This document shows positions 1 to 35,070 of a stretch of DNA of 35,070 nt, in pieces (within the stretch, counting starts at the first letter, position 1; each line of letters starts with the position of its first letter). The translations under genes were made by a program, and so were the position numbers. Source of the DNA: a virus. The stretch is from the IMG/VR virus record IMGVR_UViG_3300031857_000664, positions 1 through 35,070 of that record; one strand, written 5' to 3'. The notes under the pieces were generated by a model that saw only the letters and a program-made list of their open reading frames with translations, had not been told where the DNA came from and made no database searches.

Positions 1-17
1 GCAGCGGGCAGTGCAAC

Positions 18-305
18 ATGGAAGCCGGTGTGACCGCCCTGATCCGCTCGCGGCTGAATCGGCCGGCCTGGAGCCTGGAGGACACGCGCCGGATGGATCG
101 CGTGCTGTTCCAGGGCCTGAACCAGCTGGTACTCGATGAGCAGGCGGCCGAGAAGCAGGTCGATGAACCGGTGTCGGATGAGGAGGTGGGAAAGCCGCGC
201 GCGGTCAGTGGAAACGGCCGACGACGAACTGGGCGGAAGTCTTCTGGGAGCTCTGCCATGCGTTCCCCGGTCAGTTCGGACGCGGCACCTTCGCCGGCGA
301 GCTGA
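18..305 (+). CDS. Short (zero-frame) product of a frameshifting gene pair, tail-assembly-chaperone-like
   Basis: This frame encodes 95 residues from the ATG at 18. The first 59 residues look like real protein, with the acidic stretch DEPVSDEEVGK at the end. The remainder is arginine- and serine-rich and looks like read-out in the wrong frame. At 188-194 the frame contains G GGA AAG, the X XXY YYZ heptamer used by phage lambda to make gpG-T, and it is in the correct phase. The open frame continues upstream to base 3, so the true start could lie outside the window. Function is inferred from the frameshift architecture only. Sequence similarity to a chaperone was not tested. Confidence 0.6.
   Translation: MEAGVTALIRSRLNRPAWSLEDTRRMDRVLFQGLNQLVLDEQAAEKQVDEPVSDEEVGKPRAVSGNGRRRTGRKSSGSSAMRSPVSSDAAPSPAS
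188..194 (+). promoter_or_regulatory. Programmed -1 ribosomal frameshift site GGGAAAG
   Basis: The zero-frame codons are GTG GGA AAG, so GGGAAAG is phased as X XXY YYZ. A purine-rich AGGAGG (181-186) lies directly upstream. The -1 frame is closed by TGA at 179-181 and is open from 182 to 853, so entry by slippage here explains an otherwise startless coding frame. Confidence 0.75.
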
Positions 306-853
306 GGACCACGGTCCTGGACGCCTACCGCAGCCTGCGGCGGCTGCAGCGGCAGCGGCTGGCGTTGCTTGAGCTGCCGGTGGCCCAGCTGACGGCCCTG
401 ACCGCGAACATCAACCGCGACCCCAGCAAGTCGAAGGAGTTCAAGGCGCAGGACTTCACGTTCTTCGACGAGAAGGCGGAGTGCGGATCCCAGGCGCCGT
501 TCCGGCCGGAGGTGGCCGCGGTGGCGCTGGAGCTGCGGCATCAGCAGCGGGCGCCGGAGCTGCTGCTGGCGGTCTGGCCCCAGGTGCTGGCCTCGGTGCA
601 GCCAGAGGCCAAGCCGCCGAAGGTGCGGGCCCTGCGCAGCGAGGATGGCGCCGTGTGGGTGCTGGCGCCGCAGTGGGAGGGCCGAAACGTGCGGGCCGGC
701 TTGGTGCTGGTGCGTGGTGCGGTCTGCGGCACCCTGCATTTGCGTGAGCTGGATCGGCCCCTGCTCACCTATGACGTGGTGGTCCCGAGGCGACCCGGCT
801 ACGGCTGGATCGAGGCGGGCACCCTCCTGCAGGCCGCTGCGGCGGCAACCTGA
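194..853 (+). CDS. -1 frame extension of the frameshift fusion (fusion 18-194 joined to 194-853)
   Basis: Read from 194, this frame gives 219 residues, so the full fusion would be about 278 residues. It has no convincing start of its own: a TTG at 365 is available, but protein-like sequence continues upstream of it (WAEVFWELCHAFPGQFGRG, then LDAYRSLRRLQRQR). The part with TANINRDPSKSKEF resembles the linker seen in long forms of phage tail-assembly chaperones. The C-terminal part (residues about 95-219 of the extension) is alanine- and leucine-rich and I do not recognise it. The next gene begins 3 nt after the stop. The odd point is position: this gene pair precedes scaffold and capsid genes, and no tape measure gene follows it. 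Confidence 0.65.
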   Translation, partial: AARGQWKRPTTNWAEVFWELCHAFPGQFGRGTFAGELRTTVLDAYRSLRRLQRQRLALLELPVAQLTALTANINRDPSKSKEFKAQDFTFFDEKAECGSQAPFRPEVAAVALELRHQQRAPELLLAVWPQVLASVQPEAKPPKVRALRSEDGAVWVLAPQWEGRNVRAGLVLVRGAVCGTLHLRELDRPLLTYDVVVPRRPGYGWIEAGTLLQAAAAAT

Positions 854-856
854 AGC

Positions 857-1264
857 ATGGCCACCATCCTCTCGGTCCGCAGCCAGCTGGCGACCCTGCT
901 GGCCAGCTACCTCGGCACCTACACCCTGTCGAACGGCTCGACCACGCCGGCAATCAGCGTGCGGGACCAGGGCGGCGCGCTGGCAGCCGGAACGACGGTG
1001 AGCGGGATTGAGTGCGTACTGGTGGCGGAGCCGCTGCTGGAGCCGGTGCGGCAGTACCGGCAGGAGCACGCGATTGAGATTTGGACTGTCTACCTGGTGG
1101 ACTGGAGCGGGGCCAGCGCGGCGCGGCTGCGGGAGGTGGCGGCGCGCATCTGCTGGAAGTTCCCGCGCAGCGCGACCTTCGCCATCACCGTCCCGAAGGG
1201 CGTGGGGCCCCGCAATCAGATCCGGGTGGATGTGCGCACGGACCCTGATCCGATCGTCGCCTGA
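857..1264 (+). CDS. Putative tail-completion/terminator-like virion protein
   Basis: The protein has 135 residues and starts at the ATG 3 nt after the preceding stop, so the two genes are probably translationally coupled. The N-terminal helix (SVRSQLATLLASYLG) is followed by strand-rich sequence ending in IRVDVRTDPDPIVA. Size, fold impression and location fit a small head-tail joining or tail-terminator protein, but no diagnostic motif is visible. The function is an inference from context. A CGGAAACCT box follows the gene at 1280. Confidence 0.6.
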   Translation: MATILSVRSQLATLLASYLGTYTLSNGSTTPAISVRDQGGALAAGTTVSGIECVLVAEPLLEPVRQYRQEHAIEIWTVYLVDWSGASAARLREVAARICWKFPRSATFAITVPKGVGPRNQIRVDVRTDPDPIVA

Positions 1265-1279
1265 GGGATGCGCCGGAGG

Positions 1280-1289
1280 CCGGAAACCT
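1280..1289 (+). promoter_or_regulatory. CGGMAACCT box upstream of the scaffold gene
   Basis: CCGGAAACCT lies in the loop of a GAGG/CCTC hairpin. The sequence GCGGC-GTGAT-GCCGC at about 1308-1321 forms a second hairpin. A tiny frame (GTG 1312 to TGA 1332) overlaps the scaffold start as ATGA. This is one of nine similar boxes in the window. Confidence 0.45.
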
Positions 1290-1328
1290 CTAGCGCAGTG
1301 ATTGGTGCGGCGTGATGCCGCCTAATGC

Positions 1329-2126
1329 ATGACACTTTCATTCGATCGCTTCCCTCTCATGGCGGAAGCGGGAGAGATCCCGGCTGGCAGCGCCCCGACC
1401 CCTGAGGCCACCCCGCCCGCCAGCCCGGCCGCCAGCACCGGCGACCTGAGCGGCGGCAACGACGTGGAGCGGGTGCTGGAGGCCCTGCGCAAGGAGCGCC
1501 AGGACCGCAAGGCGGCCGAAGCGGAGCGGCAGCGCCTGGCGGCCCAGCTGCAGGAGCTGCAGTCCGGCGGGCAGGTGGACCCCCGGCTGTTCGAGGAGGC
1601 CCAGCGCCGGGCTGAAGCGGCCGAGCGTGAGCGGCAGGCGGCCCAGGCCCAGCTGGAGCAGGTGCGCCGCGAGACCGAGGGCAAGTTCTCCGGCACCGTC
1701 GAGCAGCTGACGGCGGAGCTCAACCGCGAGAAGGCCGAGCGCCAGCGCCAGGCGGTGCGCTTCGCGGCGCGGGATGTGTTCCTCGCCGCTGATGGCCGCA
1801 CCGATGCCAGCGCCGATGGCGTGACCGCCTTCGACTACTTCTGGTCCCAGTTCGGCGGGCGCTTCAACGCCGACGACAAGGGCCTCTACGTGGCCGACAG
1901 TGACGGCGACCCGATGCTCGACGGCGAGACCGGCAAACGGCTCGATCCGGTGAAGTGGTTGGCCGGGTTGAGGGATGACCCGCTGCACGGGATGCACTTC
2001 AAGGGCCAGTACGGCTCCGGCGGCGGCTCCCGCAGCAACCGCGACGGCCGGGCGATCCCTGGGGTGGATCCCACCAAGCTCAGCACTGAGGCCAAGTTCG
2101 CGGCTGCCTTCGGCCGCAAGCGCTGA
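1329..2126 (+). CDS. Capsid scaffolding protein
   Basis: The protein has 265 residues. The N-terminal ~45 residues are proline- and alanine-rich. Residues about 48-140 form a long highly charged coiled coil (repeats of the type LRKERQDRKAAEAERQ). A globular part follows, and the C-terminus is basic (TKLSTEAKFAAAFGRKR). This layout, immediately before the major capsid gene, is typical of GP20-type scaffolding proteins of siphophages. The start at 1329 is used because it overlaps a mini-frame as ATGA. An internal ATG at 1359 is possible. No protease motif is visible. Confidence 0.75.
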   Translation: MTLSFDRFPLMAEAGEIPAGSAPTPEATPPASPAASTGDLSGGNDVERVLEALRKERQDRKAAEAERQRLAAQLQELQSGGQVDPRLFEEAQRRAEAAERERQAAQAQLEQVRRETEGKFSGTVEQLTAELNREKAERQRQAVRFAARDVFLAADGRTDASADGVTAFDYFWSQFGGRFNADDKGLYVADSDGDPMLDGETGKRLDPVKWLAGLRDDPLHGMHFKGQYGSGGGSRSNRDGRAIPGVDPTKLSTEAKFAAAFGRKR

Positions 2127-2149
2127 GCCCGGCGCCTGGTGGAGTGAGG

Positions 2150-2159
2150 CCGGAAAACT
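2150..2159 (+). promoter_or_regulatory. Variant CGGAAAACT box upstream of the capsid gene
   Basis: CCGGAAAACT sits in the loop of a GGAGT/ACTCC hairpin and is followed by a GGGC-GTGAT-GCCC hairpin. The layout matches the element at 1280 although the stem bases differ. Confidence 0.4.
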
Positions 2160-2236
2160 CCTGGTGATGGGCGTGATGCCCGACAACCCAGCGCCGCGTG
2201 ACGTGGGCCGGGGGCACACCCAACACCTTGAGAACA

Positions 2237-3154
2237 ATGGGCCTCACTCTGCTGGAGGCGTCGAAGATCGAGCAGGATCTTGCTCGCGGCGCCGTTATCT
2301 CCGAACTCTCCGAAGGTCCCCTGCTGGGGATCATGCCCTTCCGTGACGTGGAAGGCGCCGGCATCTTCTACGAACAGGAAGGCGAACTGCCGGCTGTCGG
2401 CTTCCGTGGCATCAACGAGACGGCCGATCACACCTACGGGGTGATGAACCCCCAGTCCGAAGCGCTCAAGATCTTCACCTCTGAGGTGGACGTCGATACG
2501 GCCCTGCTGGACTTCCACGGCCCCGAAGCTAAGGCCAACCAGATCCGGATGAAGGTCCGCTCCATGCGGATGACCCTTGAGGATCTGTTCATCAACGGCA
2601 ACGAGTCCGTCAACCCCCGTCAGTTCGACGGCCTGAAGGCTCGCATCAACGACAACAGCTCCCAGTCCATCAACGAGAACGGCGCCCTGTCGCTGAGCTC
2701 GCTCGATCAGCTGATCGATGAGGTTGACGCCCAGGGCGGCCAGAAGGTGCTGCTGATGAACAAGAAGATGCGCCGGTACCTCACCGCTGCATCCCGCTCC
2801 ACCACGGTCGGCGGCTTCATCACCTACAGCCAGGATCAGTTCGGCCGCCGGGTCGAGCAGTACGGCGACGTGCCCATCATCACGGTGGACGTCAACGCCC
2901 AGAACCAGCAAATCCTGCCCTTCACCGAGAGCGGCAGCACCACCAGTATCTACTGCGTGGCGCTGGGTGATCTGCTGACCACGATGATCCAGGGCCGCAA
3001 CCGCGGCACCTTCGGCGTCAGCGTGCGCGAGCTGGGTGAAGTGCCCGACGCCCCCGTGGATCGGACCCGCATCGAGTGGTATGTCGGTGCCGCCGTGTTT
3101 AACGGCCGCTCCGCTGCCCGCCTGCGTGGCATCACCGATGCCGCCGTGGCCTGA
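2237..3154 (+). CDS. Major capsid protein
   Basis: The product has 305 residues and forms the head shell, presumably with an HK97-type fold. Evidence is size, position after the scaffold, and the MCP-like course: an N-terminal helix (LLEASKIEQDLARGAVI), an E-loop-like segment (YEQEGELPAVGFR), a spine region around residues 90-120, and a domain with MNKKMRRYLTAASR and IITVDVNAQ. The C-terminus has RIEWYVGAAVFNGRSAARL, a usual ending for capsid proteins with an A-domain. The ATG at 2237 is preferred over GTG 2198 because conserved-looking sequence begins there. Codon use looks stronger (more even) than in its neighbours, as expected for an abundant protein. Confidence 0.85.
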   Translation: MGLTLLEASKIEQDLARGAVISELSEGPLLGIMPFRDVEGAGIFYEQEGELPAVGFRGINETADHTYGVMNPQSEALKIFTSEVDVDTALLDFHGPEAKANQIRMKVRSMRMTLEDLFINGNESVNPRQFDGLKARINDNSSQSINENGALSLSSLDQLIDEVDAQGGQKVLLMNKKMRRYLTAASRSTTVGGFITYSQDQFGRRVEQYGDVPIITVDVNAQNQQILPFTESGSTTSIYCVALGDLLTTMIQGRNRGTFGVSVRELGEVPDAPVDRTRIEWYVGAAVFNGRSAARLRGITDAAVA

Positions 3155-3200
3155 TCGCCACCCCTGACCTAACCCATCCATCCATCGGAGGAACACAACC

Positions 3201-3710
3201 ATGGGACAGGCGACTGGCCTTTCTCCCCGCCGCGCGTATCACCTCGACGCCTCGACCGTTCTGGTCGGTGACGTCGGGGCCGGCACCCGTGGCCGCGCCG
3301 CTGAATCCCGCACCGGGACCAAGCGGCTGCTCAATACCAGCCTCAGCGCTCAGAACACCTACAAGGCGATCCTGTTCGGCCAGACCAGCAATGCCGCTGG
3401 CGGCTACCTCGTGCAGGTGGCCCACGTCGCCCCCGGCGGTTCGCTGCCGGCCGACAACAGCGCCAACTGGGTGACCGTGGCGGCCCTCGAGGCCTCCGGC
3501 ATCGGGACCACTGAGGTGGCCCTGAGCGGTGCCGCGATCCACAAGCTCGCCAAGACCGCTGCCAGCCTCACCACCGACACCCCCCGCCCGGTGGCGGTGC
3601 GTGCGGTGGCCGGCACCCGAGTGCTCGACGCCTCCGGCAACGTCACCACCGCCGGCAACGGCGTGCTGGTGCCCGCCGGGACGCTGACGCTGACACTGCA
3701 GCCCGAGTGA
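3201..3710 (+). CDS. Virion protein of unknown role (head decoration candidate)
   Basis: The product has 169 residues and a strong Shine-Dalgarno sequence (GGAGGAA, 3187-3193), which suggests high expression. It is rich in Ala, Thr, Val and Gly, has no charged coiled coil, and shows alternating strand-like segments (TKRLLNTSLSAQNTYKAILF, then VRAVAGTRVLDASGNVTTAG). Its place directly after the major capsid gene and its composition suit a head decoration or head-fibre protein. This is an inference and no family was recognised. A terminator-like hairpin follows. Confidence 0.65.
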   Translation: MGQATGLSPRRAYHLDASTVLVGDVGAGTRGRAAESRTGTKRLLNTSLSAQNTYKAILFGQTSNAAGGYLVQVAHVAPGGSLPADNSANWVTVAALEASGIGTTEVALSGAAIHKLAKTAASLTTDTPRPVAVRAVAGTRVLDASGNVTTAGNGVLVPAGTLTLTLQPE

Positions 3711-3737
3711 TCTGAGGGCGGCGAGCCCTGTGACACT

Positions 3738-3758
3738 GGGGCCCTGCGGGGCCCCTTT
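3738..3758 (+). terminator. Rho-independent terminator-like hairpin
   Basis: The stem is GGGGCCC/GGGCCCC with loop TGCG, followed by only three T residues. It probably gives partial termination after the capsid genes. Confidence 0.5.
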
Positions 3759-3775
3759 CCACTATCTGGAGAATC

Positions 3776-3970
3776 ATGCCGATCGTTGTGGTGGGCGCCG
3801 GTGCGCCTGAGGTGCTGATCGATGACCTCACCCCGGCCCCGTGGCCCGTGTCGGTGGTGGACCTGAAGGAGCTGCCGGGCGGCGATCCGGAAGTGTTCCA
3901 TGTGATCGCGGCGGAGCCGGCCAGCGAGGAGCCCGCCTGTCCGGTGCCGACCCGCAAGCGGCGCCGCTGA
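3776..3970 (+). CDS. Small hypothetical virion-region protein
   Basis: This is a 64-residue protein with a weak Shine-Dalgarno (GGAGA) 4 nt before ATG. It contains a hydrophobic N-terminus (PIVVVGAGAPEVLIDDLT) and a basic tail (RKRRR). It stands between capsid and fibre genes. The small size and position suggest a connector or accessory virion protein, but nothing in the sequence identifies it. Confidence 0.55.
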   Translation: MPIVVVGAGAPEVLIDDLTPAPWPVSVVDLKELPGGDPEVFHVIAAEPASEEPACPVPTRKRRR

Positions 3971-3980
3971 CCGGAAACCT
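3971..3980 (+). promoter_or_regulatory. CGGMAACCT box 19 nt before a GTG start
   Basis: CCGGAAACCT overlaps the end of the preceding gene and is enclosed by CCGC/GCGG arms. The GTG start of the next gene is at 4000. Confidence 0.45.
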
Positions 3981-3999
3981 GCGGTAGCGAGGGCGAACC

Positions 4000-4353
4000 G
4001 TGGCCTGGATCGAGGACGAGACCTGGGCGATGGAGCAGGGCATTGACGCCCTGAAGCGCTTCGAGCTGGTCGATGCCAGCGGCGCTGCCTGGACATTCGT
4101 GGGCTGGGACGTCAACGCCACCGTCAGCGATGCGCGGGCCCGCACGATCTACCCGGTGACGGTGACAGCGGACCCTTCGGGCGGAACGGTGCAGCTGGTG
4201 CTGCCCGAGGCGACGGTCAATGAGCTCAAGGTGGGCGGCGACTACCGGTACGACTGCCTGATGGTGCCGCCGGGCGCGACGGTGGCCGATGACCACTTCC
4301 TGGCGACAGGGCCCGTGACGGTGGCCCTGCGCTCCAGCCGGAGGGATCCCTGA
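4000..4353 (+). CDS. Fibre-associated/baseplate-type beta-rich protein
   Basis: The product has 117 residues from a GTG preceded by GAGGG. The pattern LVDASGAAWTFVGWDVNATV, then VTADPSGGTVQLVLPEATVNEL and YRYDCLMVPPG, resembles the immunoglobulin-like N-terminal domain of baseplate/fibre proteins (BppU type). In such phages this protein usually stands immediately before a collagen-like fibre, as here. The stop overlaps the next ATG (TGATG), so the two are translationally coupled. It probably helps attach the fibre to the tail tip. Confidence 0.6.
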   Translation: MAWIEDETWAMEQGIDALKRFELVDASGAAWTFVGWDVNATVSDARARTIYPVTVTADPSGGTVQLVLPEATVNELKVGGDYRYDCLMVPPGATVADDHFLATGPVTVALRSSRRDP

Positions 4354-7300
4354 TGAGCTGCCCTGATGTGGTGCGGGTGACGGTCCCGAGCGGACCGGCG
4401 GCGGTGCGGGTGGTGACGCCTGGGCCTGCGGGTGCGCCGGGTGCGGCTGGGCCTGCGGGCGCTGCCGGGCCGGCTGGCCCTGCGATCGAGCTGCGGGTCA
4501 GCAGCGGGCAGGTGCAGTGGCGGGTGGTCGGCGGCACCACCTGGACGAACCTGATTGCGACGGCGGACCTGGCTGGCCCTGCGGGTCCTGCAGGTGCTGC
4601 TGGTCCCCAGGGCCCGGCCGGTCCTGCCGGTGCCACCGGCGCAACGGGTCCGGCGGGGCCTGCTGGCGCGGCCGGTGCTGATGGCCCTGCCGGTGCCGCT
4701 GGCGCCAATGGCCGCGAGGTGGAGCTCCAGGCCGGCGCGACCCACGTGCAGTGGCGCTACGCCGGAGACGCCAGCTGGACGAACCTCGTCAGCCTGGCCT
4801 CACTGACCGGCCCCGTTGGCCCGCAGGGTGCGACTGGTCCGCAGGGGCCCCAGGGCGCGACCGGTGCGACGGGTCCGCAGGGCGCCACCGGCCCCCAGGG
4901 TGCGACGGGCCCCCAGGGGCCGTCGGGTGTGGCCAATGCCACCGCGCCGATCACCTACGACGCCGGCACGAAGACCGTTGGCATCAACGTCGGCCAGACC
5001 GCCGGCACTGTGGCCGCTGGCGACGACAGCCGCTTCGCTGAGCTGAAGGCCCGGCTCGATGCCTTCCGCGATGCGGCCACCTTCTACGTCAGCAAGGGCG
5101 GCAGCAACACCAACAACGGCACCAGCCCCGGCGAACCGTTCCTGACGATCGGCGCAGCGGTGACCGCCGCCAACGTCTACGTCACGGCCAACGCCGGCGC
5201 CAAGGCCAAGATCCTCGTCGGCCCCGGCGAGTTCGTGGAGGCGTCCCTGCCGTTCCGGCTCAAGCCCAACATCCTCGCCCAGGGTGCGCTGCAGCGGGGC
5301 ACCACCATCAAGCCCGCGAGCGGTCAGGAGCTGAACGGCTTCTGGGCGCTGGATTCCGGTTGCATGGTGGCGGACTTCACCCACAGCGGCCATCAGGCCA
5401 CCGGCACCAGCTCGACGGACTCCACGGTGGGGACACGGGCCTGGGCGGTGCGGCTGAACGAGGCCGCTAACGGCGGGGCGGGCGTGTTCCTGACCGCCAG
5501 CCCCTACGTCAAGGACTGCGCCTCGATCACCGCCGAGGATGACGCCGGCCTGGCCGGCAGCACCAGCACCGGCGACACCGGCGGCGGCGTGCTGGTCGAT
5601 GGTGCGGCTTGCCGGAGCGATTCCCCGATCCGCAGCCTGCTGGTCTACGGCTTCACCCAGCAGAACCTGGGCGGCCCCGGCGCGGTCGTTCGGAACGACG
5701 GCTATGCCGAGCTGGTCAGCTTCTTCGGGCTGTTCGGCACCTGGCACGTCCAGTGCGAGACCGGCGGCCAGGCGACCCTGAGCGGCGGCGGTGCCAGCGA
5801 GTTCGGCATCTACGGCCTGGTGGCCGATGGCTACAGCACCACGGCCCTGTTCACCGGCTCCCTGCGGGTAGCGGCCTCGTCCGGCGCCCTGACGGTGGAT
5901 GTGGTGAGCCTGAGTGCCAACCGGCTGGGCAGCAGCAGCCGCCCGGCGGCGGGCCAGATCCTGTTACTCGGCGGCAACCCCTACGTCATCCAGTCGAGCA
6001 CCCCGATCGACGCCAGCGGCACGATCGTCACCGACACCGCCCCCACACGGGCCGGCTACCGGGTGACGTTCTTCAACCCCTCGGGCAGCGGCCTGGCGGC
6101 CAACGTGTCCCAGGGCGCTACAGCGGACTTCCGCCAGCGGTCGCAGATCAGCGCCGGCTGCCACAGCGCCAACTACGTCGGCGCCGGCACCAACTACTCA
6201 GCACTCCCCTGGAACGGTGGCGTGCCGATCCGCGGCAACGAAGCGGTCGAGCGCAACCTGGGGCGGGTCTTCGGCCTGATCGTCAACGATGTCGGTGACG
6301 TGAAGGTGGCCGGCGGCGCCTTCGCGGTGGATGGCACCACCGGCGCGGTCACGATCAACACCAGCCAGTTCAACCTCAGCGGGCTCAACGCCGTGGGTCC
6401 GTTCTCACGCAACGGCGGAGCCTCGACGGTGGGGGTGCAGCTCCAGGAGGTCTCGAACAGCACCAGCTTGCTGGCCAGCACCGGCGTCTCTGCCGCCGAC
6501 ACCGCCCCGACCCAGTTCGCGGTCCGCACCTACTCCGACAACCGCTACCTGGCGGGCCTGAGCGTCACCGCCAGTCAGCCGATCAGCATCTCTGACACCA
6601 GCACCCAGGACGGCTCCGGCTTCTGGACCCGCAGCCGCAATGTCGAGCTGACGCTGAACGCCCCCAACGGTCTGGCCCGGCTGGACGGCAGCGGCCTGAT
6701 CCCCTCGACGCTGCTGCCCAGCTACGTCGATGACGTGATCGAGGCGGCCAACCTCGCGGCGTTTTCGGGCACTGGCGAGACCGGGAAAATCTACGTCGCC
6801 CTCGACACCGGCAAGACCTACCGCTGGTCCGGTTCGGCCTACGTCGAAATCTCCGCCAGCCCCGGCAGTACGGATGCCGTCAGCGAGGGCAGCGTCAACC
6901 TCTATTTCACGACCGCCCGCGCCCGGCAGTCGATCAGCGCCGGGGGATCGCTCGACTACAACCCCACCACCGGCGTCGTCAGCTACACCGCGCCCACCCT
7001 CGGCACCGCTGCACCCCTAGACGTGGCCGCCACGGGCGACGCCAGCAGCGCCCAGGTGGTCAAGGGCAGCGACACCCGCCTGAGCGACGCCCGCGAGTGG
7101 TCGGCCCCCACCGTCATCCAAGCCGACGCCGAAGCCGGCACCGCCACCGATCGCCGCGCCTGGACGGTGCAGCGGGTCTGGCAGGCGATCGCCGCCTGGT
7201 GGGCCGCCAGCAGCGCGAAAACCAAGCTGGACGGCATCGCCACCGGCGCCACGGCGAACCAGACCGACGCCCACCTGCTCAGCCGCGCCAACCACACCGG

Positions 7301-7820
7301 CACGCAGACGGCCAACACGATCAGCGACTTGGCCGCAGTCGCCACCAGCGGCAGCGCCAGCGACATCAGCACCGGCACCCTGGCCGCCGCGAGACTCCCG
7401 AGCACCGGCGTCCGTTTCGATCAGCTTGGCATCGGCACCGCTGCCGTCAGTGGCTGGGATCTGGTGATCGCTGACTCGTTGGCCCAGCGCCGGCTGAGTG
7501 TCACCGCCAGCAGCGGCACCTACACGCTCGACGTGCAGGCCGGCAACGAGTTCGTCACCAGCGCTGCGATCAACGGCGCGACGACGATCAACCTCAGCAA
7601 CCTGGCCAACATCCCCAGCGACTACCTGTGGCGGGGCGTGCTGGCCTTCGCCTACACGTCGGGAACGATCTCATGGTTTACCGGCAACAGCGGTTACACG
7701 GTCAAGTGGGACGGCGGCAGCGCCATGACCCCCACCGCCAGCGACACCGAACGGGTGGTGATCGAGGTGGTCGGCGGCGGCACCACCATCGAGATTGCAC
7801 CTCTCAAGGGGAGGTCGTGA
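4353..7820 (+). CDS. Long tail fibre with collagen-like repeats
   Basis: This 1155-residue protein has three Gly-X-Y blocks in the first ~190 residues. They are separated by two copies of a ~25-residue module (ELRVSSGQVQWRV...TTWTNL and ELQAGATHVQWRY...ASWTNL). Residues about 243-560 have the turn-rich repetitive character of a right-handed beta-helix (YVSKGGSNTNNGTSPGEPFL). Later come fibre motifs such as LYFTTARARQSIS and NHTGTQTANTISD. The final ~100 residues (YTVKWDGG near the end) look like a C-terminal fibre domain. Three collagen blocks should form a trimeric stalk. The role is host recognition, probably with the propeller protein encoded next. Confidence 0.85.
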   Translation: MSCPDVVRVTVPSGPAAVRVVTPGPAGAPGAAGPAGAAGPAGPAIELRVSSGQVQWRVVGGTTWTNLIATADLAGPAGPAGAAGPQGPAGPAGATGATGPAGPAGAAGADGPAGAAGANGREVELQAGATHVQWRYAGDASWTNLVSLASLTGPVGPQGATGPQGPQGATGATGPQGATGPQGATGPQGPSGVANATAPITYDAGTKTVGINVGQTAGTVAAGDDSRFAELKARLDAFRDAATFYVSKGGSNTNNGTSPGEPFLTIGAAVTAANVYVTANAGAKAKILVGPGEFVEASLPFRLKPNILAQGALQRGTTIKPASGQELNGFWALDSGCMVADFTHSGHQATGTSSTDSTVGTRAWAVRLNEAANGGAGVFLTASPYVKDCASITAEDDAGLAGSTSTGDTGGGVLVDGAACRSDSPIRSLLVYGFTQQNLGGPGAVVRNDGYAELVSFFGLFGTWHVQCETGGQATLSGGGASEFGIYGLVADGYSTTALFTGSLRVAASSGALTVDVVSLSANRLGSSSRPAAGQILLLGGNPYVIQSSTPIDASGTIVTDTAPTRAGYRVTFFNPSGSGLAANVSQGATADFRQRSQISAGCHSANYVGAGTNYSALPWNGGVPIRGNEAVERNLGRVFGLIVNDVGDVKVAGGAFAVDGTTGAVTINTSQFNLSGLNAVGPFSRNGGASTVGVQLQEVSNSTSLLASTGVSAADTAPTQFAVRTYSDNRYLAGLSVTASQPISISDTSTQDGSGFWTRSRNVELTLNAPNGLARLDGSGLIPSTLLPSYVDDVIEAANLAAFSGTGETGKIYVALDTGKTYRWSGSAYVEISASPGSTDAVSEGSVNLYFTTARARQSISAGGSLDYNPTTGVVSYTAPTLGTAAPLDVAATGDASSAQVVKGSDTRLSDAREWSAPTVIQADAEAGTATDRRAWTVQRVWQAIAAWWAASSAKTKLDGIATGATANQTDAHLLSRANHTGTQTANTISDLAAVATSGSASDISTGTLAAARLPSTGVRFDQLGIGTAAVSGWDLVIADSLAQRRLSVTASSGTYTLDVQAGNEFVTSAAINGATTINLSNLANIPSDYLWRGVLAFAYTSGTISWFTGNSGYTVKWDGGSAMTPTASDTERVVIEVVGGGTTIEIAPLKGRS

Positions 7821-8857
7821 TGCTGGGGCGTAGTGCGCTGGCTGCGGCGACGAACACGGGAACCCCTGGCTTCGGGGTGAAGTATTCAAACCCCTCCACC
7901 CTGCCAGGCCTGACGGGTCTGTCGATCGCGTTCTCGCCTGCTGGTGATGCGGTTGCAATCAGCACCTCAGGTACGCCCTATGTCACGGCTTACCCCTGGT
8001 CCGCATCGACAGGCTTTGGTGCCAAGTTCAGCAACCCGGCAACACTGCCAACCGGTTTGGGGAATGGTGTGGCGTTCAGTCCTGCCGGCGACGCTGTTGC
8101 CGTGGCTCATACCACCAGCCCATACGTCACGGCTTACCCGTGGTCGCCATCAGGATTCGGCGCAAAGTATTCGGATCCAGCGACACTGCCAGGGACCAGG
8201 GGCAACGGCATCGCCTTCTCCCCATCAGGTGGAGCGGTGGCGATTGCGCACAACACCACACCCTTTGTTTCGGCCTATCCGTGGTCATCATCTGGATTCG
8301 GAACGAAGTACACGAATCCAGCAACGTTGCCGGCAAACGCCTGTTGGTCAGTCGCATTTTCCCCGAACGGCGCATCGATAGCAGTTGGTCACTCCTCAGG
8401 GTCATTTGTTACCGCCTACCCCTGGTCTGGATCGGCGTTCGGCACCAAGTTCAGCAACCCCGCGACACTTCCCGCAAACCAGGTCAACGGGATCACCTTT
8501 TCCCCCGCAAGCGATGTACTGGCGACCGCACACCCCACGACGCCATTCGTCAGCTTCTATCCCTGGTCCGGCTCTGGCTTTGGCGCGAAGTTCTCCAATC
8601 CATCCACCCTGCCCACAGGCAACAGCAACTCCGTCGCCTTCTCCCCTGATGGCCTATCGGTTGCCGTGGGTCATGCGGTGACGCCGTTTCTGAGCTGCTA
8701 CGCCTGGTCCGGCAGCGGCTTCGGCAGCCGATACGCCAATCCGGCCACCCTCCCGCCCGGCGAGGTCAGCGGCGTTGCGTTCTCCCCATCGGGCAATGCT
8801 TTGGGCCTGGCACACACCGGCTCTCCATACATCACCGTCTACCCGTGGAGTTCATGA
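7820..8857 (+). CDS. Seven-bladed beta-propeller tail protein (WD40-like repeats)
   Basis: The 345-residue product is almost entirely seven repeats of ~47 residues, each with the pattern GFGxKYSNPATLP, then NGVAFSPxGDAVAVAH, then PYVTAYPWS. Seven repeats match a closed seven-bladed propeller. Repeat 5 begins with AFG and repeat 4 has SVAFSPNGASIAVGH, so the units have diverged. No catalytic motif or signal peptide is visible. It starts at the TGATG overlap with the fibre gene and has its own GGGGAGG ribosome site. The location suggests a receptor-binding or capping domain at the fibre. Codon use is less G+C-rich than in the fibre gene, which may point to separate acquisition. Confidence 0.8.
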   Translation: MLGRSALAAATNTGTPGFGVKYSNPSTLPGLTGLSIAFSPAGDAVAISTSGTPYVTAYPWSASTGFGAKFSNPATLPTGLGNGVAFSPAGDAVAVAHTTSPYVTAYPWSPSGFGAKYSDPATLPGTRGNGIAFSPSGGAVAIAHNTTPFVSAYPWSSSGFGTKYTNPATLPANACWSVAFSPNGASIAVGHSSGSFVTAYPWSGSAFGTKFSNPATLPANQVNGITFSPASDVLATAHPTTPFVSFYPWSGSGFGAKFSNPSTLPTGNSNSVAFSPDGLSVAVGHAVTPFLSCYAWSGSGFGSRYANPATLPPGEVSGVAFSPSGNALGLAHTGSPYITVYPWSS

Positions 8858-9096
8858 CCCGCACCGACATCCTGACCCAGGCCCTGGAGGCGCGTGACGC
8901 CGAGCTGCTGAGCTATCAGATCAACATCGACAACTACCGGCTGGCCATCGCCAAGATCCAGGCCGAGCACCCCGATAACCAGGATCTCGCGGCCTTCCGC
9001 GAGGAGCTGGAGATCCGCCTGGCTGAGGAGCTGCGGCAGCAACTCCGCGCCCGCATCATCCGCGACGTGATCGCGGACCAACTCCAAGATCCATGA
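8854..9096 (+). CDS. Small coiled-coil protein
   Basis: The product has 80 residues. It is almost wholly helical and charged (TQALEARDAELLSYQINIDN, then LRQQLRARIIRDVIADQLQ), with heptad spacing suited to a coiled coil. It overlaps both neighbours by 4 bp (ATGA), so translation is coupled to the propeller and to the next gene. A chaperone or assembly factor for the fibre is plausible. The sequence does not prove it. Confidence 0.65.
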   Translation: MTRTDILTQALEARDAELLSYQINIDNYRLAIAKIQAEHPDNQDLAAFREELEIRLAEELRQQLRARIIRDVIADQLQDP

Positions 9097-9800
9097 ACCT
9101 GATCAACCTGACCACCGGCGAATACCCCTTCAGCCTCTGGCAGTTGCGCCGCGACAACCTGAACGTCTCCTTCCCCGCCAATCCCACCGACGAGGACATC
9201 GAGCCGTTCGGCTGCCGGTTCGTTCACCCGTCCGATCAGCCGGCGTTCAACCCCCGCTCTGAGCAGATCGAGGAGCTGCCCCCCGAGCCCGATGCCGATG
9301 GCACCTACCGGCAGCGATGGCAGGTAATCCCCGCCTCGCCCGAGCAGATCGCGGCCTGGGATGCCGCTAACGCCCCGGCGCCGGACTGGGCACGGTTCAA
9401 GGCTGCCCTGCTGGGCGACCCCGCCGCCAACACGGCCCTGGCCCAGGCCCTGCCGGTGGCTCCCAGCGCCGTGCTGGCCCTGCCGGCGGCTCTGATCGCT
9501 GCGGCTGCCGGTGGTGACCCGAGCGACTTCCACGCCGCCTGGCGGGCGCTGCGGGCCGCTGACCTGATCCCCGCCGAGCTGCTCACCACGATCGGCGCCC
9601 TGGCGGTGAGCTGCAACCTGCCCGCGGCGTTCGTCATCGAGCTGACCCGCCCTTTCGCGCAGTCGGTCGGCCAGACCTGGACCGCACCGAACGGCAGTCA
9701 GTGGCAGGTGGTGCAGGCCCGCGACCCGCAGGGTCAGTTCCTGGCGGACGACCCAGCGACCTCGGCACGGGAGAGCCTGGAGTGGGAGCTGGTGGCCTGA
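9093..9800 (+). CDS. Fibre-region protein of unknown function
   Basis: The protein has 235 residues. The N-terminal ~90 residues (LINLTTGEYPFSLWQLRRDN, then YRQRWQVIPASPEQIAAWDA) resemble the short domain often found in phage fibre-assembly proteins, which includes a YRQ-W-V pattern and a following helix. The middle is Ala/Leu-rich and helical. The end (WTAPNGSQWQVVQARD) is beta-like. It closes the virion gene cluster. A tail-fibre assembly role is inferred from context and the N-terminal resemblance. Confidence 0.65.
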   Translation: MNLINLTTGEYPFSLWQLRRDNLNVSFPANPTDEDIEPFGCRFVHPSDQPAFNPRSEQIEELPPEPDADGTYRQRWQVIPASPEQIAAWDAANAPAPDWARFKAALLGDPAANTALAQALPVAPSAVLALPAALIAAAAGGDPSDFHAAWRALRAADLIPAELLTTIGALAVSCNLPAAFVIELTRPFAQSVGQTWTAPNGSQWQVVQARDPQGQFLADDPATSARESLEWELVA

Positions 9801-9810
9801 CGCCACCGGC

Positions 9811-9820
9811 GCGGAAACCT
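9811..9820 (+). promoter_or_regulatory. CGGMAACCT box before the lysis genes
   Basis: GCGGAAACCT lies in a long hairpin closed by CCTGA/TCAGG. An ATG at 9841, 20 nt further, opens a 12-codon frame that overlaps the next gene start at 9867. Confidence 0.45.
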
Positions 9821-9866
9821 CAGGCAACAGTGATCCTGTGATGGCCGCACACAGCCTGGGGAGGTC

Positions 9867-10172
9867 ATGCCGTTCGTGATTCGCGATCGTCGCCGCCCTG
9901 AACCGCCGCCGCCCGTGATGGTGGTGGCGCGGGATCGCCTGATCGGCGGCATCATCACCGGCTTGTTGTCGGTCATCACCGCCGGGGTGATCTACCTGGC
10001 CCGAACCGTGCCGATCAAGTTCGCCCAGATCGACGGCCAGCAGGAGCAGCAGGAGCAGCGCCTGGACCGACTGGACCGCAACGACGAGCGGCAGGTCACG
10101 ATCCTGGAGCAGCACGACAAGCGGCTTGACGGTGTTGACGTTCGCCTCACCCGCATGGAGCCCGGCAAATGA
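9867..10172 (+). CDS. Membrane protein with one TM helix and a coiled coil (lysis region)
   Basis: This 101-residue protein has a basic N-terminus (RDRRRPEPPPP), one membrane helix (about residues 26-46, LIGGIITGLLSVITAGVIYLA) and then a charged coiled coil (QQEQQEQRLDRLDRNDERQV). By the positive-inside rule the coiled coil should face the periplasm, which is the layout of an inner-membrane spanin. A holin accessory is an alternative. It begins the lysis region and overlaps the next gene by ATGA. A GGGGAGG ribosome site precedes it. Confidence 0.65.
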   Translation: MPFVIRDRRRPEPPPPVMVVARDRLIGGIITGLLSVITAGVIYLARTVPIKFAQIDGQQEQQEQRLDRLDRNDERQVTILEQHDKRLDGVDVRLTRMEPGK

Positions 10173-10651
10173 ACCCCACCGAACAGCGCGCCAAGGCCAC
10201 CACCCTTGCGGCCCTGCTGACGCCCGTGGCGGTGGGCCTGATCTACGTGGGGGTGAGCTGCGAGCGTTACAGCCCCGGCGCCGGCAAGTGCGAGAGCCAG
10301 TGGGTGACGGCCCTGGCGATCGGCGGCATGGGCGGAGCCTGGTCCGCCGGCTTCTGGCAGCCGAACCAGGCCCTCCGCGAACGGGATCGGCGCCTGCTGC
10401 AGGGTGAGCCCACGGTGCCAGGCGTTGAGCCGGAGCCCCTGGGCGACCCCCTGCCGGACCCTGACACCATCACCCCGCCGGAACCGCTGGCGCTGGACGA
10501 GCCGGCCTACACCGGCCCCGAGCTGGCGCGGCTGACGGTGGACCAGCTGCGGGCCCTGGCTCGCCAGGCGGGCATCACGGGCCTGTCACACCACGGGCGC
10601 CGGGCTGAGCTGGTGGCCGCCCTGCTGGGCACGCCTCGAGGGCAGGCATGA
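10169..10651 (+). CDS. Two-TM membrane protein with C-terminal SAP/Rho-N-like domain
   Basis: The product has 160 residues. Two hydrophobic segments (about residues 12-29 and 45-63) are separated by a short loop with two cysteines. A proline-rich linker follows, and then a ~35-residue helix-turn-helix pair (LTVDQLRALARQAGITGLSH, ending ELVAALLG) of the SAP/HeH/Rho-N type. A two-TM hairpin in a lysis region suggests a holin-like protein. The added SAP-like domain is unusual and could bind nucleic acid or act as a fold extension. The protein encoded at 24119 has the same membrane-plus-SAP plan. Confidence 0.65.
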   Translation: MNPTEQRAKATTLAALLTPVAVGLIYVGVSCERYSPGAGKCESQWVTALAIGGMGGAWSAGFWQPNQALRERDRRLLQGEPTVPGVEPEPLGDPLPDPDTITPPEPLALDEPAYTGPELARLTVDQLRALARQAGITGLSHHGRRAELVAALLGTPRGQA

Positions 10652-10767
10652 ACGACCTGCAGCAGATCACGGCCTTGATCGCCGCCACCCGTATCGCCCT
10701 GGCGATCACCACCCTGGCCCTGCTGGTGGTCGGCGCCCGGGTGATGTGGGACCGGATCCTCGGCTGA
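10648..10767 (+). CDS. 39-residue single-TM protein (lysis region)
   Basis: This short frame starts in an ATGA overlap with the previous gene. It encodes NDLQQITALIAATRIALA, then TLALLVVGARVMWDRILG, essentially one membrane helix with a short basic end. Its coupling to two other membrane proteins and the nearby endolysin suggests a holin, antiholin or holin partner. Its stop is directly followed by the stop of the convergent gene (TGATCA). Confidence 0.55.
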   Translation: MNDLQQITALIAATRIALAITTLALLVVGARVMWDRILG

Positions 10768-11085
10768 TCAGTCCCCAGTCGGCAGGCCCAGCCGCTGGAG
10801 GTGTTCGCGGTAGCTCTGCAGGATCTCAGCCTGGTGCGGCATCAGATCGTCGGGCTCGGTCTCGGCGCTGGCCCAGATCGCCAGCTGCGCCCCGGGAACC
10901 GTCCGGTAGATGGGTTCGGCAGCATCCGGATCCGGTGCCGCCTGCAGGCCGATCACGCCGTGCAGGGTGCACGGGGCGTTGATCATCGACCCACCTGGCA
11001 GCAGCTCGAACTGGCAGCCCCAGATGGTGTCCTGGTCCACCGCGAACACCGAGGGCTGACCCCAGGCCAAGCAAACGGGGATCAT
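10768..11085 (-). CDS. Hypothetical protein (antisense in the lysis region)
   Basis: The frame encodes 105 residues from the ATG at 11085. I chose this start because a CTGGCAACCT box lies 20 nt upstream, the same distance as in other genes here. The sequence has globular character (WGQPSVFAVDQDTIWGCQFE, then HQAEILQSYREHLQRLGLP). It is on the strand opposite the lysis genes and converges with the 39-residue protein. I do not recognise the family. Confidence 0.5.
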   Translation of the reverse strand: MIPVCLAWGQPSVFAVDQDTIWGCQFELLPGGSMINAPCTLHGVIGLQAAPDPDAAEPIYRTVPGAQLAIWASAETEPDDLMPHQAEILQSYREHLQRLGLPTGD

Positions 11086-11105
11086 CGGCGGAGGGCGATT
11101 GCCTG

Positions 11106-11115
11106 AGGTTGCCAG
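11106..11115 (-). promoter_or_regulatory. CGGMAACCT box, 20 nt before the start at 11085
   Basis: The minus-strand sequence is CTGGCAACCT, a variant of the common box. Confidence 0.4.
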
Positions 11116-11144
11116 CGGAAAGGTGAGCCAGTGACCCGCCACCT

Positions 11145-11927
11145 GTGGCCAGAAGCCGGATCGAGCTGTTCAAGTACGCCGAGCACACCATCCCCACCAG
11201 CACCCACCACCGGGCGTACTGGGAGGCGCTGGATGCAGCCCTGCCCGAGGAGTTGCGGGCCCGGATCGAGCCCGGGGGCGACCTGCGAGGGCTGTGGGAG
11301 GCGGAGCCCGGGGAGATGCGTCCGAAGCCGGCCAAGCCGGCGGCGAAGCCCGCGACCCCGGCCCCTGCGGTGACGGAGTGGCGGACGGCGGTGCAGGCCC
11401 TGAACCTCAGCCAGCCTGATGCCGTGACCTGCCAGGCGGCGTGCATCGGCATGGCGGCGGGGGATCGGGACATCGCCGGTATCCGGCGCAAGCTGACCGC
11501 GATCGGCACGGCCGGAGACCCGGCGGTGATGGGACGGGTGATCAAGGGCTACGGAGTGCCCTACCGGTACGAGGGCAATGCCTGCCTGGCGGAGGTGCGC
11601 GAGTGGCTGAAGGCCGGAGAGCTGCTGATCACCCACGGCTGGTTCACACGCAGCGGGCATGTGATCTGCCTAGACGGCCTGCGGAAGGTGCCGCGATCAA
11701 CCACCCGCTACGACGTCAACGTCAAAGATCCCTGGTCGGAGTTCGACGGACCGACCTGGAGCTACCCAGGCACCAGCCGGTTCTATGACGGGTTCTACAG
11801 CGAGACCATCATCTACGCCGCGTGCGTTGCCGGGGCCAGCCGGGACGATGCGGCGCGGATCTACCGGGCCGGCAAGGTGGATCCCAACCAGCGCGGGATG
11901 TGGGTCCACCGCTTCCCGCCCCGCTGA
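11145..11927 (+). CDS. C39-like cysteine peptidase, probable endolysin
   Basis: The product has 260 residues. After a ~75-residue N-terminal part with a Lys-Pro-Ala linker (KPAKPAAKPATPAPA), a papain-like peptidase domain begins. The candidate catalytic Cys is in DAVTCQAAC (Cys96), the His in SGHVICLDG (His172) and the Asp/Asn position in VKDPW (about 195). This is the arrangement of the C39-type fold. It would cut peptide cross-links in the cell wall. Its position after three membrane proteins supports an endolysin role. No signal peptide is visible, so export would depend on a holin. The start is a GTG. A better-spaced ribosome site (AAGGTGAG) belongs to another frame, so the start is uncertain. 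Confidence 0.7.
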   Translation: MARSRIELFKYAEHTIPTSTHHRAYWEALDAALPEELRARIEPGGDLRGLWEAEPGEMRPKPAKPAAKPATPAPAVTEWRTAVQALNLSQPDAVTCQAACIGMAAGDRDIAGIRRKLTAIGTAGDPAVMGRVIKGYGVPYRYEGNACLAEVREWLKAGELLITHGWFTRSGHVICLDGLRKVPRSTTRYDVNVKDPWSEFDGPTWSYPGTSRFYDGFYSETIIYAACVAGASRDDAARIYRAGKVDPNQRGMWVHRFPPR

Positions 11928-12137
11928 TCACACCCCCGGATCCGGCACCATGTCCGGCCCCCGCTCCGGCTTGCCGAGGGACGGGTGGTGCGTCAGGCCG
12001 TGGCCCTGGCTGGCCTCGAAGGCATCGATCACGCTGGCCGCCTGGGTGCCGCTGGCGCACTCGACACAGACGCCGCCGGAGCAGACCCTCCAGATGGGCT
12101 GCCCATCCCTGATGACGATCTCCCGGGTGATGGTCAT
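11928..12137 (-). CDS. Small hypothetical protein with N-terminal beta-hairpin and two Cys
   Basis: The 69-residue frame starts at 12137, 20 nt downstream of an ACGGCAACCT box. It reads TITREIVIRDGQPIWRVCSG, then VCVECASGTQAASVIDAF. A strand-strand-helix pattern with closely spaced cysteines (C-x4-C-x2-C) is visible. Its stop adjoins the endolysin stop as TGATCA. No family was recognised. Confidence 0.5.
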   Translation of the reverse strand: MTITREIVIRDGQPIWRVCSGGVCVECASGTQAASVIDAFEASQGHGLTHHPSLGKPERGPDMVPDPGV

Positions 12138-12157
12138 GGCGGCGGCGCTGGTGCCGC

Positions 12158-12167
12158 AGGTTGCCGT
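12158..12167 (-). promoter_or_regulatory. CGGMAACCT box, 20 nt before the start at 12137
   Basis: The minus-strand sequence is ACGGCAACCT in the intergenic gap between two leftward genes. Confidence 0.45.
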
Positions 12168-12664
12168 TAGTTCTTAGAACCCTTCTTCCGGCGAGCGCTG
12201 CTGGCAATCCGGATCAGGTCACCCTGCGGGTCCTTGGATCCTTTCAGGAACCCCCGGCGCTGCATCTCCTCCCTGACCTTCTTGTCGCTGTTGAACTTGC
12301 TCCTGCCCTTGCCGGTCTTGATCTGCCAGTAGGCCGCCTCAGCGGCGTTGTGGCGCCTGGGGGATCCCACGATCTTGTTCGCGGGCTCTGATGCCTTGCG
12401 GCGTGCAGCAGCGCCAGCTCGTGCCGCGTTGGCGGCCTTGAGCAGTTTCTGGGGGATCGGCGGGGGCAGCCCCGGCTTGCTGCTGGCCTTCGCCTTCGAC
12501 GGGATCGGCTTAGTGCTGGCCTTTCCCTTGGCCGGCACAGGCTTGGCGCTGGGTTTCGGCTTGGCCCTACCAGTCGCAGGCTTGGCCTTGCCGCTGCCAC
12601 CCTTGCCGCTGCCCCCACCGGAGGCAAACCGCCCGCGTGCGTCCCTGCGGTATGTGCGTGCCAT
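12167..12664 (-). CDS. Basic Lys/Ala/Pro-rich protein
   Basis: The product has 165 residues. The N-terminus (ARTYRRDARGRFASGGGSG) is a motif often seen in small phage proteins. It is followed by a low-complexity stretch of K, A, P and S (residues ~22-70) similar in composition to histone-like C-terminal tails, and then a helical basic part ending RRKKGSKN. High positive charge points to nucleic-acid binding. It is the gene immediately downstream of the integrase, with a CCGGCAACCT box in the 31-nt gap, so it may be co-expressed with it. Confidence 0.55.
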   Translation of the reverse strand: MARTYRRDARGRFASGGGSGKGGSGKAKPATGRAKPKPSAKPVPAKGKASTKPIPSKAKASSKPGLPPPIPQKLLKAANAARAGAAARRKASEPANKIVGSPRRHNAAEAAYWQIKTGKGRSKFNSDKKVREEMQRRGFLKGSKDPQGDLIRIASSARRKKGSKN

Positions 12665-12685
12665 CTGCTGCCATGCCTGTCACTC

Positions 12686-12695
12686 AGGTTGCCGG
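12686..12695 (-). promoter_or_regulatory. CGGMAACCT box, 21 nt before the start at 12664
   Basis: The minus-strand sequence is CCGGCAACCT, which directly follows the integrase stop codon. Confidence 0.45.
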
Positions 12696-13916
12696 TCACC
12701 CCTGCCGCTCCCTGGCCAGCCGGCTCGCCTTCGCCATCAGGTCTGGGAGCGCCAGCCTGCGGCCATAGGTGGCCACGTGGGTAGCTGGGCTGTGACCCAT
12801 CAGCTCGGCAGCCTCCCGGTAGTTCAGACCGATCTCTGCCAGGCGGATGGCGAACGCATGACGCGGGGCGTAGGAGCTGAGCCCCTCGGGCATGAGCAGC
12901 CGGCCCAGCTGCTGTGTCAACGACTGCCCCGGCGAGCGGTGGCGCAGCAGGCCAGGCGGCAGGCCGTGGCGGTGCCAGCGGTCCAGCAGGCCGTGGCAGT
13001 CCGCAGGCCAGCCCGCAGGCGGCACGGCGGGGACGGTGCGGGCGCCGGAGGTGCCCCTGCTGCTGCGCTTGCTGCGGGTGACGGTGGCGACGAGGGTGCC
13101 GTCCTGCTGCTGCAGTTCCAGGCCCTGTAGCTCGACCGGTCGCAGGCCGAACACCACGATCAGGTCCCAGGCGAGGAGGTCGCTGGCGGTGAGCTGACGG
13201 CTCGCGGTGATCCGCTCGCGCAGGGTGGCGATCTCGGCGTCGGTCATGGCCCGGGCCCCAGCGGGGTGCGCGGCGGCCTTGCCGTTGCCCCGCATGGCGG
13301 CCACCACCTCCGGCCAGGGCCAGCCGGCATGACGCCAGAGGGCGCGGGCTCGATCGTGGGCCATCTGCCGGGCGCGGGAGTTGGGCGGCCAGCGGCGCAG
13401 CAGACGGGCCAGCATCGCCGGGGTGGGCTCCCCCGGGGTCTCACCCGCGGTGGCCACCACGGCGCTCAGGTACGGGGCCCAGGTGCGGTCCCACGTCCCC
13501 TGGGTCATGCGCTCGCCCACCAGCTGGTCGCGCAGGCCGGCGATCAGCCGCTCGAGGTTGGCGGGGCTGGCTGGGTCGGTGGTGCCCTCGGGCCGGGCGT
13601 CGTCGGGGCCGGGCCAGGTGAAGGTGCCGGCCATCACGCGATCGAACACGTCGCACGCTTCCGCCAGGGCGGACGTGATGGTGGCGGGCCCCGGTGGTGC
13701 CCTCAGGATCAGCGACCTGGCGCGGGTGGAGGTGGCAGTCTCACCCGGCCGTGGCGGGAGCTCAGTGCTAGTGACCCGCAGCCGATCGCGGTTCAACTGG
13801 ATGAACCAGCCCTGCCGGCCTTGACGGTGCGCACGGAAGCCGGCCGAGAGGGTGAGCAGCCACGGCGGGGAGGGCACGCGTAAACCGGGCGTAAACGGAG
13901 GGCGATTCTGGGCCAT
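12696..13916 (-). CDS. int: Tyrosine-family site-specific integrase
   Basis: The protein has 406 residues if it starts at 13916. The frame is open to 14033, but that extension enters the attP core, so the internal ATG is preferred. The C-terminal catalytic domain is clear. The first Arg is in VVFGLRPVEL, and the second Arg with His is in SSYAPRHAFAIRLAEIGLNY. The final His is in ELMGHSP, and the nucleophile Tyr is in ATYGR. The N-terminal ~250 residues include a core-binding-type helical region (ATITSALAEACDVFDRVMAG). It would recombine attP (13878-14126), which lies just upstream of the gene, with a host tRNA-Val gene. Confidence 0.9.
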   Translation of the reverse strand: MAQNRPPFTPGLRVPSPPWLLTLSAGFRAHRQGRQGWFIQLNRDRLRVTSTELPPRPGETATSTRARSLILRAPPGPATITSALAEACDVFDRVMAGTFTWPGPDDARPEGTTDPASPANLERLIAGLRDQLVGERMTQGTWDRTWAPYLSAVVATAGETPGEPTPAMLARLLRRWPPNSRARQMAHDRARALWRHAGWPWPEVVAAMRGNGKAAAHPAGARAMTDAEIATLRERITASRQLTASDLLAWDLIVVFGLRPVELQGLELQQQDGTLVATVTRSKRSSRGTSGARTVPAVPPAGWPADCHGLLDRWHRHGLPPGLLRHRSPGQSLTQQLGRLLMPEGLSSYAPRHAFAIRLAEIGLNYREAAELMGHSPATHVATYGRRLALPDLMAKASRLARERQG

Positions 13917-13920
13917 TAGG

Positions 13921-13950
13921 GGCCCATCGGTACCCATCGGCACCCATCGG
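13921..13950. repeat. Three tandem 10-bp repeats (NNCCCATCGG)
   Basis: The copies are GGCCCATCGG, TACCCATCGG and CACCCATCGG, directly in tandem between the left arm sites and the attP core, just upstream of the integrase start. They may bind an accessory recombination factor or a repressor of int. Confidence 0.65.
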
Positions 13951-14004
13951 AGGGAGGGGCAGAAACCAGGCCAGAACTGGCTCAGGGACTGCGGTGGAAG
14001 GGAT

Positions 14005-14050
14005 GCGCGATGCCGGGTTCGAACCAGCGACATCCTGCTTGTAAGGCGGG
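14005..14050 (-). other. attP core: 3' half of a tRNA-Val(UAC)
   Basis: On the minus strand the sequence shows a 3' anticodon arm with loop CTTACAA (anticodon UAC), then variable loop ATGTC, then a T-arm GCTGG-TTCGAAC-CCGGC, then the acceptor strand ATCGCGC. The 5' half (acceptor and D-arm) is absent, so it is not a tRNA gene. The 5' side of the anticodon stem has one mismatch (CCCGC opposite GCAGG), which suggests that identity to the host tRNA begins near the loop. Confidence 0.75.
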
Positions 14051-14160
14051 CCGCCGCCGCCGGAATCCCCGGCCGGCCGTGGGTTCTCGTGGATGCCCAG
14101 GGCGGGCGCGTAAGCCTGGCGTAAACGCCAGGCGCTGCCGGTGGGCAGGCGGTCGGTCAC

Positions 14161-14186
14161 AAGAAAGCCCCGGCGGCAACCGGGGC
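14161..14186 (-). terminator. Rho-independent terminator of the leftward operon
   Basis: On the minus strand the stem is GCCCCGG/CCGGGGC, followed by TTTCTT. It begins 3 nt after the stop of the last gene of the 18366-14189 operon. Confidence 0.75.
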
Positions 14187-14188
14187 GA

Positions 14189-14392
14189 TCACGTGGCCTT
14201 GCGCCGCCGCTGCATCCTCCGCCTGGCCTCCTCCCGCCCCTCGGGGCTGGCCTTCCAGCAGATGCTGCACAGGGGCGCCGTGCGCAGGGAGCGGACCTTG
14301 CGGCCGCAGGAGGGGCAGAGGGGCAGGGCAGGCAAAAGGCCCGCCTTCCTGAGACGGAAGCGGGCCGCGCGGTCGCGGGAGGGGTCGGACAC
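14189..14392 (-). CDS. Small zinc-ribbon-like protein
   Basis: The product has about 67 residues and two Cys pairs (LCPSCGRK and LCSICWKASPEG), typical of a zinc ribbon, followed by a very basic tail (RRRMQRRRKAT). The GTG start at 14392 is chosen because it follows the preceding stop by 1 nt. A TTG at 14404 would add four residues. It is the last gene of the leftward operon. Nucleic-acid binding is likely, but no exact role can be given. Confidence 0.55.
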   Translation of the reverse strand: MSDPSRDRAARFRLRKAGLLPALPLCPSCGRKVRSLRTAPLCSICWKASPEGREEARRRMQRRRKAT

Positions 14393-14393
14393 G

Positions 14394-14582
14394 TCAGCTC
14401 TCAACGAAACCCAGCAGCTCGCGCAGTTGCGCGTTGACGTGGTTGAGGCTGCCGGCGTGCGTCCAGTCGATGCCAGGCGTTTCAGGCTCGGGCATGCCCT
14501 CGATCATGTCGCGGAGGCTTTCGATCAGGGCCATCGCTTCGGCGTGGGCCTCGGCGTAGGCGTCGGTTGCGGTGCGGGCCAT
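14394..14582 (-). CDS. Small acidic hypothetical protein
   Basis: The 62-residue product starts with ATG at 14582, directly after the leader CGCACCACCACC and without a Shine-Dalgarno. It is helical (DAYAEAHAEAMALIESLRDM) with a second helix at the C-terminus (NHVNAQLRELLGF). The leader closely matches that of the neighbouring gene 14633-14842. No family was recognised. Confidence 0.55.
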   Translation of the reverse strand: MARTATDAYAEAHAEAMALIESLRDMIEGMPEPETPGIDWTHAGSLNHVNAQLRELLGFVES

Positions 14583-14632
14583 GGTGGTGGTGCGGTGGGA
14601 TGCCGGGATGAGGCTCCCGGCGGGCCGTGGGC

Positions 14633-14842
14633 TCAGGCTCTGACCGGCTGGTAGGTGGCCATGAACTCGGCGAAGCCGGGTTCCTCGGGCAGGGGGTAGC
14701 CCTCGTCTTCCCAATCAGAAGCGGTGATGCAATCGGGCGATGCCCAGCCGTAGTCGGGATCGAACTCCCAACCTGCAGCAGTGCGGGACTCGTCGATGTG
14801 TGCGGCCAGCTCGCGGTAGGCGGCGTAGATGGATCCGGTCAT
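14633..14842 (-). CDS. Small acidic hypothetical protein
   Basis: The 69-residue product starts at 14842 after CCGCACCACCACC. It is acidic and aromatic-rich (AAGWEFDPDYGWASPDCITA, then DWEDEGYPLPEEPGF). Small acidic phage proteins often inhibit or mimic nucleic acid, but there is no direct evidence here. The leader ending in CCACCGCACCACCACC is shared with the next gene of the operon. Confidence 0.55.
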   Translation of the reverse strand: MTGSIYAAYRELAAHIDESRTAAGWEFDPDYGWASPDCITASDWEDEGYPLPEEPGFAEFMATYQPVRA

Positions 14843-14946
14843 GGTGGTGGTGCGGTGGGGTGCGGGATTGGCGACTACCTGCCAGGCTCCCGCGGGCCAG
14901 GGGGCATGCCCCGTGAGCGGCTTGGGTGCCGCCCCATGACCACACA

Positions 14947-15029
14947 GTAACAACTGGCGAACACCTCAGCCAGGATCAGGGCGGACACTTCGCAAGTCGT
15001 AACAACTGGCGAACCTCAGTCCAGGCTCA
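14947..15029. repeat. Imperfect direct repeat pair, ~31 bp each
   Basis: GTAACAACTGGCGAA, then CCTCAG, then CCAGG and TCA occurs at 14947-14978 and again at 14999-15029 (52 bp apart). Each copy can form a CTGG/CCAG hairpin with a loop that contains CGAA(CA)CCTCAG. The second copy includes the stop of the gene ending at 15016. Confidence 0.6.
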
Positions 15030-15267
15030 CCCGCCATTCCCCACGCGCCAGCCGCTCTGCCGCCCGCTTCCGCTCGATCTCGGCCCGCTCAGCCGGTGTC
15101 GGCAGCACCGGCCCCGGTCCAGGCGCCGCCACCTCGCAGGCAGCCTCCTGCACCCGCAGCAGCGCTTCCGTCAGCTTGGCCCGGTCGAAGCGCAGGGCCA
15201 GCAGCTCCCCGGCCAGGCGCTGCAGGTCGGCGGGGTGGGCGAGGAGGGAGGGAGGGACGGTGATCAT
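15016..15267 (-). CDS. Small helical hypothetical protein
   Basis: The 83-residue protein starts with an ATG that overlaps the dCTP deaminase stop by 1 base (TGATG). It is mainly helical (LQRLAGELLALRFDRAKLTE, then AEIERKRAAERLARGEWRV). Coupling to dcd may mean a related nucleotide or replication role, but the sequence itself is not informative. Confidence 0.6.
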   Translation of the reverse strand: MITVPPSLLAHPADLQRLAGELLALRFDRAKLTEALLRVQEAACEVAAPGPGPVLPTPAERAEIERKRAAERLARGEWRVSLD

Positions 15268-15788
15268 CAGCCCCGGCTCCCGGCCACTGTCAGGCAGCCG
15301 TTGTACCTGCCAGTCAGCGAGTAGTCCCGCAGTGGCACGTCGTCCATCCGGTGGCAGATCAGCTGCCCGATCTTCATGCTGGGCCACAGGGCCACGGGGT
15401 GCAGCTGGCGGCTGTTGTGGAGCTCCAGCGTCAGGACGCTGCCGTTGAAGCCCGGATCCGCGAACCCGGCCATCAGATGCTCTATCCCCTCGCGGGCGCG
15501 GCTGGACTTCAGCGCGAACTGGATCGCCACGTCTGAGGGGACGTTGAAGGTCTCCAGCGTCTCCCCCAGCACGAACTGAGAGGGCTGCAGCCAGTACGGC
15601 GCCTCCTGGCTGTGGGGCGCCAGGTCATAGGGCACCAGCTCCCGCGAGGTGGCCGACTCGATCAGCAGCCGGGGGCCCAGGCGCACGTCGATGCTGGCCG
15701 GGTTCAGCAGGGCCTCATCGAACGGCGCGAGCATCGGCCTCTCGCCGCTGCAGAGGGCGCGGATCTGGAAGTCGCAGAGGATGCCCAT
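15267..15788 (-). CDS. dcd: dCTP deaminase (possibly dCTP deaminase/dUTPase)
   Basis: The protein has 173 residues, near the family length. It deaminates dCTP to dUTP for thymidylate supply. Conserved motifs are present: LKSSRAREG (residues 93-101), DPGFNG (111-116), TLELHN with the presumed catalytic Glu122, and MKIGQL (138-143). A trimeric dUTPase-like jelly roll is expected. Whether it also hydrolyses dUTP cannot be decided by eye. A GGAAGC-type promoter (15810-15835) lies just upstream and the following gene overlaps, so it heads a small transcription unit inside the larger leftward cluster. Confidence 0.9.
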   Translation of the reverse strand: MGILCDFQIRALCSGERPMLAPFDEALLNPASIDVRLGPRLLIESATSRELVPYDLAPHSQEAPYWLQPSQFVLGETLETFNVPSDVAIQFALKSSRAREGIEHLMAGFADPGFNGSVLTLELHNSRQLHPVALWPSMKIGQLICHRMDDVPLRDYSLTGRYNGCLTVAGSRG

Positions 15789-15809
15789 GGTGACGGGTGG
15801 CGCGTGGGG

Positions 15810-15835
15810 ATCCTAGGCCCCGCTTCCGATTCCAA
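15810..15835 (-). promoter_or_regulatory. GGAAGC-type promoter for dcd
   Basis: On the minus strand TTGGAA is followed by GGAAGC and then, 6 nt later, by TAGGAT as the -10 element. The -35 to -10 spacing of 14 nt is short, so GTTGGA is an alternative -35. Confidence 0.5.
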
Positions 15836-15847
15836 CCGGGAGCGGGC

Positions 15848-16138
15848 TCACCACTTCGCCCGATCCGCCCAGAAAGCCGCGCTCATCCGCCCCTTCGCAA
15901 TGTTCGCCGCGTGCCTGGCCTTGAAGCTGGCCCGCCGCGCCTTCTCGCTGGCCGTCTTCGGGTTCTTGCCGGCGCCCTGCACCCCCTGCTGCCCGAACCG
16001 GATCAGCTTGTAGGAGGTGCCCTCCTTGGCCATCACCACATGCGATTTCGTGGCGTGCGAGGGGGTGCGCCGCGGCTTGTTCACCCCCTCCAGCCCCAGC
16101 CGCTGCATGGTGGCTTTCACGCGCTCCGGTACGGCCAT
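15848..16138 (-). CDS. DUF6321-like conserved phage protein
   Basis: The 96-residue product contains KSHVVMAKEGTSYKLIRFGQ, QGVQGAGKNPKTASEKARR and a C-terminal FWADRAKW. I recall this pattern from small proteins of many cyanophages and other marine phages, grouped as DUF6321. The DUF number is from memory and should be checked. It is very basic. The function is unknown. It starts 20 nt downstream of a GCGGCAACCT box that lies inside the end of the preceding gene. Confidence 0.65.
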   Translation of the reverse strand: MAVPERVKATMQRLGLEGVNKPRRTPSHATKSHVVMAKEGTSYKLIRFGQQGVQGAGKNPKTASEKARRASFKARHAANIAKGRMSAAFWADRAKW

Positions 16139-16139
16139 G

Positions 16140-16433
16140 TCAGGCGGCGGTCTGTCCCAGGTTGCCGCTGGCCTGGCACCGCCGAGCCTCCAGGCAGGCC
16201 CGCTGAAACCGGCACGTCTGGCAGGCGGGTCTGGCCTCCAGTAGCTCGGCGTAGGCCAGGGTGCCCACCTGCCAGCCGGCGAGCCGCATGGCGGTGGCCC
16301 ACTCGTGCGCCAGCTGCCCATCGGCGCGGGACCAGGCCACCACGCGACCGCAGTGGGTGAAGGCGACGAGGCAGGCCCTGGGGCCCGCCAGGAGGCTGCT
16401 GCCGGTTGGCAAGCGGAGCGGATCACGCCGCAT
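16140..16433 (-). CDS. Protein with C-terminal four-cysteine cluster
   Basis: The 97-residue product has a globular part (VAFTHCGRVVAWSRADGQLA) and a C-terminal cysteine set CQTCRFQRACLEARRC (C-x2-C-x5-C-x5-C). Such sets bind zinc or an Fe-S cluster and occur at the ends of Cas4-like nucleases, but the nuclease motifs are not seen here. The start at 16433 overlaps the preceding gene by 11 bp. Its role is unknown. Confidence 0.55.
   Translation of the reverse strand: MRRDPLRLPTGSSLLAGPRACLVAFTHCGRVVAWSRADGQLAHEWATAMRLAGWQVGTLAYAELLEARPACQTCRFQRACLEARRCQASGNLGQTAA
16159..16168 (-). promoter_or_regulatory. CGGMAACCT box, 20 nt before the start at 16138
   Basis: The minus-strand sequence is GCGGCAACCT in a CCAG/CTGG hairpin. 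It lies inside the coding end of the upstream gene, which weakens a purely regulatory reading. Confidence 0.35.
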
Positions 16434-16968
16434 GGCTGCCCTCCTGCTGGTCCTGCTCCGCCCGGCCCACGGGGCTGAGCCCATCGCCGGCCTCACGCCA
16501 GGCGGGATGCCAGGGCGGCCGGTAGCCGACGGGGCCCTGGATCACCTCCGGCCACGTGATGCGCCGGCGCTCCAGGCCAGCGTTGAAGTCATGGCCGCTG
16601 TCCACCAGCCGATCGAAGGCGAGAACCATCAGCCGGGCTTTCTCGCGGCTGGCCGGGGTGCCGAGACCACCAGCAGCGTCGGGATCATCGCCGGACTGCA
16701 GGGCGGCCCACTGGTCTGGGTAGGCCGCGATCCACTCGCGGGCCAGGTTGCGGACCGGGTGGCTGGTGCCGGCCCCGGGGTAGGCCATGGCGGGCCGTTC
16801 GTGCGGCTCCCAGGGCGGCCTGCGGTTGTCGGGGCGGAATGATGCCAGGCGGTCGTTCTCCACGCCCCCAGCGGCCTCAGAGGGGCGATCCAGCTGCTCC
16901 AGGGTCCACAGACCCCGAACCACGCCCCGAGCCAGCTGCAGGCCCGCCAGCGCTTCGGTGGGGGTCAT
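16423..16968 (-). CDS. Hypothetical protein of the replication operon
   Basis: The 181-residue protein starts in an ATGA overlap with the preceding gene. It begins with a helical segment (PTEALAGLQLARGVVRGLWT). A middle part has many W, P and D residues (REWIAAYPDQWAALQSGDDP) and a further helix (ARLMVLAFDRLVDSGHDFNA). No motif was recognised. Its place two genes after the initiator suggests a helper in replication. Confidence 0.55.
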   Translation of the reverse strand: MTPTEALAGLQLARGVVRGLWTLEQLDRPSEAAGGVENDRLASFRPDNRRPPWEPHERPAMAYPGAGTSHPVRNLAREWIAAYPDQWAALQSGDDPDAAGGLGTPASREKARLMVLAFDRLVDSGHDFNAGLERRRITWPEVIQGPVGYRPPWHPAWREAGDGLSPVGRAEQDQQEGSHAA

Positions 16969-17387
16969 GCGCCCTCCGGCAGCTGGAACAGGCGGTTGAG
17001 GCCTTCGATCGCGGCGGCGTCACCGCTGGGCTGGTCGGGTTCGCCCCGCAGGTAGGGCGCTGCTGGCTGCGGGTGGAACACGTCGGGCCGGGCCATGCGC
17101 TCCGCCAGGTCCGGCTTCAGGCCCCAGGCGTAGTTCGGCTGGCCGTTCTCGCAGCGGTACAGGTACCGCAACAGTGCCAGGAACACAGGCAGTTCACGGG
17201 GCCGCTCGGGGTCGAGCACGTACTGCCCAGCGGCGTAGGTCCAGTGAGCGTTACCGAGCTCCCGCTTCGCCTGAGCTGGAACGGTCTGCCAGGCCAGCAG
17301 GGCACCGGCGGCGCCGAGCTGCTTGGCGAAGGGGAGGGTTTCCGCAATCCCCTGCAGGGTGCGGAGGAAGTGCTGTTGGTCAAGCAT
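16965..17387 (-). CDS. Replication-operon protein, possible helicase-loader partner
   Basis: The product has 140 residues and starts at 17387, overlapping the initiator gene by 8 bp. It is mainly helical (MLDQQHFLRTLQGIAETLPF, then ELPVFLALLRYLYRCENGQP). Phages with an O-like initiator often carry a loader or adapter next, and the position is right, but there is no Walker motif, so it is not a DnaC-type ATPase. A GGAAGC promoter-like sequence lies in the initiator gene at 17524-17552 on the same strand. Confidence 0.55.
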   Translation of the reverse strand: MLDQQHFLRTLQGIAETLPFAKQLGAAGALLAWQTVPAQAKRELGNAHWTYAAGQYVLDPERPRELPVFLALLRYLYRCENGQPNYAWGLKPDLAERMARPDVFHPQPAAPYLRGEPDQPSGDAAAIEGLNRLFQLPEGA

Positions 17388-18366
17388 GGGCGAGGCTCTC
17401 CCAGTCGGATGGTTGGGTGGTGGTGCTGAGGGCGCCCTGGCCGGGTGCCGCGAACTCGGGGTCTGCGACGGCCAGGAAGGCGAGGAGATCGTTGATCTCC
17501 GCGTCCTTGCGGTCCCGGGTGGAACGGTAGCCGCCTCCGCTTCCATTTCCAACCTGGAGCGCAGCGGGTCGCCCGTACTCGAGCCAGCGGTCGAAGGTGA
17601 TGCCGGCCCAGCGGCGGCCGATCTCATCGGCGGTGATGGCCTTCTGGAGCTGCGCCCGGATCGCCTCGATCCCGCCCCGGGCATCAGCCTGGATCTTGCC
17701 CAGCTCGGTCAGCTGGACGGAGAGGGCGCGCTGGGTCCGCTTGCCGCCCTTGTGGTGGTTCCACCAGGTGCAGAACAGCTCGGCCACGGGCGCCAGGTCG
17801 GCGGGGACGTCGGCGGGGCTGAGCTTGACCTTGCCGGTGGATGCCCCTGCCCCCTCGTCCGGCGCAGCCGGCGCTGTGGCGATCGGTTCGGGCTGGGGGG
17901 TAGGGGGGTCTAAGGCTTCTTGTTCAAGGCCTCTTGTTAAAGGCTTCTTGTTCGTAGCCCCTTTTGGGGGAGGGGTGGGGTCCCCCATTTGGGGGAGGGG
18001 TGTGGTCCCCCGTTTGGGGGTACCCCCATCTGGGGGAGGGGTCCCCCGTTTGGGGGAGGGGTTCTCGGTGCGGACGTGGAAGATCGAGGTAGCGCCGGGC
18101 CTGTCTTCGCGGGTGACCCAGCCCTCGGTGGTGAGCCACTTGAGGGCCTGCCGGACGTCATCGCGCTTCATCCGGCACTCCAGCGCCAGGCGATCGAGCG
18201 AGGGCCAGGCGGCGTCATCGCGGCCGGCGTAGTGCCAGAGCCAGGCGTAGACAAACAGGGTGCCCTTGCGTTCGGCGCACTGTTCCACCAGGTCGAGCGA
18301 GAGCATCACGAACGGCCGGCGGGTCAACCGATCCCCGCCCTTGGCCGCTCCGCTGTCAGTTGGCAT
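17380..18366 (-). CDS. Lambda-O-like replication initiator with winged-helix domain
   Basis: The product has 328 residues. The ATG at 18366 is supported by AGGAG 9 nt upstream. Residues about 20-90 form a winged helix-turn-helix of the type in phage initiators (LFVYAWLWHYAGRDDAAWPS, LDRLALECRMKRDDVRQALK, WLTTEGWVTRE). Residues ~95-150 are a Pro/Gly/Lys/Arg repeat encoded by the iterons. The C-terminal part includes LFCTWWNHHKGGKRTQRALS and ITFDRWLEYGRP, which could contact the helicase or loader. It heads the leftward operon, and the iterons and AT-rich repeats (17912-18061) lie within the gene. That layout is known from lambda O. It would bind its own gene to start phage replication. Confidence 0.75.
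   Translation of the reverse strand: MPTDSGAAKGGDRLTRRPFVMLSLDLVEQCAERKGTLFVYAWLWHYAGRDDAAWPSLDRLALECRMKRDDVRQALKWLTTEGWVTREDRPGATSIFHVRTENPSPKRGTPPPDGGTPKRGTTPLPQMGDPTPPPKGATNKKPLTRGLEQEALDPPTPQPEPIATAPAAPDEGAGASTGKVKLSPADVPADLAPVAELFCTWWNHHKGGKRTQRALSVQLTELGKIQADARGGIEAIRAQLQKAITADEIGRRWAGITFDRWLEYGRPAALQVGNGSGGGYRSTRDRKDAEINDLLAFLAVADPEFAAPGQGALSTTTQPSDWESLAHA
17524..17552 (-). promoter_or_regulatory. GGAAGC-type promoter candidate inside the initiator gene
   Basis: On the minus strand TTGGAA, GGAAGC and TACCGT appear with a 17-nt spacer between -35 and -10. It would serve the genes from 17387 leftward. It lies in coding sequence, so confidence is low. Confidence 0.3.
17912..18061. other. 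Putative phage replication origin (3 tandem 14-mers plus 5 palindromic iterons)
   Basis: Three tandem 14-mers, AAGGCTTCTTGTTC at 17912, AAGGCCTCTTGTTA at 17926 and AAGGCTTCTTGTTC at 17940, have 6 G+C of 14, much lower than the surroundings. They adjoin five copies of CCCCC-N4-GGGGG, of which four continue as AGGGG, at 17958, 17982, 18007, 18023 and 18043. The first copy has one C fewer. An AT-richer tandem repeat beside initiator-binding palindromes is the usual form of an origin. The G-runs could also form G-quadruplexes. Confidence 0.7.
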
Positions 18367-18439
18367 GTAAAGTGCTCCTGTGATTGGTCTGTGAATCAGG
18401 GATTCCGCCGTCCCGGCCTTGCAGGGCTTGAGGACGGCA

Positions 18440-18465
18440 GCCGGGGGAAACCCCGGCTTTTTTTT
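18440..18465 (+). terminator. Strong rho-independent terminator, rightward
   Basis: The stem is GCCGGGG/CCCCGGC with loop GAAA, followed by eight T. It faces right although the gene to its left is transcribed leftward, so it would end a short RNA that begins near the initiator start. A GCCGTCC/GGACGGC pair flanks the preceding 30 nt. Confidence 0.8.
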
Positions 18466-18497
18466 GCGTCGCTGCAGTCCGCAGCAGGCCGCACCGT

Positions 18498-18541
18498 CCA
18501 TCCTACCCGCTGCTTCCAATCGGGACCGATGCCGGTAGGAT
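18498..18541. promoter_or_regulatory. Divergent promoter region in a 9-bp inverted repeat
   Basis: CATCCTACC at ~18499 and GGTAGGATG at ~18534 are exact inverted copies. On the minus strand CGATTGGAAGC then TAGGAT (6-nt gap) forms a GGAAGC-type promoter that drives the initiator gene. On the plus strand the second TAGGAT could drive a short transcript that ends at the 18561 hairpin. Confidence 0.5.
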
Positions 18542-18560
18542 GCCGGCCAGTCCCCCACCG

Positions 18561-18590
18561 AGCCCCTGCTGCAGCTGCGCGGGGGCTTTC
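18561..18590 (+). terminator. Terminator-like hairpin
   Basis: AGCCCC and GGGGCT form the outer stem around a GCAGCTGC palindrome. TTTC follows. It lies between two rightward promoters. Confidence 0.4.
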
Positions 18591-18612
18591 TGGTGTCTGG
18601 GGGCTGCTGCCG

Positions 18613-18640
18613 TTGCGGATCGGAAGCGGTGGGGTATGCT
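18613..18640 (+). promoter_or_regulatory. GGAAGC-type promoter for the excisionase-like gene
   Basis: TTGCGG, 3 nt, GGAAGC, 7 nt and TATGCT give a 16-nt spacer. This arrangement is identical in spacing to those at 23982 and 28895. Confidence 0.6.
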
Positions 18641-18691
18641 TCCCCCGTTGCTGCCCATCGGCGGCGACACGCACCCCACCTCAACCGACCC

Positions 18692-18757
18692 ATGACCATC
18701 CCCTGCGGGTGGCGGCTGTTCGCTGCTGCCCTGGCGTCCGCCGGTGGCCAGCCGTGA
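18692..18757 (+). CDS. 21-residue leader ORF coupled to the next gene
   Basis: ATG at 18692 follows a CACC-rich leader (GCACCCCACCTCAACCGACC), opens a 21-codon frame (TIPCGWRLFAAALASAGGQP) and ends in a GTGA overlap with the next start. It may only deliver ribosomes to the excisionase-like gene, or it may be a small membrane-active peptide. Confidence 0.4.
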   Translation: MTIPCGWRLFAAALASAGGQP

Positions 18758-18978
18758 CGAAGACGCTGTTCGCCTACACCACGGCCGAGGTGTGCGCTGC
18801 CGTGGGCATGTGCGCCTCAACCCTCAAGGCCTTGCGCCGACAAGGTGTCCTGACGGCCGGCCGCCATTACCGCTACGCCGGCATCGGCCAGGTGCGACCG
18901 CGCCTGCGCTGGAACCTGCAAGCCGTCGAGGAGGCGTTGACCATGCGCAGCCGCCGGCTGAAGGTTGGGCAGGCGTGA
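18754..18978 (+). CDS. Excisionase-like helix-turn-helix protein
   Basis: The 74-residue protein starts at a GTG overlapping the leader frame. It has a MerR/excisionase-type helix-turn-helix (FAYTTAEVCAAVGMCASTLK) followed by a wing (GRHYRYAGIGQVRPRLRWNL) and a last helix (AVEEALTMRSRR). Such proteins bind DNA as Xis or as small regulators. Distance from int argues for either role. It is transcribed divergently from the replication initiator, so it may control the switch between lysogenic and lytic growth. Confidence 0.65.
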   Translation: MTKTLFAYTTAEVCAAVGMCASTLKALRRQGVLTAGRHYRYAGIGQVRPRLRWNLQAVEEALTMRSRRLKVGQA

Positions 18979-19015
18979 GCGATTCGGTTGCCAACTGGCA
19001 GGGACACCCCACCGC

Positions 19016-19133
19016 ACAGCTCCGGCTGTCCGGTGGGCTGATACCCGCCACACTGCTTCGCTTTGCTTCGCGTCGCCTCGCATTCGACGCAGCGCCTCTC
19101 GCCGCACACCACAGGGGGCCGGATTCCGGCCCC
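19016..19133 (+). repeat. Hairpin module A (non-coding leader of the 19163 gene)
   Basis: Small hairpin ACAGC/GCTGT (19016-19029), then GGTGGG-CTGATA-CCCGCC (19032-19049), then a C/T-rich variable tract with GCTTCGCTTTGCTTCGC, then CACACCACAGG leading into GGGGCCGG-ATT-CCGGCCCC (19115-19133). This is the solitary copy of the module that is repeated at 20309-20882. Confidence 0.6.
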
Positions 19134-19162
19134 ACCCAACCAAACCCACGAGGAACACACCT

Positions 19163-19792
19163 ATGGCCTTCCGCCGTTTCGAGCTGACGATCCAGGGCAC
19201 CCGCCCTCTGATCTTCGGCAACCCCTGCGAGATGGATCCCCTCGGGATCCACAAAGCCGCTACCGACTACTTCACCAGCCTCAAGAAGAACCGCAACGAA
19301 CACGCACTCCGCCGGCTCAAGTGGTTGTTCTCCGGCTACTGGGGCACCGAGGGAGAGTTCGTCTACGGTCCTGCCCTGGATGGTGACTCCAAGTTCCGCG
19401 GTTTCTCCGATCCATTTCTGCCTGCCCACAATCTGCAGCGTTGCATCCGCGACGGCGCTACCGCCTGGAAGCTCGGCAAAGACACCAAGCGGGCCATCGT
19501 CGTCGAGAACGACGCGGAGCTGATCTACGACGGGCCCCGTGATGCGGAGCTGATGTACGAAGATCCGCGCTTCGTGTCCGTCGCCCCCACCGGCCGTGGT
19601 GTCGTTGCCGTCAGGCTCCGGCTGCCCCAGTGGAGCGCGACCTACAACCTCCTCGTCAACGACGAGATCATCGATCCCACGACGCTGGCGAAGATCATCG
19701 ACCGCGCCGGTATTGCCGAAGGCCTCGGCACCTGGCGGCCCGCCAATGGCCGTTTCAGCGTCACCCGGCTCGACGAAGTGGAGGTGGCCTGA
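19163..19792 (+). CDS. Conserved phage protein, paralogue of the 28184-28831 gene
   Basis: The product has 209 residues, with AGGA 8 nt before the ATG. The N-terminus RFELTIQGTRPLIFGN parallels LELEIEGTSPLVINR of the protein encoded at 28831-28184. The C-terminal ~80 residues also align: VAPT, then R-x-R with W-x-A, then IDRAGIAEGLG and RPANGRFSV. The family is frequent in tailed phages and I do not know a proven function. It is translationally coupled to the next gene (TGATG). Long frames upstream of the ATG belong to the non-coding module. Confidence 0.7.
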   Translation: MAFRRFELTIQGTRPLIFGNPCEMDPLGIHKAATDYFTSLKKNRNEHALRRLKWLFSGYWGTEGEFVYGPALDGDSKFRGFSDPFLPAHNLQRCIRDGATAWKLGKDTKRAIVVENDAELIYDGPRDAELMYEDPRFVSVAPTGRGVVAVRLRLPQWSATYNLLVNDEIIDPTTLAKIIDRAGIAEGLGTWRPANGRFSVTRLDEVEVA

Positions 19793-20307
19793 TGTCGAGC
19801 CCCAGGATTGCATCGATCGATGCCATGTCCCTCTACAAGGGACAGACCATCCCCGCCGATCAGGCGTGGACCTACTTCATCACCCGCCGGCAAGAGACCT
19901 ACCAGGGCTGGCTGACCCAGCACGGTGACGAGGAGACCGCGAAGGCGGCCCGCCTGTCGCTTGTGTTGCAGCGGGTGATCCAGTGGCTGGAGCGCGACCG
20001 CAACCAAGCGGGGCTGCCGCCGCTGGTGATGAACACCTCCGGTGGTTGCATCAACGTGCTGACCGATGACAAGGCGAGCGCCTACCTGAACGATCAGGCC
20101 TTCTCTGGCCTGCGTCGTCACCAGCGGGCCACTGGCCGACTGGTCAACGCGGTTGACGAATCGAAGCTCACCGGTGCCGCCCGGCGGGAGCACCAGAACA
20201 GGATCAACGTTCACAGTTTCATCGCGGCCTCGGCCCAGGGCGCACAGAAGCAGCTCCGGCTGTTGAAGCGTGCCGGCAAGCAGGCGCCGAAGCTGGAGGG
20301 GAGCTGA
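19792..20307 (+). CDS. Hypothetical partner of the preceding gene
   Basis: The 171-residue protein begins at the TGATG overlap. It is mostly helical: ADQAWTYFITRRQETYQGWL, KAARLSLVLQRVIQWLERDR, and a basic C-terminal half with AARREHQNRINVHSFIAASA and KQLRLLKRAGKQAPK. The basic tail suggests nucleic-acid contact. No family was recognised. The stop overlaps a following ATG (20307) whose frame runs into the hairpin array and is not credible as protein. Confidence 0.6.
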   Translation: MSSPRIASIDAMSLYKGQTIPADQAWTYFITRRQETYQGWLTQHGDEETAKAARLSLVLQRVIQWLERDRNQAGLPPLVMNTSGGCINVLTDDKASAYLNDQAFSGLRRHQRATGRLVNAVDESKLTGAARREHQNRINVHSFIAASAQGAQKQLRLLKRAGKQAPKLEGS

Positions 20308-20308
20308 T

Positions 20309-20882
20309 GGCCTGGGCATCCGTCAGGTGTAAGCCCCAGGCCGCCGCGCCCCGCGCCCCGTCTCAATGCCCCGCGCCCCGTCTCAATGCCCTGCGACACC
20401 GCGCCGCGCGACGCCTTGCCTTGCGACGCACTCCACAGGGGGGCCCTCCGGGGGCCCGCCCACCCCAGCCCGCAGCCACCGGCTGCCTGGTGGGGTGACT
20501 CACCACGACGCCGCGCCTCGCCACGATCGCGCCGCTTCGCTGAGCCGCGCAGCGCAACGCACACCACAGGGGCCCCTCACGGGGCCCACAACCCACCCTC
20601 CGACCTATGGTCTGACGGTGGGCTGATGCCCACCACTCCGCGCCGCCGTGCTGCGCTTTGCTTCTCACCGCCACTCTGCGCCCAGCGTCCCTGCGCCGCT
20701 CGACGCAACGCACACCACGGGGGGCCTCAATCGAGGCCCCACACCCCACCGCTGAGGGCTCCTCTCCGGTGGGTTGACCCACCACCGGCGCATCGCACCG
20801 CTTTGCTCCGCATTGCTCCCCCCAGCCATGCTCCGCTGCGCATCGCCGCCCGCCGCGACTCACCGCACAGGGCCTTCCGGCC
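20309..20882 (+). repeat. Array of four three-hairpin modules with variable C-rich tracts
   Basis: The junction unit consists of H-a (CACCACRGGGGCC, loop, GGCCCC), a small hairpin H-b and H-c (GGTGGG-YTGAY-CCCACC). H-a copies lie at 20441-20457, 20570-20587, 20721-20740 and 20871-20882. H-b copies are GCAGCC/GGCTGC (20472), GACC/GGTC (20602) and GAGG/CCTC (20754). H-c copies lie at 20489-20504, 20617-20634 and 20768-20783. Variable tracts of ~55-90 nt separate the units. No gene in any frame is credible here. The region from 20883 to 21030 holds no further unit that I can see, only the leader of the next gene. Confidence 0.65.
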
Positions 20883-21030
20883 ACCACCGACCCGGCACCC
20901 CCGGGGCTTTCGTTTGGCAACCGAACCGCCCCACGCAGCACTCTGCACCGTTCTGCACCACCCCGCACCGTTCTGGGATCTTCCGGCCCCATCCGGCTAC
21001 CGTGCGGGCACCACCACCAACCACCGCCCC

Positions 21031-21795
21031 ATGGGCCCTGCCCCCGACCTGGATCGTCAGATCCCCAGTCGCCGCCACGATCGCGGAAGGAGCCACATGG
21101 CAGCCGTGGTGAACACCTGGCTCGGCCGCGCGGGCCTCTCACATGACCAGGTGGCGGCCATCACCGACTGGGCTCTGCGCGAGTCCGGGTTCCTCGGCAG
21201 CAGCCAGCTCAGCCACCTGCGGAACGCCAAGGTTACCCGCCCGGGGCTGATGCTGTTCGAGGCTCTGTCAGCCCTCAACGCCGCGATCTGGCGCTGGCAG
21301 ACCCAGGGTGAAGCCCGCTGCATCGAGGAGTACGGGCCCTACTCCAGCCACGGTGTGCAGCCGGAGTGGCTGACCGATGCCGTCTGGTTGCCCCACCCGG
21401 ATCACCCGGTTGACCCCTTGTGCTTCGGCGACTTCGTGGAGCTGTTCGCCGGGTATCTCGTCTTGCCCGACGTCGCGGTCAAGCTCTCGCAGTTCGATGG
21501 CCCGGACCTGAGCCGCCGCCTGTCAACCCTCCTGCTGGAGCACTGGCAGACGGCTGGCTGGGGGCCGGGGGAGGGCATGGCGCGGATCCTGGAGGCCTAC
21601 CCCAACGACGACGCGGAGGCCAGGACCCGGCTCACGATGCTGTGCCTGGGGCAGATGGATTGGACCTCAGAGGAGTTCGAGGCTGAGATCCCGGACCTGG
21701 CTGCACTGGTGGAGTGTCTGCGGAGTCTGCCGACTGGGAGCTACGGCCCCGCCGAATTGCACGCCGAGTTGACCAGCGGGCGCCGTCGAGCCTGA
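21031..21795 (+). CDS. Putative phage regulator with helix-turn-helix-like N-terminus
   Basis: The frame from 21031 gives 254 residues and follows a GCACCACCACCAACCACC leader. An inner ATG at 21097 has a strong ribosome site (GGAAGGAG) and would give 232 residues, so both starts are possible. Residues after the inner start (WLGRAGLSHDQVAAITDWAL, then GFLGSSQLSHLRNAKVTRPG) look like an XRE-type helix-turn-helix that ends in a dimer region (LFEALSALNAAIWRW). The C-terminal half is helical and acidic. Its place between the hairpin array and the recombination genes suggests a regulator of the early region. Confidence 0.6.
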   Translation: MGPAPDLDRQIPSRRHDRGRSHMAAVVNTWLGRAGLSHDQVAAITDWALRESGFLGSSQLSHLRNAKVTRPGLMLFEALSALNAAIWRWQTQGEARCIEEYGPYSSHGVQPEWLTDAVWLPHPDHPVDPLCFGDFVELFAGYLVLPDVAVKLSQFDGPDLSRRLSTLLLEHWQTAGWGPGEGMARILEAYPNDDAEARTRLTMLCLGQMDWTSEEFEAEIPDLAALVECLRSLPTGSYGPAELHAELTSGRRRA

Positions 21796-21922
21796 CGGCT
21801 GTCCACACATGGCCCACGCCCTCCAGATGGATGGCCGCCTCGTGGATCTGATCCTGCTGCCGTAACGCCCTCCAGACCTGACCGGCTTCCGTGGCTGTCG
21901 TAACCGTGATGGTGATGGGCAT
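21632..21922 (-). CDS. Possible small antisense ORF
   Basis: The first ~57 residues (PITITVTTATEAGQVWRALR, then HEAAIHLEGVGHVWTAVRLD) look protein-like. The rest overlaps the opposite gene and is low complexity. No ribosome site or CACC leader is seen. This may be a real gene that converges with its neighbour, or chance. Confidence 0.3.
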   Translation of the reverse strand: MPITITVTTATEAGQVWRALRQQDQIHEAAIHLEGVGHVWTAVRLDGARWSTRRAIRRGRSSQSADSADTPPVQPGPGSQPRTPLRSNPSAPGTAS

Positions 21923-22036
21923 TTTTCAGCAAGAAAGCGCCCCAGTCTCCCCCCCCCCGACGAGGGCAGGCGGTCTGTGGTCGCCGAACGCGGTGGCCGG
22001 GGCAGCATGGCAGACCTGAAGCACAGCCGCTGCTCA

Positions 22037-22066
22037 TTGGAAACGGCCAAGCTGGCGCGGTAGGAT
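22037..22066 (+). promoter_or_regulatory. Promoter for the erf-ssb-rusA genes
   Basis: TTGGAA, then an 18-nt spacer, then TAGGAT, 47 nt before the erf ATG. The stretch from 21796 to 22112 otherwise contains only a run of ten C (near 21950-21959) and no clear plus-strand gene. Confidence 0.5.
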
Positions 22067-22112
22067 GGGCCAGCGACCCGACAGGGGCGCCGCACCACCA
22101 TCAACCACCGTC

Positions 22113-22865
22113 ATGCCTACCGCCTCCCCGGCGCCGGACCCACAACTGGCGCTCTATCAGGCCCTCGCCGCGTTCCAGGGCGAGGCCGCCGGTGTCCCGA
22201 AGGACGCCCGCAACCCTCACTTCAAGAACACCTACGCCACCCTGGCGTCCGTGATCGAGGCCGTGCGTCCGGCCACTGCCCACGGACTGAGCCACGCCCA
22301 GACCTTTGAGCAGACGGCCGACGGGGCCACCCTGCTGGTCACCACCATCCACCACGCGGCCGGCTCGAGCATCCGCAGCACCCTGCCGATCGGGTTCACC
22401 GCCGACTGGCAGAAGAACGGCAGCGCGATCACCTACGCCCGCCGCTACAGCCTGCTGGCCGCCTACGGTCTGGCCCCGGATGACGACGACGACGGCAACA
22501 GCGCCGCGCCAGCCCCGACCCGCACCGCTGCCCGCAACGGCAACGGCGCCCCGCCCCGCGACGATCGCGCCATCGCTGCCGCCACCGCCCGCAAGGCCCT
22601 GGCTGCTGCTGGCCTGACCCGCGAGGGTGCCCAGGCGATGCTGGCCGAGCTGGCGCCTCCCGGTGTCCACCGCCTCGATGATCTGCCGCTGGCGATCCTC
22701 AAGCGCCTGGGCCACCAGGGCGCGTCCGATGCCGAGATCGCTCGCTGGAATGGCGCCGCCATGCCTGCCGCTGCTCCGCTTGCCAACCAGGAGCAGGGTG
22801 AGGAGTTTGACCCCGAGGATCCGCCGATCCACTGGGAGCAGCCCACGGTCGCTGGCGCCGCCTGA
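22113..22865 (+). CDS. erf: ERF-family single-strand annealing protein
   Basis: The product has 250 residues. The ERF core is clear: AFQGEAAGVPKDARNPHFKN, then YATLASVIEAVRPATAHGLS, then ITYARRYSLLAAYGLAPDDD. The C-terminal third is variable and helical. Such proteins form rings and anneal complementary single strands in phage recombination. It starts at 22113 after the leader CGCACCACCATCAACCACCGTC without a Shine-Dalgarno. SSB and RusA follow, which gives an annealing, strand protection and junction resolution set. Confidence 0.9.
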   Translation: MPTASPAPDPQLALYQALAAFQGEAAGVPKDARNPHFKNTYATLASVIEAVRPATAHGLSHAQTFEQTADGATLLVTTIHHAAGSSIRSTLPIGFTADWQKNGSAITYARRYSLLAAYGLAPDDDDDGNSAAPAPTRTAARNGNGAPPRDDRAIAAATARKALAAAGLTREGAQAMLAELAPPGVHRLDDLPLAILKRLGHQGASDAEIARWNGAAMPAAAPLANQEQGEEFDPEDPPIHWEQPTVAGAA

Positions 22866-22918
22866 TCCATGGCCCGCCGGGAGCCCATCCCGGCACGTCA
22901 ACCCTTCATCACGGACCC

Positions 22919-23353
22919 ATGTCACAACTCGCTGCCGACGTCTTCCGCTCGGCTCAGTTCACCTTCATCGGTCGCACCGGCCGCGACTCCGACCTCAAGA
23001 CCTTCGACAACGGCGGATCCAAGGCCAAGAACCGCATCGCCATCAACCAGGGCAAGGATCAGGAGTCGATCTGGTTCTCAGTCGAAGCCTGGGACGAAGC
23101 CGCCATGGTGCTGGCCGACGTGCAGAAAGGCCAGATGATCCGCGTCACCGGCCGCGTCGCCGTCGAGCGTTACCAGAAGCGCAACGGCGAGGAGGCCACG
23201 GACAACGTGATCAAGGCGTCGGCGGTCGAGGTGCTCCCCTCCCGTGGTGGCGACCGCCAGCCGGCTCCCGCTCGTGGAGGTGGCCGGCAGCCGGCGCAGG
23301 CCTGGAACTCCTCAGCTCAGGAATCCTTCGACGGCGATGACATTCCGTTCTGA
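22919..23353 (+). CDS. ssb: Single-stranded DNA-binding protein
   Basis: The 144-residue protein has an N-terminal OB fold (about residues 8-105: AQFTFIGRTGRDSDLKTFDN, then IWFSVEAWDEAAMVLADVQK and GQMIRVTGRVAVERYQKRNG). A Gly/Arg/Pro/Gln-rich linker follows, and the acidic tail ends in DGDDIPF, the tip that recruits partner proteins. It protects single strands in replication and works beside Erf. The stop is shared with the next ATG (TGATG). Confidence 0.95.
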   Translation: MSQLAADVFRSAQFTFIGRTGRDSDLKTFDNGGSKAKNRIAINQGKDQESIWFSVEAWDEAAMVLADVQKGQMIRVTGRVAVERYQKRNGEEATDNVIKASAVEVLPSRGGDRQPAPARGGGRQPAQAWNSSAQESFDGDDIPF

Positions 23354-23793
23354 TGCCTGACGCCATCACCCTGCGCGTCTACGGCCTCCCCGGCGCCCAG
23401 GGGTCGAAGCGGGCCGTTGGTCGCGGGGTGATGGTGGAGAGCTCCAAGCGGGTCAGGCCCTGGCGCCTGGCCGTGATCACCGCCACCGTCGAGACCCACG
23501 CCGGCTCCCTCATCGAGGGGGCCGTTTCTGTGTCGATCGTCTTCCTGTTCGCTCGCCCCCGCGGCCACATCGGGGCCCGTGGCCTCAAGGCGTCCGCGCC
23601 CCAGCACCTGACCAGCCGCGGGGCCGGCGACATCGACAAGCTGTGCCGGAGCACCCTCGATGGCCTCTCCGCCGATGCTGGCGGCTGCCTGCTGCGCGAT
23701 GACTCCCAGGTGGTCAGCCTGACGGCGCAGAAGCGCTACTGCCTGCCCGACGAACCGCCCGGGGCCGTGATCACGGTGATCCCCCTGCCATAG
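23353..23793 (+). CDS. rusA: RusA-type Holliday junction resolvase
   Basis: The 146-residue product contains the RusA signature GDIDKLCRSTLDGLSADAGG followed by LLRDDSQVV, with the metal-binding aspartates in place. The N-terminal strand (ITLRVYGLPGAQGSKRAVGR) is also typical. It resolves four-way junctions formed by Erf-mediated recombination. The frame is coupled to ssb, and a hairpin terminator follows the stop. Confidence 0.9.
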   Translation: MPDAITLRVYGLPGAQGSKRAVGRGVMVESSKRVRPWRLAVITATVETHAGSLIEGAVSVSIVFLFARPRGHIGARGLKASAPQHLTSRGAGDIDKLCRSTLDGLSADAGGCLLRDDSQVVSLTAQKRYCLPDEPPGAVITVIPLP

Positions 23794-23803
23794 CGCATAC
23801 GAA

Positions 23804-23829
23804 AGCCCCGCCAGCGAACTGACGGGGCT
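23804..23829 (+). terminator. Terminator-like hairpin after rusA
   Basis: AGCCCCGCCAG/CTGACGGGGCT with loop CGAA and one mismatch. There is no T run on the plus strand. On the minus strand TTTCG follows. Confidence 0.5.
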
Positions 23830-23981
23830 CTCGCGCACCACCACTGAGCTGCGCCCCAAGGGGCATCGTTCAGCAGCGACAGCCGGGAACCACCCCGGCA
23901 GTCGCCACAGTTTACCGGATGCGTCCGACAGACGTCAGACATCGGCCGACATCCGCGCACCAGGCCCGCCGGGTGATTCGC

Positions 23982-24009
23982 TTGCCGATTGGAAGCGCGG
24001 GCCTATAGT
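23982..24009 (+). promoter_or_regulatory. GGAAGC-type promoter
   Basis: TTGCCG, 3 nt, GGAAGC, 7 nt, TATAGT (16-nt spacer), upstream of the gene at 24119. The rest of 23830-24118 shows a CCGGG/CCCGG hairpin near 23885-23900 and a C-run near 24041, but no gene. Confidence 0.65.
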
Positions 24010-24118
24010 GGGCAGGTACACCGCGGTGGACGGGCAAACCCCCCCCCAACGTGTACCCCCATTCCCCGCCCGCCGTTGAGCCTGAGCGCTCCGGCCGGCA
24101 GCGCCACCCTTCACCACC

Positions 24119-24550
24119 ATGGAAACCACCCGCCTCGAGCGCGCCGTCCGCTCCCTCGTGCGCCCCGTCGCACTGCTGATCACCCTGGCCCTGCTGCTGG
24201 GTCACACCGCCTACGACCTGGGCCGCCTGCTGCGCCTGGCGATCGATGACCGCAGCCAGCAGCTGGCCGCCCTCCACTGCCGCCTCATGGGCCTGGCTGC
24301 CCCGGCCCCCGCCGCCCCGCCGGTACTGGCCGCCGCGTCGATCACGCCCCTGCCCGCCGCCCGCTTCGTGCCGGAGCCCCGGCCGGTGGTCATGGCCTGC
24401 GCCACAGCCCGCCCACCGGCCGCTGTGGCCGCCCCGCCCCACGACGGGCTGACCGTCGCCCAGTTGCGCACCCTCGCCCGCTCCCGTGGGCACCGTGGGG
24501 CCAAGGTGCGGGACGCCCGCCGTGCTGATCTGCTGCTGATGCTGGGCTGA
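24119..24550 (+). CDS. Membrane protein with C-terminal SAP/Rho-N-like domain
   Basis: The 143-residue protein has a basic N-terminus, one membrane helix (RPVALLITLALLLGHTAYDL), a cytosolic or periplasmic proline/alanine-rich linker and a C-terminal helical pair LTVAQLRTLARSRGHRGAKV ending DLLLMLG. This last part resembles the end of the protein encoded at 10169. It begins after the leader CACCCTTCACCACC. The combination is unusual and could tether nucleic acid to the membrane, but this has no direct support. Confidence 0.6.
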   Translation: METTRLERAVRSLVRPVALLITLALLLGHTAYDLGRLLRLAIDDRSQQLAALHCRLMGLAAPAPAAPPVLAAASITPLPAARFVPEPRPVVMACATARPPAAVAAPPHDGLTVAQLRTLARSRGHRGAKVRDARRADLLLMLG

Positions 24551-24682
24551 TCCGCCGCCCGAGTGTCCCGCGTGCGGGAAGTTCGCCAGACTGGACGGGC
24601 TTCCCTCCTGCGTGGTCTGACGTCACCGCGCCGACAGTGGAGCCCAGCCGGTCAGACCGGCGCACCACCACCACCGCAACCC

Positions 24683-24853
24683 ATGACCCCCGCCGATCTG
24701 CCGCCGGGCTCCCGCCGCCCGGTGCGGCTGTCCATCACCCTGCCGCTCGACACCTACGACCAGCTGCGCGGGGAATCCCGCCGCCAGGGCCGCAGCCTCT
24801 CCAACCTCGCCGCCCATCTGCTGGCGGTCGGCCTGGCCACCCTGCTGAGCTGA
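24683..24853 (+). CDS. Ribbon-helix-helix DNA-binding protein
   Basis: The 56-residue product reads RPVRLSITLPLDTYDQLRGE then SRRQGRSLSNLAAHLLAVGL, the strand-helix-helix of the Arc/MetJ/CopG class. It would act as a dimeric repressor. It starts after GCGCACCACCACCACCGCAAC. A hairpin with GCCCGGG/CCCGGGC arms follows the stop. Its target could be one of the GGAAGC promoters, but this is an inference. Confidence 0.7.
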   Translation: MTPADLPPGSRRPVRLSITLPLDTYDQLRGESRRQGRSLSNLAAHLLAVGLATLLS

Positions 24854-24859
24854 GGAAAG

Positions 24860-24877
24860 GCCCGGGTTGCCCCGGGC
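24860..24877 (+). terminator. Terminator-like hairpin
   Basis: GCCCGGG-TTGC-CCCGGGC, 6 nt after the ribbon-helix-helix gene. No T run follows. Confidence 0.45.
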
Positions 24878-24944
24878 TGCCGCTCTCCCCGCCACCCTGC
24901 GCCAGGCCCTCGCGCCAGGCCGTAGCGTCCGTCACTCTGCTCGC

Positions 24945-24974
24945 GTTTCCAAATGGAAGCAGCACCACTAGGAT
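24945..24974 (+). promoter_or_regulatory. GGAAGC-type promoter
   Basis: TTTCCA, 3 nt, GGAAGC, 8 nt, TAGGAT (17-nt spacer), just before the gene at 24998. Confidence 0.5.
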
Positions 24975-24997
24975 CAGCCGGCACCACCAACACCACC

Positions 24998-25210
24998 ATG
25001 CGACTCCTCCGCCGTTGCTGGCTTTCGCTCTGCGCCGCCCTCGATGCCGGCCGCACCGCCTGGGATGTGAGTGGGCACATCGACAGCCGCCTGCGCCGCC
25101 AGCAGCTCCGCCTGGCCCTCCTGGACCGCGACCACCTGCAGCGCATCTACCAGGCCGGCCACGACGAGGCCTACCGCGAGGAGCTGCATCGCCGGGGTCT
25201 GCTGCACTGA
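24998..25210 (+). CDS. Small basic helical protein
   Basis: The 70-residue product starts after GGCACCACCAACACCACC. Most of it is helical and basic (SRLRRQQLRLALLDRDHLQR, then IYQAGHDEAYREELHRRGLL). The N-terminus (RLLRRCWLSLCAALDAG) is amphipathic and may touch membrane. No family was recognised. Confidence 0.55.
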   Translation: MRLLRRCWLSLCAALDAGRTAWDVSGHIDSRLRRQQLRLALLDRDHLQRIYQAGHDEAYREELHRRGLLH

Positions 25211-25316
25211 GGCCAGGTAGCCTGCCTGTGCCGGGTCGGTCCTACCCGCAAGGATGGACGCGGTGAGCGTGGTTCTGTGTGCGCGCTCTGAAACCGTATC
25301 GGAGGCCCAGTAGGGC

Positions 25317-25344
25317 CGAAGGGCTGCCCTCGGGTGGCCCTTCG
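25317..25344 (+). terminator. Terminator-like hairpin
   Basis: CGAAGGGC and GCCCTTCG form an 8-bp stem, upstream of the 25358 promoter. It insulates the following gene. Confidence 0.45.
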
Positions 25345-25357
25345 CCTTGTGTGGGGG

Positions 25358-25387
25358 TTGACCAGCGGCAACCTCGCATGCTTATGG
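25358..25387 (+). promoter_or_regulatory. Sigma-70-like promoter with CGGMAACCT box in the spacer
   Basis: TTGACC, 18-nt spacer, TTATGG. The spacer contains GCGGCAACCT (25365-25374), the box seen before several other genes. Confidence 0.6.
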
Positions 25388-25434
25388 TGGGCCCGTCGGT
25401 AGCGATGCCGATCACATACAGACCAGGAATCACC

Positions 25435-25698
25435 ATGACCGTCACCCCCTCCGGCGCTGCCGGCACCCTTGCGCTGCCCGAGCCCTACCCGTTCGATCCG
25501 TTCTGCGGCCATCTGTCCATGGCCGACGTCGCGCACAACATCCGGGAGGCCCTGCGGGACTCCTCCTGTGAGGTTGTGCTGGAGATGCGGATGCTGGGCC
25601 ACGTCCGCGACATCCCCGCAGCCGATCGCCAGATATGCCTCGACATCCTGGCCACCCTCCAGCAGCTGCAGGCGATGGCCGACAAGCTGCCCCACTGA
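25435..25698 (+). CDS. Small hypothetical protein with its own promoter
   Basis: The 87-residue protein reads PYPFDPFCGHLSMADVAHNI, then REALRDSSCEVVLEMRMLGH, and ends in a helix with QQLQAMADKLPH. It is a single-gene unit between a clear promoter and a bidirectional terminator, unlike most of its neighbours, and it has a different codon pattern at the start. Standing alone with its own promoter, it could be expressed in the lysogen. No family was recognised. Confidence 0.6.
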   Translation: MTVTPSGAAGTLALPEPYPFDPFCGHLSMADVAHNIREALRDSSCEVVLEMRMLGHVRDIPAADRQICLDILATLQQLQAMADKLPH

Positions 25699-25705
25699 CC
25701 ACAGC

Positions 25706-25732
25706 AAAGCCCCGGCTCATCACCGGGGCTTT
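25706..25732. terminator. Bidirectional terminator
   Basis: AAAGCCCCGG-CTCATCA-CCGGGGCTTT is a perfect 10-bp stem with A and T runs on both flanks, placed between converging genes. Confidence 0.8.
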
Positions 25733-25749
25733 CGTCTGCTTGCCTGGCC

Positions 25750-26307
25750 TCAGACCGCCTCGGCCCAGTTCGCAGTCTTGCGGCTGGCGGTCAGGGTTTC
25801 GCGGGCATCCTCCAGCAGATCATCGGCCTGCTCCAGGTCCGACAGGGCCACACCCGCCTGGATCTGCCGGCGCCGATCGAAGCGGCGGGCGGCTTTCTCC
25901 TTCAGGGCTGACACCTGGTCCTTCGCCTTCTGCAACGCGGCGACGGCCTGATCCAGTTCCCACACCAGCGGATCGTGCTCAGTCAGCTCCAGCGGCTCCG
26001 GCGCCGGCATCTGCACCCGCGGCGCCCGGGGCAGTTCGGGCTCCATCGCCTCCATCGGCACCACCCGCACCCGCCGGATCAGTTGGCTGGCCTGGTGCTC
26101 GCGCCATTGCTCAGCCGCCACCGGATCGCGCCACTCGAACACCGGGTGAAGCGGGGCTTCCTCGGGGCGGGATTCCTCGACGACGGTGGCCGGCCCGAGG
26201 ATGCGGTGCTGGGCCTTGATGCGAGCCAGCTCCTCACCGGCGGTCTGGGCATTAACCCCGTACTGCGCTTCGGCGGTCGGGTCGCTGTAGACGTACTCGT
26301 TCTGCAT
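25750..26307 (-). CDS. Conserved phage protein with C-terminal coiled coil
   Basis: The 185-residue protein begins YVYSDPTAEAQYGVNAQTAG, has FEWRDPVAAEQWREHQASQL in the middle (a pattern I recall in other phage proteins) and ends in a charged coiled coil (ELDQAVAALQKAKDQVSALK, EKAARRFDRRRQIQ). A structural or DNA-metabolic adapter is possible. Upstream on the minus strand the TGCC-rich tract begins at once, so its promoter must lie in or next to the tract. A TTGCCG near 26363 is a weak candidate. Confidence 0.6.
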   Translation of the reverse strand: MQNEYVYSDPTAEAQYGVNAQTAGEELARIKAQHRILGPATVVEESRPEEAPLHPVFEWRDPVAAEQWREHQASQLIRRVRVVPMEAMEPELPRAPRVQMPAPEPLELTEHDPLVWELDQAVAALQKAKDQVSALKEKAARRFDRRRQIQAGVALSDLEQADDLLEDARETLTASRKTANWAEAV

Positions 26308-26345
26308 GGGAATCAGGGTGGGTGATGGTGACCCTGCCAGGGTCA

Positions 26346-28128
26346 GGATGCCGCTTGCGGTTCAAAGCGGCAACGGACGCGCCTTGCCGGCCGCACCGGT
26401 CGTCTCCTCGTCAGTCGCTGGCAGGCCACGCCAGCCATGCCGCACCGGGTCTCGCCACGCCTTACCTGCCGCTCCATCCCAGACCTGGGCGCTCCATGCC
26501 AGCCGTGCCCCATCACGGGGTCCACGCCCATCCGTGCCTGCCCCTCCAACCCGCGCCGCGTCTTCGCTGCCGTGCCAGCCAGGCCGACCGACCTAGCCCT
26601 GTCATGCGGGGGTGCGCCGTGCCAGCCATGCGCTCCGCGCGCTCCGACCCAGACCATGCCTGCGGTCCCAGCGGCGCCAGTCGGGGCCATACCTCGGCGA
26701 GCCGGCCGCTCGCTGCTGCACCTAGCCATGCCGTGCCAAGCCTGCCGCGTCCGGTCGAGCTGGTCCCCGGCGGGCCTCCCTTGCCATGCCTGCCTCTCCG
26801 CATCAATCCGTTCTGGCCAGGCCTGACCAGCCGTGCCGTGGTCGTGCCCGTGGTCACGCCGTGCCATCCCTCACCCTGCTGGGCTTGCCTCGCCTTGCCA
26901 GCCGCGTCGAACCGCGCCAGCCCAGGGGAAGCCTTGCCATGCCTGCGCAGCCAATCGCATCCGCATCGGGCCCATCCATGCCTGCCCTGCCTCGTCTTGC
27001 CTTTGCGGACCGTGATAGTCCTCGCCAGGCCTGCCAACCCGATCCCGTCCACGCCTTGCCTACCGAGCGCTGCCAGCCGGGCCGCCATGAGCGGAGCCAT
27101 GCCAGGCGCTGCGATGCCGGCCTGGCCCAAACAAGTGGAGCCATGCCACACGCTGCGCTGCCAGCCGGATCGTGCCCCGCCAAGCGGCGCGCTGCCCTGC
27201 CGGCCAGCCCAGGCCGTGCCAAGCGGCGCCCTGCCACCCATGCCGGCCACGCCAGGGAGAACCGACCCATGACACGCCGTGCCCGCCGTGCCCGCCGACG
27301 CCTACCTAGACGTGCCGCGCCAGCCCTGCCGCCTCGAGCCAATGGTCCCGGGCCGCGCCGTCCATTTCGCGCCGGCCAGGCCCCGCCGTCCCCTGCTCTG
27401 AGAATCCGCATCACGCCGTGCCTGCCGTCCCGCGCCAACCCGCACCGGGCCCCGTCGTGCGGGGTCGTGCCAGGTCTCTCCTGCCGTCCCGTGCCATCCG
27501 GTGCCAGGCCCCCCAGCCCACCACTCGCGTCGCCCTGCCGGCCGTGCCGACCCAGGCCCAGGCAAGCCTCGGATCCCTCGCCTTGCCGGCCCTGAAGTGC
27601 CATGCCACGCGTCGCGTTGCCGGCCGTGCATCGCCCTGCCTCCCTGGTGTGACCACGCCAGCGGTTCGGCGCCTTTCGGCACCTAGCCTCACCTTGCGGA
27701 GCCAGCGATTCCATGCCAACCATGCCAGTCCTGGCCCGCAGTGCCTCAGCGCTCGATCCGTCGCCACGCCATGCCGGCCGCGCCCACCAGCGCCACGGGT
27801 TCCGAGCCATCGAGGCCATGTCGGCCGTGCCCATCCCATCGCTACTGAGCGCGCCACACCATGCCAGCCGATCGATGCCGTGACGAGCCCGACGACGCCT
27901 AGCCCGCCATGCCGACCACGCCCCACCTACCGGGCGGCGCATTGCCTGGCCGGCCTGTCCCCGCGCTGTGCTGTCGATCCACTCCATGCCAGCCGCTCCC
28001 AGGCTTGCGTTTCCGATCCAGGGCAGGCCTTGCGACTCCTGCCATGGGCAGCGCAGCATCGGCGCGCCTATCAAGCCTCGCCGGCGTTGCCCCGCCTACC
28101 GAGCCGTCAATTCGTTGCCTTGCCTGCG
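26346..28128. other. Gene-free 1.8-kb TGCC-rich, strand-asymmetric tract
   Basis: By hand I count about 70 TGCC words on the plus strand and fewer than ten GGCA. In two sampled 60-nt lines C outnumbers G by 27 to 15 and 27 to 17. Words such as GCCATGCC, GCCGTGCC and CCTTGCC recur without fixed spacing. Long frames exist on both strands because stop codons are rare. All give Ala/Pro/Arg or Trp/His/Gly-rich low-complexity sequence and none has a ribosome site or leader. A TGACCCT/AGGGTCA hairpin (26329-26345) marks the left edge. Nothing else was recognised in this stretch. Confidence 0.6.
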
Positions 28129-28155
28129 AAAAGGGCGCCGGGGTCAGCGGCGCCC
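28129..28155 (-). terminator. Rho-independent terminator, leftward
   Basis: On the minus strand GGGCGCCG/CGGCGCCC with a 7-nt loop is followed by TTTT. A second 10-bp hairpin (28160-28185) overlaps the stop of the gene at 28184. Both close that gene. Confidence 0.7.
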
Positions 28156-28183
28156 TGGGGATCAGTGGTAGGGGAACCGCTGA

Positions 28184-28831
28184 TCAAATGACGGAAAAGA
28201 GCCCAAAACCTAGGCCCGCGCTGGCTTTTGAGTCGGGCCGACCTTCACCGATGCCGACCTGAAGACCGACCCTGACGATCAGATTGGTCACGTCGGCCGC
28301 CGTCAACATCCCCGCGTCGTACTTGATGCGCAGATTGGCGCCCCAGCGGCGATACATGGGGCGGCAGCGCAGGTCTACAACGCCGGTCGCGTTCCTGGTG
28401 GGGGCTACGTACTGCTCCGCGGTCCCGTGGGTCAGTCGCACCAGCGGGGCACCGTCCACCCTGTCGTAACCGTCGGCGTGAACGCTGAACGCCAGCTTCG
28501 CGTGGGTCATCTTGAAGCCGCAGGCCCGGCAGGCGCTGATCGCCCCGTTGCGAAACGCGGCGGCATGGATGCCCTCCCAGCCGTCCTCGCTGACGTGCTT
28601 GGCGTTCTCAAACAGGGCATCAAAGTCCTTCGGCTCCCGGGCCTTCTTGCTCTTGGCGGTGCTGCCGGCTTCCTGGGTCGCCCGCATCATCTCGATCGCC
28701 TTGGCGCTGAAGCGGTTGATGACAAGGGGGCTGGTGCCCTCGATCTCCAGCTCAAGCAGGCGGAAGTCCGGCGCCTGGATGACGACGATCTCTTCAGTGG
28801 CGGCGGTCTTCTTCGCGGTGGTGGTGGCCAT
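28184..28831 (-). CDS. Conserved phage protein, paralogue of the 19163-19792 gene
   Basis: The 215-residue protein has a ~20-residue N-terminal extension (ATTTAKKTAATEE). It then shows LELEIEGTSPLVINRFSAKA, a Lys-rich part, and HAAAFRNGAISACRACGFKM. The end has YVAPTRNATGVVDLRCRPMY, RRWGANLRIKYDAGMLTAAD and GIGEGRPDSKASAGLGFGLF. The G-x-GE-RP-x-G-FG end is conserved in a common phage family of unknown function. It is transcribed alone from a GGAAGC promoter at 28895-28922 and ended by strong hairpins. Confidence 0.7.
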   Translation of the reverse strand: MATTTAKKTAATEEIVVIQAPDFRLLELEIEGTSPLVINRFSAKAIEMMRATQEAGSTAKSKKAREPKDFDALFENAKHVSEDGWEGIHAAAFRNGAISACRACGFKMTHAKLAFSVHADGYDRVDGAPLVRLTHGTAEQYVAPTRNATGVVDLRCRPMYRRWGANLRIKYDAGMLTAADVTNLIVRVGLQVGIGEGRPDSKASAGLGFGLFSVI

Positions 28832-28894
28832 TCATGGTGGTTCGTGGGTCAGGAGCCGTGCCAAGTCCATCGAGCCGGGCCCGATGGCGCCGCT

Positions 28895-28922
28895 ATCGTA
28901 CATAGGCGCTTCCAGTTGGCAA
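28895..28922 (-). promoter_or_regulatory. GGAAGC-type promoter, leftward
   Basis: On the minus strand TTGCCA, 3 nt, GGAAGC, 7 nt, TACGAT (16-nt spacer). The spacing equals that of the promoters at 18613 and 23982. Confidence 0.6.
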
Positions 28923-28950
28923 CCGGAGCGCATCCCACCACCGCAGACCC

Positions 28951-29523
28951 ATGACCACCACCCCCCTTCCCGTCGAGGCCCCGGCGCCCTCCCTGTTCGC
29001 CCTGGCCGGTGAGGCCATGGCCCTGCAGCGGCAGATCAGTGAACTGGCCGAAGGCCTGCACACCGAGGATGGTGACCTCAACACCGACACCGCTGGCGCC
29101 CTCGAGGCCCTGCTGCTGAGCGAGGCCGGCAATCGCGAGGCCCTGCAGCGCAAGGCTGACGCCTACTGCTGGGTGATCGCCCAGCTGCGGGCTCAGGCCG
29201 CCTACCGACGGGCCGAGAGCGACCGCCTGCGCGACCTGGCCGACGTGGACGCCCGCCGGGCTGACGCCCTGCAGGAGCGGTTGCTGGCCGCCCTGGCCGG
29301 CATCGATCCCGACGCCACCCGCTGGAGCCTGCCGGCGCATGAGCTCACCAGCCGCCGCACCGAGAGTGTGGCGATCGACCCGGATGCCGAGCTGCCGCCG
29401 GAGTTCCTCCGCGAGCGGCGGACCTACGCGCCGGACAAGACCGCGCTGAAGGCCGCCCTCAAGGCTGGGCAGGCCGTGCCGGGGGCGGAGCTGGTGACGG
29501 GCCGGTCCTGGTCGATCCGCTGA
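28951..29523 (+). CDS. Siphovirus Gp157-family protein
   Basis: The 190-residue product matches the Gp157 plan. An N-terminal LFALAGEAMALQRQISELAE is followed by a helical middle with REALQRKADAYCWVIAQLRA and a long coiled coil (SDRLRDLADVDARRADALQE, RLLAALAG). The end has LPPEFLRERRTYAPDKTALK, AALKAGQAVPGAELV and RSWSIR. The family has been linked to phage resistance or DNA metabolism in siphophages, but its role is not settled. It starts after GCATCCCACCACCGCAGACCC. Confidence 0.8.
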   Translation: MTTTPLPVEAPAPSLFALAGEAMALQRQISELAEGLHTEDGDLNTDTAGALEALLLSEAGNREALQRKADAYCWVIAQLRAQAAYRRAESDRLRDLADVDARRADALQERLLAALAGIDPDATRWSLPAHELTSRRTESVAIDPDAELPPEFLRERRTYAPDKTALKAALKAGQAVPGAELVTGRSWSIR

Positions 29524-29547
29524 TTGCCGCGAACTTTCGTAAAGCGA

Positions 29548-29576
29548 TCGCCATTGGCATTGGAAGCGGCTATAGT
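29548..29576 (+). promoter_or_regulatory. GGAAGC-type promoter for the small-ORF block
   Basis: ATTGGAAGC then TATAGT with only 3 nt between. A TCGCCA 17 nt before the -10 can act as -35. A GCGATCGC palindrome overlaps it. Confidence 0.5.
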
Positions 29577-29621
29577 TCGGTCATGGGGCAACCCCCCGCG
29601 CACCACCACCCGCCACGAACC

Positions 29622-29948
29622 ATGGCCACCCTCACCGCTCCCGCCCTCGCCGTCGAGGCCATCACCGACCTCGACGACCTCCTCGATCACCACCTCTGCG
29701 CCGTCATTGAGACGGGCGAGGCGGTGGAGGACGAGCTGCAGTCGCGCTTTCAGTTCGCCTCCGAGGCGTTTGAAGACTGCGCCGACGACAGCGACGTCCT
29801 GCAGATGGGCGCCCTGTTCATCGCCGACGGAGCGCCGTTCGTCATCACGATCAGCGAGCCCTTCGACGAGGAGGCCGCCGATCGCGAGGAGGCCGAGTAC
29901 CGCCGCGACATGGCCCAGCTCTGGGCCGCCCACGGCCCCGGCCGCTGA
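29622..29948 (+). CDS. Small acidic protein
   Basis: The 108-residue product is strongly acidic (ITDLDDLLDHHLCAVIETGE, FEDCADDSDVLQMGALFIAD, FDEEAADREEAEYRRDMAQL). The ATG at 29622 is chosen because of the leader GCGCACCACCACCCGCCACG. Acidic phage proteins of this size sometimes mimic DNA, but nothing here proves that. It is the first gene of the small-ORF block. Confidence 0.55.
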   Translation: MATLTAPALAVEAITDLDDLLDHHLCAVIETGEAVEDELQSRFQFASEAFEDCADDSDVLQMGALFIADGAPFVITISEPFDEEAADREEAEYRRDMAQLWAAHGPGR

Positions 29949-29996
29949 GCCGGGCCACTCCGCTTTCCAACCTGAACCGCCACCACCACAACAGCC

Positions 29997-30335
29997 ATGG
30001 CCGCCACCCCCCTCGCCCCTGTCACCACCACCGGCCCCGCCGTCTACCCCGGCGCCCAGCCGATGGCCTCCGAGCAGGTGGACGCCCGCCTGACCCGGCT
30101 GGATCATCTGCTGGCCAATGTGAAGCAGGTGGACGCCCTGCTGGCCCAGCTGGAGCATCTGCTGGCCGAGCTGGAGGCCGCCAGCAACTCGTTGGCCGCC
30201 GCCGCCGCCAACTCGTTGGCCGCCACCAGCCGGGGCGCTGCCGGTGCCCCCGAGACCGCCCGCTACCTGCCCGGCGATTCCAGCCGCCCCTCCGAGGTGG
30301 CTGAGCTCGGTGACGTTTCTGACTGCCCCTTCTGA
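29997..30335 (+). CDS. Coiled-coil protein with SSB-like C-terminal tip
   Basis: The 112-residue protein has leucine-rich helical repeats (RLTRLDHLLANVKQVDALLA, QLEHLLAELEAASNSLAA) that come from partly repeated DNA. It ends ELGDVSDCPF, which resembles the acidic D-x-PF tip of SSB. It starts after CCGCCACCACCACAACAGCC. The stop is shared with the next start (TGATG). It may oligomerise and bind partners of SSB. This is an inference. Confidence 0.55.
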   Translation: MAATPLAPVTTTGPAVYPGAQPMASEQVDARLTRLDHLLANVKQVDALLAQLEHLLAELEAASNSLAAAAANSLAATSRGAAGAPETARYLPGDSSRPSEVAELGDVSDCPF

Positions 30336-30541
30336 TGGCTCCCTACCTCAACGAACCGGTCGCCCTCCTGCTGGGCGACCAGCTTTCCTCCGCGATCACC
30401 ACAGCTCAGGCCATGGCCGAGAACGCGATCGCCCTCGAGGAGGAGATCACCCCCAGCGCCGCCATGCAGCTGCACCAGCAGCTGGTCGAGCTGGAGGCGT
30501 GCATCGCCCGCGCCGCGGGTCTCACCCCCATCGAGTCATGA
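30335..30541 (+). CDS. Small helical protein
   Basis: The 68-residue protein starts in the TGATG overlap and is fully helical (LLGDQLSSAITTAQAMAENA, IALEEEITPSAAMQLHQQLV). No family was recognised. It overlaps the next gene by ATGA. Confidence 0.5.
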   Translation: MAPYLNEPVALLLGDQLSSAITTAQAMAENAIALEEEITPSAAMQLHQQLVELEACIARAAGLTPIES

Positions 30542-30768
30542 CCGGAGCCCTCGCCGCCATCTTCACCACCGCCGGGCTGGTGATGCTCGGCCTCAACTCC
30601 GGACTGGTCGGCACCGCCGCCCTGCTCCGCCAGCGCCTGGCCCACCACCACACCCTCAGCCAGCCATGCCCGACACCCTCGACCGATCGCTTCTCCGCGA
30701 TCCCCCAGCCGCCGACCTCGATCGACTTGTGCAGCTCCGCCGCTCACTCCCGCTCACTGAACCGGTGA
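30538..30768 (+). CDS. Small membrane protein
   Basis: The frame starts in an ATGA overlap and encodes a hydrophobic segment (GALAAIFTTAGLVMLGLNSG, LVGTAALL). It then becomes low complexity while overlapping the next gene by ~100 bp. The membrane segment is credible. The C-terminal part may be incidental. Confidence 0.4.
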   Translation: MTGALAAIFTTAGLVMLGLNSGLVGTAALLRQRLAHHHTLSQPCPTPSTDRFSAIPQPPTSIDLCSSAAHSRSLNR

Positions 30769-30911
30769 GCGTGGCCACCCTCGCCAGCTTGTGGGGCTGC
30801 TCCCAGCTGCTGGCGACCGCCCGCCTGGGCCGCCTCGATCGGCTGGGCCTGGCAGACGTCCGGCAGGTGGGCTTCACCAGCTTCCTGGTGCTGCCTAAGG
30901 GGGTCCGGTGA
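30666..30911 (+). CDS. Small winged-helix-like protein
   Basis: The 81-residue protein has PVSVATLASLWGCSQLLATA then RLGRLDRLGLADVRQVGF, a helix-turn-helix followed by a strand pair as in winged helices. It starts after GCCCACCACCACACCCTCAG, inside the previous frame. A DNA-binding regulator is likely. Its stop overlaps the next GTG start. Confidence 0.55.
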   Translation: MPDTLDRSLLRDPPAADLDRLVQLRRSLPLTEPVSVATLASLWGCSQLLATARLGRLDRLGLADVRQVGFTSFLVLPKGVR

Positions 30912-31141
30912 CCTGCGCCGTGACCTGCGCCACCTGCACCTATGGCCGGGTGAGCTCTGACGGCCTGATCGAGTGCCGCCGCCATGCCCCCAGCGCCACA
31001 GCCGAGTCCTTCGGCCTGCCCGTCCGTGGGCAACACCCCCAGGCCTGCTGGCCCCGCGTCACCGAATCCGACTGGTGCGGCGACTACCGATCCAAGCGCC
31101 CCATGTGCACCCCTGACCCCTTTGACGATCCCCTGGCATGA
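30908..31141 (+). CDS. Cysteine-rich small protein (C-x2-C...CRRHAP...DWCG type)
   Basis: The 77-residue product has CATCTYG, then LIECRRHAPSA, then PQACWPRVTESDWCGDYRSK. This spacing of cysteines with HAP and WP-V-x5-WCG is a small conserved phage/bacterial family that binds metal, probably zinc. The function is unknown. It starts with GTG in a GTGA overlap. Confidence 0.6.
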   Translation: MTCAVTCATCTYGRVSSDGLIECRRHAPSATAESFGLPVRGQHPQACWPRVTESDWCGDYRSKRPMCTPDPFDDPLA

Positions 31142-31392
31142 CCCTCCCCCGCGACCGATACAGCCTCCGCGTCAGTGAGCCCCAGTCCCGCTCCGGCCCC
31201 GGCCGCCGGCAGCAGCTGGTCTCAATGGAATCCTTCGGCCAGCACCAGATGGCCGATCTGCTGATGCGGATTGAGACCCTGCTGGCCCAGGGCTACATCC
31301 TCAGCATCAACCCCCCGGCGCAGATGCCGACGGTTGACGCCGCCGTCTGCCCCGACCCCTCCACCGCCTGCCTCACCGTCCTCGCCTCATGA
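31138..31392 (+). CDS. Small hypothetical protein
   Basis: The 84-residue product starts in an ATGA overlap. It has a basic N-terminus (RDRYSLRVSEPQSRSGPGRR) and a helix (FGQHQMADLLMRIETLLAQG) followed by YILSINPP. No family was recognised. Confidence 0.45.
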   Translation: MTLPRDRYSLRVSEPQSRSGPGRRQQLVSMESFGQHQMADLLMRIETLLAQGYILSINPPAQMPTVDAAVCPDPSTACLTVLAS

Positions 31393-31616
31393 ACGAGATC
31401 GTTTCCTGTCACCCCCGCGTCGCTGATCTGCGGGTCCACGCCCATTACGCCGGGGCCCAGGCCGCCGAGCTGGAAGCCCGCGCCGCTGAGGCCGAGCAGC
31501 AGGCCCAGACGCTGAGGCAGCAGGCCGCCGATGCTCGCCGCCGCTACTTCGGCTACCTCGTCCGGATCGACGAGCTGATGGGTGACACCCCCAGCGACTT
31601 CGCTCACCTGGCGTGA
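31389..31616 (+). CDS. Small coiled-coil protein
   Basis: The 75-residue product is almost a pure coiled coil (QAAELEARAAEAEQQAQTLR, QQAADARRRYFGYLVRIDEL). It starts in an ATGA overlap. A structural or adapter role is possible but not shown. Confidence 0.5.
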   Translation: MNEIVSCHPRVADLRVHAHYAGAQAAELEARAAEAEQQAQTLRQQAADARRRYFGYLVRIDELMGDTPSDFAHLA

Positions 31617-31642
31617 TCGCCTTTCCAACCGCAAGCACCACC

Positions 31643-31849
31643 ATGCGCCGCCCCCCTCCGCCTCGCCCCTGCCACCAGCGCCAAACGCTGGCCCAGCAGG
31701 TCGGCACTTACCTCCTCGACTGGCCCCTGCGCCGGATCGGGCTGGGTTTCGCCCTCGTCTTCGCCCTGATCCTGCTGCGGCCGGTGATCGCCGACGTCGT
31801 GCGCCACTGCGGCCCCACCGACTGGGCCGCCTGCCGGAGCGCGCGATGA
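31643..31849 (+). CDS. Small single-TM protein
   Basis: The 68-residue protein has a basic proline-rich N-terminus (RRPPPPRPCHQRQ) and one membrane helix (LGFALVFALILLRPVIADVV). The ATG at 31643 is preferred because of its leader GCAAGCACCACC. A GTG at 31613 coupled to the preceding gene would add ten residues. Confidence 0.5.
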   Translation: MRRPPPPRPCHQRQTLAQQVGTYLLDWPLRRIGLGFALVFALILLRPVIADVVRHCGPTDWAACRSAR

Positions 31850-32076
31850 GCAACCACCTACAAGCCCACAGCGTGCGTCGCCTGGCGGTCTGGCGCCGCT
31901 CCGGCACCGGCGGCGACTACATCGCGTGGCTCTCACGTCAGTGGGCCGCCTATGACGCCGCGCACGGGATCGCGGTCAGTGATCGGGTGTTCTCGCTGGT
32001 GACCTACCAGCAGCATCAGGAACGCTTCACCGCTTGGCTGGAGCAGCTGCAGCCGGTGGGGGAGGTGTCGGCGTGA
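31846..32076 (+). CDS. Small hypothetical protein
   Basis: The 76-residue protein starts in an ATGA overlap (SNHLQAHSVRRLAVWRRSGT, then GDYIAWLSRQWAAYDAAHG). It is aromatic and basic with a last helix (QQHQERFTAWLEQL). No family was recognised. Its stop overlaps the helicase start. Confidence 0.5.
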   Translation: MSNHLQAHSVRRLAVWRRSGTGGDYIAWLSRQWAAYDAAHGIAVSDRVFSLVTYQQHQERFTAWLEQLQPVGEVSA

Positions 32077-33488
32077 GCACCGCCTACCGCGACTTCCTGG
32101 AGCAGAAGATCCACACGGGCGCCGCCCATGGCTTCGAGCCGGTCTGGATGCCGGATGCTCTGTTCGACTTCCAGCGCTCTCTTGTGGACTGGGCTGTCCG
32201 CAAGGGTCGCGCCGCGATCTTCGCGGACTGCGGCCTGGGCAAGACCGCCATGCAGCTCACCTGGGCTGAGAACGTGGCCCGCTACACCGATCGCCCGGTC
32301 CTGATCCTGACGCCTCTCGCTGTGGGGCCGCAGACCATCCGCGAGGGTGAGAAGTTCGGGATCGAATGCCACCGCAGCAGCGACGGCAGCGTCCCAGGTC
32401 GGATCGTGATCACCAACTACGAGCGGTTGGAGCACTTCAACCCGGCCGACTTCGCTGGAGTGGTGTGCGACGAGTCCAGCATCCTCAAGAGCTTCGACGG
32501 GGCCCGCCGCAATGAGATAACCGGGTTCATGCGGAAGGTGCCCTATCGCCTCCTGGCCACCGCTACCGCCGCCCCAAACGACTTCATCGAACTCGGCACC
32601 AGCTCCGAAGCCCTGGGCTACATGGGCCACATGGACATGATGGCCCGGTTCTTCAAGAACGACCAGAACAACCTCACCAGCCGGCGCATGTACGGAGAGG
32701 CTCCGAAATGGCGGTTCAAGGGGCACGCAGAGACCCCGTTCTGGCGATGGGTCACCAGCTGGGCCCGAGCCTGCCGCAAGCCCTCTGATCTGGGCTTCCA
32801 TGACGGCCGCTTCTCCCTGCCACCCCTGCGGGAGGTGGACCACCTGATTGCCACCGAGACAGTGCCCGAGGGGATGCTGTTTGCGCTTCCGGCCACAGAC
32901 CTGCGGGAACAGCGGGCCGAGAAGAAGCGCACCGTCCGCGAGCGCTGCGAACAGGCCGCCGCCATGGTGGCCAGCACAGGAGAGCCTGCCCTGGTCTGGT
33001 GCCACCTCAACGAGGAGGGTGATCTGCTGGAGCAGTTGATCCCCGGCGCCATTCAGGTGTCCGGGTCGGATCGTGACGAGGTGAAGGAGCGGCGGTTGAT
33101 CGACTTCGCCGAAGGTCGCGCCCGCGTTCTGATCACCAAACCCAAGATCGGGGCCTGGGGGCTGAACTTCCAGCACTGCAACCACATCACCTACTTCCCG
33201 TCTCACAGCTTCGAGCAGTATTACCAGTCGGTTCGGCGCTGCTGGCGGTTCGGCCAGAAGCGGCCGGTCACCGTTGACATCGTGCTCACCGAAGGTGAAC
33301 GCCGAATCATGGAGAACCTGCACCGCAAGCGGCAGCAAGCCGAGCGCATGTTCTCCAGCCTCGTCACCGAGATGAACCACTCGCTGGAAATCCAGCGCAC
33401 CGCCTATCCCAACACCCCCATCAAGCTCCCATCATGGATGTCATCACGGACCGTTACGCCATCTACAACGGCGACTGCATCGAGGTGA
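32073..33488 (+). CDS. SF2/SNF2-type DNA helicase
   Basis: The product has 471 residues and starts with GTG in a GTGA overlap. Motif I is FADCGLGKTAMQL (GLGKT at 54-58). Motif II is CDESS (133-136), motif III is LATATAAPND (161-170), and the C-terminal lobe has LVWCHLNEEGDLLEQL and a SNF2-like motif VI (SVRRCWRFGQKRP). It should move along duplex DNA with ATP. Its end overlaps the methyltransferase start by 55 bp, so the two are made together. This pairing recurs in phages. It may help the methyltransferase act on replicating DNA. Confidence 0.85.
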   Translation: MSTAYRDFLEQKIHTGAAHGFEPVWMPDALFDFQRSLVDWAVRKGRAAIFADCGLGKTAMQLTWAENVARYTDRPVLILTPLAVGPQTIREGEKFGIECHRSSDGSVPGRIVITNYERLEHFNPADFAGVVCDESSILKSFDGARRNEITGFMRKVPYRLLATATAAPNDFIELGTSSEALGYMGHMDMMARFFKNDQNNLTSRRMYGEAPKWRFKGHAETPFWRWVTSWARACRKPSDLGFHDGRFSLPPLREVDHLIATETVPEGMLFALPATDLREQRAEKKRTVRERCEQAAAMVASTGEPALVWCHLNEEGDLLEQLIPGAIQVSGSDRDEVKERRLIDFAEGRARVLITKPKIGAWGLNFQHCNHITYFPSHSFEQYYQSVRRCWRFGQKRPVTVDIVLTEGERRIMENLHRKRQQAERMFSSLVTEMNHSLEIQRTAYPNTPIKLPSWMSSRTVTPSTTATASR

Positions 33489-34414
33489 TGCGCGGACTCC
33501 CAGGTGAGTCTGTCCACTTCTCCATCTACAGCCCACCCTTCGCTGGGCTGTATGTCTACAGCTCCAACGAGCGCGACATCAGCAACTGCAGCGACTACGA
33601 CCAGTTCATGAGCCACTACGGCTACGTGGTCAAAGAGCTGCACCGCCTGACCCTTCCGGGTCGCCTGACGGCTGTTCACTGCACAGACATCCCATCGGGT
33701 AACAGCGGCCAGGACTCCCTCATGGACCTGCCCGGCAAGATTATTGCCCTGCACGAGGCCCACGGCTGGCACTACGTCGCCCGACACACGATCTGGAAGG
33801 AGCCCCTGTGGGTTCGCAACCGGACGATGGTCAAGAACCTGGCCCACAAGACCATCGTTGACGATGCCGCCTTCGCTGGCGTTGCCTCCGCTGATTATCT
33901 GCTGATCTTCCGCCGCAGCGGCACCAACCCCATCCCGATCGCCAATCCCACGGGCCTCGACCACTACGCCGGCGAGTGCCCGATCCCTCAGGAGCTGCTG
34001 CGCTACAGGGGCTGGAAGGGAAAGCAGACGGAGAACCGCTACAGCCACTGGATCTGGCGCCGCTACGCCTCCTCGATCTGGGACGACATCAGCATGGGCC
34101 GGGTGCTGCCGTTCCGCGACAGCAAGGACCCTGATGACGAGAAGCACGTCCACCCCCTGCAACTGGACGTGATCGACCGGGCCATCTGCCTGCGCTCCAA
34201 CCCCGGCGAGACCGTCCTGACCCCCTTCATGGGTGTAGGCAGCGAGGTCTACGGAGCTGTGTCCCTCGGTCGCCGTGGCATCGGCATCGAGCTGAAGGAG
34301 AGCTACTTCAACCAGGCCGTGCGGAACATGGCGATCGCCGTGGAAGACACACGCGAGCCGGACCAGGTCGAGCTGTTCGACCTGGCCGAACACCTTGCGG
34401 AGTCGGTGGCATGA
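33434..34414 (+). CDS. DNA methyltransferase (beta-type N4-cytosine/N6-adenine)
   Basis: The product has 326 residues. Catalytic motif IV is YSPPF (residues 32-36) and precedes motif I, LTPFMGVGSEVYGAVSLG, near the C-terminus. That is the beta order. The start (ITDRYAIYNGDCIEVMRGLP) is typical of such enzymes. SPP motifs are more frequent in N4-cytosine enzymes, but the base cannot be assigned by eye. No restriction endonuclease is seen nearby, so it is an orphan methyltransferase that could protect phage DNA. Confidence 0.88.
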   Translation: MDVITDRYAIYNGDCIEVMRGLPGESVHFSIYSPPFAGLYVYSSNERDISNCSDYDQFMSHYGYVVKELHRLTLPGRLTAVHCTDIPSGNSGQDSLMDLPGKIIALHEAHGWHYVARHTIWKEPLWVRNRTMVKNLAHKTIVDDAAFAGVASADYLLIFRRSGTNPIPIANPTGLDHYAGECPIPQELLRYRGWKGKQTENRYSHWIWRRYASSIWDDISMGRVLPFRDSKDPDDEKHVHPLQLDVIDRAICLRSNPGETVLTPFMGVGSEVYGAVSLGRRGIGIELKESYFNQAVRNMAIAVEDTREPDQVELFDLAEHLAESVA

Positions 34415-34626
34415 CCGGCTCCCACCTCGACCACGCCACCCTCGGCCCGCACCGGTGGGCTTACGTGGCCGGTTGCTGGCGGCAGTGGTCCGATGTGCAG
34501 GCCGACTGGCTGCCATCGGCTCCGCCGCCGCCTGAAGCGCACCGCTTCAACTACCGCGAACGAGTGCTGAGCGTGCCCGCAGGTCAAGTGCTCAGCGCGC
34601 TGGCTGAACGCCGAGACAGCCAATGA
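34411..34626 (+). CDS. Small hypothetical protein
   Basis: The 71-residue product starts in an ATGA overlap with the methyltransferase gene. It is Trp-rich (RWAYVAGCWRQWSDVQADWL), has a Pro run (SAPPPPEAHRF) and ends in a helix. No family was recognised. Confidence 0.5.
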   Translation: MTGSHLDHATLGPHRWAYVAGCWRQWSDVQADWLPSAPPPPEAHRFNYRERVLSVPAGQVLSALAERRDSQ

Positions 34627-34838
34627 ACACCGCCGGCACCTGGTATCCGCCCACCGCCCTGATCGATCAGCTCCTCCCCACCACCTACCACCCCTCCGCC
34701 GGCACCGGCGGCAGCCTCCTCCATGCACTTCACCACCTCCCAGGCTCAGCTGACCACCGCCCTGCAGCTGGTCTCCCGCGCCATCGCCTCCCGCCCTTCG
34801 CACCCGGTCCTGGCGAACGTCCTCCTTTCCGCCTCTGA
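34623..34838 (+). CDS. Doubtful small ORF overlapping dnaN
   Basis: The frame starts in an ATGA overlap (NTAGTWYPPTALIDQLLP), but after ~45 residues it overlaps dnaN and becomes low complexity (PAAGLPRHRLPPFAPGPGER). It may serve only as a leader that brings ribosomes to dnaN. Confidence 0.25.
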   Translation: MNTAGTWYPPTALIDQLLPTTYHPSAGTGGSLLHALHHLPGSADHRPAAGLPRHRLPPFAPGPGERPPFRL

Positions 34839-35070
34839 CGACGGTCTGACCCTCACCGGTTACGACTTGTCCCTCGGCATCACCACCACCATCCCCGCCG
34901 CCGTCCTCACCCCCGGCGCCATCACCCTCCCCGCTCGCCTCCTCTCCGACATCGTGGGCCGTCTGCCTGCTGATTCACCCATCGGCGTGCAACAGCTCGA
35001 CGGCGATCAGGCGGAGCTCTCCAGCAACAGCGGCACCTACACCGTCCGGGGTATGCCCGCCGCCGACTAC
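34723..35070 (+). CDS. dnaN: DNA polymerase III sliding clamp (beta subunit), 3' end cut by the window
   Basis: The first 116 codons are present. They read HFTTSQAQLTTALQLVSRAI, ASRPSHPVLANVLLSASDDG, then LTGYDLSLGITTTIP, ITLPARLLSDIVGRLPADSP and GTYTVRGMPAADY. This is domain 1 of DnaN and resembles cyanobacterial clamps, with SRAIASRPSHPVLANVLL most characteristic. A phage-encoded bacterial-type clamp would hold polymerase on phage DNA. It comes at the end of the rightward gene block and after the methyltransferase, so it is a phage gene and not the chromosomal copy. Confidence 0.92.
   Translation, partial: MHFTTSQAQLTTALQLVSRAIASRPSHPVLANVLLSASDDGLTLTGYDLSLGITTTIPAAVLTPGAITLPARLLSDIVGRLPADSPIGVQQLDGDQAELSSNSGTYTVRGMPAADY

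Follow-up and report, generated by a model that had tools for sequence, protein, structure and literature searches.

A probable lambda-type replication origin inside the O-like initiator gene of a temperate cyanophage

The window, by which we mean the whole stretch of DNA that was analysed, is 35,070 bases long and covers positions 1 to 35,070 of the IMG/VR virus record IMGVR_UViG_3300031857_000664. Since genes for an integrase, a dCTP deaminase, an ERF annealing protein and an SSB were located in it (Table 1), the phage, a virus of picocyanobacteria, is judged from its gene content to be temperate, with ERF-type recombination. The locus described here comprises a gene for a lambda O-like replication initiator, two sets of repeats within that gene and a small partner gene that overlaps the initiator gene by 8 nt. 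No DnaB-type helicase gene was identified near the initiator gene, and an Rfam scan and a tRNA scan of the window gave no matches.

Table 1. Coordinates (in the window) of the features of the initiator locus and of other phage genes; iteron sequences are given in gene sense.
Feature	Position	Strand	Basis or remark
Integrase gene	12696-14033		
dCTP deaminase gene	15267-15788		
Partner gene, 140 aa, candidate helicase loader (P/G39P-like)	16965-17387	minus	position, predicted fold
Replication initiator (lambda O-like), 328 aa	17380-18366	minus	HTH_36, PHROG matches, relatives
Helical C-terminal domain, residues 183-265	17572-17820	minus	high-pLDDT helices; constant in natural recombinants
Disordered linker, residues about 101-180, holds all origin repeats	17827-18066	minus	pLDDT about 50 throughout
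Tandem 14-mers, three copies with an AACAAGA core, probable DNA unwinding element	17912-17953	minus	Tandem Repeats Finder
Iteron 5, degenerate, CCCCCAAAAGGGGC (GCCCCTTTTGGGGG at 17957)	17957-17970	minus	
Iteron 4, CCCCCAAATGGGGG	17982-17995	minus	exact CCCCC-N4-GGGGG
Iteron 3, CCCCCAAACGGGGG	18007-18020	minus	exact CCCCC-N4-GGGGG
Iteron 2, CCCCCAGATGGGGG	18023-18036	minus	exact CCCCC-N4-GGGGG
Iteron 1, CCCCCAAACGGGGG	18043-18056	minus	exact CCCCC-N4-GGGGG
Winged-helix (wHTH) DNA-binding domain, residues about 20-100	18067-18309	minus	AlphaFold2, Foldseek
Weak candidate antisense -10 box TAAAGT, pO-like, abutting start codon	18368-18373	plus	4/6 matches
Intrinsic terminator, OOP tO-like	18439-18465	plus (antisense to initiator)	strong
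ERF annealing protein gene	22065-22865		
SSB gene	22919-23353		

The initiator was matched by the Pfam helix-turn-helix family HTH_36 (1.6e-6) and by PHROG 'replication initiation' families, several of them O-like, the matches including PHROG 270 (4.8e-13) and the O-like PHROG 391 (2.8e-8). PHROGs 391, 678 and 345 are common to the window initiator and lambda O. The direct profile comparison with lambda O using hhalign was weak (E 3e-4, probability 39%), and Pfam PF04492 (Phage_rep_O), which lambda O matches at 5.7e-36, did not match the initiator. An AlphaFold2 model built on 22 relatives places a winged-helix domain in the N-terminal part of this phage replication initiator, with the order helix-helix-helix-strand-strand and a pLDDT above 90 in its best part; Foldseek matches of the domain were mostly winged-helix proteins, none with E <= 0.001. 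The linker that follows is rich in proline, lysine and glycine, and the C-terminal domain would be expected to contact the partner or the helicase. A sequence-only reading of this DNA had placed the repeats inside a gene for a winged-helix initiator, and the HTH_36 match, the PHROG annotation and the model all bear this out.

In gene direction the winged helix is followed by five palindromes, three 14-mers and the helical C-terminal domain. Inverted-repeat iterons are thereby present inside the gene between its DNA-binding and C-terminal domains, and an A+T-rich stretch, A-rich on the coding strand, lies directly 3' of them. The palindrome array (17957-18056) had been described as five copies of CCCCC-N4-GGGGG(AGGGG); four of these are exact, the fifth is a degenerate site, and AGGGG follows four of the five, the exception being the copy at 18007. 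Only two matches to the iteron with one mismatch were found elsewhere in the 35 kb. The three adjoining tandem 14-mers of lower G+C were as that reading had described them: Tandem Repeats Finder reported a period of 14 and 3.0 copies for 17912-17953. The stretch has a lag-14 identity of 0.77 and an AT skew of 0.38. The G+C content of this stretch is about 44%, against about 69-70% for the gene, and just 0.03% of the 45-nt segments of the record are as low. The gene may tolerate repeats at this place because what they encode is a flexible linker joining two domains.

Relatives of the initiator were found by sequence scans at 47 viral loci and, as prophage-like copies, in host genomes, namely one Synechococcaceae MAG plus six more genomes belonging to that family group. 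The plan of winged helix, palindromic iterons, A-rich stretch, C-terminal domain and small partner gene is kept in about 40 relatives, and nearly all relatives retain it. The sequence-only reading had named loss of the iterons from relatives that retain the protein as evidence against it; the relatives keep palindromic iterons. In about 37 of 41 genes, the 45-nt stretch where the gene's G+C is lowest directly follows the iterons and is A-rich on the coding strand. The best repeat lag of this stretch is 14 or 15 in most cyanophage clades, the 14-nt periodicity, taken by itself, being significant only in some clades; in lambda and other enterobacterial phages a 14/15-nt periodicity was suggestive (HK97, p=0.053) and not significant.

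The arms of the iterons vary by clade with palindromy kept: CCCCC/GGGGG in the window, GGGGC/GCCCC in L065, GTACC/GGTAC in L055, GTGCA/TGCAC in L072, GTGCG/CGCAC in L059, GTTCAC/GTGAAC in L090 and GCTCA/TGAGC in L091. An AAAA centre is found in the iterons of many relatives and likewise in those of lambda, HK97, mEp237 and MPK9. To judge from these sequences, the conserved property is dyad symmetry, place and an A-rich neighbour, not G-runs. In the annotated isolate Cyanophage KBS-S-2A, a 33% identical relative (CPKG_00028, HQ634187), annotated as a hypothetical protein only, has palindromic iterons and an A-rich, 15-nt-periodic stretch in the same places as the window, and differs in the iterons themselves (CCCC-A5-GGGG and CCCCC-A4-GGTGG) and in the unwinding repeats, AATAAAAACCCAGTA.

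A search anchored on the downstream partner gene, and so without selection for the peptides that the iterons encode, recovered initiators whose winged helices are unrelated. Among the natural recombinants, L072 and L023 share about 98% DNA identity from nt 534 onward, whereas before nt 534 their winged helices and iterons are unrelated. The differences between L021 and L024 lie mainly over the winged helix plus the iterons, and L065 departs from L058 and L018 in its winged helix and iterons but carries the same three AACAAGA repeats and a largely shared or similar 3' part. A finer change was seen in L090 and L091, which come from a single host genome (contigs C85 and C39) and whose proteins are nearly the same outside the linker. 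Here, a few residue changes in and around the recognition helix are accompanied by changes in both arms of every iteron (GTTCAC..GTGAAC in L090 and GCTCAC..GTGAGC in L091), and the pair may represent a natural specificity switch, perhaps linked to prophage coexistence. These sequence comparisons are most simply explained if the iterons are bound by the winged helix and the two are exchanged as one unit. The 14-mers travelled with the 3' part in L065 and in L021/L024, but not in L072, and their linkage to the 3' part is less certain for that reason.

In most viral loci the initiator is immediately followed by a relative of the partner gene; the same holds in host genomes, where these relatives occur with any of three winged-helix types. 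The partner had no match in Pfam or PHROG, hhalign found no sequence relation between the partner family and lambda P, and a profile search of PDB sequences with the family returned nothing meaningful. The predicted model (pLDDT 80) had no significant Foldseek match in the PDB; the best of three VIA-align matches listed, a weak one, was to SPP1 G39P (1no1_A, Z 4.5, 67/67 target residues, 3.0 A), and a weak match to a viral G39P-N was obtained from BFVD (prob 0.57). Based on the G39P match and the position of the gene, the partner is predicted with moderate confidence to be a helicase loader. The next gene (16423-16968, minus strand) is unannotated, and its relatives follow the same cassette in some phages (L021 and L024-L028).

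The arrangement was compared with those of known origins. In lambda, O dimers bind iterons that are almost perfect inverted repeats (PMC5043065), and they open a neighbouring A+T-rich stretch (PMC5043065; PMC7466680). The O/P region with ori-lambda (NC_001416) and the window have in common an origin, putative in the window, within the initiator gene, a partner gene directly downstream, an N-terminal DNA-binding domain, iterons that are inverted repeats centred on an A-tract, an A-rich one-strand-biased stretch, a C-terminal domain, and, at the gene start, an antisense terminator and -10 box (pO/tO, OOP), the box being a weak candidate in the window. The earlier suggestion of a lambda O-like plan, with iterons within the initiator's own gene, thus gains from the shared order and from its retention in relatives. 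Palindromy had been taken as a departure from lambda and is not one, as the lambda iterons are also inverted repeats. Differences do exist: the window has five CCCCC/GGGGG iterons where lambda has four CCCTC/GAGGG iterons, its genome is high in G+C with an unwinding stretch of regular AACAAGA 14-mers, its partner has no sequence match to P, its initiator falls outside Pfam Phage_rep_O, and its upstream neighbour genes are divergent with no cII seen. In Bacillus phage SPP1, oriL lies within gene 38, which encodes the origin-binding protein, and the helicase loader is the product of the next gene, gene 39 (PMC6316719). A DUE, probable in the window, adjoins the repeats in both, and the next gene, with a few-base overlap, encodes a small helicase loader, a candidate in our case (PMC6316719). 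SPP1 differs in the direct repeats of oriL, in having a second origin and in its own DnaB-type helicase gene 40, which comes next.

Other explanations for the repeats were weighed against this background. One possibility is that they merely reflect selection, acting on the protein, for a low-complexity proline/glycine/lysine linker. The linker is disordered, its composition is biased, and such a peptide alone raises palindrome counts: with synonymous-codon shuffling at a fixed protein sequence as the null model, looser palindrome counts in the gene were not above the shuffles, because a linker of this composition favours C and G runs. Since palindrome counts do not discriminate, codon phase and exact repeats were used instead. 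Codon phases at the repeat starts are 1,0,1,2,0 for the iterons and 0,2,1 for the 14-mers, so that both sets occupy all three reading frames and are DNA features, not protein repeats. At least four exact CCCCCN4GGGGG sites arose in just 11 of 20,000 synonymous shuffles, and two 14-nt-spaced AACAAGA pairs in none of 20,000. The initiator gene contains 20 out-of-frame repeated 10-mers, above every synonymous shuffle (mean 0.7, maximum 6, in 300 shuffles). Such repetition far exceeds the shuffles also in most relatives and in lambda O, whereas of ten control genes from the window nine stayed within their shuffle levels and only the integrase gene went beyond them, scoring 6 where its shuffles reached at most 4. 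An origin of the repeats in the peptide is therefore extremely improbable.

It is also very unlikely that the G-runs serve as quadruplexes or RNA hairpins controlling transcription or translation of the gene. G5-A-G4-T-G4 is present on the plus strand of the array and the palindromes could form hairpins, yet several relatives keep the array without G-runs (arms GTACC, GTGCA, GTTCAC, GCTCA), and palindromy, place and the A-rich neighbour are what relatives keep. The G-quadruplexes raised as a possibility in the sequence-only reading were rejected, as the G-runs are clade-specific (relatives use GGGGC and other arms besides those just listed) and quadruplexes are thus not needed. If the palindromes were operator or incompatibility sites for autorepression or copy counting, with replication starting elsewhere, they would likewise be bound by a winged-helix dimer, and neither the HTH_36 nor the GntR-like matches are specific to initiators. 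We nevertheless consider this unlikely, since the array is situated some 300 nt into the gene, away from the promoter, the lowest-G+C stretch of the gene follows it in nearly all relatives, a conserved partner gene comes next, and the plan equals that of the proven lambda origin (PMC5043065). RK2-like plasmids also have tandem sites next to 13-14-nt DUE repeats (PMC5043065), and the plan could point to a plasmid iteron-type origin, with monomeric Rep on direct repeats, instead of the lambda type. This deserves hardly any credence, given that the window iterons are inverted repeats, as expected for dimers, that the protein matches are to phage O-like families and not to Rep families, and that the genome carries integrase, ERF and SSB genes.

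A lambda-type theta-replication origin inside the O-like initiator gene of a temperate cyanophage is in our view very probable, on account of the PHROG matches, the lambda-like anatomy in order and orientation, the out-of-frame repeats in three frames, the conservation of the plan with co-variation of the arms, the recombinants in which winged helix and iterons are co-exchanged, and the linked partner gene. By analogy with lambda, binding by the initiator, melting, helicase loading and origin activity may be pictured as follows. Initiator dimers would bind the five CCCCC-A-rich-GGGGG palindromes (17957-18056) via the winged helix, and the DNA would be wrapped into a nucleoprotein complex that would melt the adjacent low-G+C 14-mers (17912-17953). 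The C-terminal domain and the product of the next gene, the candidate loader, would then deliver the replicative helicase of the host to the strand so opened.

A description of a replication origin for these temperate phages of picocyanobacteria was not found in the open-access papers searched. In this family, DNA-binding domains and their matched iterons form a natural series that extends to nearly identical proteins with differing sites, and this makes initiator specificity and prophage compatibility directly testable. The results further suggest that the plan seen in lambda (O-ori-partner, and perhaps OOP as well) extends beyond enterobacterial phages, and a candidate helicase loader family without database annotation is now named.

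An antisense unit at the start of the initiator gene (18368-18465, plus strand) was also noted as a possible OOP-like RNA common to lambda and many cyanophage relatives (L013-L072, L009, L010). In the window, the antisense terminator and the start codon of the initiator are about 75-100 nt apart, with the terminator upstream. Such a terminator was found 51-99 nt upstream of the start in 19 of 29 genes, lambda included, against a background of 0.063 per kb, a count that is inflated by relatedness. The corresponding -10 boxes of relatives read TAGAAT, TACAAT or TAAAAT, and boxes with at least 5/6 matches at the start codon were present in 13 of 28 genes, again inflated by relatedness, compared with 2.0% of 5,179 background ATGs. 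No -35 was found for the box in the window. The putative RNA (18376-18466) has a folding z of -3.75, which comes largely from the terminator stem and a neighbouring hairpin. From the sequence features, an OOP-like antisense RNA unit is possible and is best treated as a lead.

A broader proposal, to which we give somewhat less than even chances when its parts are taken jointly, is that the winged helix and iterons make up an exchangeable specificity cassette placed before a 3' part and partner gene that are largely constant. Constant machinery (the C-terminal domain, the G39P-like loader or the helicase) would perhaps read the 14/15-nt A-rich repeats. A pO/OOP-like antisense unit would overlap the initiator start in cyanophages as in lambda, so that the whole ori-lambda regulatory plan might, under the same proposal, be shared across phages of different bacterial phyla.

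A change of GC skew near 18.0 kb had been suggested as a check on the origin. The skew of the window does change sign near 18.5 kb; since this point is a cumulative maximum and coincides with the flip of gene orientation, which confounds the measure, GC skew was rejected as an origin mark and is uninformative here. Elsewhere in the window, short tandem repeats were observed at 20307-21050 (a 20-nt unit at 20348 and 10-nt units at 20789 and 20942) without a convincing gene. Collagen-like repeats with 9/18/27-nt periods are present at 4401-4927, near the start of a gene for a 1155-aa product that is probably a tail fibre or tail protein.

What the first reader, a model, noticed from the sequence alone, without database searches (positions are those of the whole stretch)
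20309..20882. Array of covarying three-hairpin modules separated by variable tracts
Four units in tandem, plus a solitary one at 19016-19133, share the order H-a (CACCACRGGGGCC...GGCCCC), H-b and H-c (GGTGGG-YTGAY-CCCACC). H-b is different in each unit but always pairs: ACAGC/GCTGT, GCAGCC/GGCTGC, GACC/GGTC, GAGG/CCTC. H-a loops and stems change while pairing is kept. A CCCACC before H-b can also pair with the GGTGGG of H-c, so alternative folds are possible. Covariation argues for selection on RNA or single-stranded DNA structure. Between the units lie 55-90 nt of unrelated C-rich sequence. This fits no known element that I can name.
Basis: seen in the sequence. Interest (0 to 1): 0.85.

Follow-up and report, generated by a model that had tools for sequence, protein, structure and literature searches.

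The report
Cyanophage guide-RNA array (VIPR system)
The hairpin array is a set of guide RNAs written in five-base steps (CGC plus two variable bases) beside the gene for their partner protein: a cyanobacterial virus's version of the recently described VIPR system, an RNA-guided weapon that viruses appear to aim at competing viruses.

Summary
The gene just upstream (19163-19792) matches the solved SUSP1 Vipr protein (E=6.6e-14; Csm3/Cas7-like fold), the effector of VIPR, described in one 2026 preprint (PMC13142463). The "unrelated C-rich" tracts are pentamer arrays (CGC-NN)n: over 49 tracts from the window and about a dozen related phages, lag-5 identity is 0.51 against 0.32 shuffled, and the two N positions are fully variable (1.98 of 2 bits). 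This is the vrRNA architecture, with CGC in place of the published GGY. H-a is the covarying 3' tail. H-b/H-c lies directly 5' of most tracts and is a covarying, two-state hairpin found only around vipr. Locus layout matches SUSP1 (one vrRNA before vipr, an array after the second gene). Two guides from related phages, read by the published 1-nt-skip rule, spell the terminase-small-subunit motif WRAAAW-x-L-E-H. Targets of the window's own guides were not found. Novelty: new variant of a known kind (CGC/NN code, interspersed switch-like modules, cyanophage host). The preprint's supplement, which lists "related consensus" motifs, could not be read, so CGC/NN may already be recorded there.

The parts
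19008..19049 (+). H-b/H-c module (two-state hairpin) directly 5' of the upstream vrRNA
   Evidence: covariance model R1, 56.7 bits; coordinates; one arm is shared by two alternative helices
19050..19109 (+). vrRNA 0 guide tract, (CGCNN)n, about 12 dinucleotides, with one 4-nt slip
   Evidence: pentamer HMM, 25.7 bits over background
19108..19133 (+). vrRNA 0 3' tail hairpin (H-a)
   Evidence: H-a arm-swap covariation over 41 tails; coordinates
19163..19792 (+). vipr gene: RAMP/Cas7-like RNA-guided effector protein, 209 aa
   Evidence: profile match to PDB 36pp 'SUSP1 Vipr protein' E=6.6e-14; BLASTP to SUSP1 Vipr E=1e-16, 27%; PHROG 4652 for both; Foldseek Csm3/Cas7 E=3.6e-4
19792..20307 (+). 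second gene of the operon, candidate vap (VIPR accessory), helical, no known relatives
   Evidence: overlaps vipr by 1 nt; relatives found beside vipr in the related contigs; no match to SUSP1 vap1 or to solved folds
20309..20342 (+). conserved leader element CTGGGCATCCGYNAGGTGTAAGCCCCAG, directly 5' of the first downstream tract
20340..20433 (+). vrRNA 1 guide tract, about 18 dinucleotides, holding a 20-nt duplication of four pentamers (20348-20387)
   Evidence: 20.9 bits
20432..20457 (+). vrRNA 1 tail (H-a)
20459..20504 (+). H-b/H-c module
   Evidence: R1, 45.2 bits
20505..20564 (+). vrRNA 2 guide tract
   Evidence: 25.2 bits
20563..20587 (+). vrRNA 2 tail (H-a)
20592..20634 (+). H-b/H-c module
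   Evidence: R1, 45.5 bits
20635..20715 (+). vrRNA 3 guide tract, 16 dinucleotides TC GC CG TG TT TT AC CA TG CC GT TG CG GA AA AC
   Evidence: 22.9 bits
20714..20740 (+). vrRNA 3 tail (H-a)
20745..20783 (+). H-b/H-c module
   Evidence: R1, 42.6 bits
20784..20865 (+). vrRNA 4 guide tract, 16 dinucleotides
   Evidence: 23.2 bits
20862..20882 (+). vrRNA 4 tail (short H-a), end of the array
   Evidence: sequence

Best explanation
This is a VIPR locus of a cyanophage. Shown by sequence: a Vipr (RAMP) gene and a second gene are flanked by one upstream and four downstream guide-RNA units. Each unit is a (CGCNN)n tract ending in a covarying 3' tail hairpin (H-a). Most units are introduced on their 5' side by a structured element (H-b/H-c, or the CTGGGCATCC leader, or in relatives a CACCYGC...GCRGGTG hairpin); in several relatives the first unit instead starts just after a -10-like promoter. 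Inferred from the SUSP1 work: Vipr coats the RNA in five-nucleotide steps, the CGC triplets are held by protein, and the NN pairs read double-stranded DNA with one skipped base between pairs, silencing genes of competing phages or satellites. Inferred with less support: H-b/H-c separates or processes successive vrRNAs in the common transcript, its shared GGTGGG arm switching between two helices. In two related phages the guides appear to be aimed at terminase small subunit genes.
For: Vipr homology: PDB 36pp E=6.6e-14 over the C-terminal part, including the G-rich GLGTWRPxxGRF segment; 27% identity to SUSP1 Vipr; same PHROG; Csm3/Cas7 fold. Guide code: lag-5 identity 0.512 against 0.322+-0.008; the HMM, started from random parameters, learns C .76, G .78, C .96, N, N with N entropy 1.98 bits and gains 769 nats. 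In the window it marks the five tracts at 21-26 bits; nothing else exceeds 12.3 bits. Phase lock to the tail and lengths in steps of 5. SUSP1 tracts show the same lag-5 and lag-10 signal and the same locus layout. Covariation. The module is confined to the vipr locus in 7 whole records. Target code: guides L008_u2 and L009_u2 decode by the 1-nt skip to S[IM]W[RS]AAAWLL[DE][HQ] and T[DE]WRAAAW[IM][FL][DE][HQ]; their shared pattern hits 21 viral contigs, 18 of them with the WRAAAW motif in frame with the skip at the wobble base, and the six tested belong to terminase small subunit PHROG 4102. Two of their five differing NN pairs are synonymous (AG/CG Arg, CT/TT Leu); chance is 2.5% per pair.
Against: The fixed triplet is CGC rather than GGY. 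The second gene is not similar to SUSP1 vap1. No natural target was found for the window's own guides w3 and w4, and a direct HMM test of decoded peptides was inconclusive because they are too short. The terminase hits were selected with a pattern made from the guides, so only their concentration in one family and the synonymous differences count as independent. No RNA data. A few tracts carry one-base slips of phase.
Confidence: 0.93

Rival explanations
1. The hairpins are regulatory RNA or attenuators controlling the flanking phage genes, and the tracts are neutral GC-rich spacers.
For: Two mutually exclusive helices share GGTGGG in H-b/H-c, with near-equal energies in several units; the units lie between genes.
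Against: The tracts are not neutral: 5-periodic with maximal entropy at exactly two positions, phase-locked to the tail; they sit beside a Vipr gene in all relatives; no U-tract follows H-c.
Confidence: 0.03
2. A CRISPR-like or TIGR-like repeat-spacer array in which the hairpins are the repeats and the tracts are contiguous spacers.
For: Array of repeats and variable tracts beside a RAMP-fold protein.
Against: The tracts keep a fixed CGC at every fifth step, which contiguous spacers would not; hairpin sequences differ between units; no other cas-like gene was recognised beside it.
Confidence: 0.02
3. Structured single-stranded DNA such as recombination or REP-like mobile elements.
For: Nearly palindromic units in tandem; weak model matches on the other strand.
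Against: Wobble-type changes fall on one strand only (25/25 in H-c); absent outside the vipr locus in whole records; an H-c pattern is absent from 84,980 species genomes.
Confidence: 0.02

Closest known systems
VIPR system of Escherichia phage SUSP1 (type II VIPR; PMC13142463)
   Same: Homologous Vipr protein; second gene downstream; one vrRNA upstream and an array downstream; tandem pentamers of a fixed triplet plus NN; structured 3' tail; a hairpin 5' of each tract also in SUSP1 (my reading).
   Different: Triplet CGC instead of GGY; tail is a GC-rich simple hairpin; inter-unit H-b/H-c two-state module; unrelated second gene; cyanophage instead of enterobacterial phage.
Hammerhead-interspersed VIPR arrays (mentioned in PMC13142463)
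   Same: A structured element lies between successive vrRNAs.
   Different: No hammerhead or other Rfam family in these arrays; H-b/H-c lacks the GAAA part of the hammerhead core.
Class 1 CRISPR-Cas (Csm3/Cas7)
   Same: RAMP fold of the protein.
   Different: No CRISPR repeats, no cas genes, noncontiguous guide code.
TIGR-Tas (PMC12045711, abstract only)
   Same: Phage-borne tandem guide RNA array.
   Different: Effector there is a different protein family (from general knowledge, Nop-domain); here a RAMP; no Pfam domain found in either gene.

Membership tests
VIPR | Vipr protein (minimal RAMP homologue) | tested here: met
VIPR | vrRNAs of about 9-16 pentamers: conserved triplet alternating with hypervariable NN (GGY/NN or a related consensus) | tested here: met
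   period 5, CGC/NN, 10-18 dinucleotides in most units, N entropy 1.98 bits; the triplet differs from GGY, and whether CGC is in the preprint's 'related consensus' list could not be read
VIPR | conserved structured 3' tail after the tract | tested here: met
   H-a follows the tracts; arm-swap test 10.8 sd; pseudoknot not tested
VIPR | vap accessory gene beside vipr | tested here: inconclusive
   conserved second gene present but no homology to vap1; vap2-6 sequences not available
VIPR | targets read by the 1-nt skip rule, skip base at the codon wobble | tested here: inconclusive
   two relatives' guides spell a terminase small subunit motif; the window's own guides w3 and w4 have no target found
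VIPR | about 100-nt RNAs expressed and co-purifying with Vipr; dsDNA binding and repression | not testable with these tools
   needs sRNA-seq, pull-down and reporter assay
Hammerhead or other Rfam ribozyme between vrRNAs | match to a known ribozyme covariance model | tested here: not met
   no Rfam match in the window at gathering score, none relevant at E<1, none in 8 related loci at E<0.5
CRISPR array | near-identical repeats with contiguous spacers, cas genes | tested here: not met
   repeats vary by covariation, tracts are 5-periodic; no other cas-like hit for the neighbouring genes scanned

The most novel reading that the evidence does not exclude
A VIPR lineage with a rewritten guide scaffold (CGC/NN instead of GGY/NN) whose vrRNAs are separated by a previously undescribed two-state RNA module (H-b/H-c) that releases each guide, as a new self-cleaving ribozyme, a Vipr- or host-cut processing site, or a switch controlling how far the array is transcribed.
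Probability: 0.3. Interest if true: 0.8.

Novelty: new variant of a known kind. Interest (0 to 1): 0.66.

Why it matters
It carries the newly found VIPR logic to viruses of cyanobacteria (probably picocyanobacteria), shows that the fixed triplet can be recoded to CGC while the period of five and the free NN pair stay, and supplies about a dozen natural arrays with 49 guides for testing how Vipr recognises its scaffold. The apparent aim at terminase small subunit genes would mean that cyanophages silence the DNA-packaging genes of rivals. The conserved two-state module between guides is a concrete RNA-processing question.

Tried and rejected
Rfam families, including ribozymes: none. tRNA: none. 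Host-genome repeat element: one H-c pattern has 0 hits in GTDB genomes, and the Vipr profile found no relative there with its two patterns. L043 pattern hit: chance, inside a terminase-like coding gene. S-H1, closest by helicase, lacks Vipr. Coding reading of the array: units shift frame (spacing 131, 151, 150), so no protein explains the repeats. Targets of w3 and w4: only seeds matched, flanks random. Skip-rule scan of held loci: no target clearly above shuffles. tblastn with the decoded w3 peptide: none. Decoded-peptide HMM scan: too short to pass filters.

Full report
WHAT IS THERE. The window is a 35,070-base virus record, about 70% GC, with head, tail, Erf-type annealing protein, helicase and methyltransferase genes. 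Its helicase is 84% identical to that of Synechococcus phage S-H1 and its major capsid protein is nearest to cyanophage PSS2 and Synechococcus phages S-CRES1-3, so it is most likely a cyanophage. The array region is identical in two other contigs (L001, L002).

All three hairpins exist. A covariance model of H-b/H-c finds four copies in the window (42.6-56.7 bits) and 1-4 in most relatives, with only weak shadows on the opposite strand. In seven whole virus records its strong hits lie only around the vipr gene. Over 26 units, covariation exceeds all 500 shuffles on the score and on double changes. H-a, tested by swapping arms between 41 tails, is 10.8 sd better in native combination; whole H-b is 7.9 sd better. 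GGTGGG can pair with the upstream CCCACC or with the downstream arm. Both are kept: L006 changed all three to TCCACC/GGTGGA/TCCACC, and all 25 substitutions in the downstream arm preserve pairing through G.U. Because those wobbles are pairs only on the + strand, the folded molecule is most likely RNA of the + strand, the strand of the genes. The tandem part has three complete units plus a final H-a; the solitary copy has H-b/H-c before H-a.

The tracts between hairpins are written in fives. In 49 tracts (3061 nt) self-identity at lags 5, 10, 15 and 20 is about 0.5, against 0.32 in shuffles (sd 0.008). A five-state cyclic HMM started from random values learns C-G-C-N-N with the two N positions at 1.98 bits each. 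Scanning the window with it marks the five tracts at 21-26 bits and nothing else above 12.3. CGC phase is locked to the tail (121 of 186 in one register for CACAGG tails) and most tract lengths differ by multiples of five.

IDENTIFICATION. The gene at 19163-19792, profiled with 12 relatives found in IMG/VR, matches PDB 36pp, "SUSP1 Vipr protein", at E=6.6e-14. Its predicted model (mean pLDDT 69) resembles Csm3/Cas7. The single paper in the library on VIPR (PMC13142463) describes Vipr plus vrRNAs of alternating GGY/NN pentamers with a structured 3' tail, one vrRNA upstream and three downstream of vipr and vap in SUSP1. I fetched SUSP1 and saw that layout and the same lag-5 signal. The window's locus matches: a tract and tail before vipr, a second gene, then four tracts with tails.

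ANATOMY OF A UNIT. Order: 5' element, (CGCNN)n, H-a tail. The 5' element is H-b/H-c, the leader CTGGGCATCCGYNAGGTGTAAGCCCCAG (20309-20342, and before vipr in L022), or in L005, L013/L026 and L020/L035 a different hairpin CACCYGC...GCRGGTG. In L008, L009, L014 and L020 the first upstream tract starts within about 20 nt of a -10-like hexamer, so there the 5' end may be the transcription start. I infer that the 5' elements separate or process successive vrRNAs. Predicted energies of the two H-b/H-c states differ by roughly 0-6 kcal/mol and are nearly equal in several units. No Rfam ribozyme fits.

TARGETS. For L008_u2 and L009_u2, the most similar pair of guides (z 5.3; the largest of 20 shuffle maxima was 4.8), the shared 1-nt-skip pattern hit 21 viral contigs. 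In 18 of them it lies in frame on a WRAAAWxL[DE]H motif with skipped bases at wobble positions; all six proteins tested belong to terminase small subunit PHROG 4102. Two 16-base patterns from window guides gave 3 and 13 scattered hits, so about 0.4-1.6 hits would be expected by chance for this longer pattern. The two guides differ at five dinucleotides, two of them synonymous (AG/CG for Arg, CT/TT for Leu); 2.5% of random differing pairs would be. A second related pair (L014_d3, L031_d1) decodes on the other strand to VSARHL followed by Y or F/L, again with one synonymous Arg difference. The hits themselves are homologues of the true targets, not perfect targets; the window's own guides remain unassigned.

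STATUS. Shown: Vipr homologue, pentamer code, covarying tail and module, locus layout. Inferred from SUSP1: RNP formation, dsDNA reading, silencing. Speculative: what H-b/H-c does. The preprint says all types use GGY/NN "or a related consensus" shown in a supplement I could not read, and it cites IMG/VR, so the CGC variant may already be in its data.

Noticed in passing
window 20348-20387: Perfect 20-nt tandem duplication of four pentamers inside guide tract 1, suggesting that guides grow by duplication of whole pentamers.
   Followed up: partly
window 20934-20980: Possible decayed sixth pentamer tract (20-nt repeats GCACCNNYCTGCACCGTTCT, 12.3 bits) after the array.
   Followed up: partly
L005, L013/L026, L020/L035 arrays: A different hairpin, CACCYGCNGCAGGCGCAYGAGCCGAGCRGGTG, takes the place of H-b/H-c between an H-a tail and the next tract.
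   Followed up: partly
L045 (SUSP1) intergenic regions beside vipr: A hairpin-like element (e.g. CACTTAAGAGTCTTCTAAGAGGGTTTTTAAGTG) also precedes each SUSP1 tract; the preprint's main text does not mention a 5' element.
   Followed up: partly
L008, L009, L014, L020 upstream of vipr: Shared promoter-like string (a TANNAT hexamer, then AAGTC or AAGCC) just before the first guide tract.
   Followed up: no
L012 u1 tract: A guide tract shrunk to about three pentamers between intact module and tail, possibly a decayed unit.
   Followed up: no
L006 downstream of gene 2: No downstream array; an ORF with repeated GGxGxD-like calcium-binding motifs follows instead.
   Followed up: no
L043 6150-6800 (reverse strand): Unrelated phage gene made of many 18-nt repeats (GGCAACGCATGGGTGTAC), a likely repeat-fold protein.
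   Followed up: no

Follow-up and report, generated by a model that had tools for sequence, protein, structure and literature searches.

VIPR (Viral Interference Programmable Repeat) systems are described in a single 2026 preprint built on two worked examples, both with gammaproteobacterial hosts (PMC13142463). A VIPR combines a Vipr protein and a vap gene with vrRNAs composed of tandem YNNGG repeats. The vrRNA is encoded between genes, next to vipr, and the minimal locus includes a vap gene (vap1-6). The Vipr protein is described as an ancestral single-RRM RAMP with a G-loop, and a vrRNA that is expressed and co-purifies with it belongs to the description. The NN letters of the vrRNA pair with double-stranded DNA with a one-base skip, and phages use VIPR against competing elements; some vrRNAs target other VIPRs. 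Each vrRNA holds 9-16 repeats, and in the SUSP1 clade (the system of Escherichia phage SUSP1 is type II) it ends in a structured, invariable 3' tail. The preprint also mentions arrays of other types, staggered ones among them, and consensus sequences related to this one (PMC13142463).

The DNA analyzed here, called the window, is a stretch of 35,070 nucleotides from the IMG/VR record IMGVR_UViG_3300031857_000664. It is a piece of a 62,585-base contig whose ends overlap by about 250 bases and join at window positions 24791-25037; the genome is thus circular or circularly permuted, with a length of about 62.3 kb. The window also contains short tandem repeats within a replication-initiation (O-like) gene (17912-18062), reminiscent of lambda-type origin iterons, and a large tail-fibre-like protein with collagen-like GPA/GPQ repeats (4353-7820). 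The phage, a cyanophage, carries two VIPR systems. We consider it very probable that a gene-free tract in the first of them, VIPR-1, is the vrRNA guide array of a phage-encoded VIPR made up of vipr, the array, and a probable vap.

Several features are shared with the SUSP1 VIPR: a phage-encoded minimal locus, a homologous RAMP protein (by profile for vipr-1 and by direct match, E 2e-10, for vipr-2), tandem GGY/NN RNA, a predicted target in the gene of a competitor with the wobble base skipped, and, on the modules of the second system (VIPR-2), a constant structured tail. In contrast to SUSP1, VIPR-1 has one long, tail-less array of about 1.75 kb, with abutting guides parted by 4-nt units and a looser GGY, and VIPR-2 has a GCR/NN scaffold; related consensus sequences and further array types are mentioned in the preprint. 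The RAMP subunits of class 1 CRISPR systems (Csm3/Cas7, types III-A and VII) resemble Vipr-1 in predicted fold and glycine-rich loop. Unlike them, VIPR-1 relies on one small protein, at about 10% identity and with no CRISPR repeats or cas genes, and its guide is split into NN pairs whereas a CRISPR spacer is continuous.

A strand-biased tract with a five-base period

A sequence-only reading of the window had singled out positions 26346-28128 as a gene-free tract of strand-biased TGCC words. The bias is real: the plus strand of the tract holds 73 TGCC against 6 GGCA, while the two words balance across the remainder of the window (266 and 245). The difference of +67 compares with -20 to +17 in other 1783-base stretches of the window and with at most 20 in the tract-distant part of the parent 62.6-kb contig, and dinucleotide-preserving shuffles of the tract yielded 28.0 ± 4.5 TGCC. 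The recurring words GCCATGCC and GCCGTGCC, also remarked on in that reading, occur 9 and 12 times in the tract and 0 times on the opposite strand. The tract is indeed free of recognizable genes; it sits between two minus-strand genes, 3' of 28831-28184 and 5' of 26307-25750, and its longest open frame (406 aa) had no Pfam match. It occupies about 3% of the genome and not the 5% first estimated, because the contig from which the window comes is about 62 kb long. A leftward terminator had been placed to the right of the tract; a terminator-like stem and T-run does lie there, as a weak candidate from a pattern scan (Table 1).

The same reading saw no fixed period, which proved mistaken. On the minus strand, GGY words spaced 5 apart numbered 75 against 12 expected (z = 19.2), and those spaced 4 apart numbered 48 against 12 (z = 10.6); the codon periods of 3 and 6 were seen in the remainder of the window. 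The TGCC bias of the plus strand arises because GGC is written on one strand only and reads GCC, often TGCC, on the other. No match to the tract was returned by BLASTN against phage records or by a search of Rfam, and Tandem Repeats Finder reported no array in it. The hallmarks of class 1 CRISPR-Cas (direct repeats with unique contiguous spacers, cas genes) were not found at the tract. One 827-nt piece of the guide strand was less structured than expected (z +3.2), but signs were mixed among 150-nt pieces and among other arrays, and we do not claim selection for an unstructured guide strand.

The VIPR-1 locus and its relatives

The coordinates of the features of both systems are collected in Table 1. 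A profile built from 52 relatives of the vipr-1 product (alignment A1) matched the SUSP1 Vipr protein (PDB 36pp) at E 7e-11, the sole solved protein matched. The AlphaFold model of Vipr-1 (pLDDT 87) found Csm3/Cas7 RAMP subunits of types III-A and VII as its top Foldseek matches (best E 4e-5), and a structural neighbour in BFVD is annotated as a RAMP protein. Residues G189, G193, and R198 are invariant in the G-loop region of the family alignment. By profile and model, then, the vipr-1 product is a Vipr-family protein with a predicted Csm3/Cas7-like RAMP fold. The phrog_15946 protein on the other side of the tract matches the same kinds and number of records in the phages collection as does Vipr-1 (33 each). 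Its predicted model has two long C-terminal helices, and a fold search of the PDB gave no match with E <= 0.001. PADLOC returned no match for four proteins of the VIPR region.

Table 1. Positions of VIPR-1 and VIPR-2 features in the window
Feature	Position	Strand	Basis
vipr-1 (phrog_4652), single-RRM RAMP protein, 215 aa, predicted guide-RNA-binding subunit	28184..28831	-	profile and fold
Probable vap (vipr-accessory protein) gene, phrog_15946 family, 185 aa	25750..26307	-	co-conserved with vipr-1
vrRNA (guide) array of VIPR-1, probable, ~360 pentamer units GGY+NN	26374..28124	-	period, unit parse, conservation
Leader, array end to vap start, with two short hairpin-forming sequences (GCCGC..GCGGC, GACCCTGGCAGGGTC)	26308..26373	-	read from sequence
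Terminator-like stem and T-run overlapping vipr-1 3' end	28199..28217	-	pattern scan, 2 found against 1.0 expected (weak)
Sigma-70-like promoter candidate upstream of vipr-1	28895..28922	-	pattern scan, 1 found against 0.0 expected
vipr-2, second Vipr protein, 209 aa	19163..19792	+	phmmer against 36pp, E 1.9e-10; phrog_4652, E 2e-24
Gene overlapping vipr-2 stop, 171 aa	19792..20307	+	ORF listing
VIPR-2 guide m1, 16 units GCR+NN	20786..20868	-	unit parse
vrRNA tail t1 of m1	20713..20786	-	alignment A2, covarying structure
VIPR-2 guide m2, 15 units	20636..20713	-	unit parse
vrRNA tail t2	20562..20635	-	alignment, covariation
VIPR-2 guide m3, ~11 units	20506..20562	-	unit parse
vrRNA tail t3	20431..20505	-	alignment, covariation
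VIPR-2 guide m4, ~17 units, different 3' end (CTTACACCTGACGGATGCCCAGG)	20341..20431	-	unit parse

In our reconstruction, the array would be transcribed on the minus strand, with the orientation shared by vipr before it and the probable vap after it, and its processed RNA would be loaded onto Vipr-1, the subunits of which would bind the GGY scaffold, one per pentamer unit. The NN pairs would jointly specify a DNA target, with one base skipped per unit at the codon wobble position. The complex would then occupy a gene of a rival phage or satellite and block it, by repression and not cleavage. The leader is a possible 3' end of the array.

The unit parse of the array gave 55% exact GGY units and 19% 4-nt units such as GGCN. 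GGYNGGY boundaries are mostly 34-49 nt apart, or about 7-9 units, which suggests that the array holds some 40 short guides. No tail like that of type II vrRNAs was seen inside it. In the clean arrays of relatives the unit is GGYNN, guides run to 9-14 units, and a single 4-nt GGCA stands between them; exact GGY makes up 83-96% of units in these arrays and 44-96% across the arrays of all relatives. Faster change at NN than at GG positions in the GC-rich clade was considered as evidence of selection and dropped, since the scaffold by itself brings unrelated guides into alignment.

The contrast in fidelity means that the VIPR-1 array may be decaying or may follow a modified rule. In the first case it would descend from a working VIPR array and guide nothing now, the second VIPR having taken over. 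The many irregular unit steps and the failure to find targets for VIPR-1 guides are what such decay would look like. On the other hand, the first unit after a boundary is GGY in 81% of cases against 36-67% for later units; in homologous arrays of close relatives, GG positions change at about 9% and other positions at about 15%. Vipr-1 itself is intact and conserved, and arrays about as loose as that of the window occur in its closest clade and in the marine clade of low GC. We therefore regard decay as unlikely, though it is the alternative to be taken most seriously. Since no target was found for its guides, the activity of the VIPR-1 array is inferred from the preprint and the data given here.

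Conservation was examined in 68 viral loci fetched with the vipr-1 gene (phrog_4652, a family with no assigned function). In about 50 loci with both neighbours, from phages of 34-69% GC, the order and orientation of vipr, tract, and phrog_15946 gene are constant, and the two genes are separated by a tract of roughly 200-1900 bases that, in gene orientation, is rich in GGCA and poor in TGCC. The comparison with related phages that the sequence-only reading had proposed thus found position and orientation kept. In the gap that follows the 3' end of vipr, GGCA greatly outnumbers TGCC even in phages of 34-42% GC, and in those of 35-39% GC the tract is 58-59% GC, with G at 0.41-0.43 and C at 0.15-0.17. 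In more distant relatives the tract may follow the second gene, precede the first, or follow the pair. A GGC tract beside the vipr and phrog_15946 genes was also found in Mycobacterium phage Quico, Gordonia phages UmaThurman and ODay, cyanophage Cy-LDV1, and a Rhodoplanes phage-plasmid, carriers that differ in gene neighbourhood. The GGC-unit arrays lie at L168:4613-4855 in Quico, L169:5578-5906 in UmaThurman, L170:5570-5745 in ODay, and L171:6057-6370 in the Rhodoplanes plasmid; the genes flanking these four are annotated as hypothetical.

Growth of a C-rich, low-complexity tract by neutral slippage or mutation, an option of the earlier reading, is difficult to reconcile with the same position, orientation, and unit in loci of such different GC, with a tract GC that departs from genome GC in low-GC phages, or with guides of relatives that decode to real gene motifs (below). 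Some repetition does exist: the segments at offsets 1017 and 1061 of the array look duplicated and then diverged, and neighbouring guides of one relative (L098) repeat with a 49-base period. Duplication may be a route by which guides are added; as an account of the tract as a whole, slippage is very improbable.

A second VIPR with tailed guides

The vipr-2 product is closer than that of vipr-1 to the SUSP1 Vipr and matches 36pp directly, without a profile. The 171-aa protein encoded next to it had no PADLOC, NCBIfam, or other family match and is a possible accessory protein. Downstream of vipr-2, on the opposite strand, lie four modules of 11-17 GCR+NN units each, three of which are followed by a constant tail; the whole system spans 19163-21000. 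A structure predicted from 11 tails (the window and five other contigs) has 93% of its cells paired and double changes at 10 of 19 pairs; 0 of 500 shuffles gave covariation as high. The different end of m4 recurs in four relatives (L304, L309, L310, and L316). This conserved end of the last module overlaps the end of the neighbouring gene. Because two of these relatives, L304 and L310, are pieces of contigs that also carry VIPR-1 (G005 and G003, respectively), at least three phage contigs have both VIPR systems.

These modules, at 20.3-20.9 kb, had been likened to the tract and offered as the source from which it grew by slippage. The likeness was well seen, since they are the vrRNA modules of the second VIPR; the kinship does not come from growth of one tract out of the other.

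Decoding of guides and significance

Read with a 1-nt skip, m1 spells S-A-x-I-H-E-W-G-E-I-D-x-V, a VapE motif. Its 12 central units, with up to three mismatches, matched 2 of 300 Synechococcaceae genomes, and the reversed control matched 0. Both matches encode SAWIHEWGEID(S/A)V of a VapE-domain protein (PF05272, E ~1e-61), in differing codons, and in both the skipped base falls on the wobble position. By a rough estimate, 0.3 matches of 24 letters with up to three mismatches are expected by chance per 300 such genomes; what carries weight is that the matches converge on a single protein motif in the correct phase. The exact 18-letter core of m1 was found in 18 viral contigs, 16 of which encode GKAWIHEWGEIDRITG in the same wobble phase, and the contigs checked carry phage genes (terminase, portal, capsid, RecE/RecT). 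The best match to the full guide was 24 of 32 letters, so that an exact target is absent from the collections searched; the phage's own genome reached 19 of 32 at best. On this evidence m1 reads like the VapE helicase gene of competing cyanophages, the predicted target. One contig, L337 (IMGVR_UViG_3300042516_002033), holds both an m1-matched VapE motif and a relative of vipr-2 (L314), and from this the predicted target and attacker types overlap.

A guide of another relative, L176, lies exactly between two GGCA units, the first guide of its array. Taken as codon positions 1 and 2, its ten NN pairs give D-I-V-N-L-F-S-R-V-G, the motif conserved in Vipr proteins; the vipr gene of L046 agrees with the guide at 19 of 20 letters. 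The array (L176:6669-8043) is on a contig of a hot-spring bacterium and would be a VIPR aimed at a VIPR, which fits the targeting of other VIPRs that the preprint reports for some vrRNAs (PMC13142463). In the loci L193 and L195, a VIPR guide of Streptomyces sp. WAC 01529 is antisense at 17 of 18 letters to an ORF that neighbours the VIPR of Microbacterium lacus, and the skip falls on the wobble base.

Other searches were less productive. No target was found for m2. Two VIPR-1 guides, searched as exact patterns in viral contigs, gave 0 and 42 matches, the latter (16 letters) of chance size, and a search of 300 Synechococcaceae genomes for VIPR-1 targets, allowing one mismatch, gave 1 match, about the chance number. 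In about 4.8 Mb of phage DNA, searched with skips of 0-3, guides showed a slight excess only, at skip 1, and several of the skip-3 matches were other arrays. A match between an L051 guide and L235 was rejected as chance; it was without a coding frame placing the skip at the wobble base.

The missing target for the VIPR-1 array, along with a GGC motif repeated on one strand, would also suit a long non-coding RNA or protein-binding decoy that has no guiding role, such as a sponge for a GGC-binding protein. We give this little credence, as sister arrays decode to targets and the neighbouring protein family includes a member shown to use such RNAs as guides (PMC13142463).

The sequence-only reading had drawn directional use from an orientation-biased word in a gene-free tract, and a guide array bears it out; it also rightly listed a protein-binding tract among its options. 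Chi sites and other orientation-biased words of phages and bacteria are short, strongly strand-biased, and spread over the genome, whereas the tract is one periodic block beside one gene family. A Chi-like or KOPS-like word, or one that serves packaging or the direction of replication, would be recognized by an exonuclease, a translocase, or a packaging motor. The reading had offered the Chi-like, packaging, and replication-direction forms, and the strong strand asymmetry and the recombination genes (Erf, SSB, Gp157) of the genome would suit such a word. This is the least credible account; it is contradicted by the 5-base period, by the confinement of the word to one locus with TGCC and GGCA balanced elsewhere, and by the strict tie to one gene family, the tract accompanying the vipr and phrog_15946 pair into unrelated phages with different neighbourhoods.

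Taking the array as the guide array of VIPR-1, we suggest tentatively, at somewhat less than even confidence, that the phage deploys two VIPRs with different scaffold alphabets, one a tail-less, punctuated GGY array of about 40 short guides and the other a set of tailed GCR vrRNAs, and that the loose array of the cyanophage clade is a distinct type with a variant code, in which 4-nt units mark guide boundaries and non-GGY units are tolerated. Set beside the preprint (PMC13142463), the additions to VIPR are a two-system genome, punctuated tail-less arrays, and a VapE-like guide. The 1-nt-skip code gains an independent test from guides that read as the Vipr motif of rivals and as the VapE helicase of competing cyanophages. 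The locus and its relatives carry VIPR to picocyanobacterial phages and to phages of Mycobacterium smegmatis and Gordonia that have names and can be cultured, and the presence of two VIPRs with different scaffolds in one genome makes the pairing of guide and protein directly testable.
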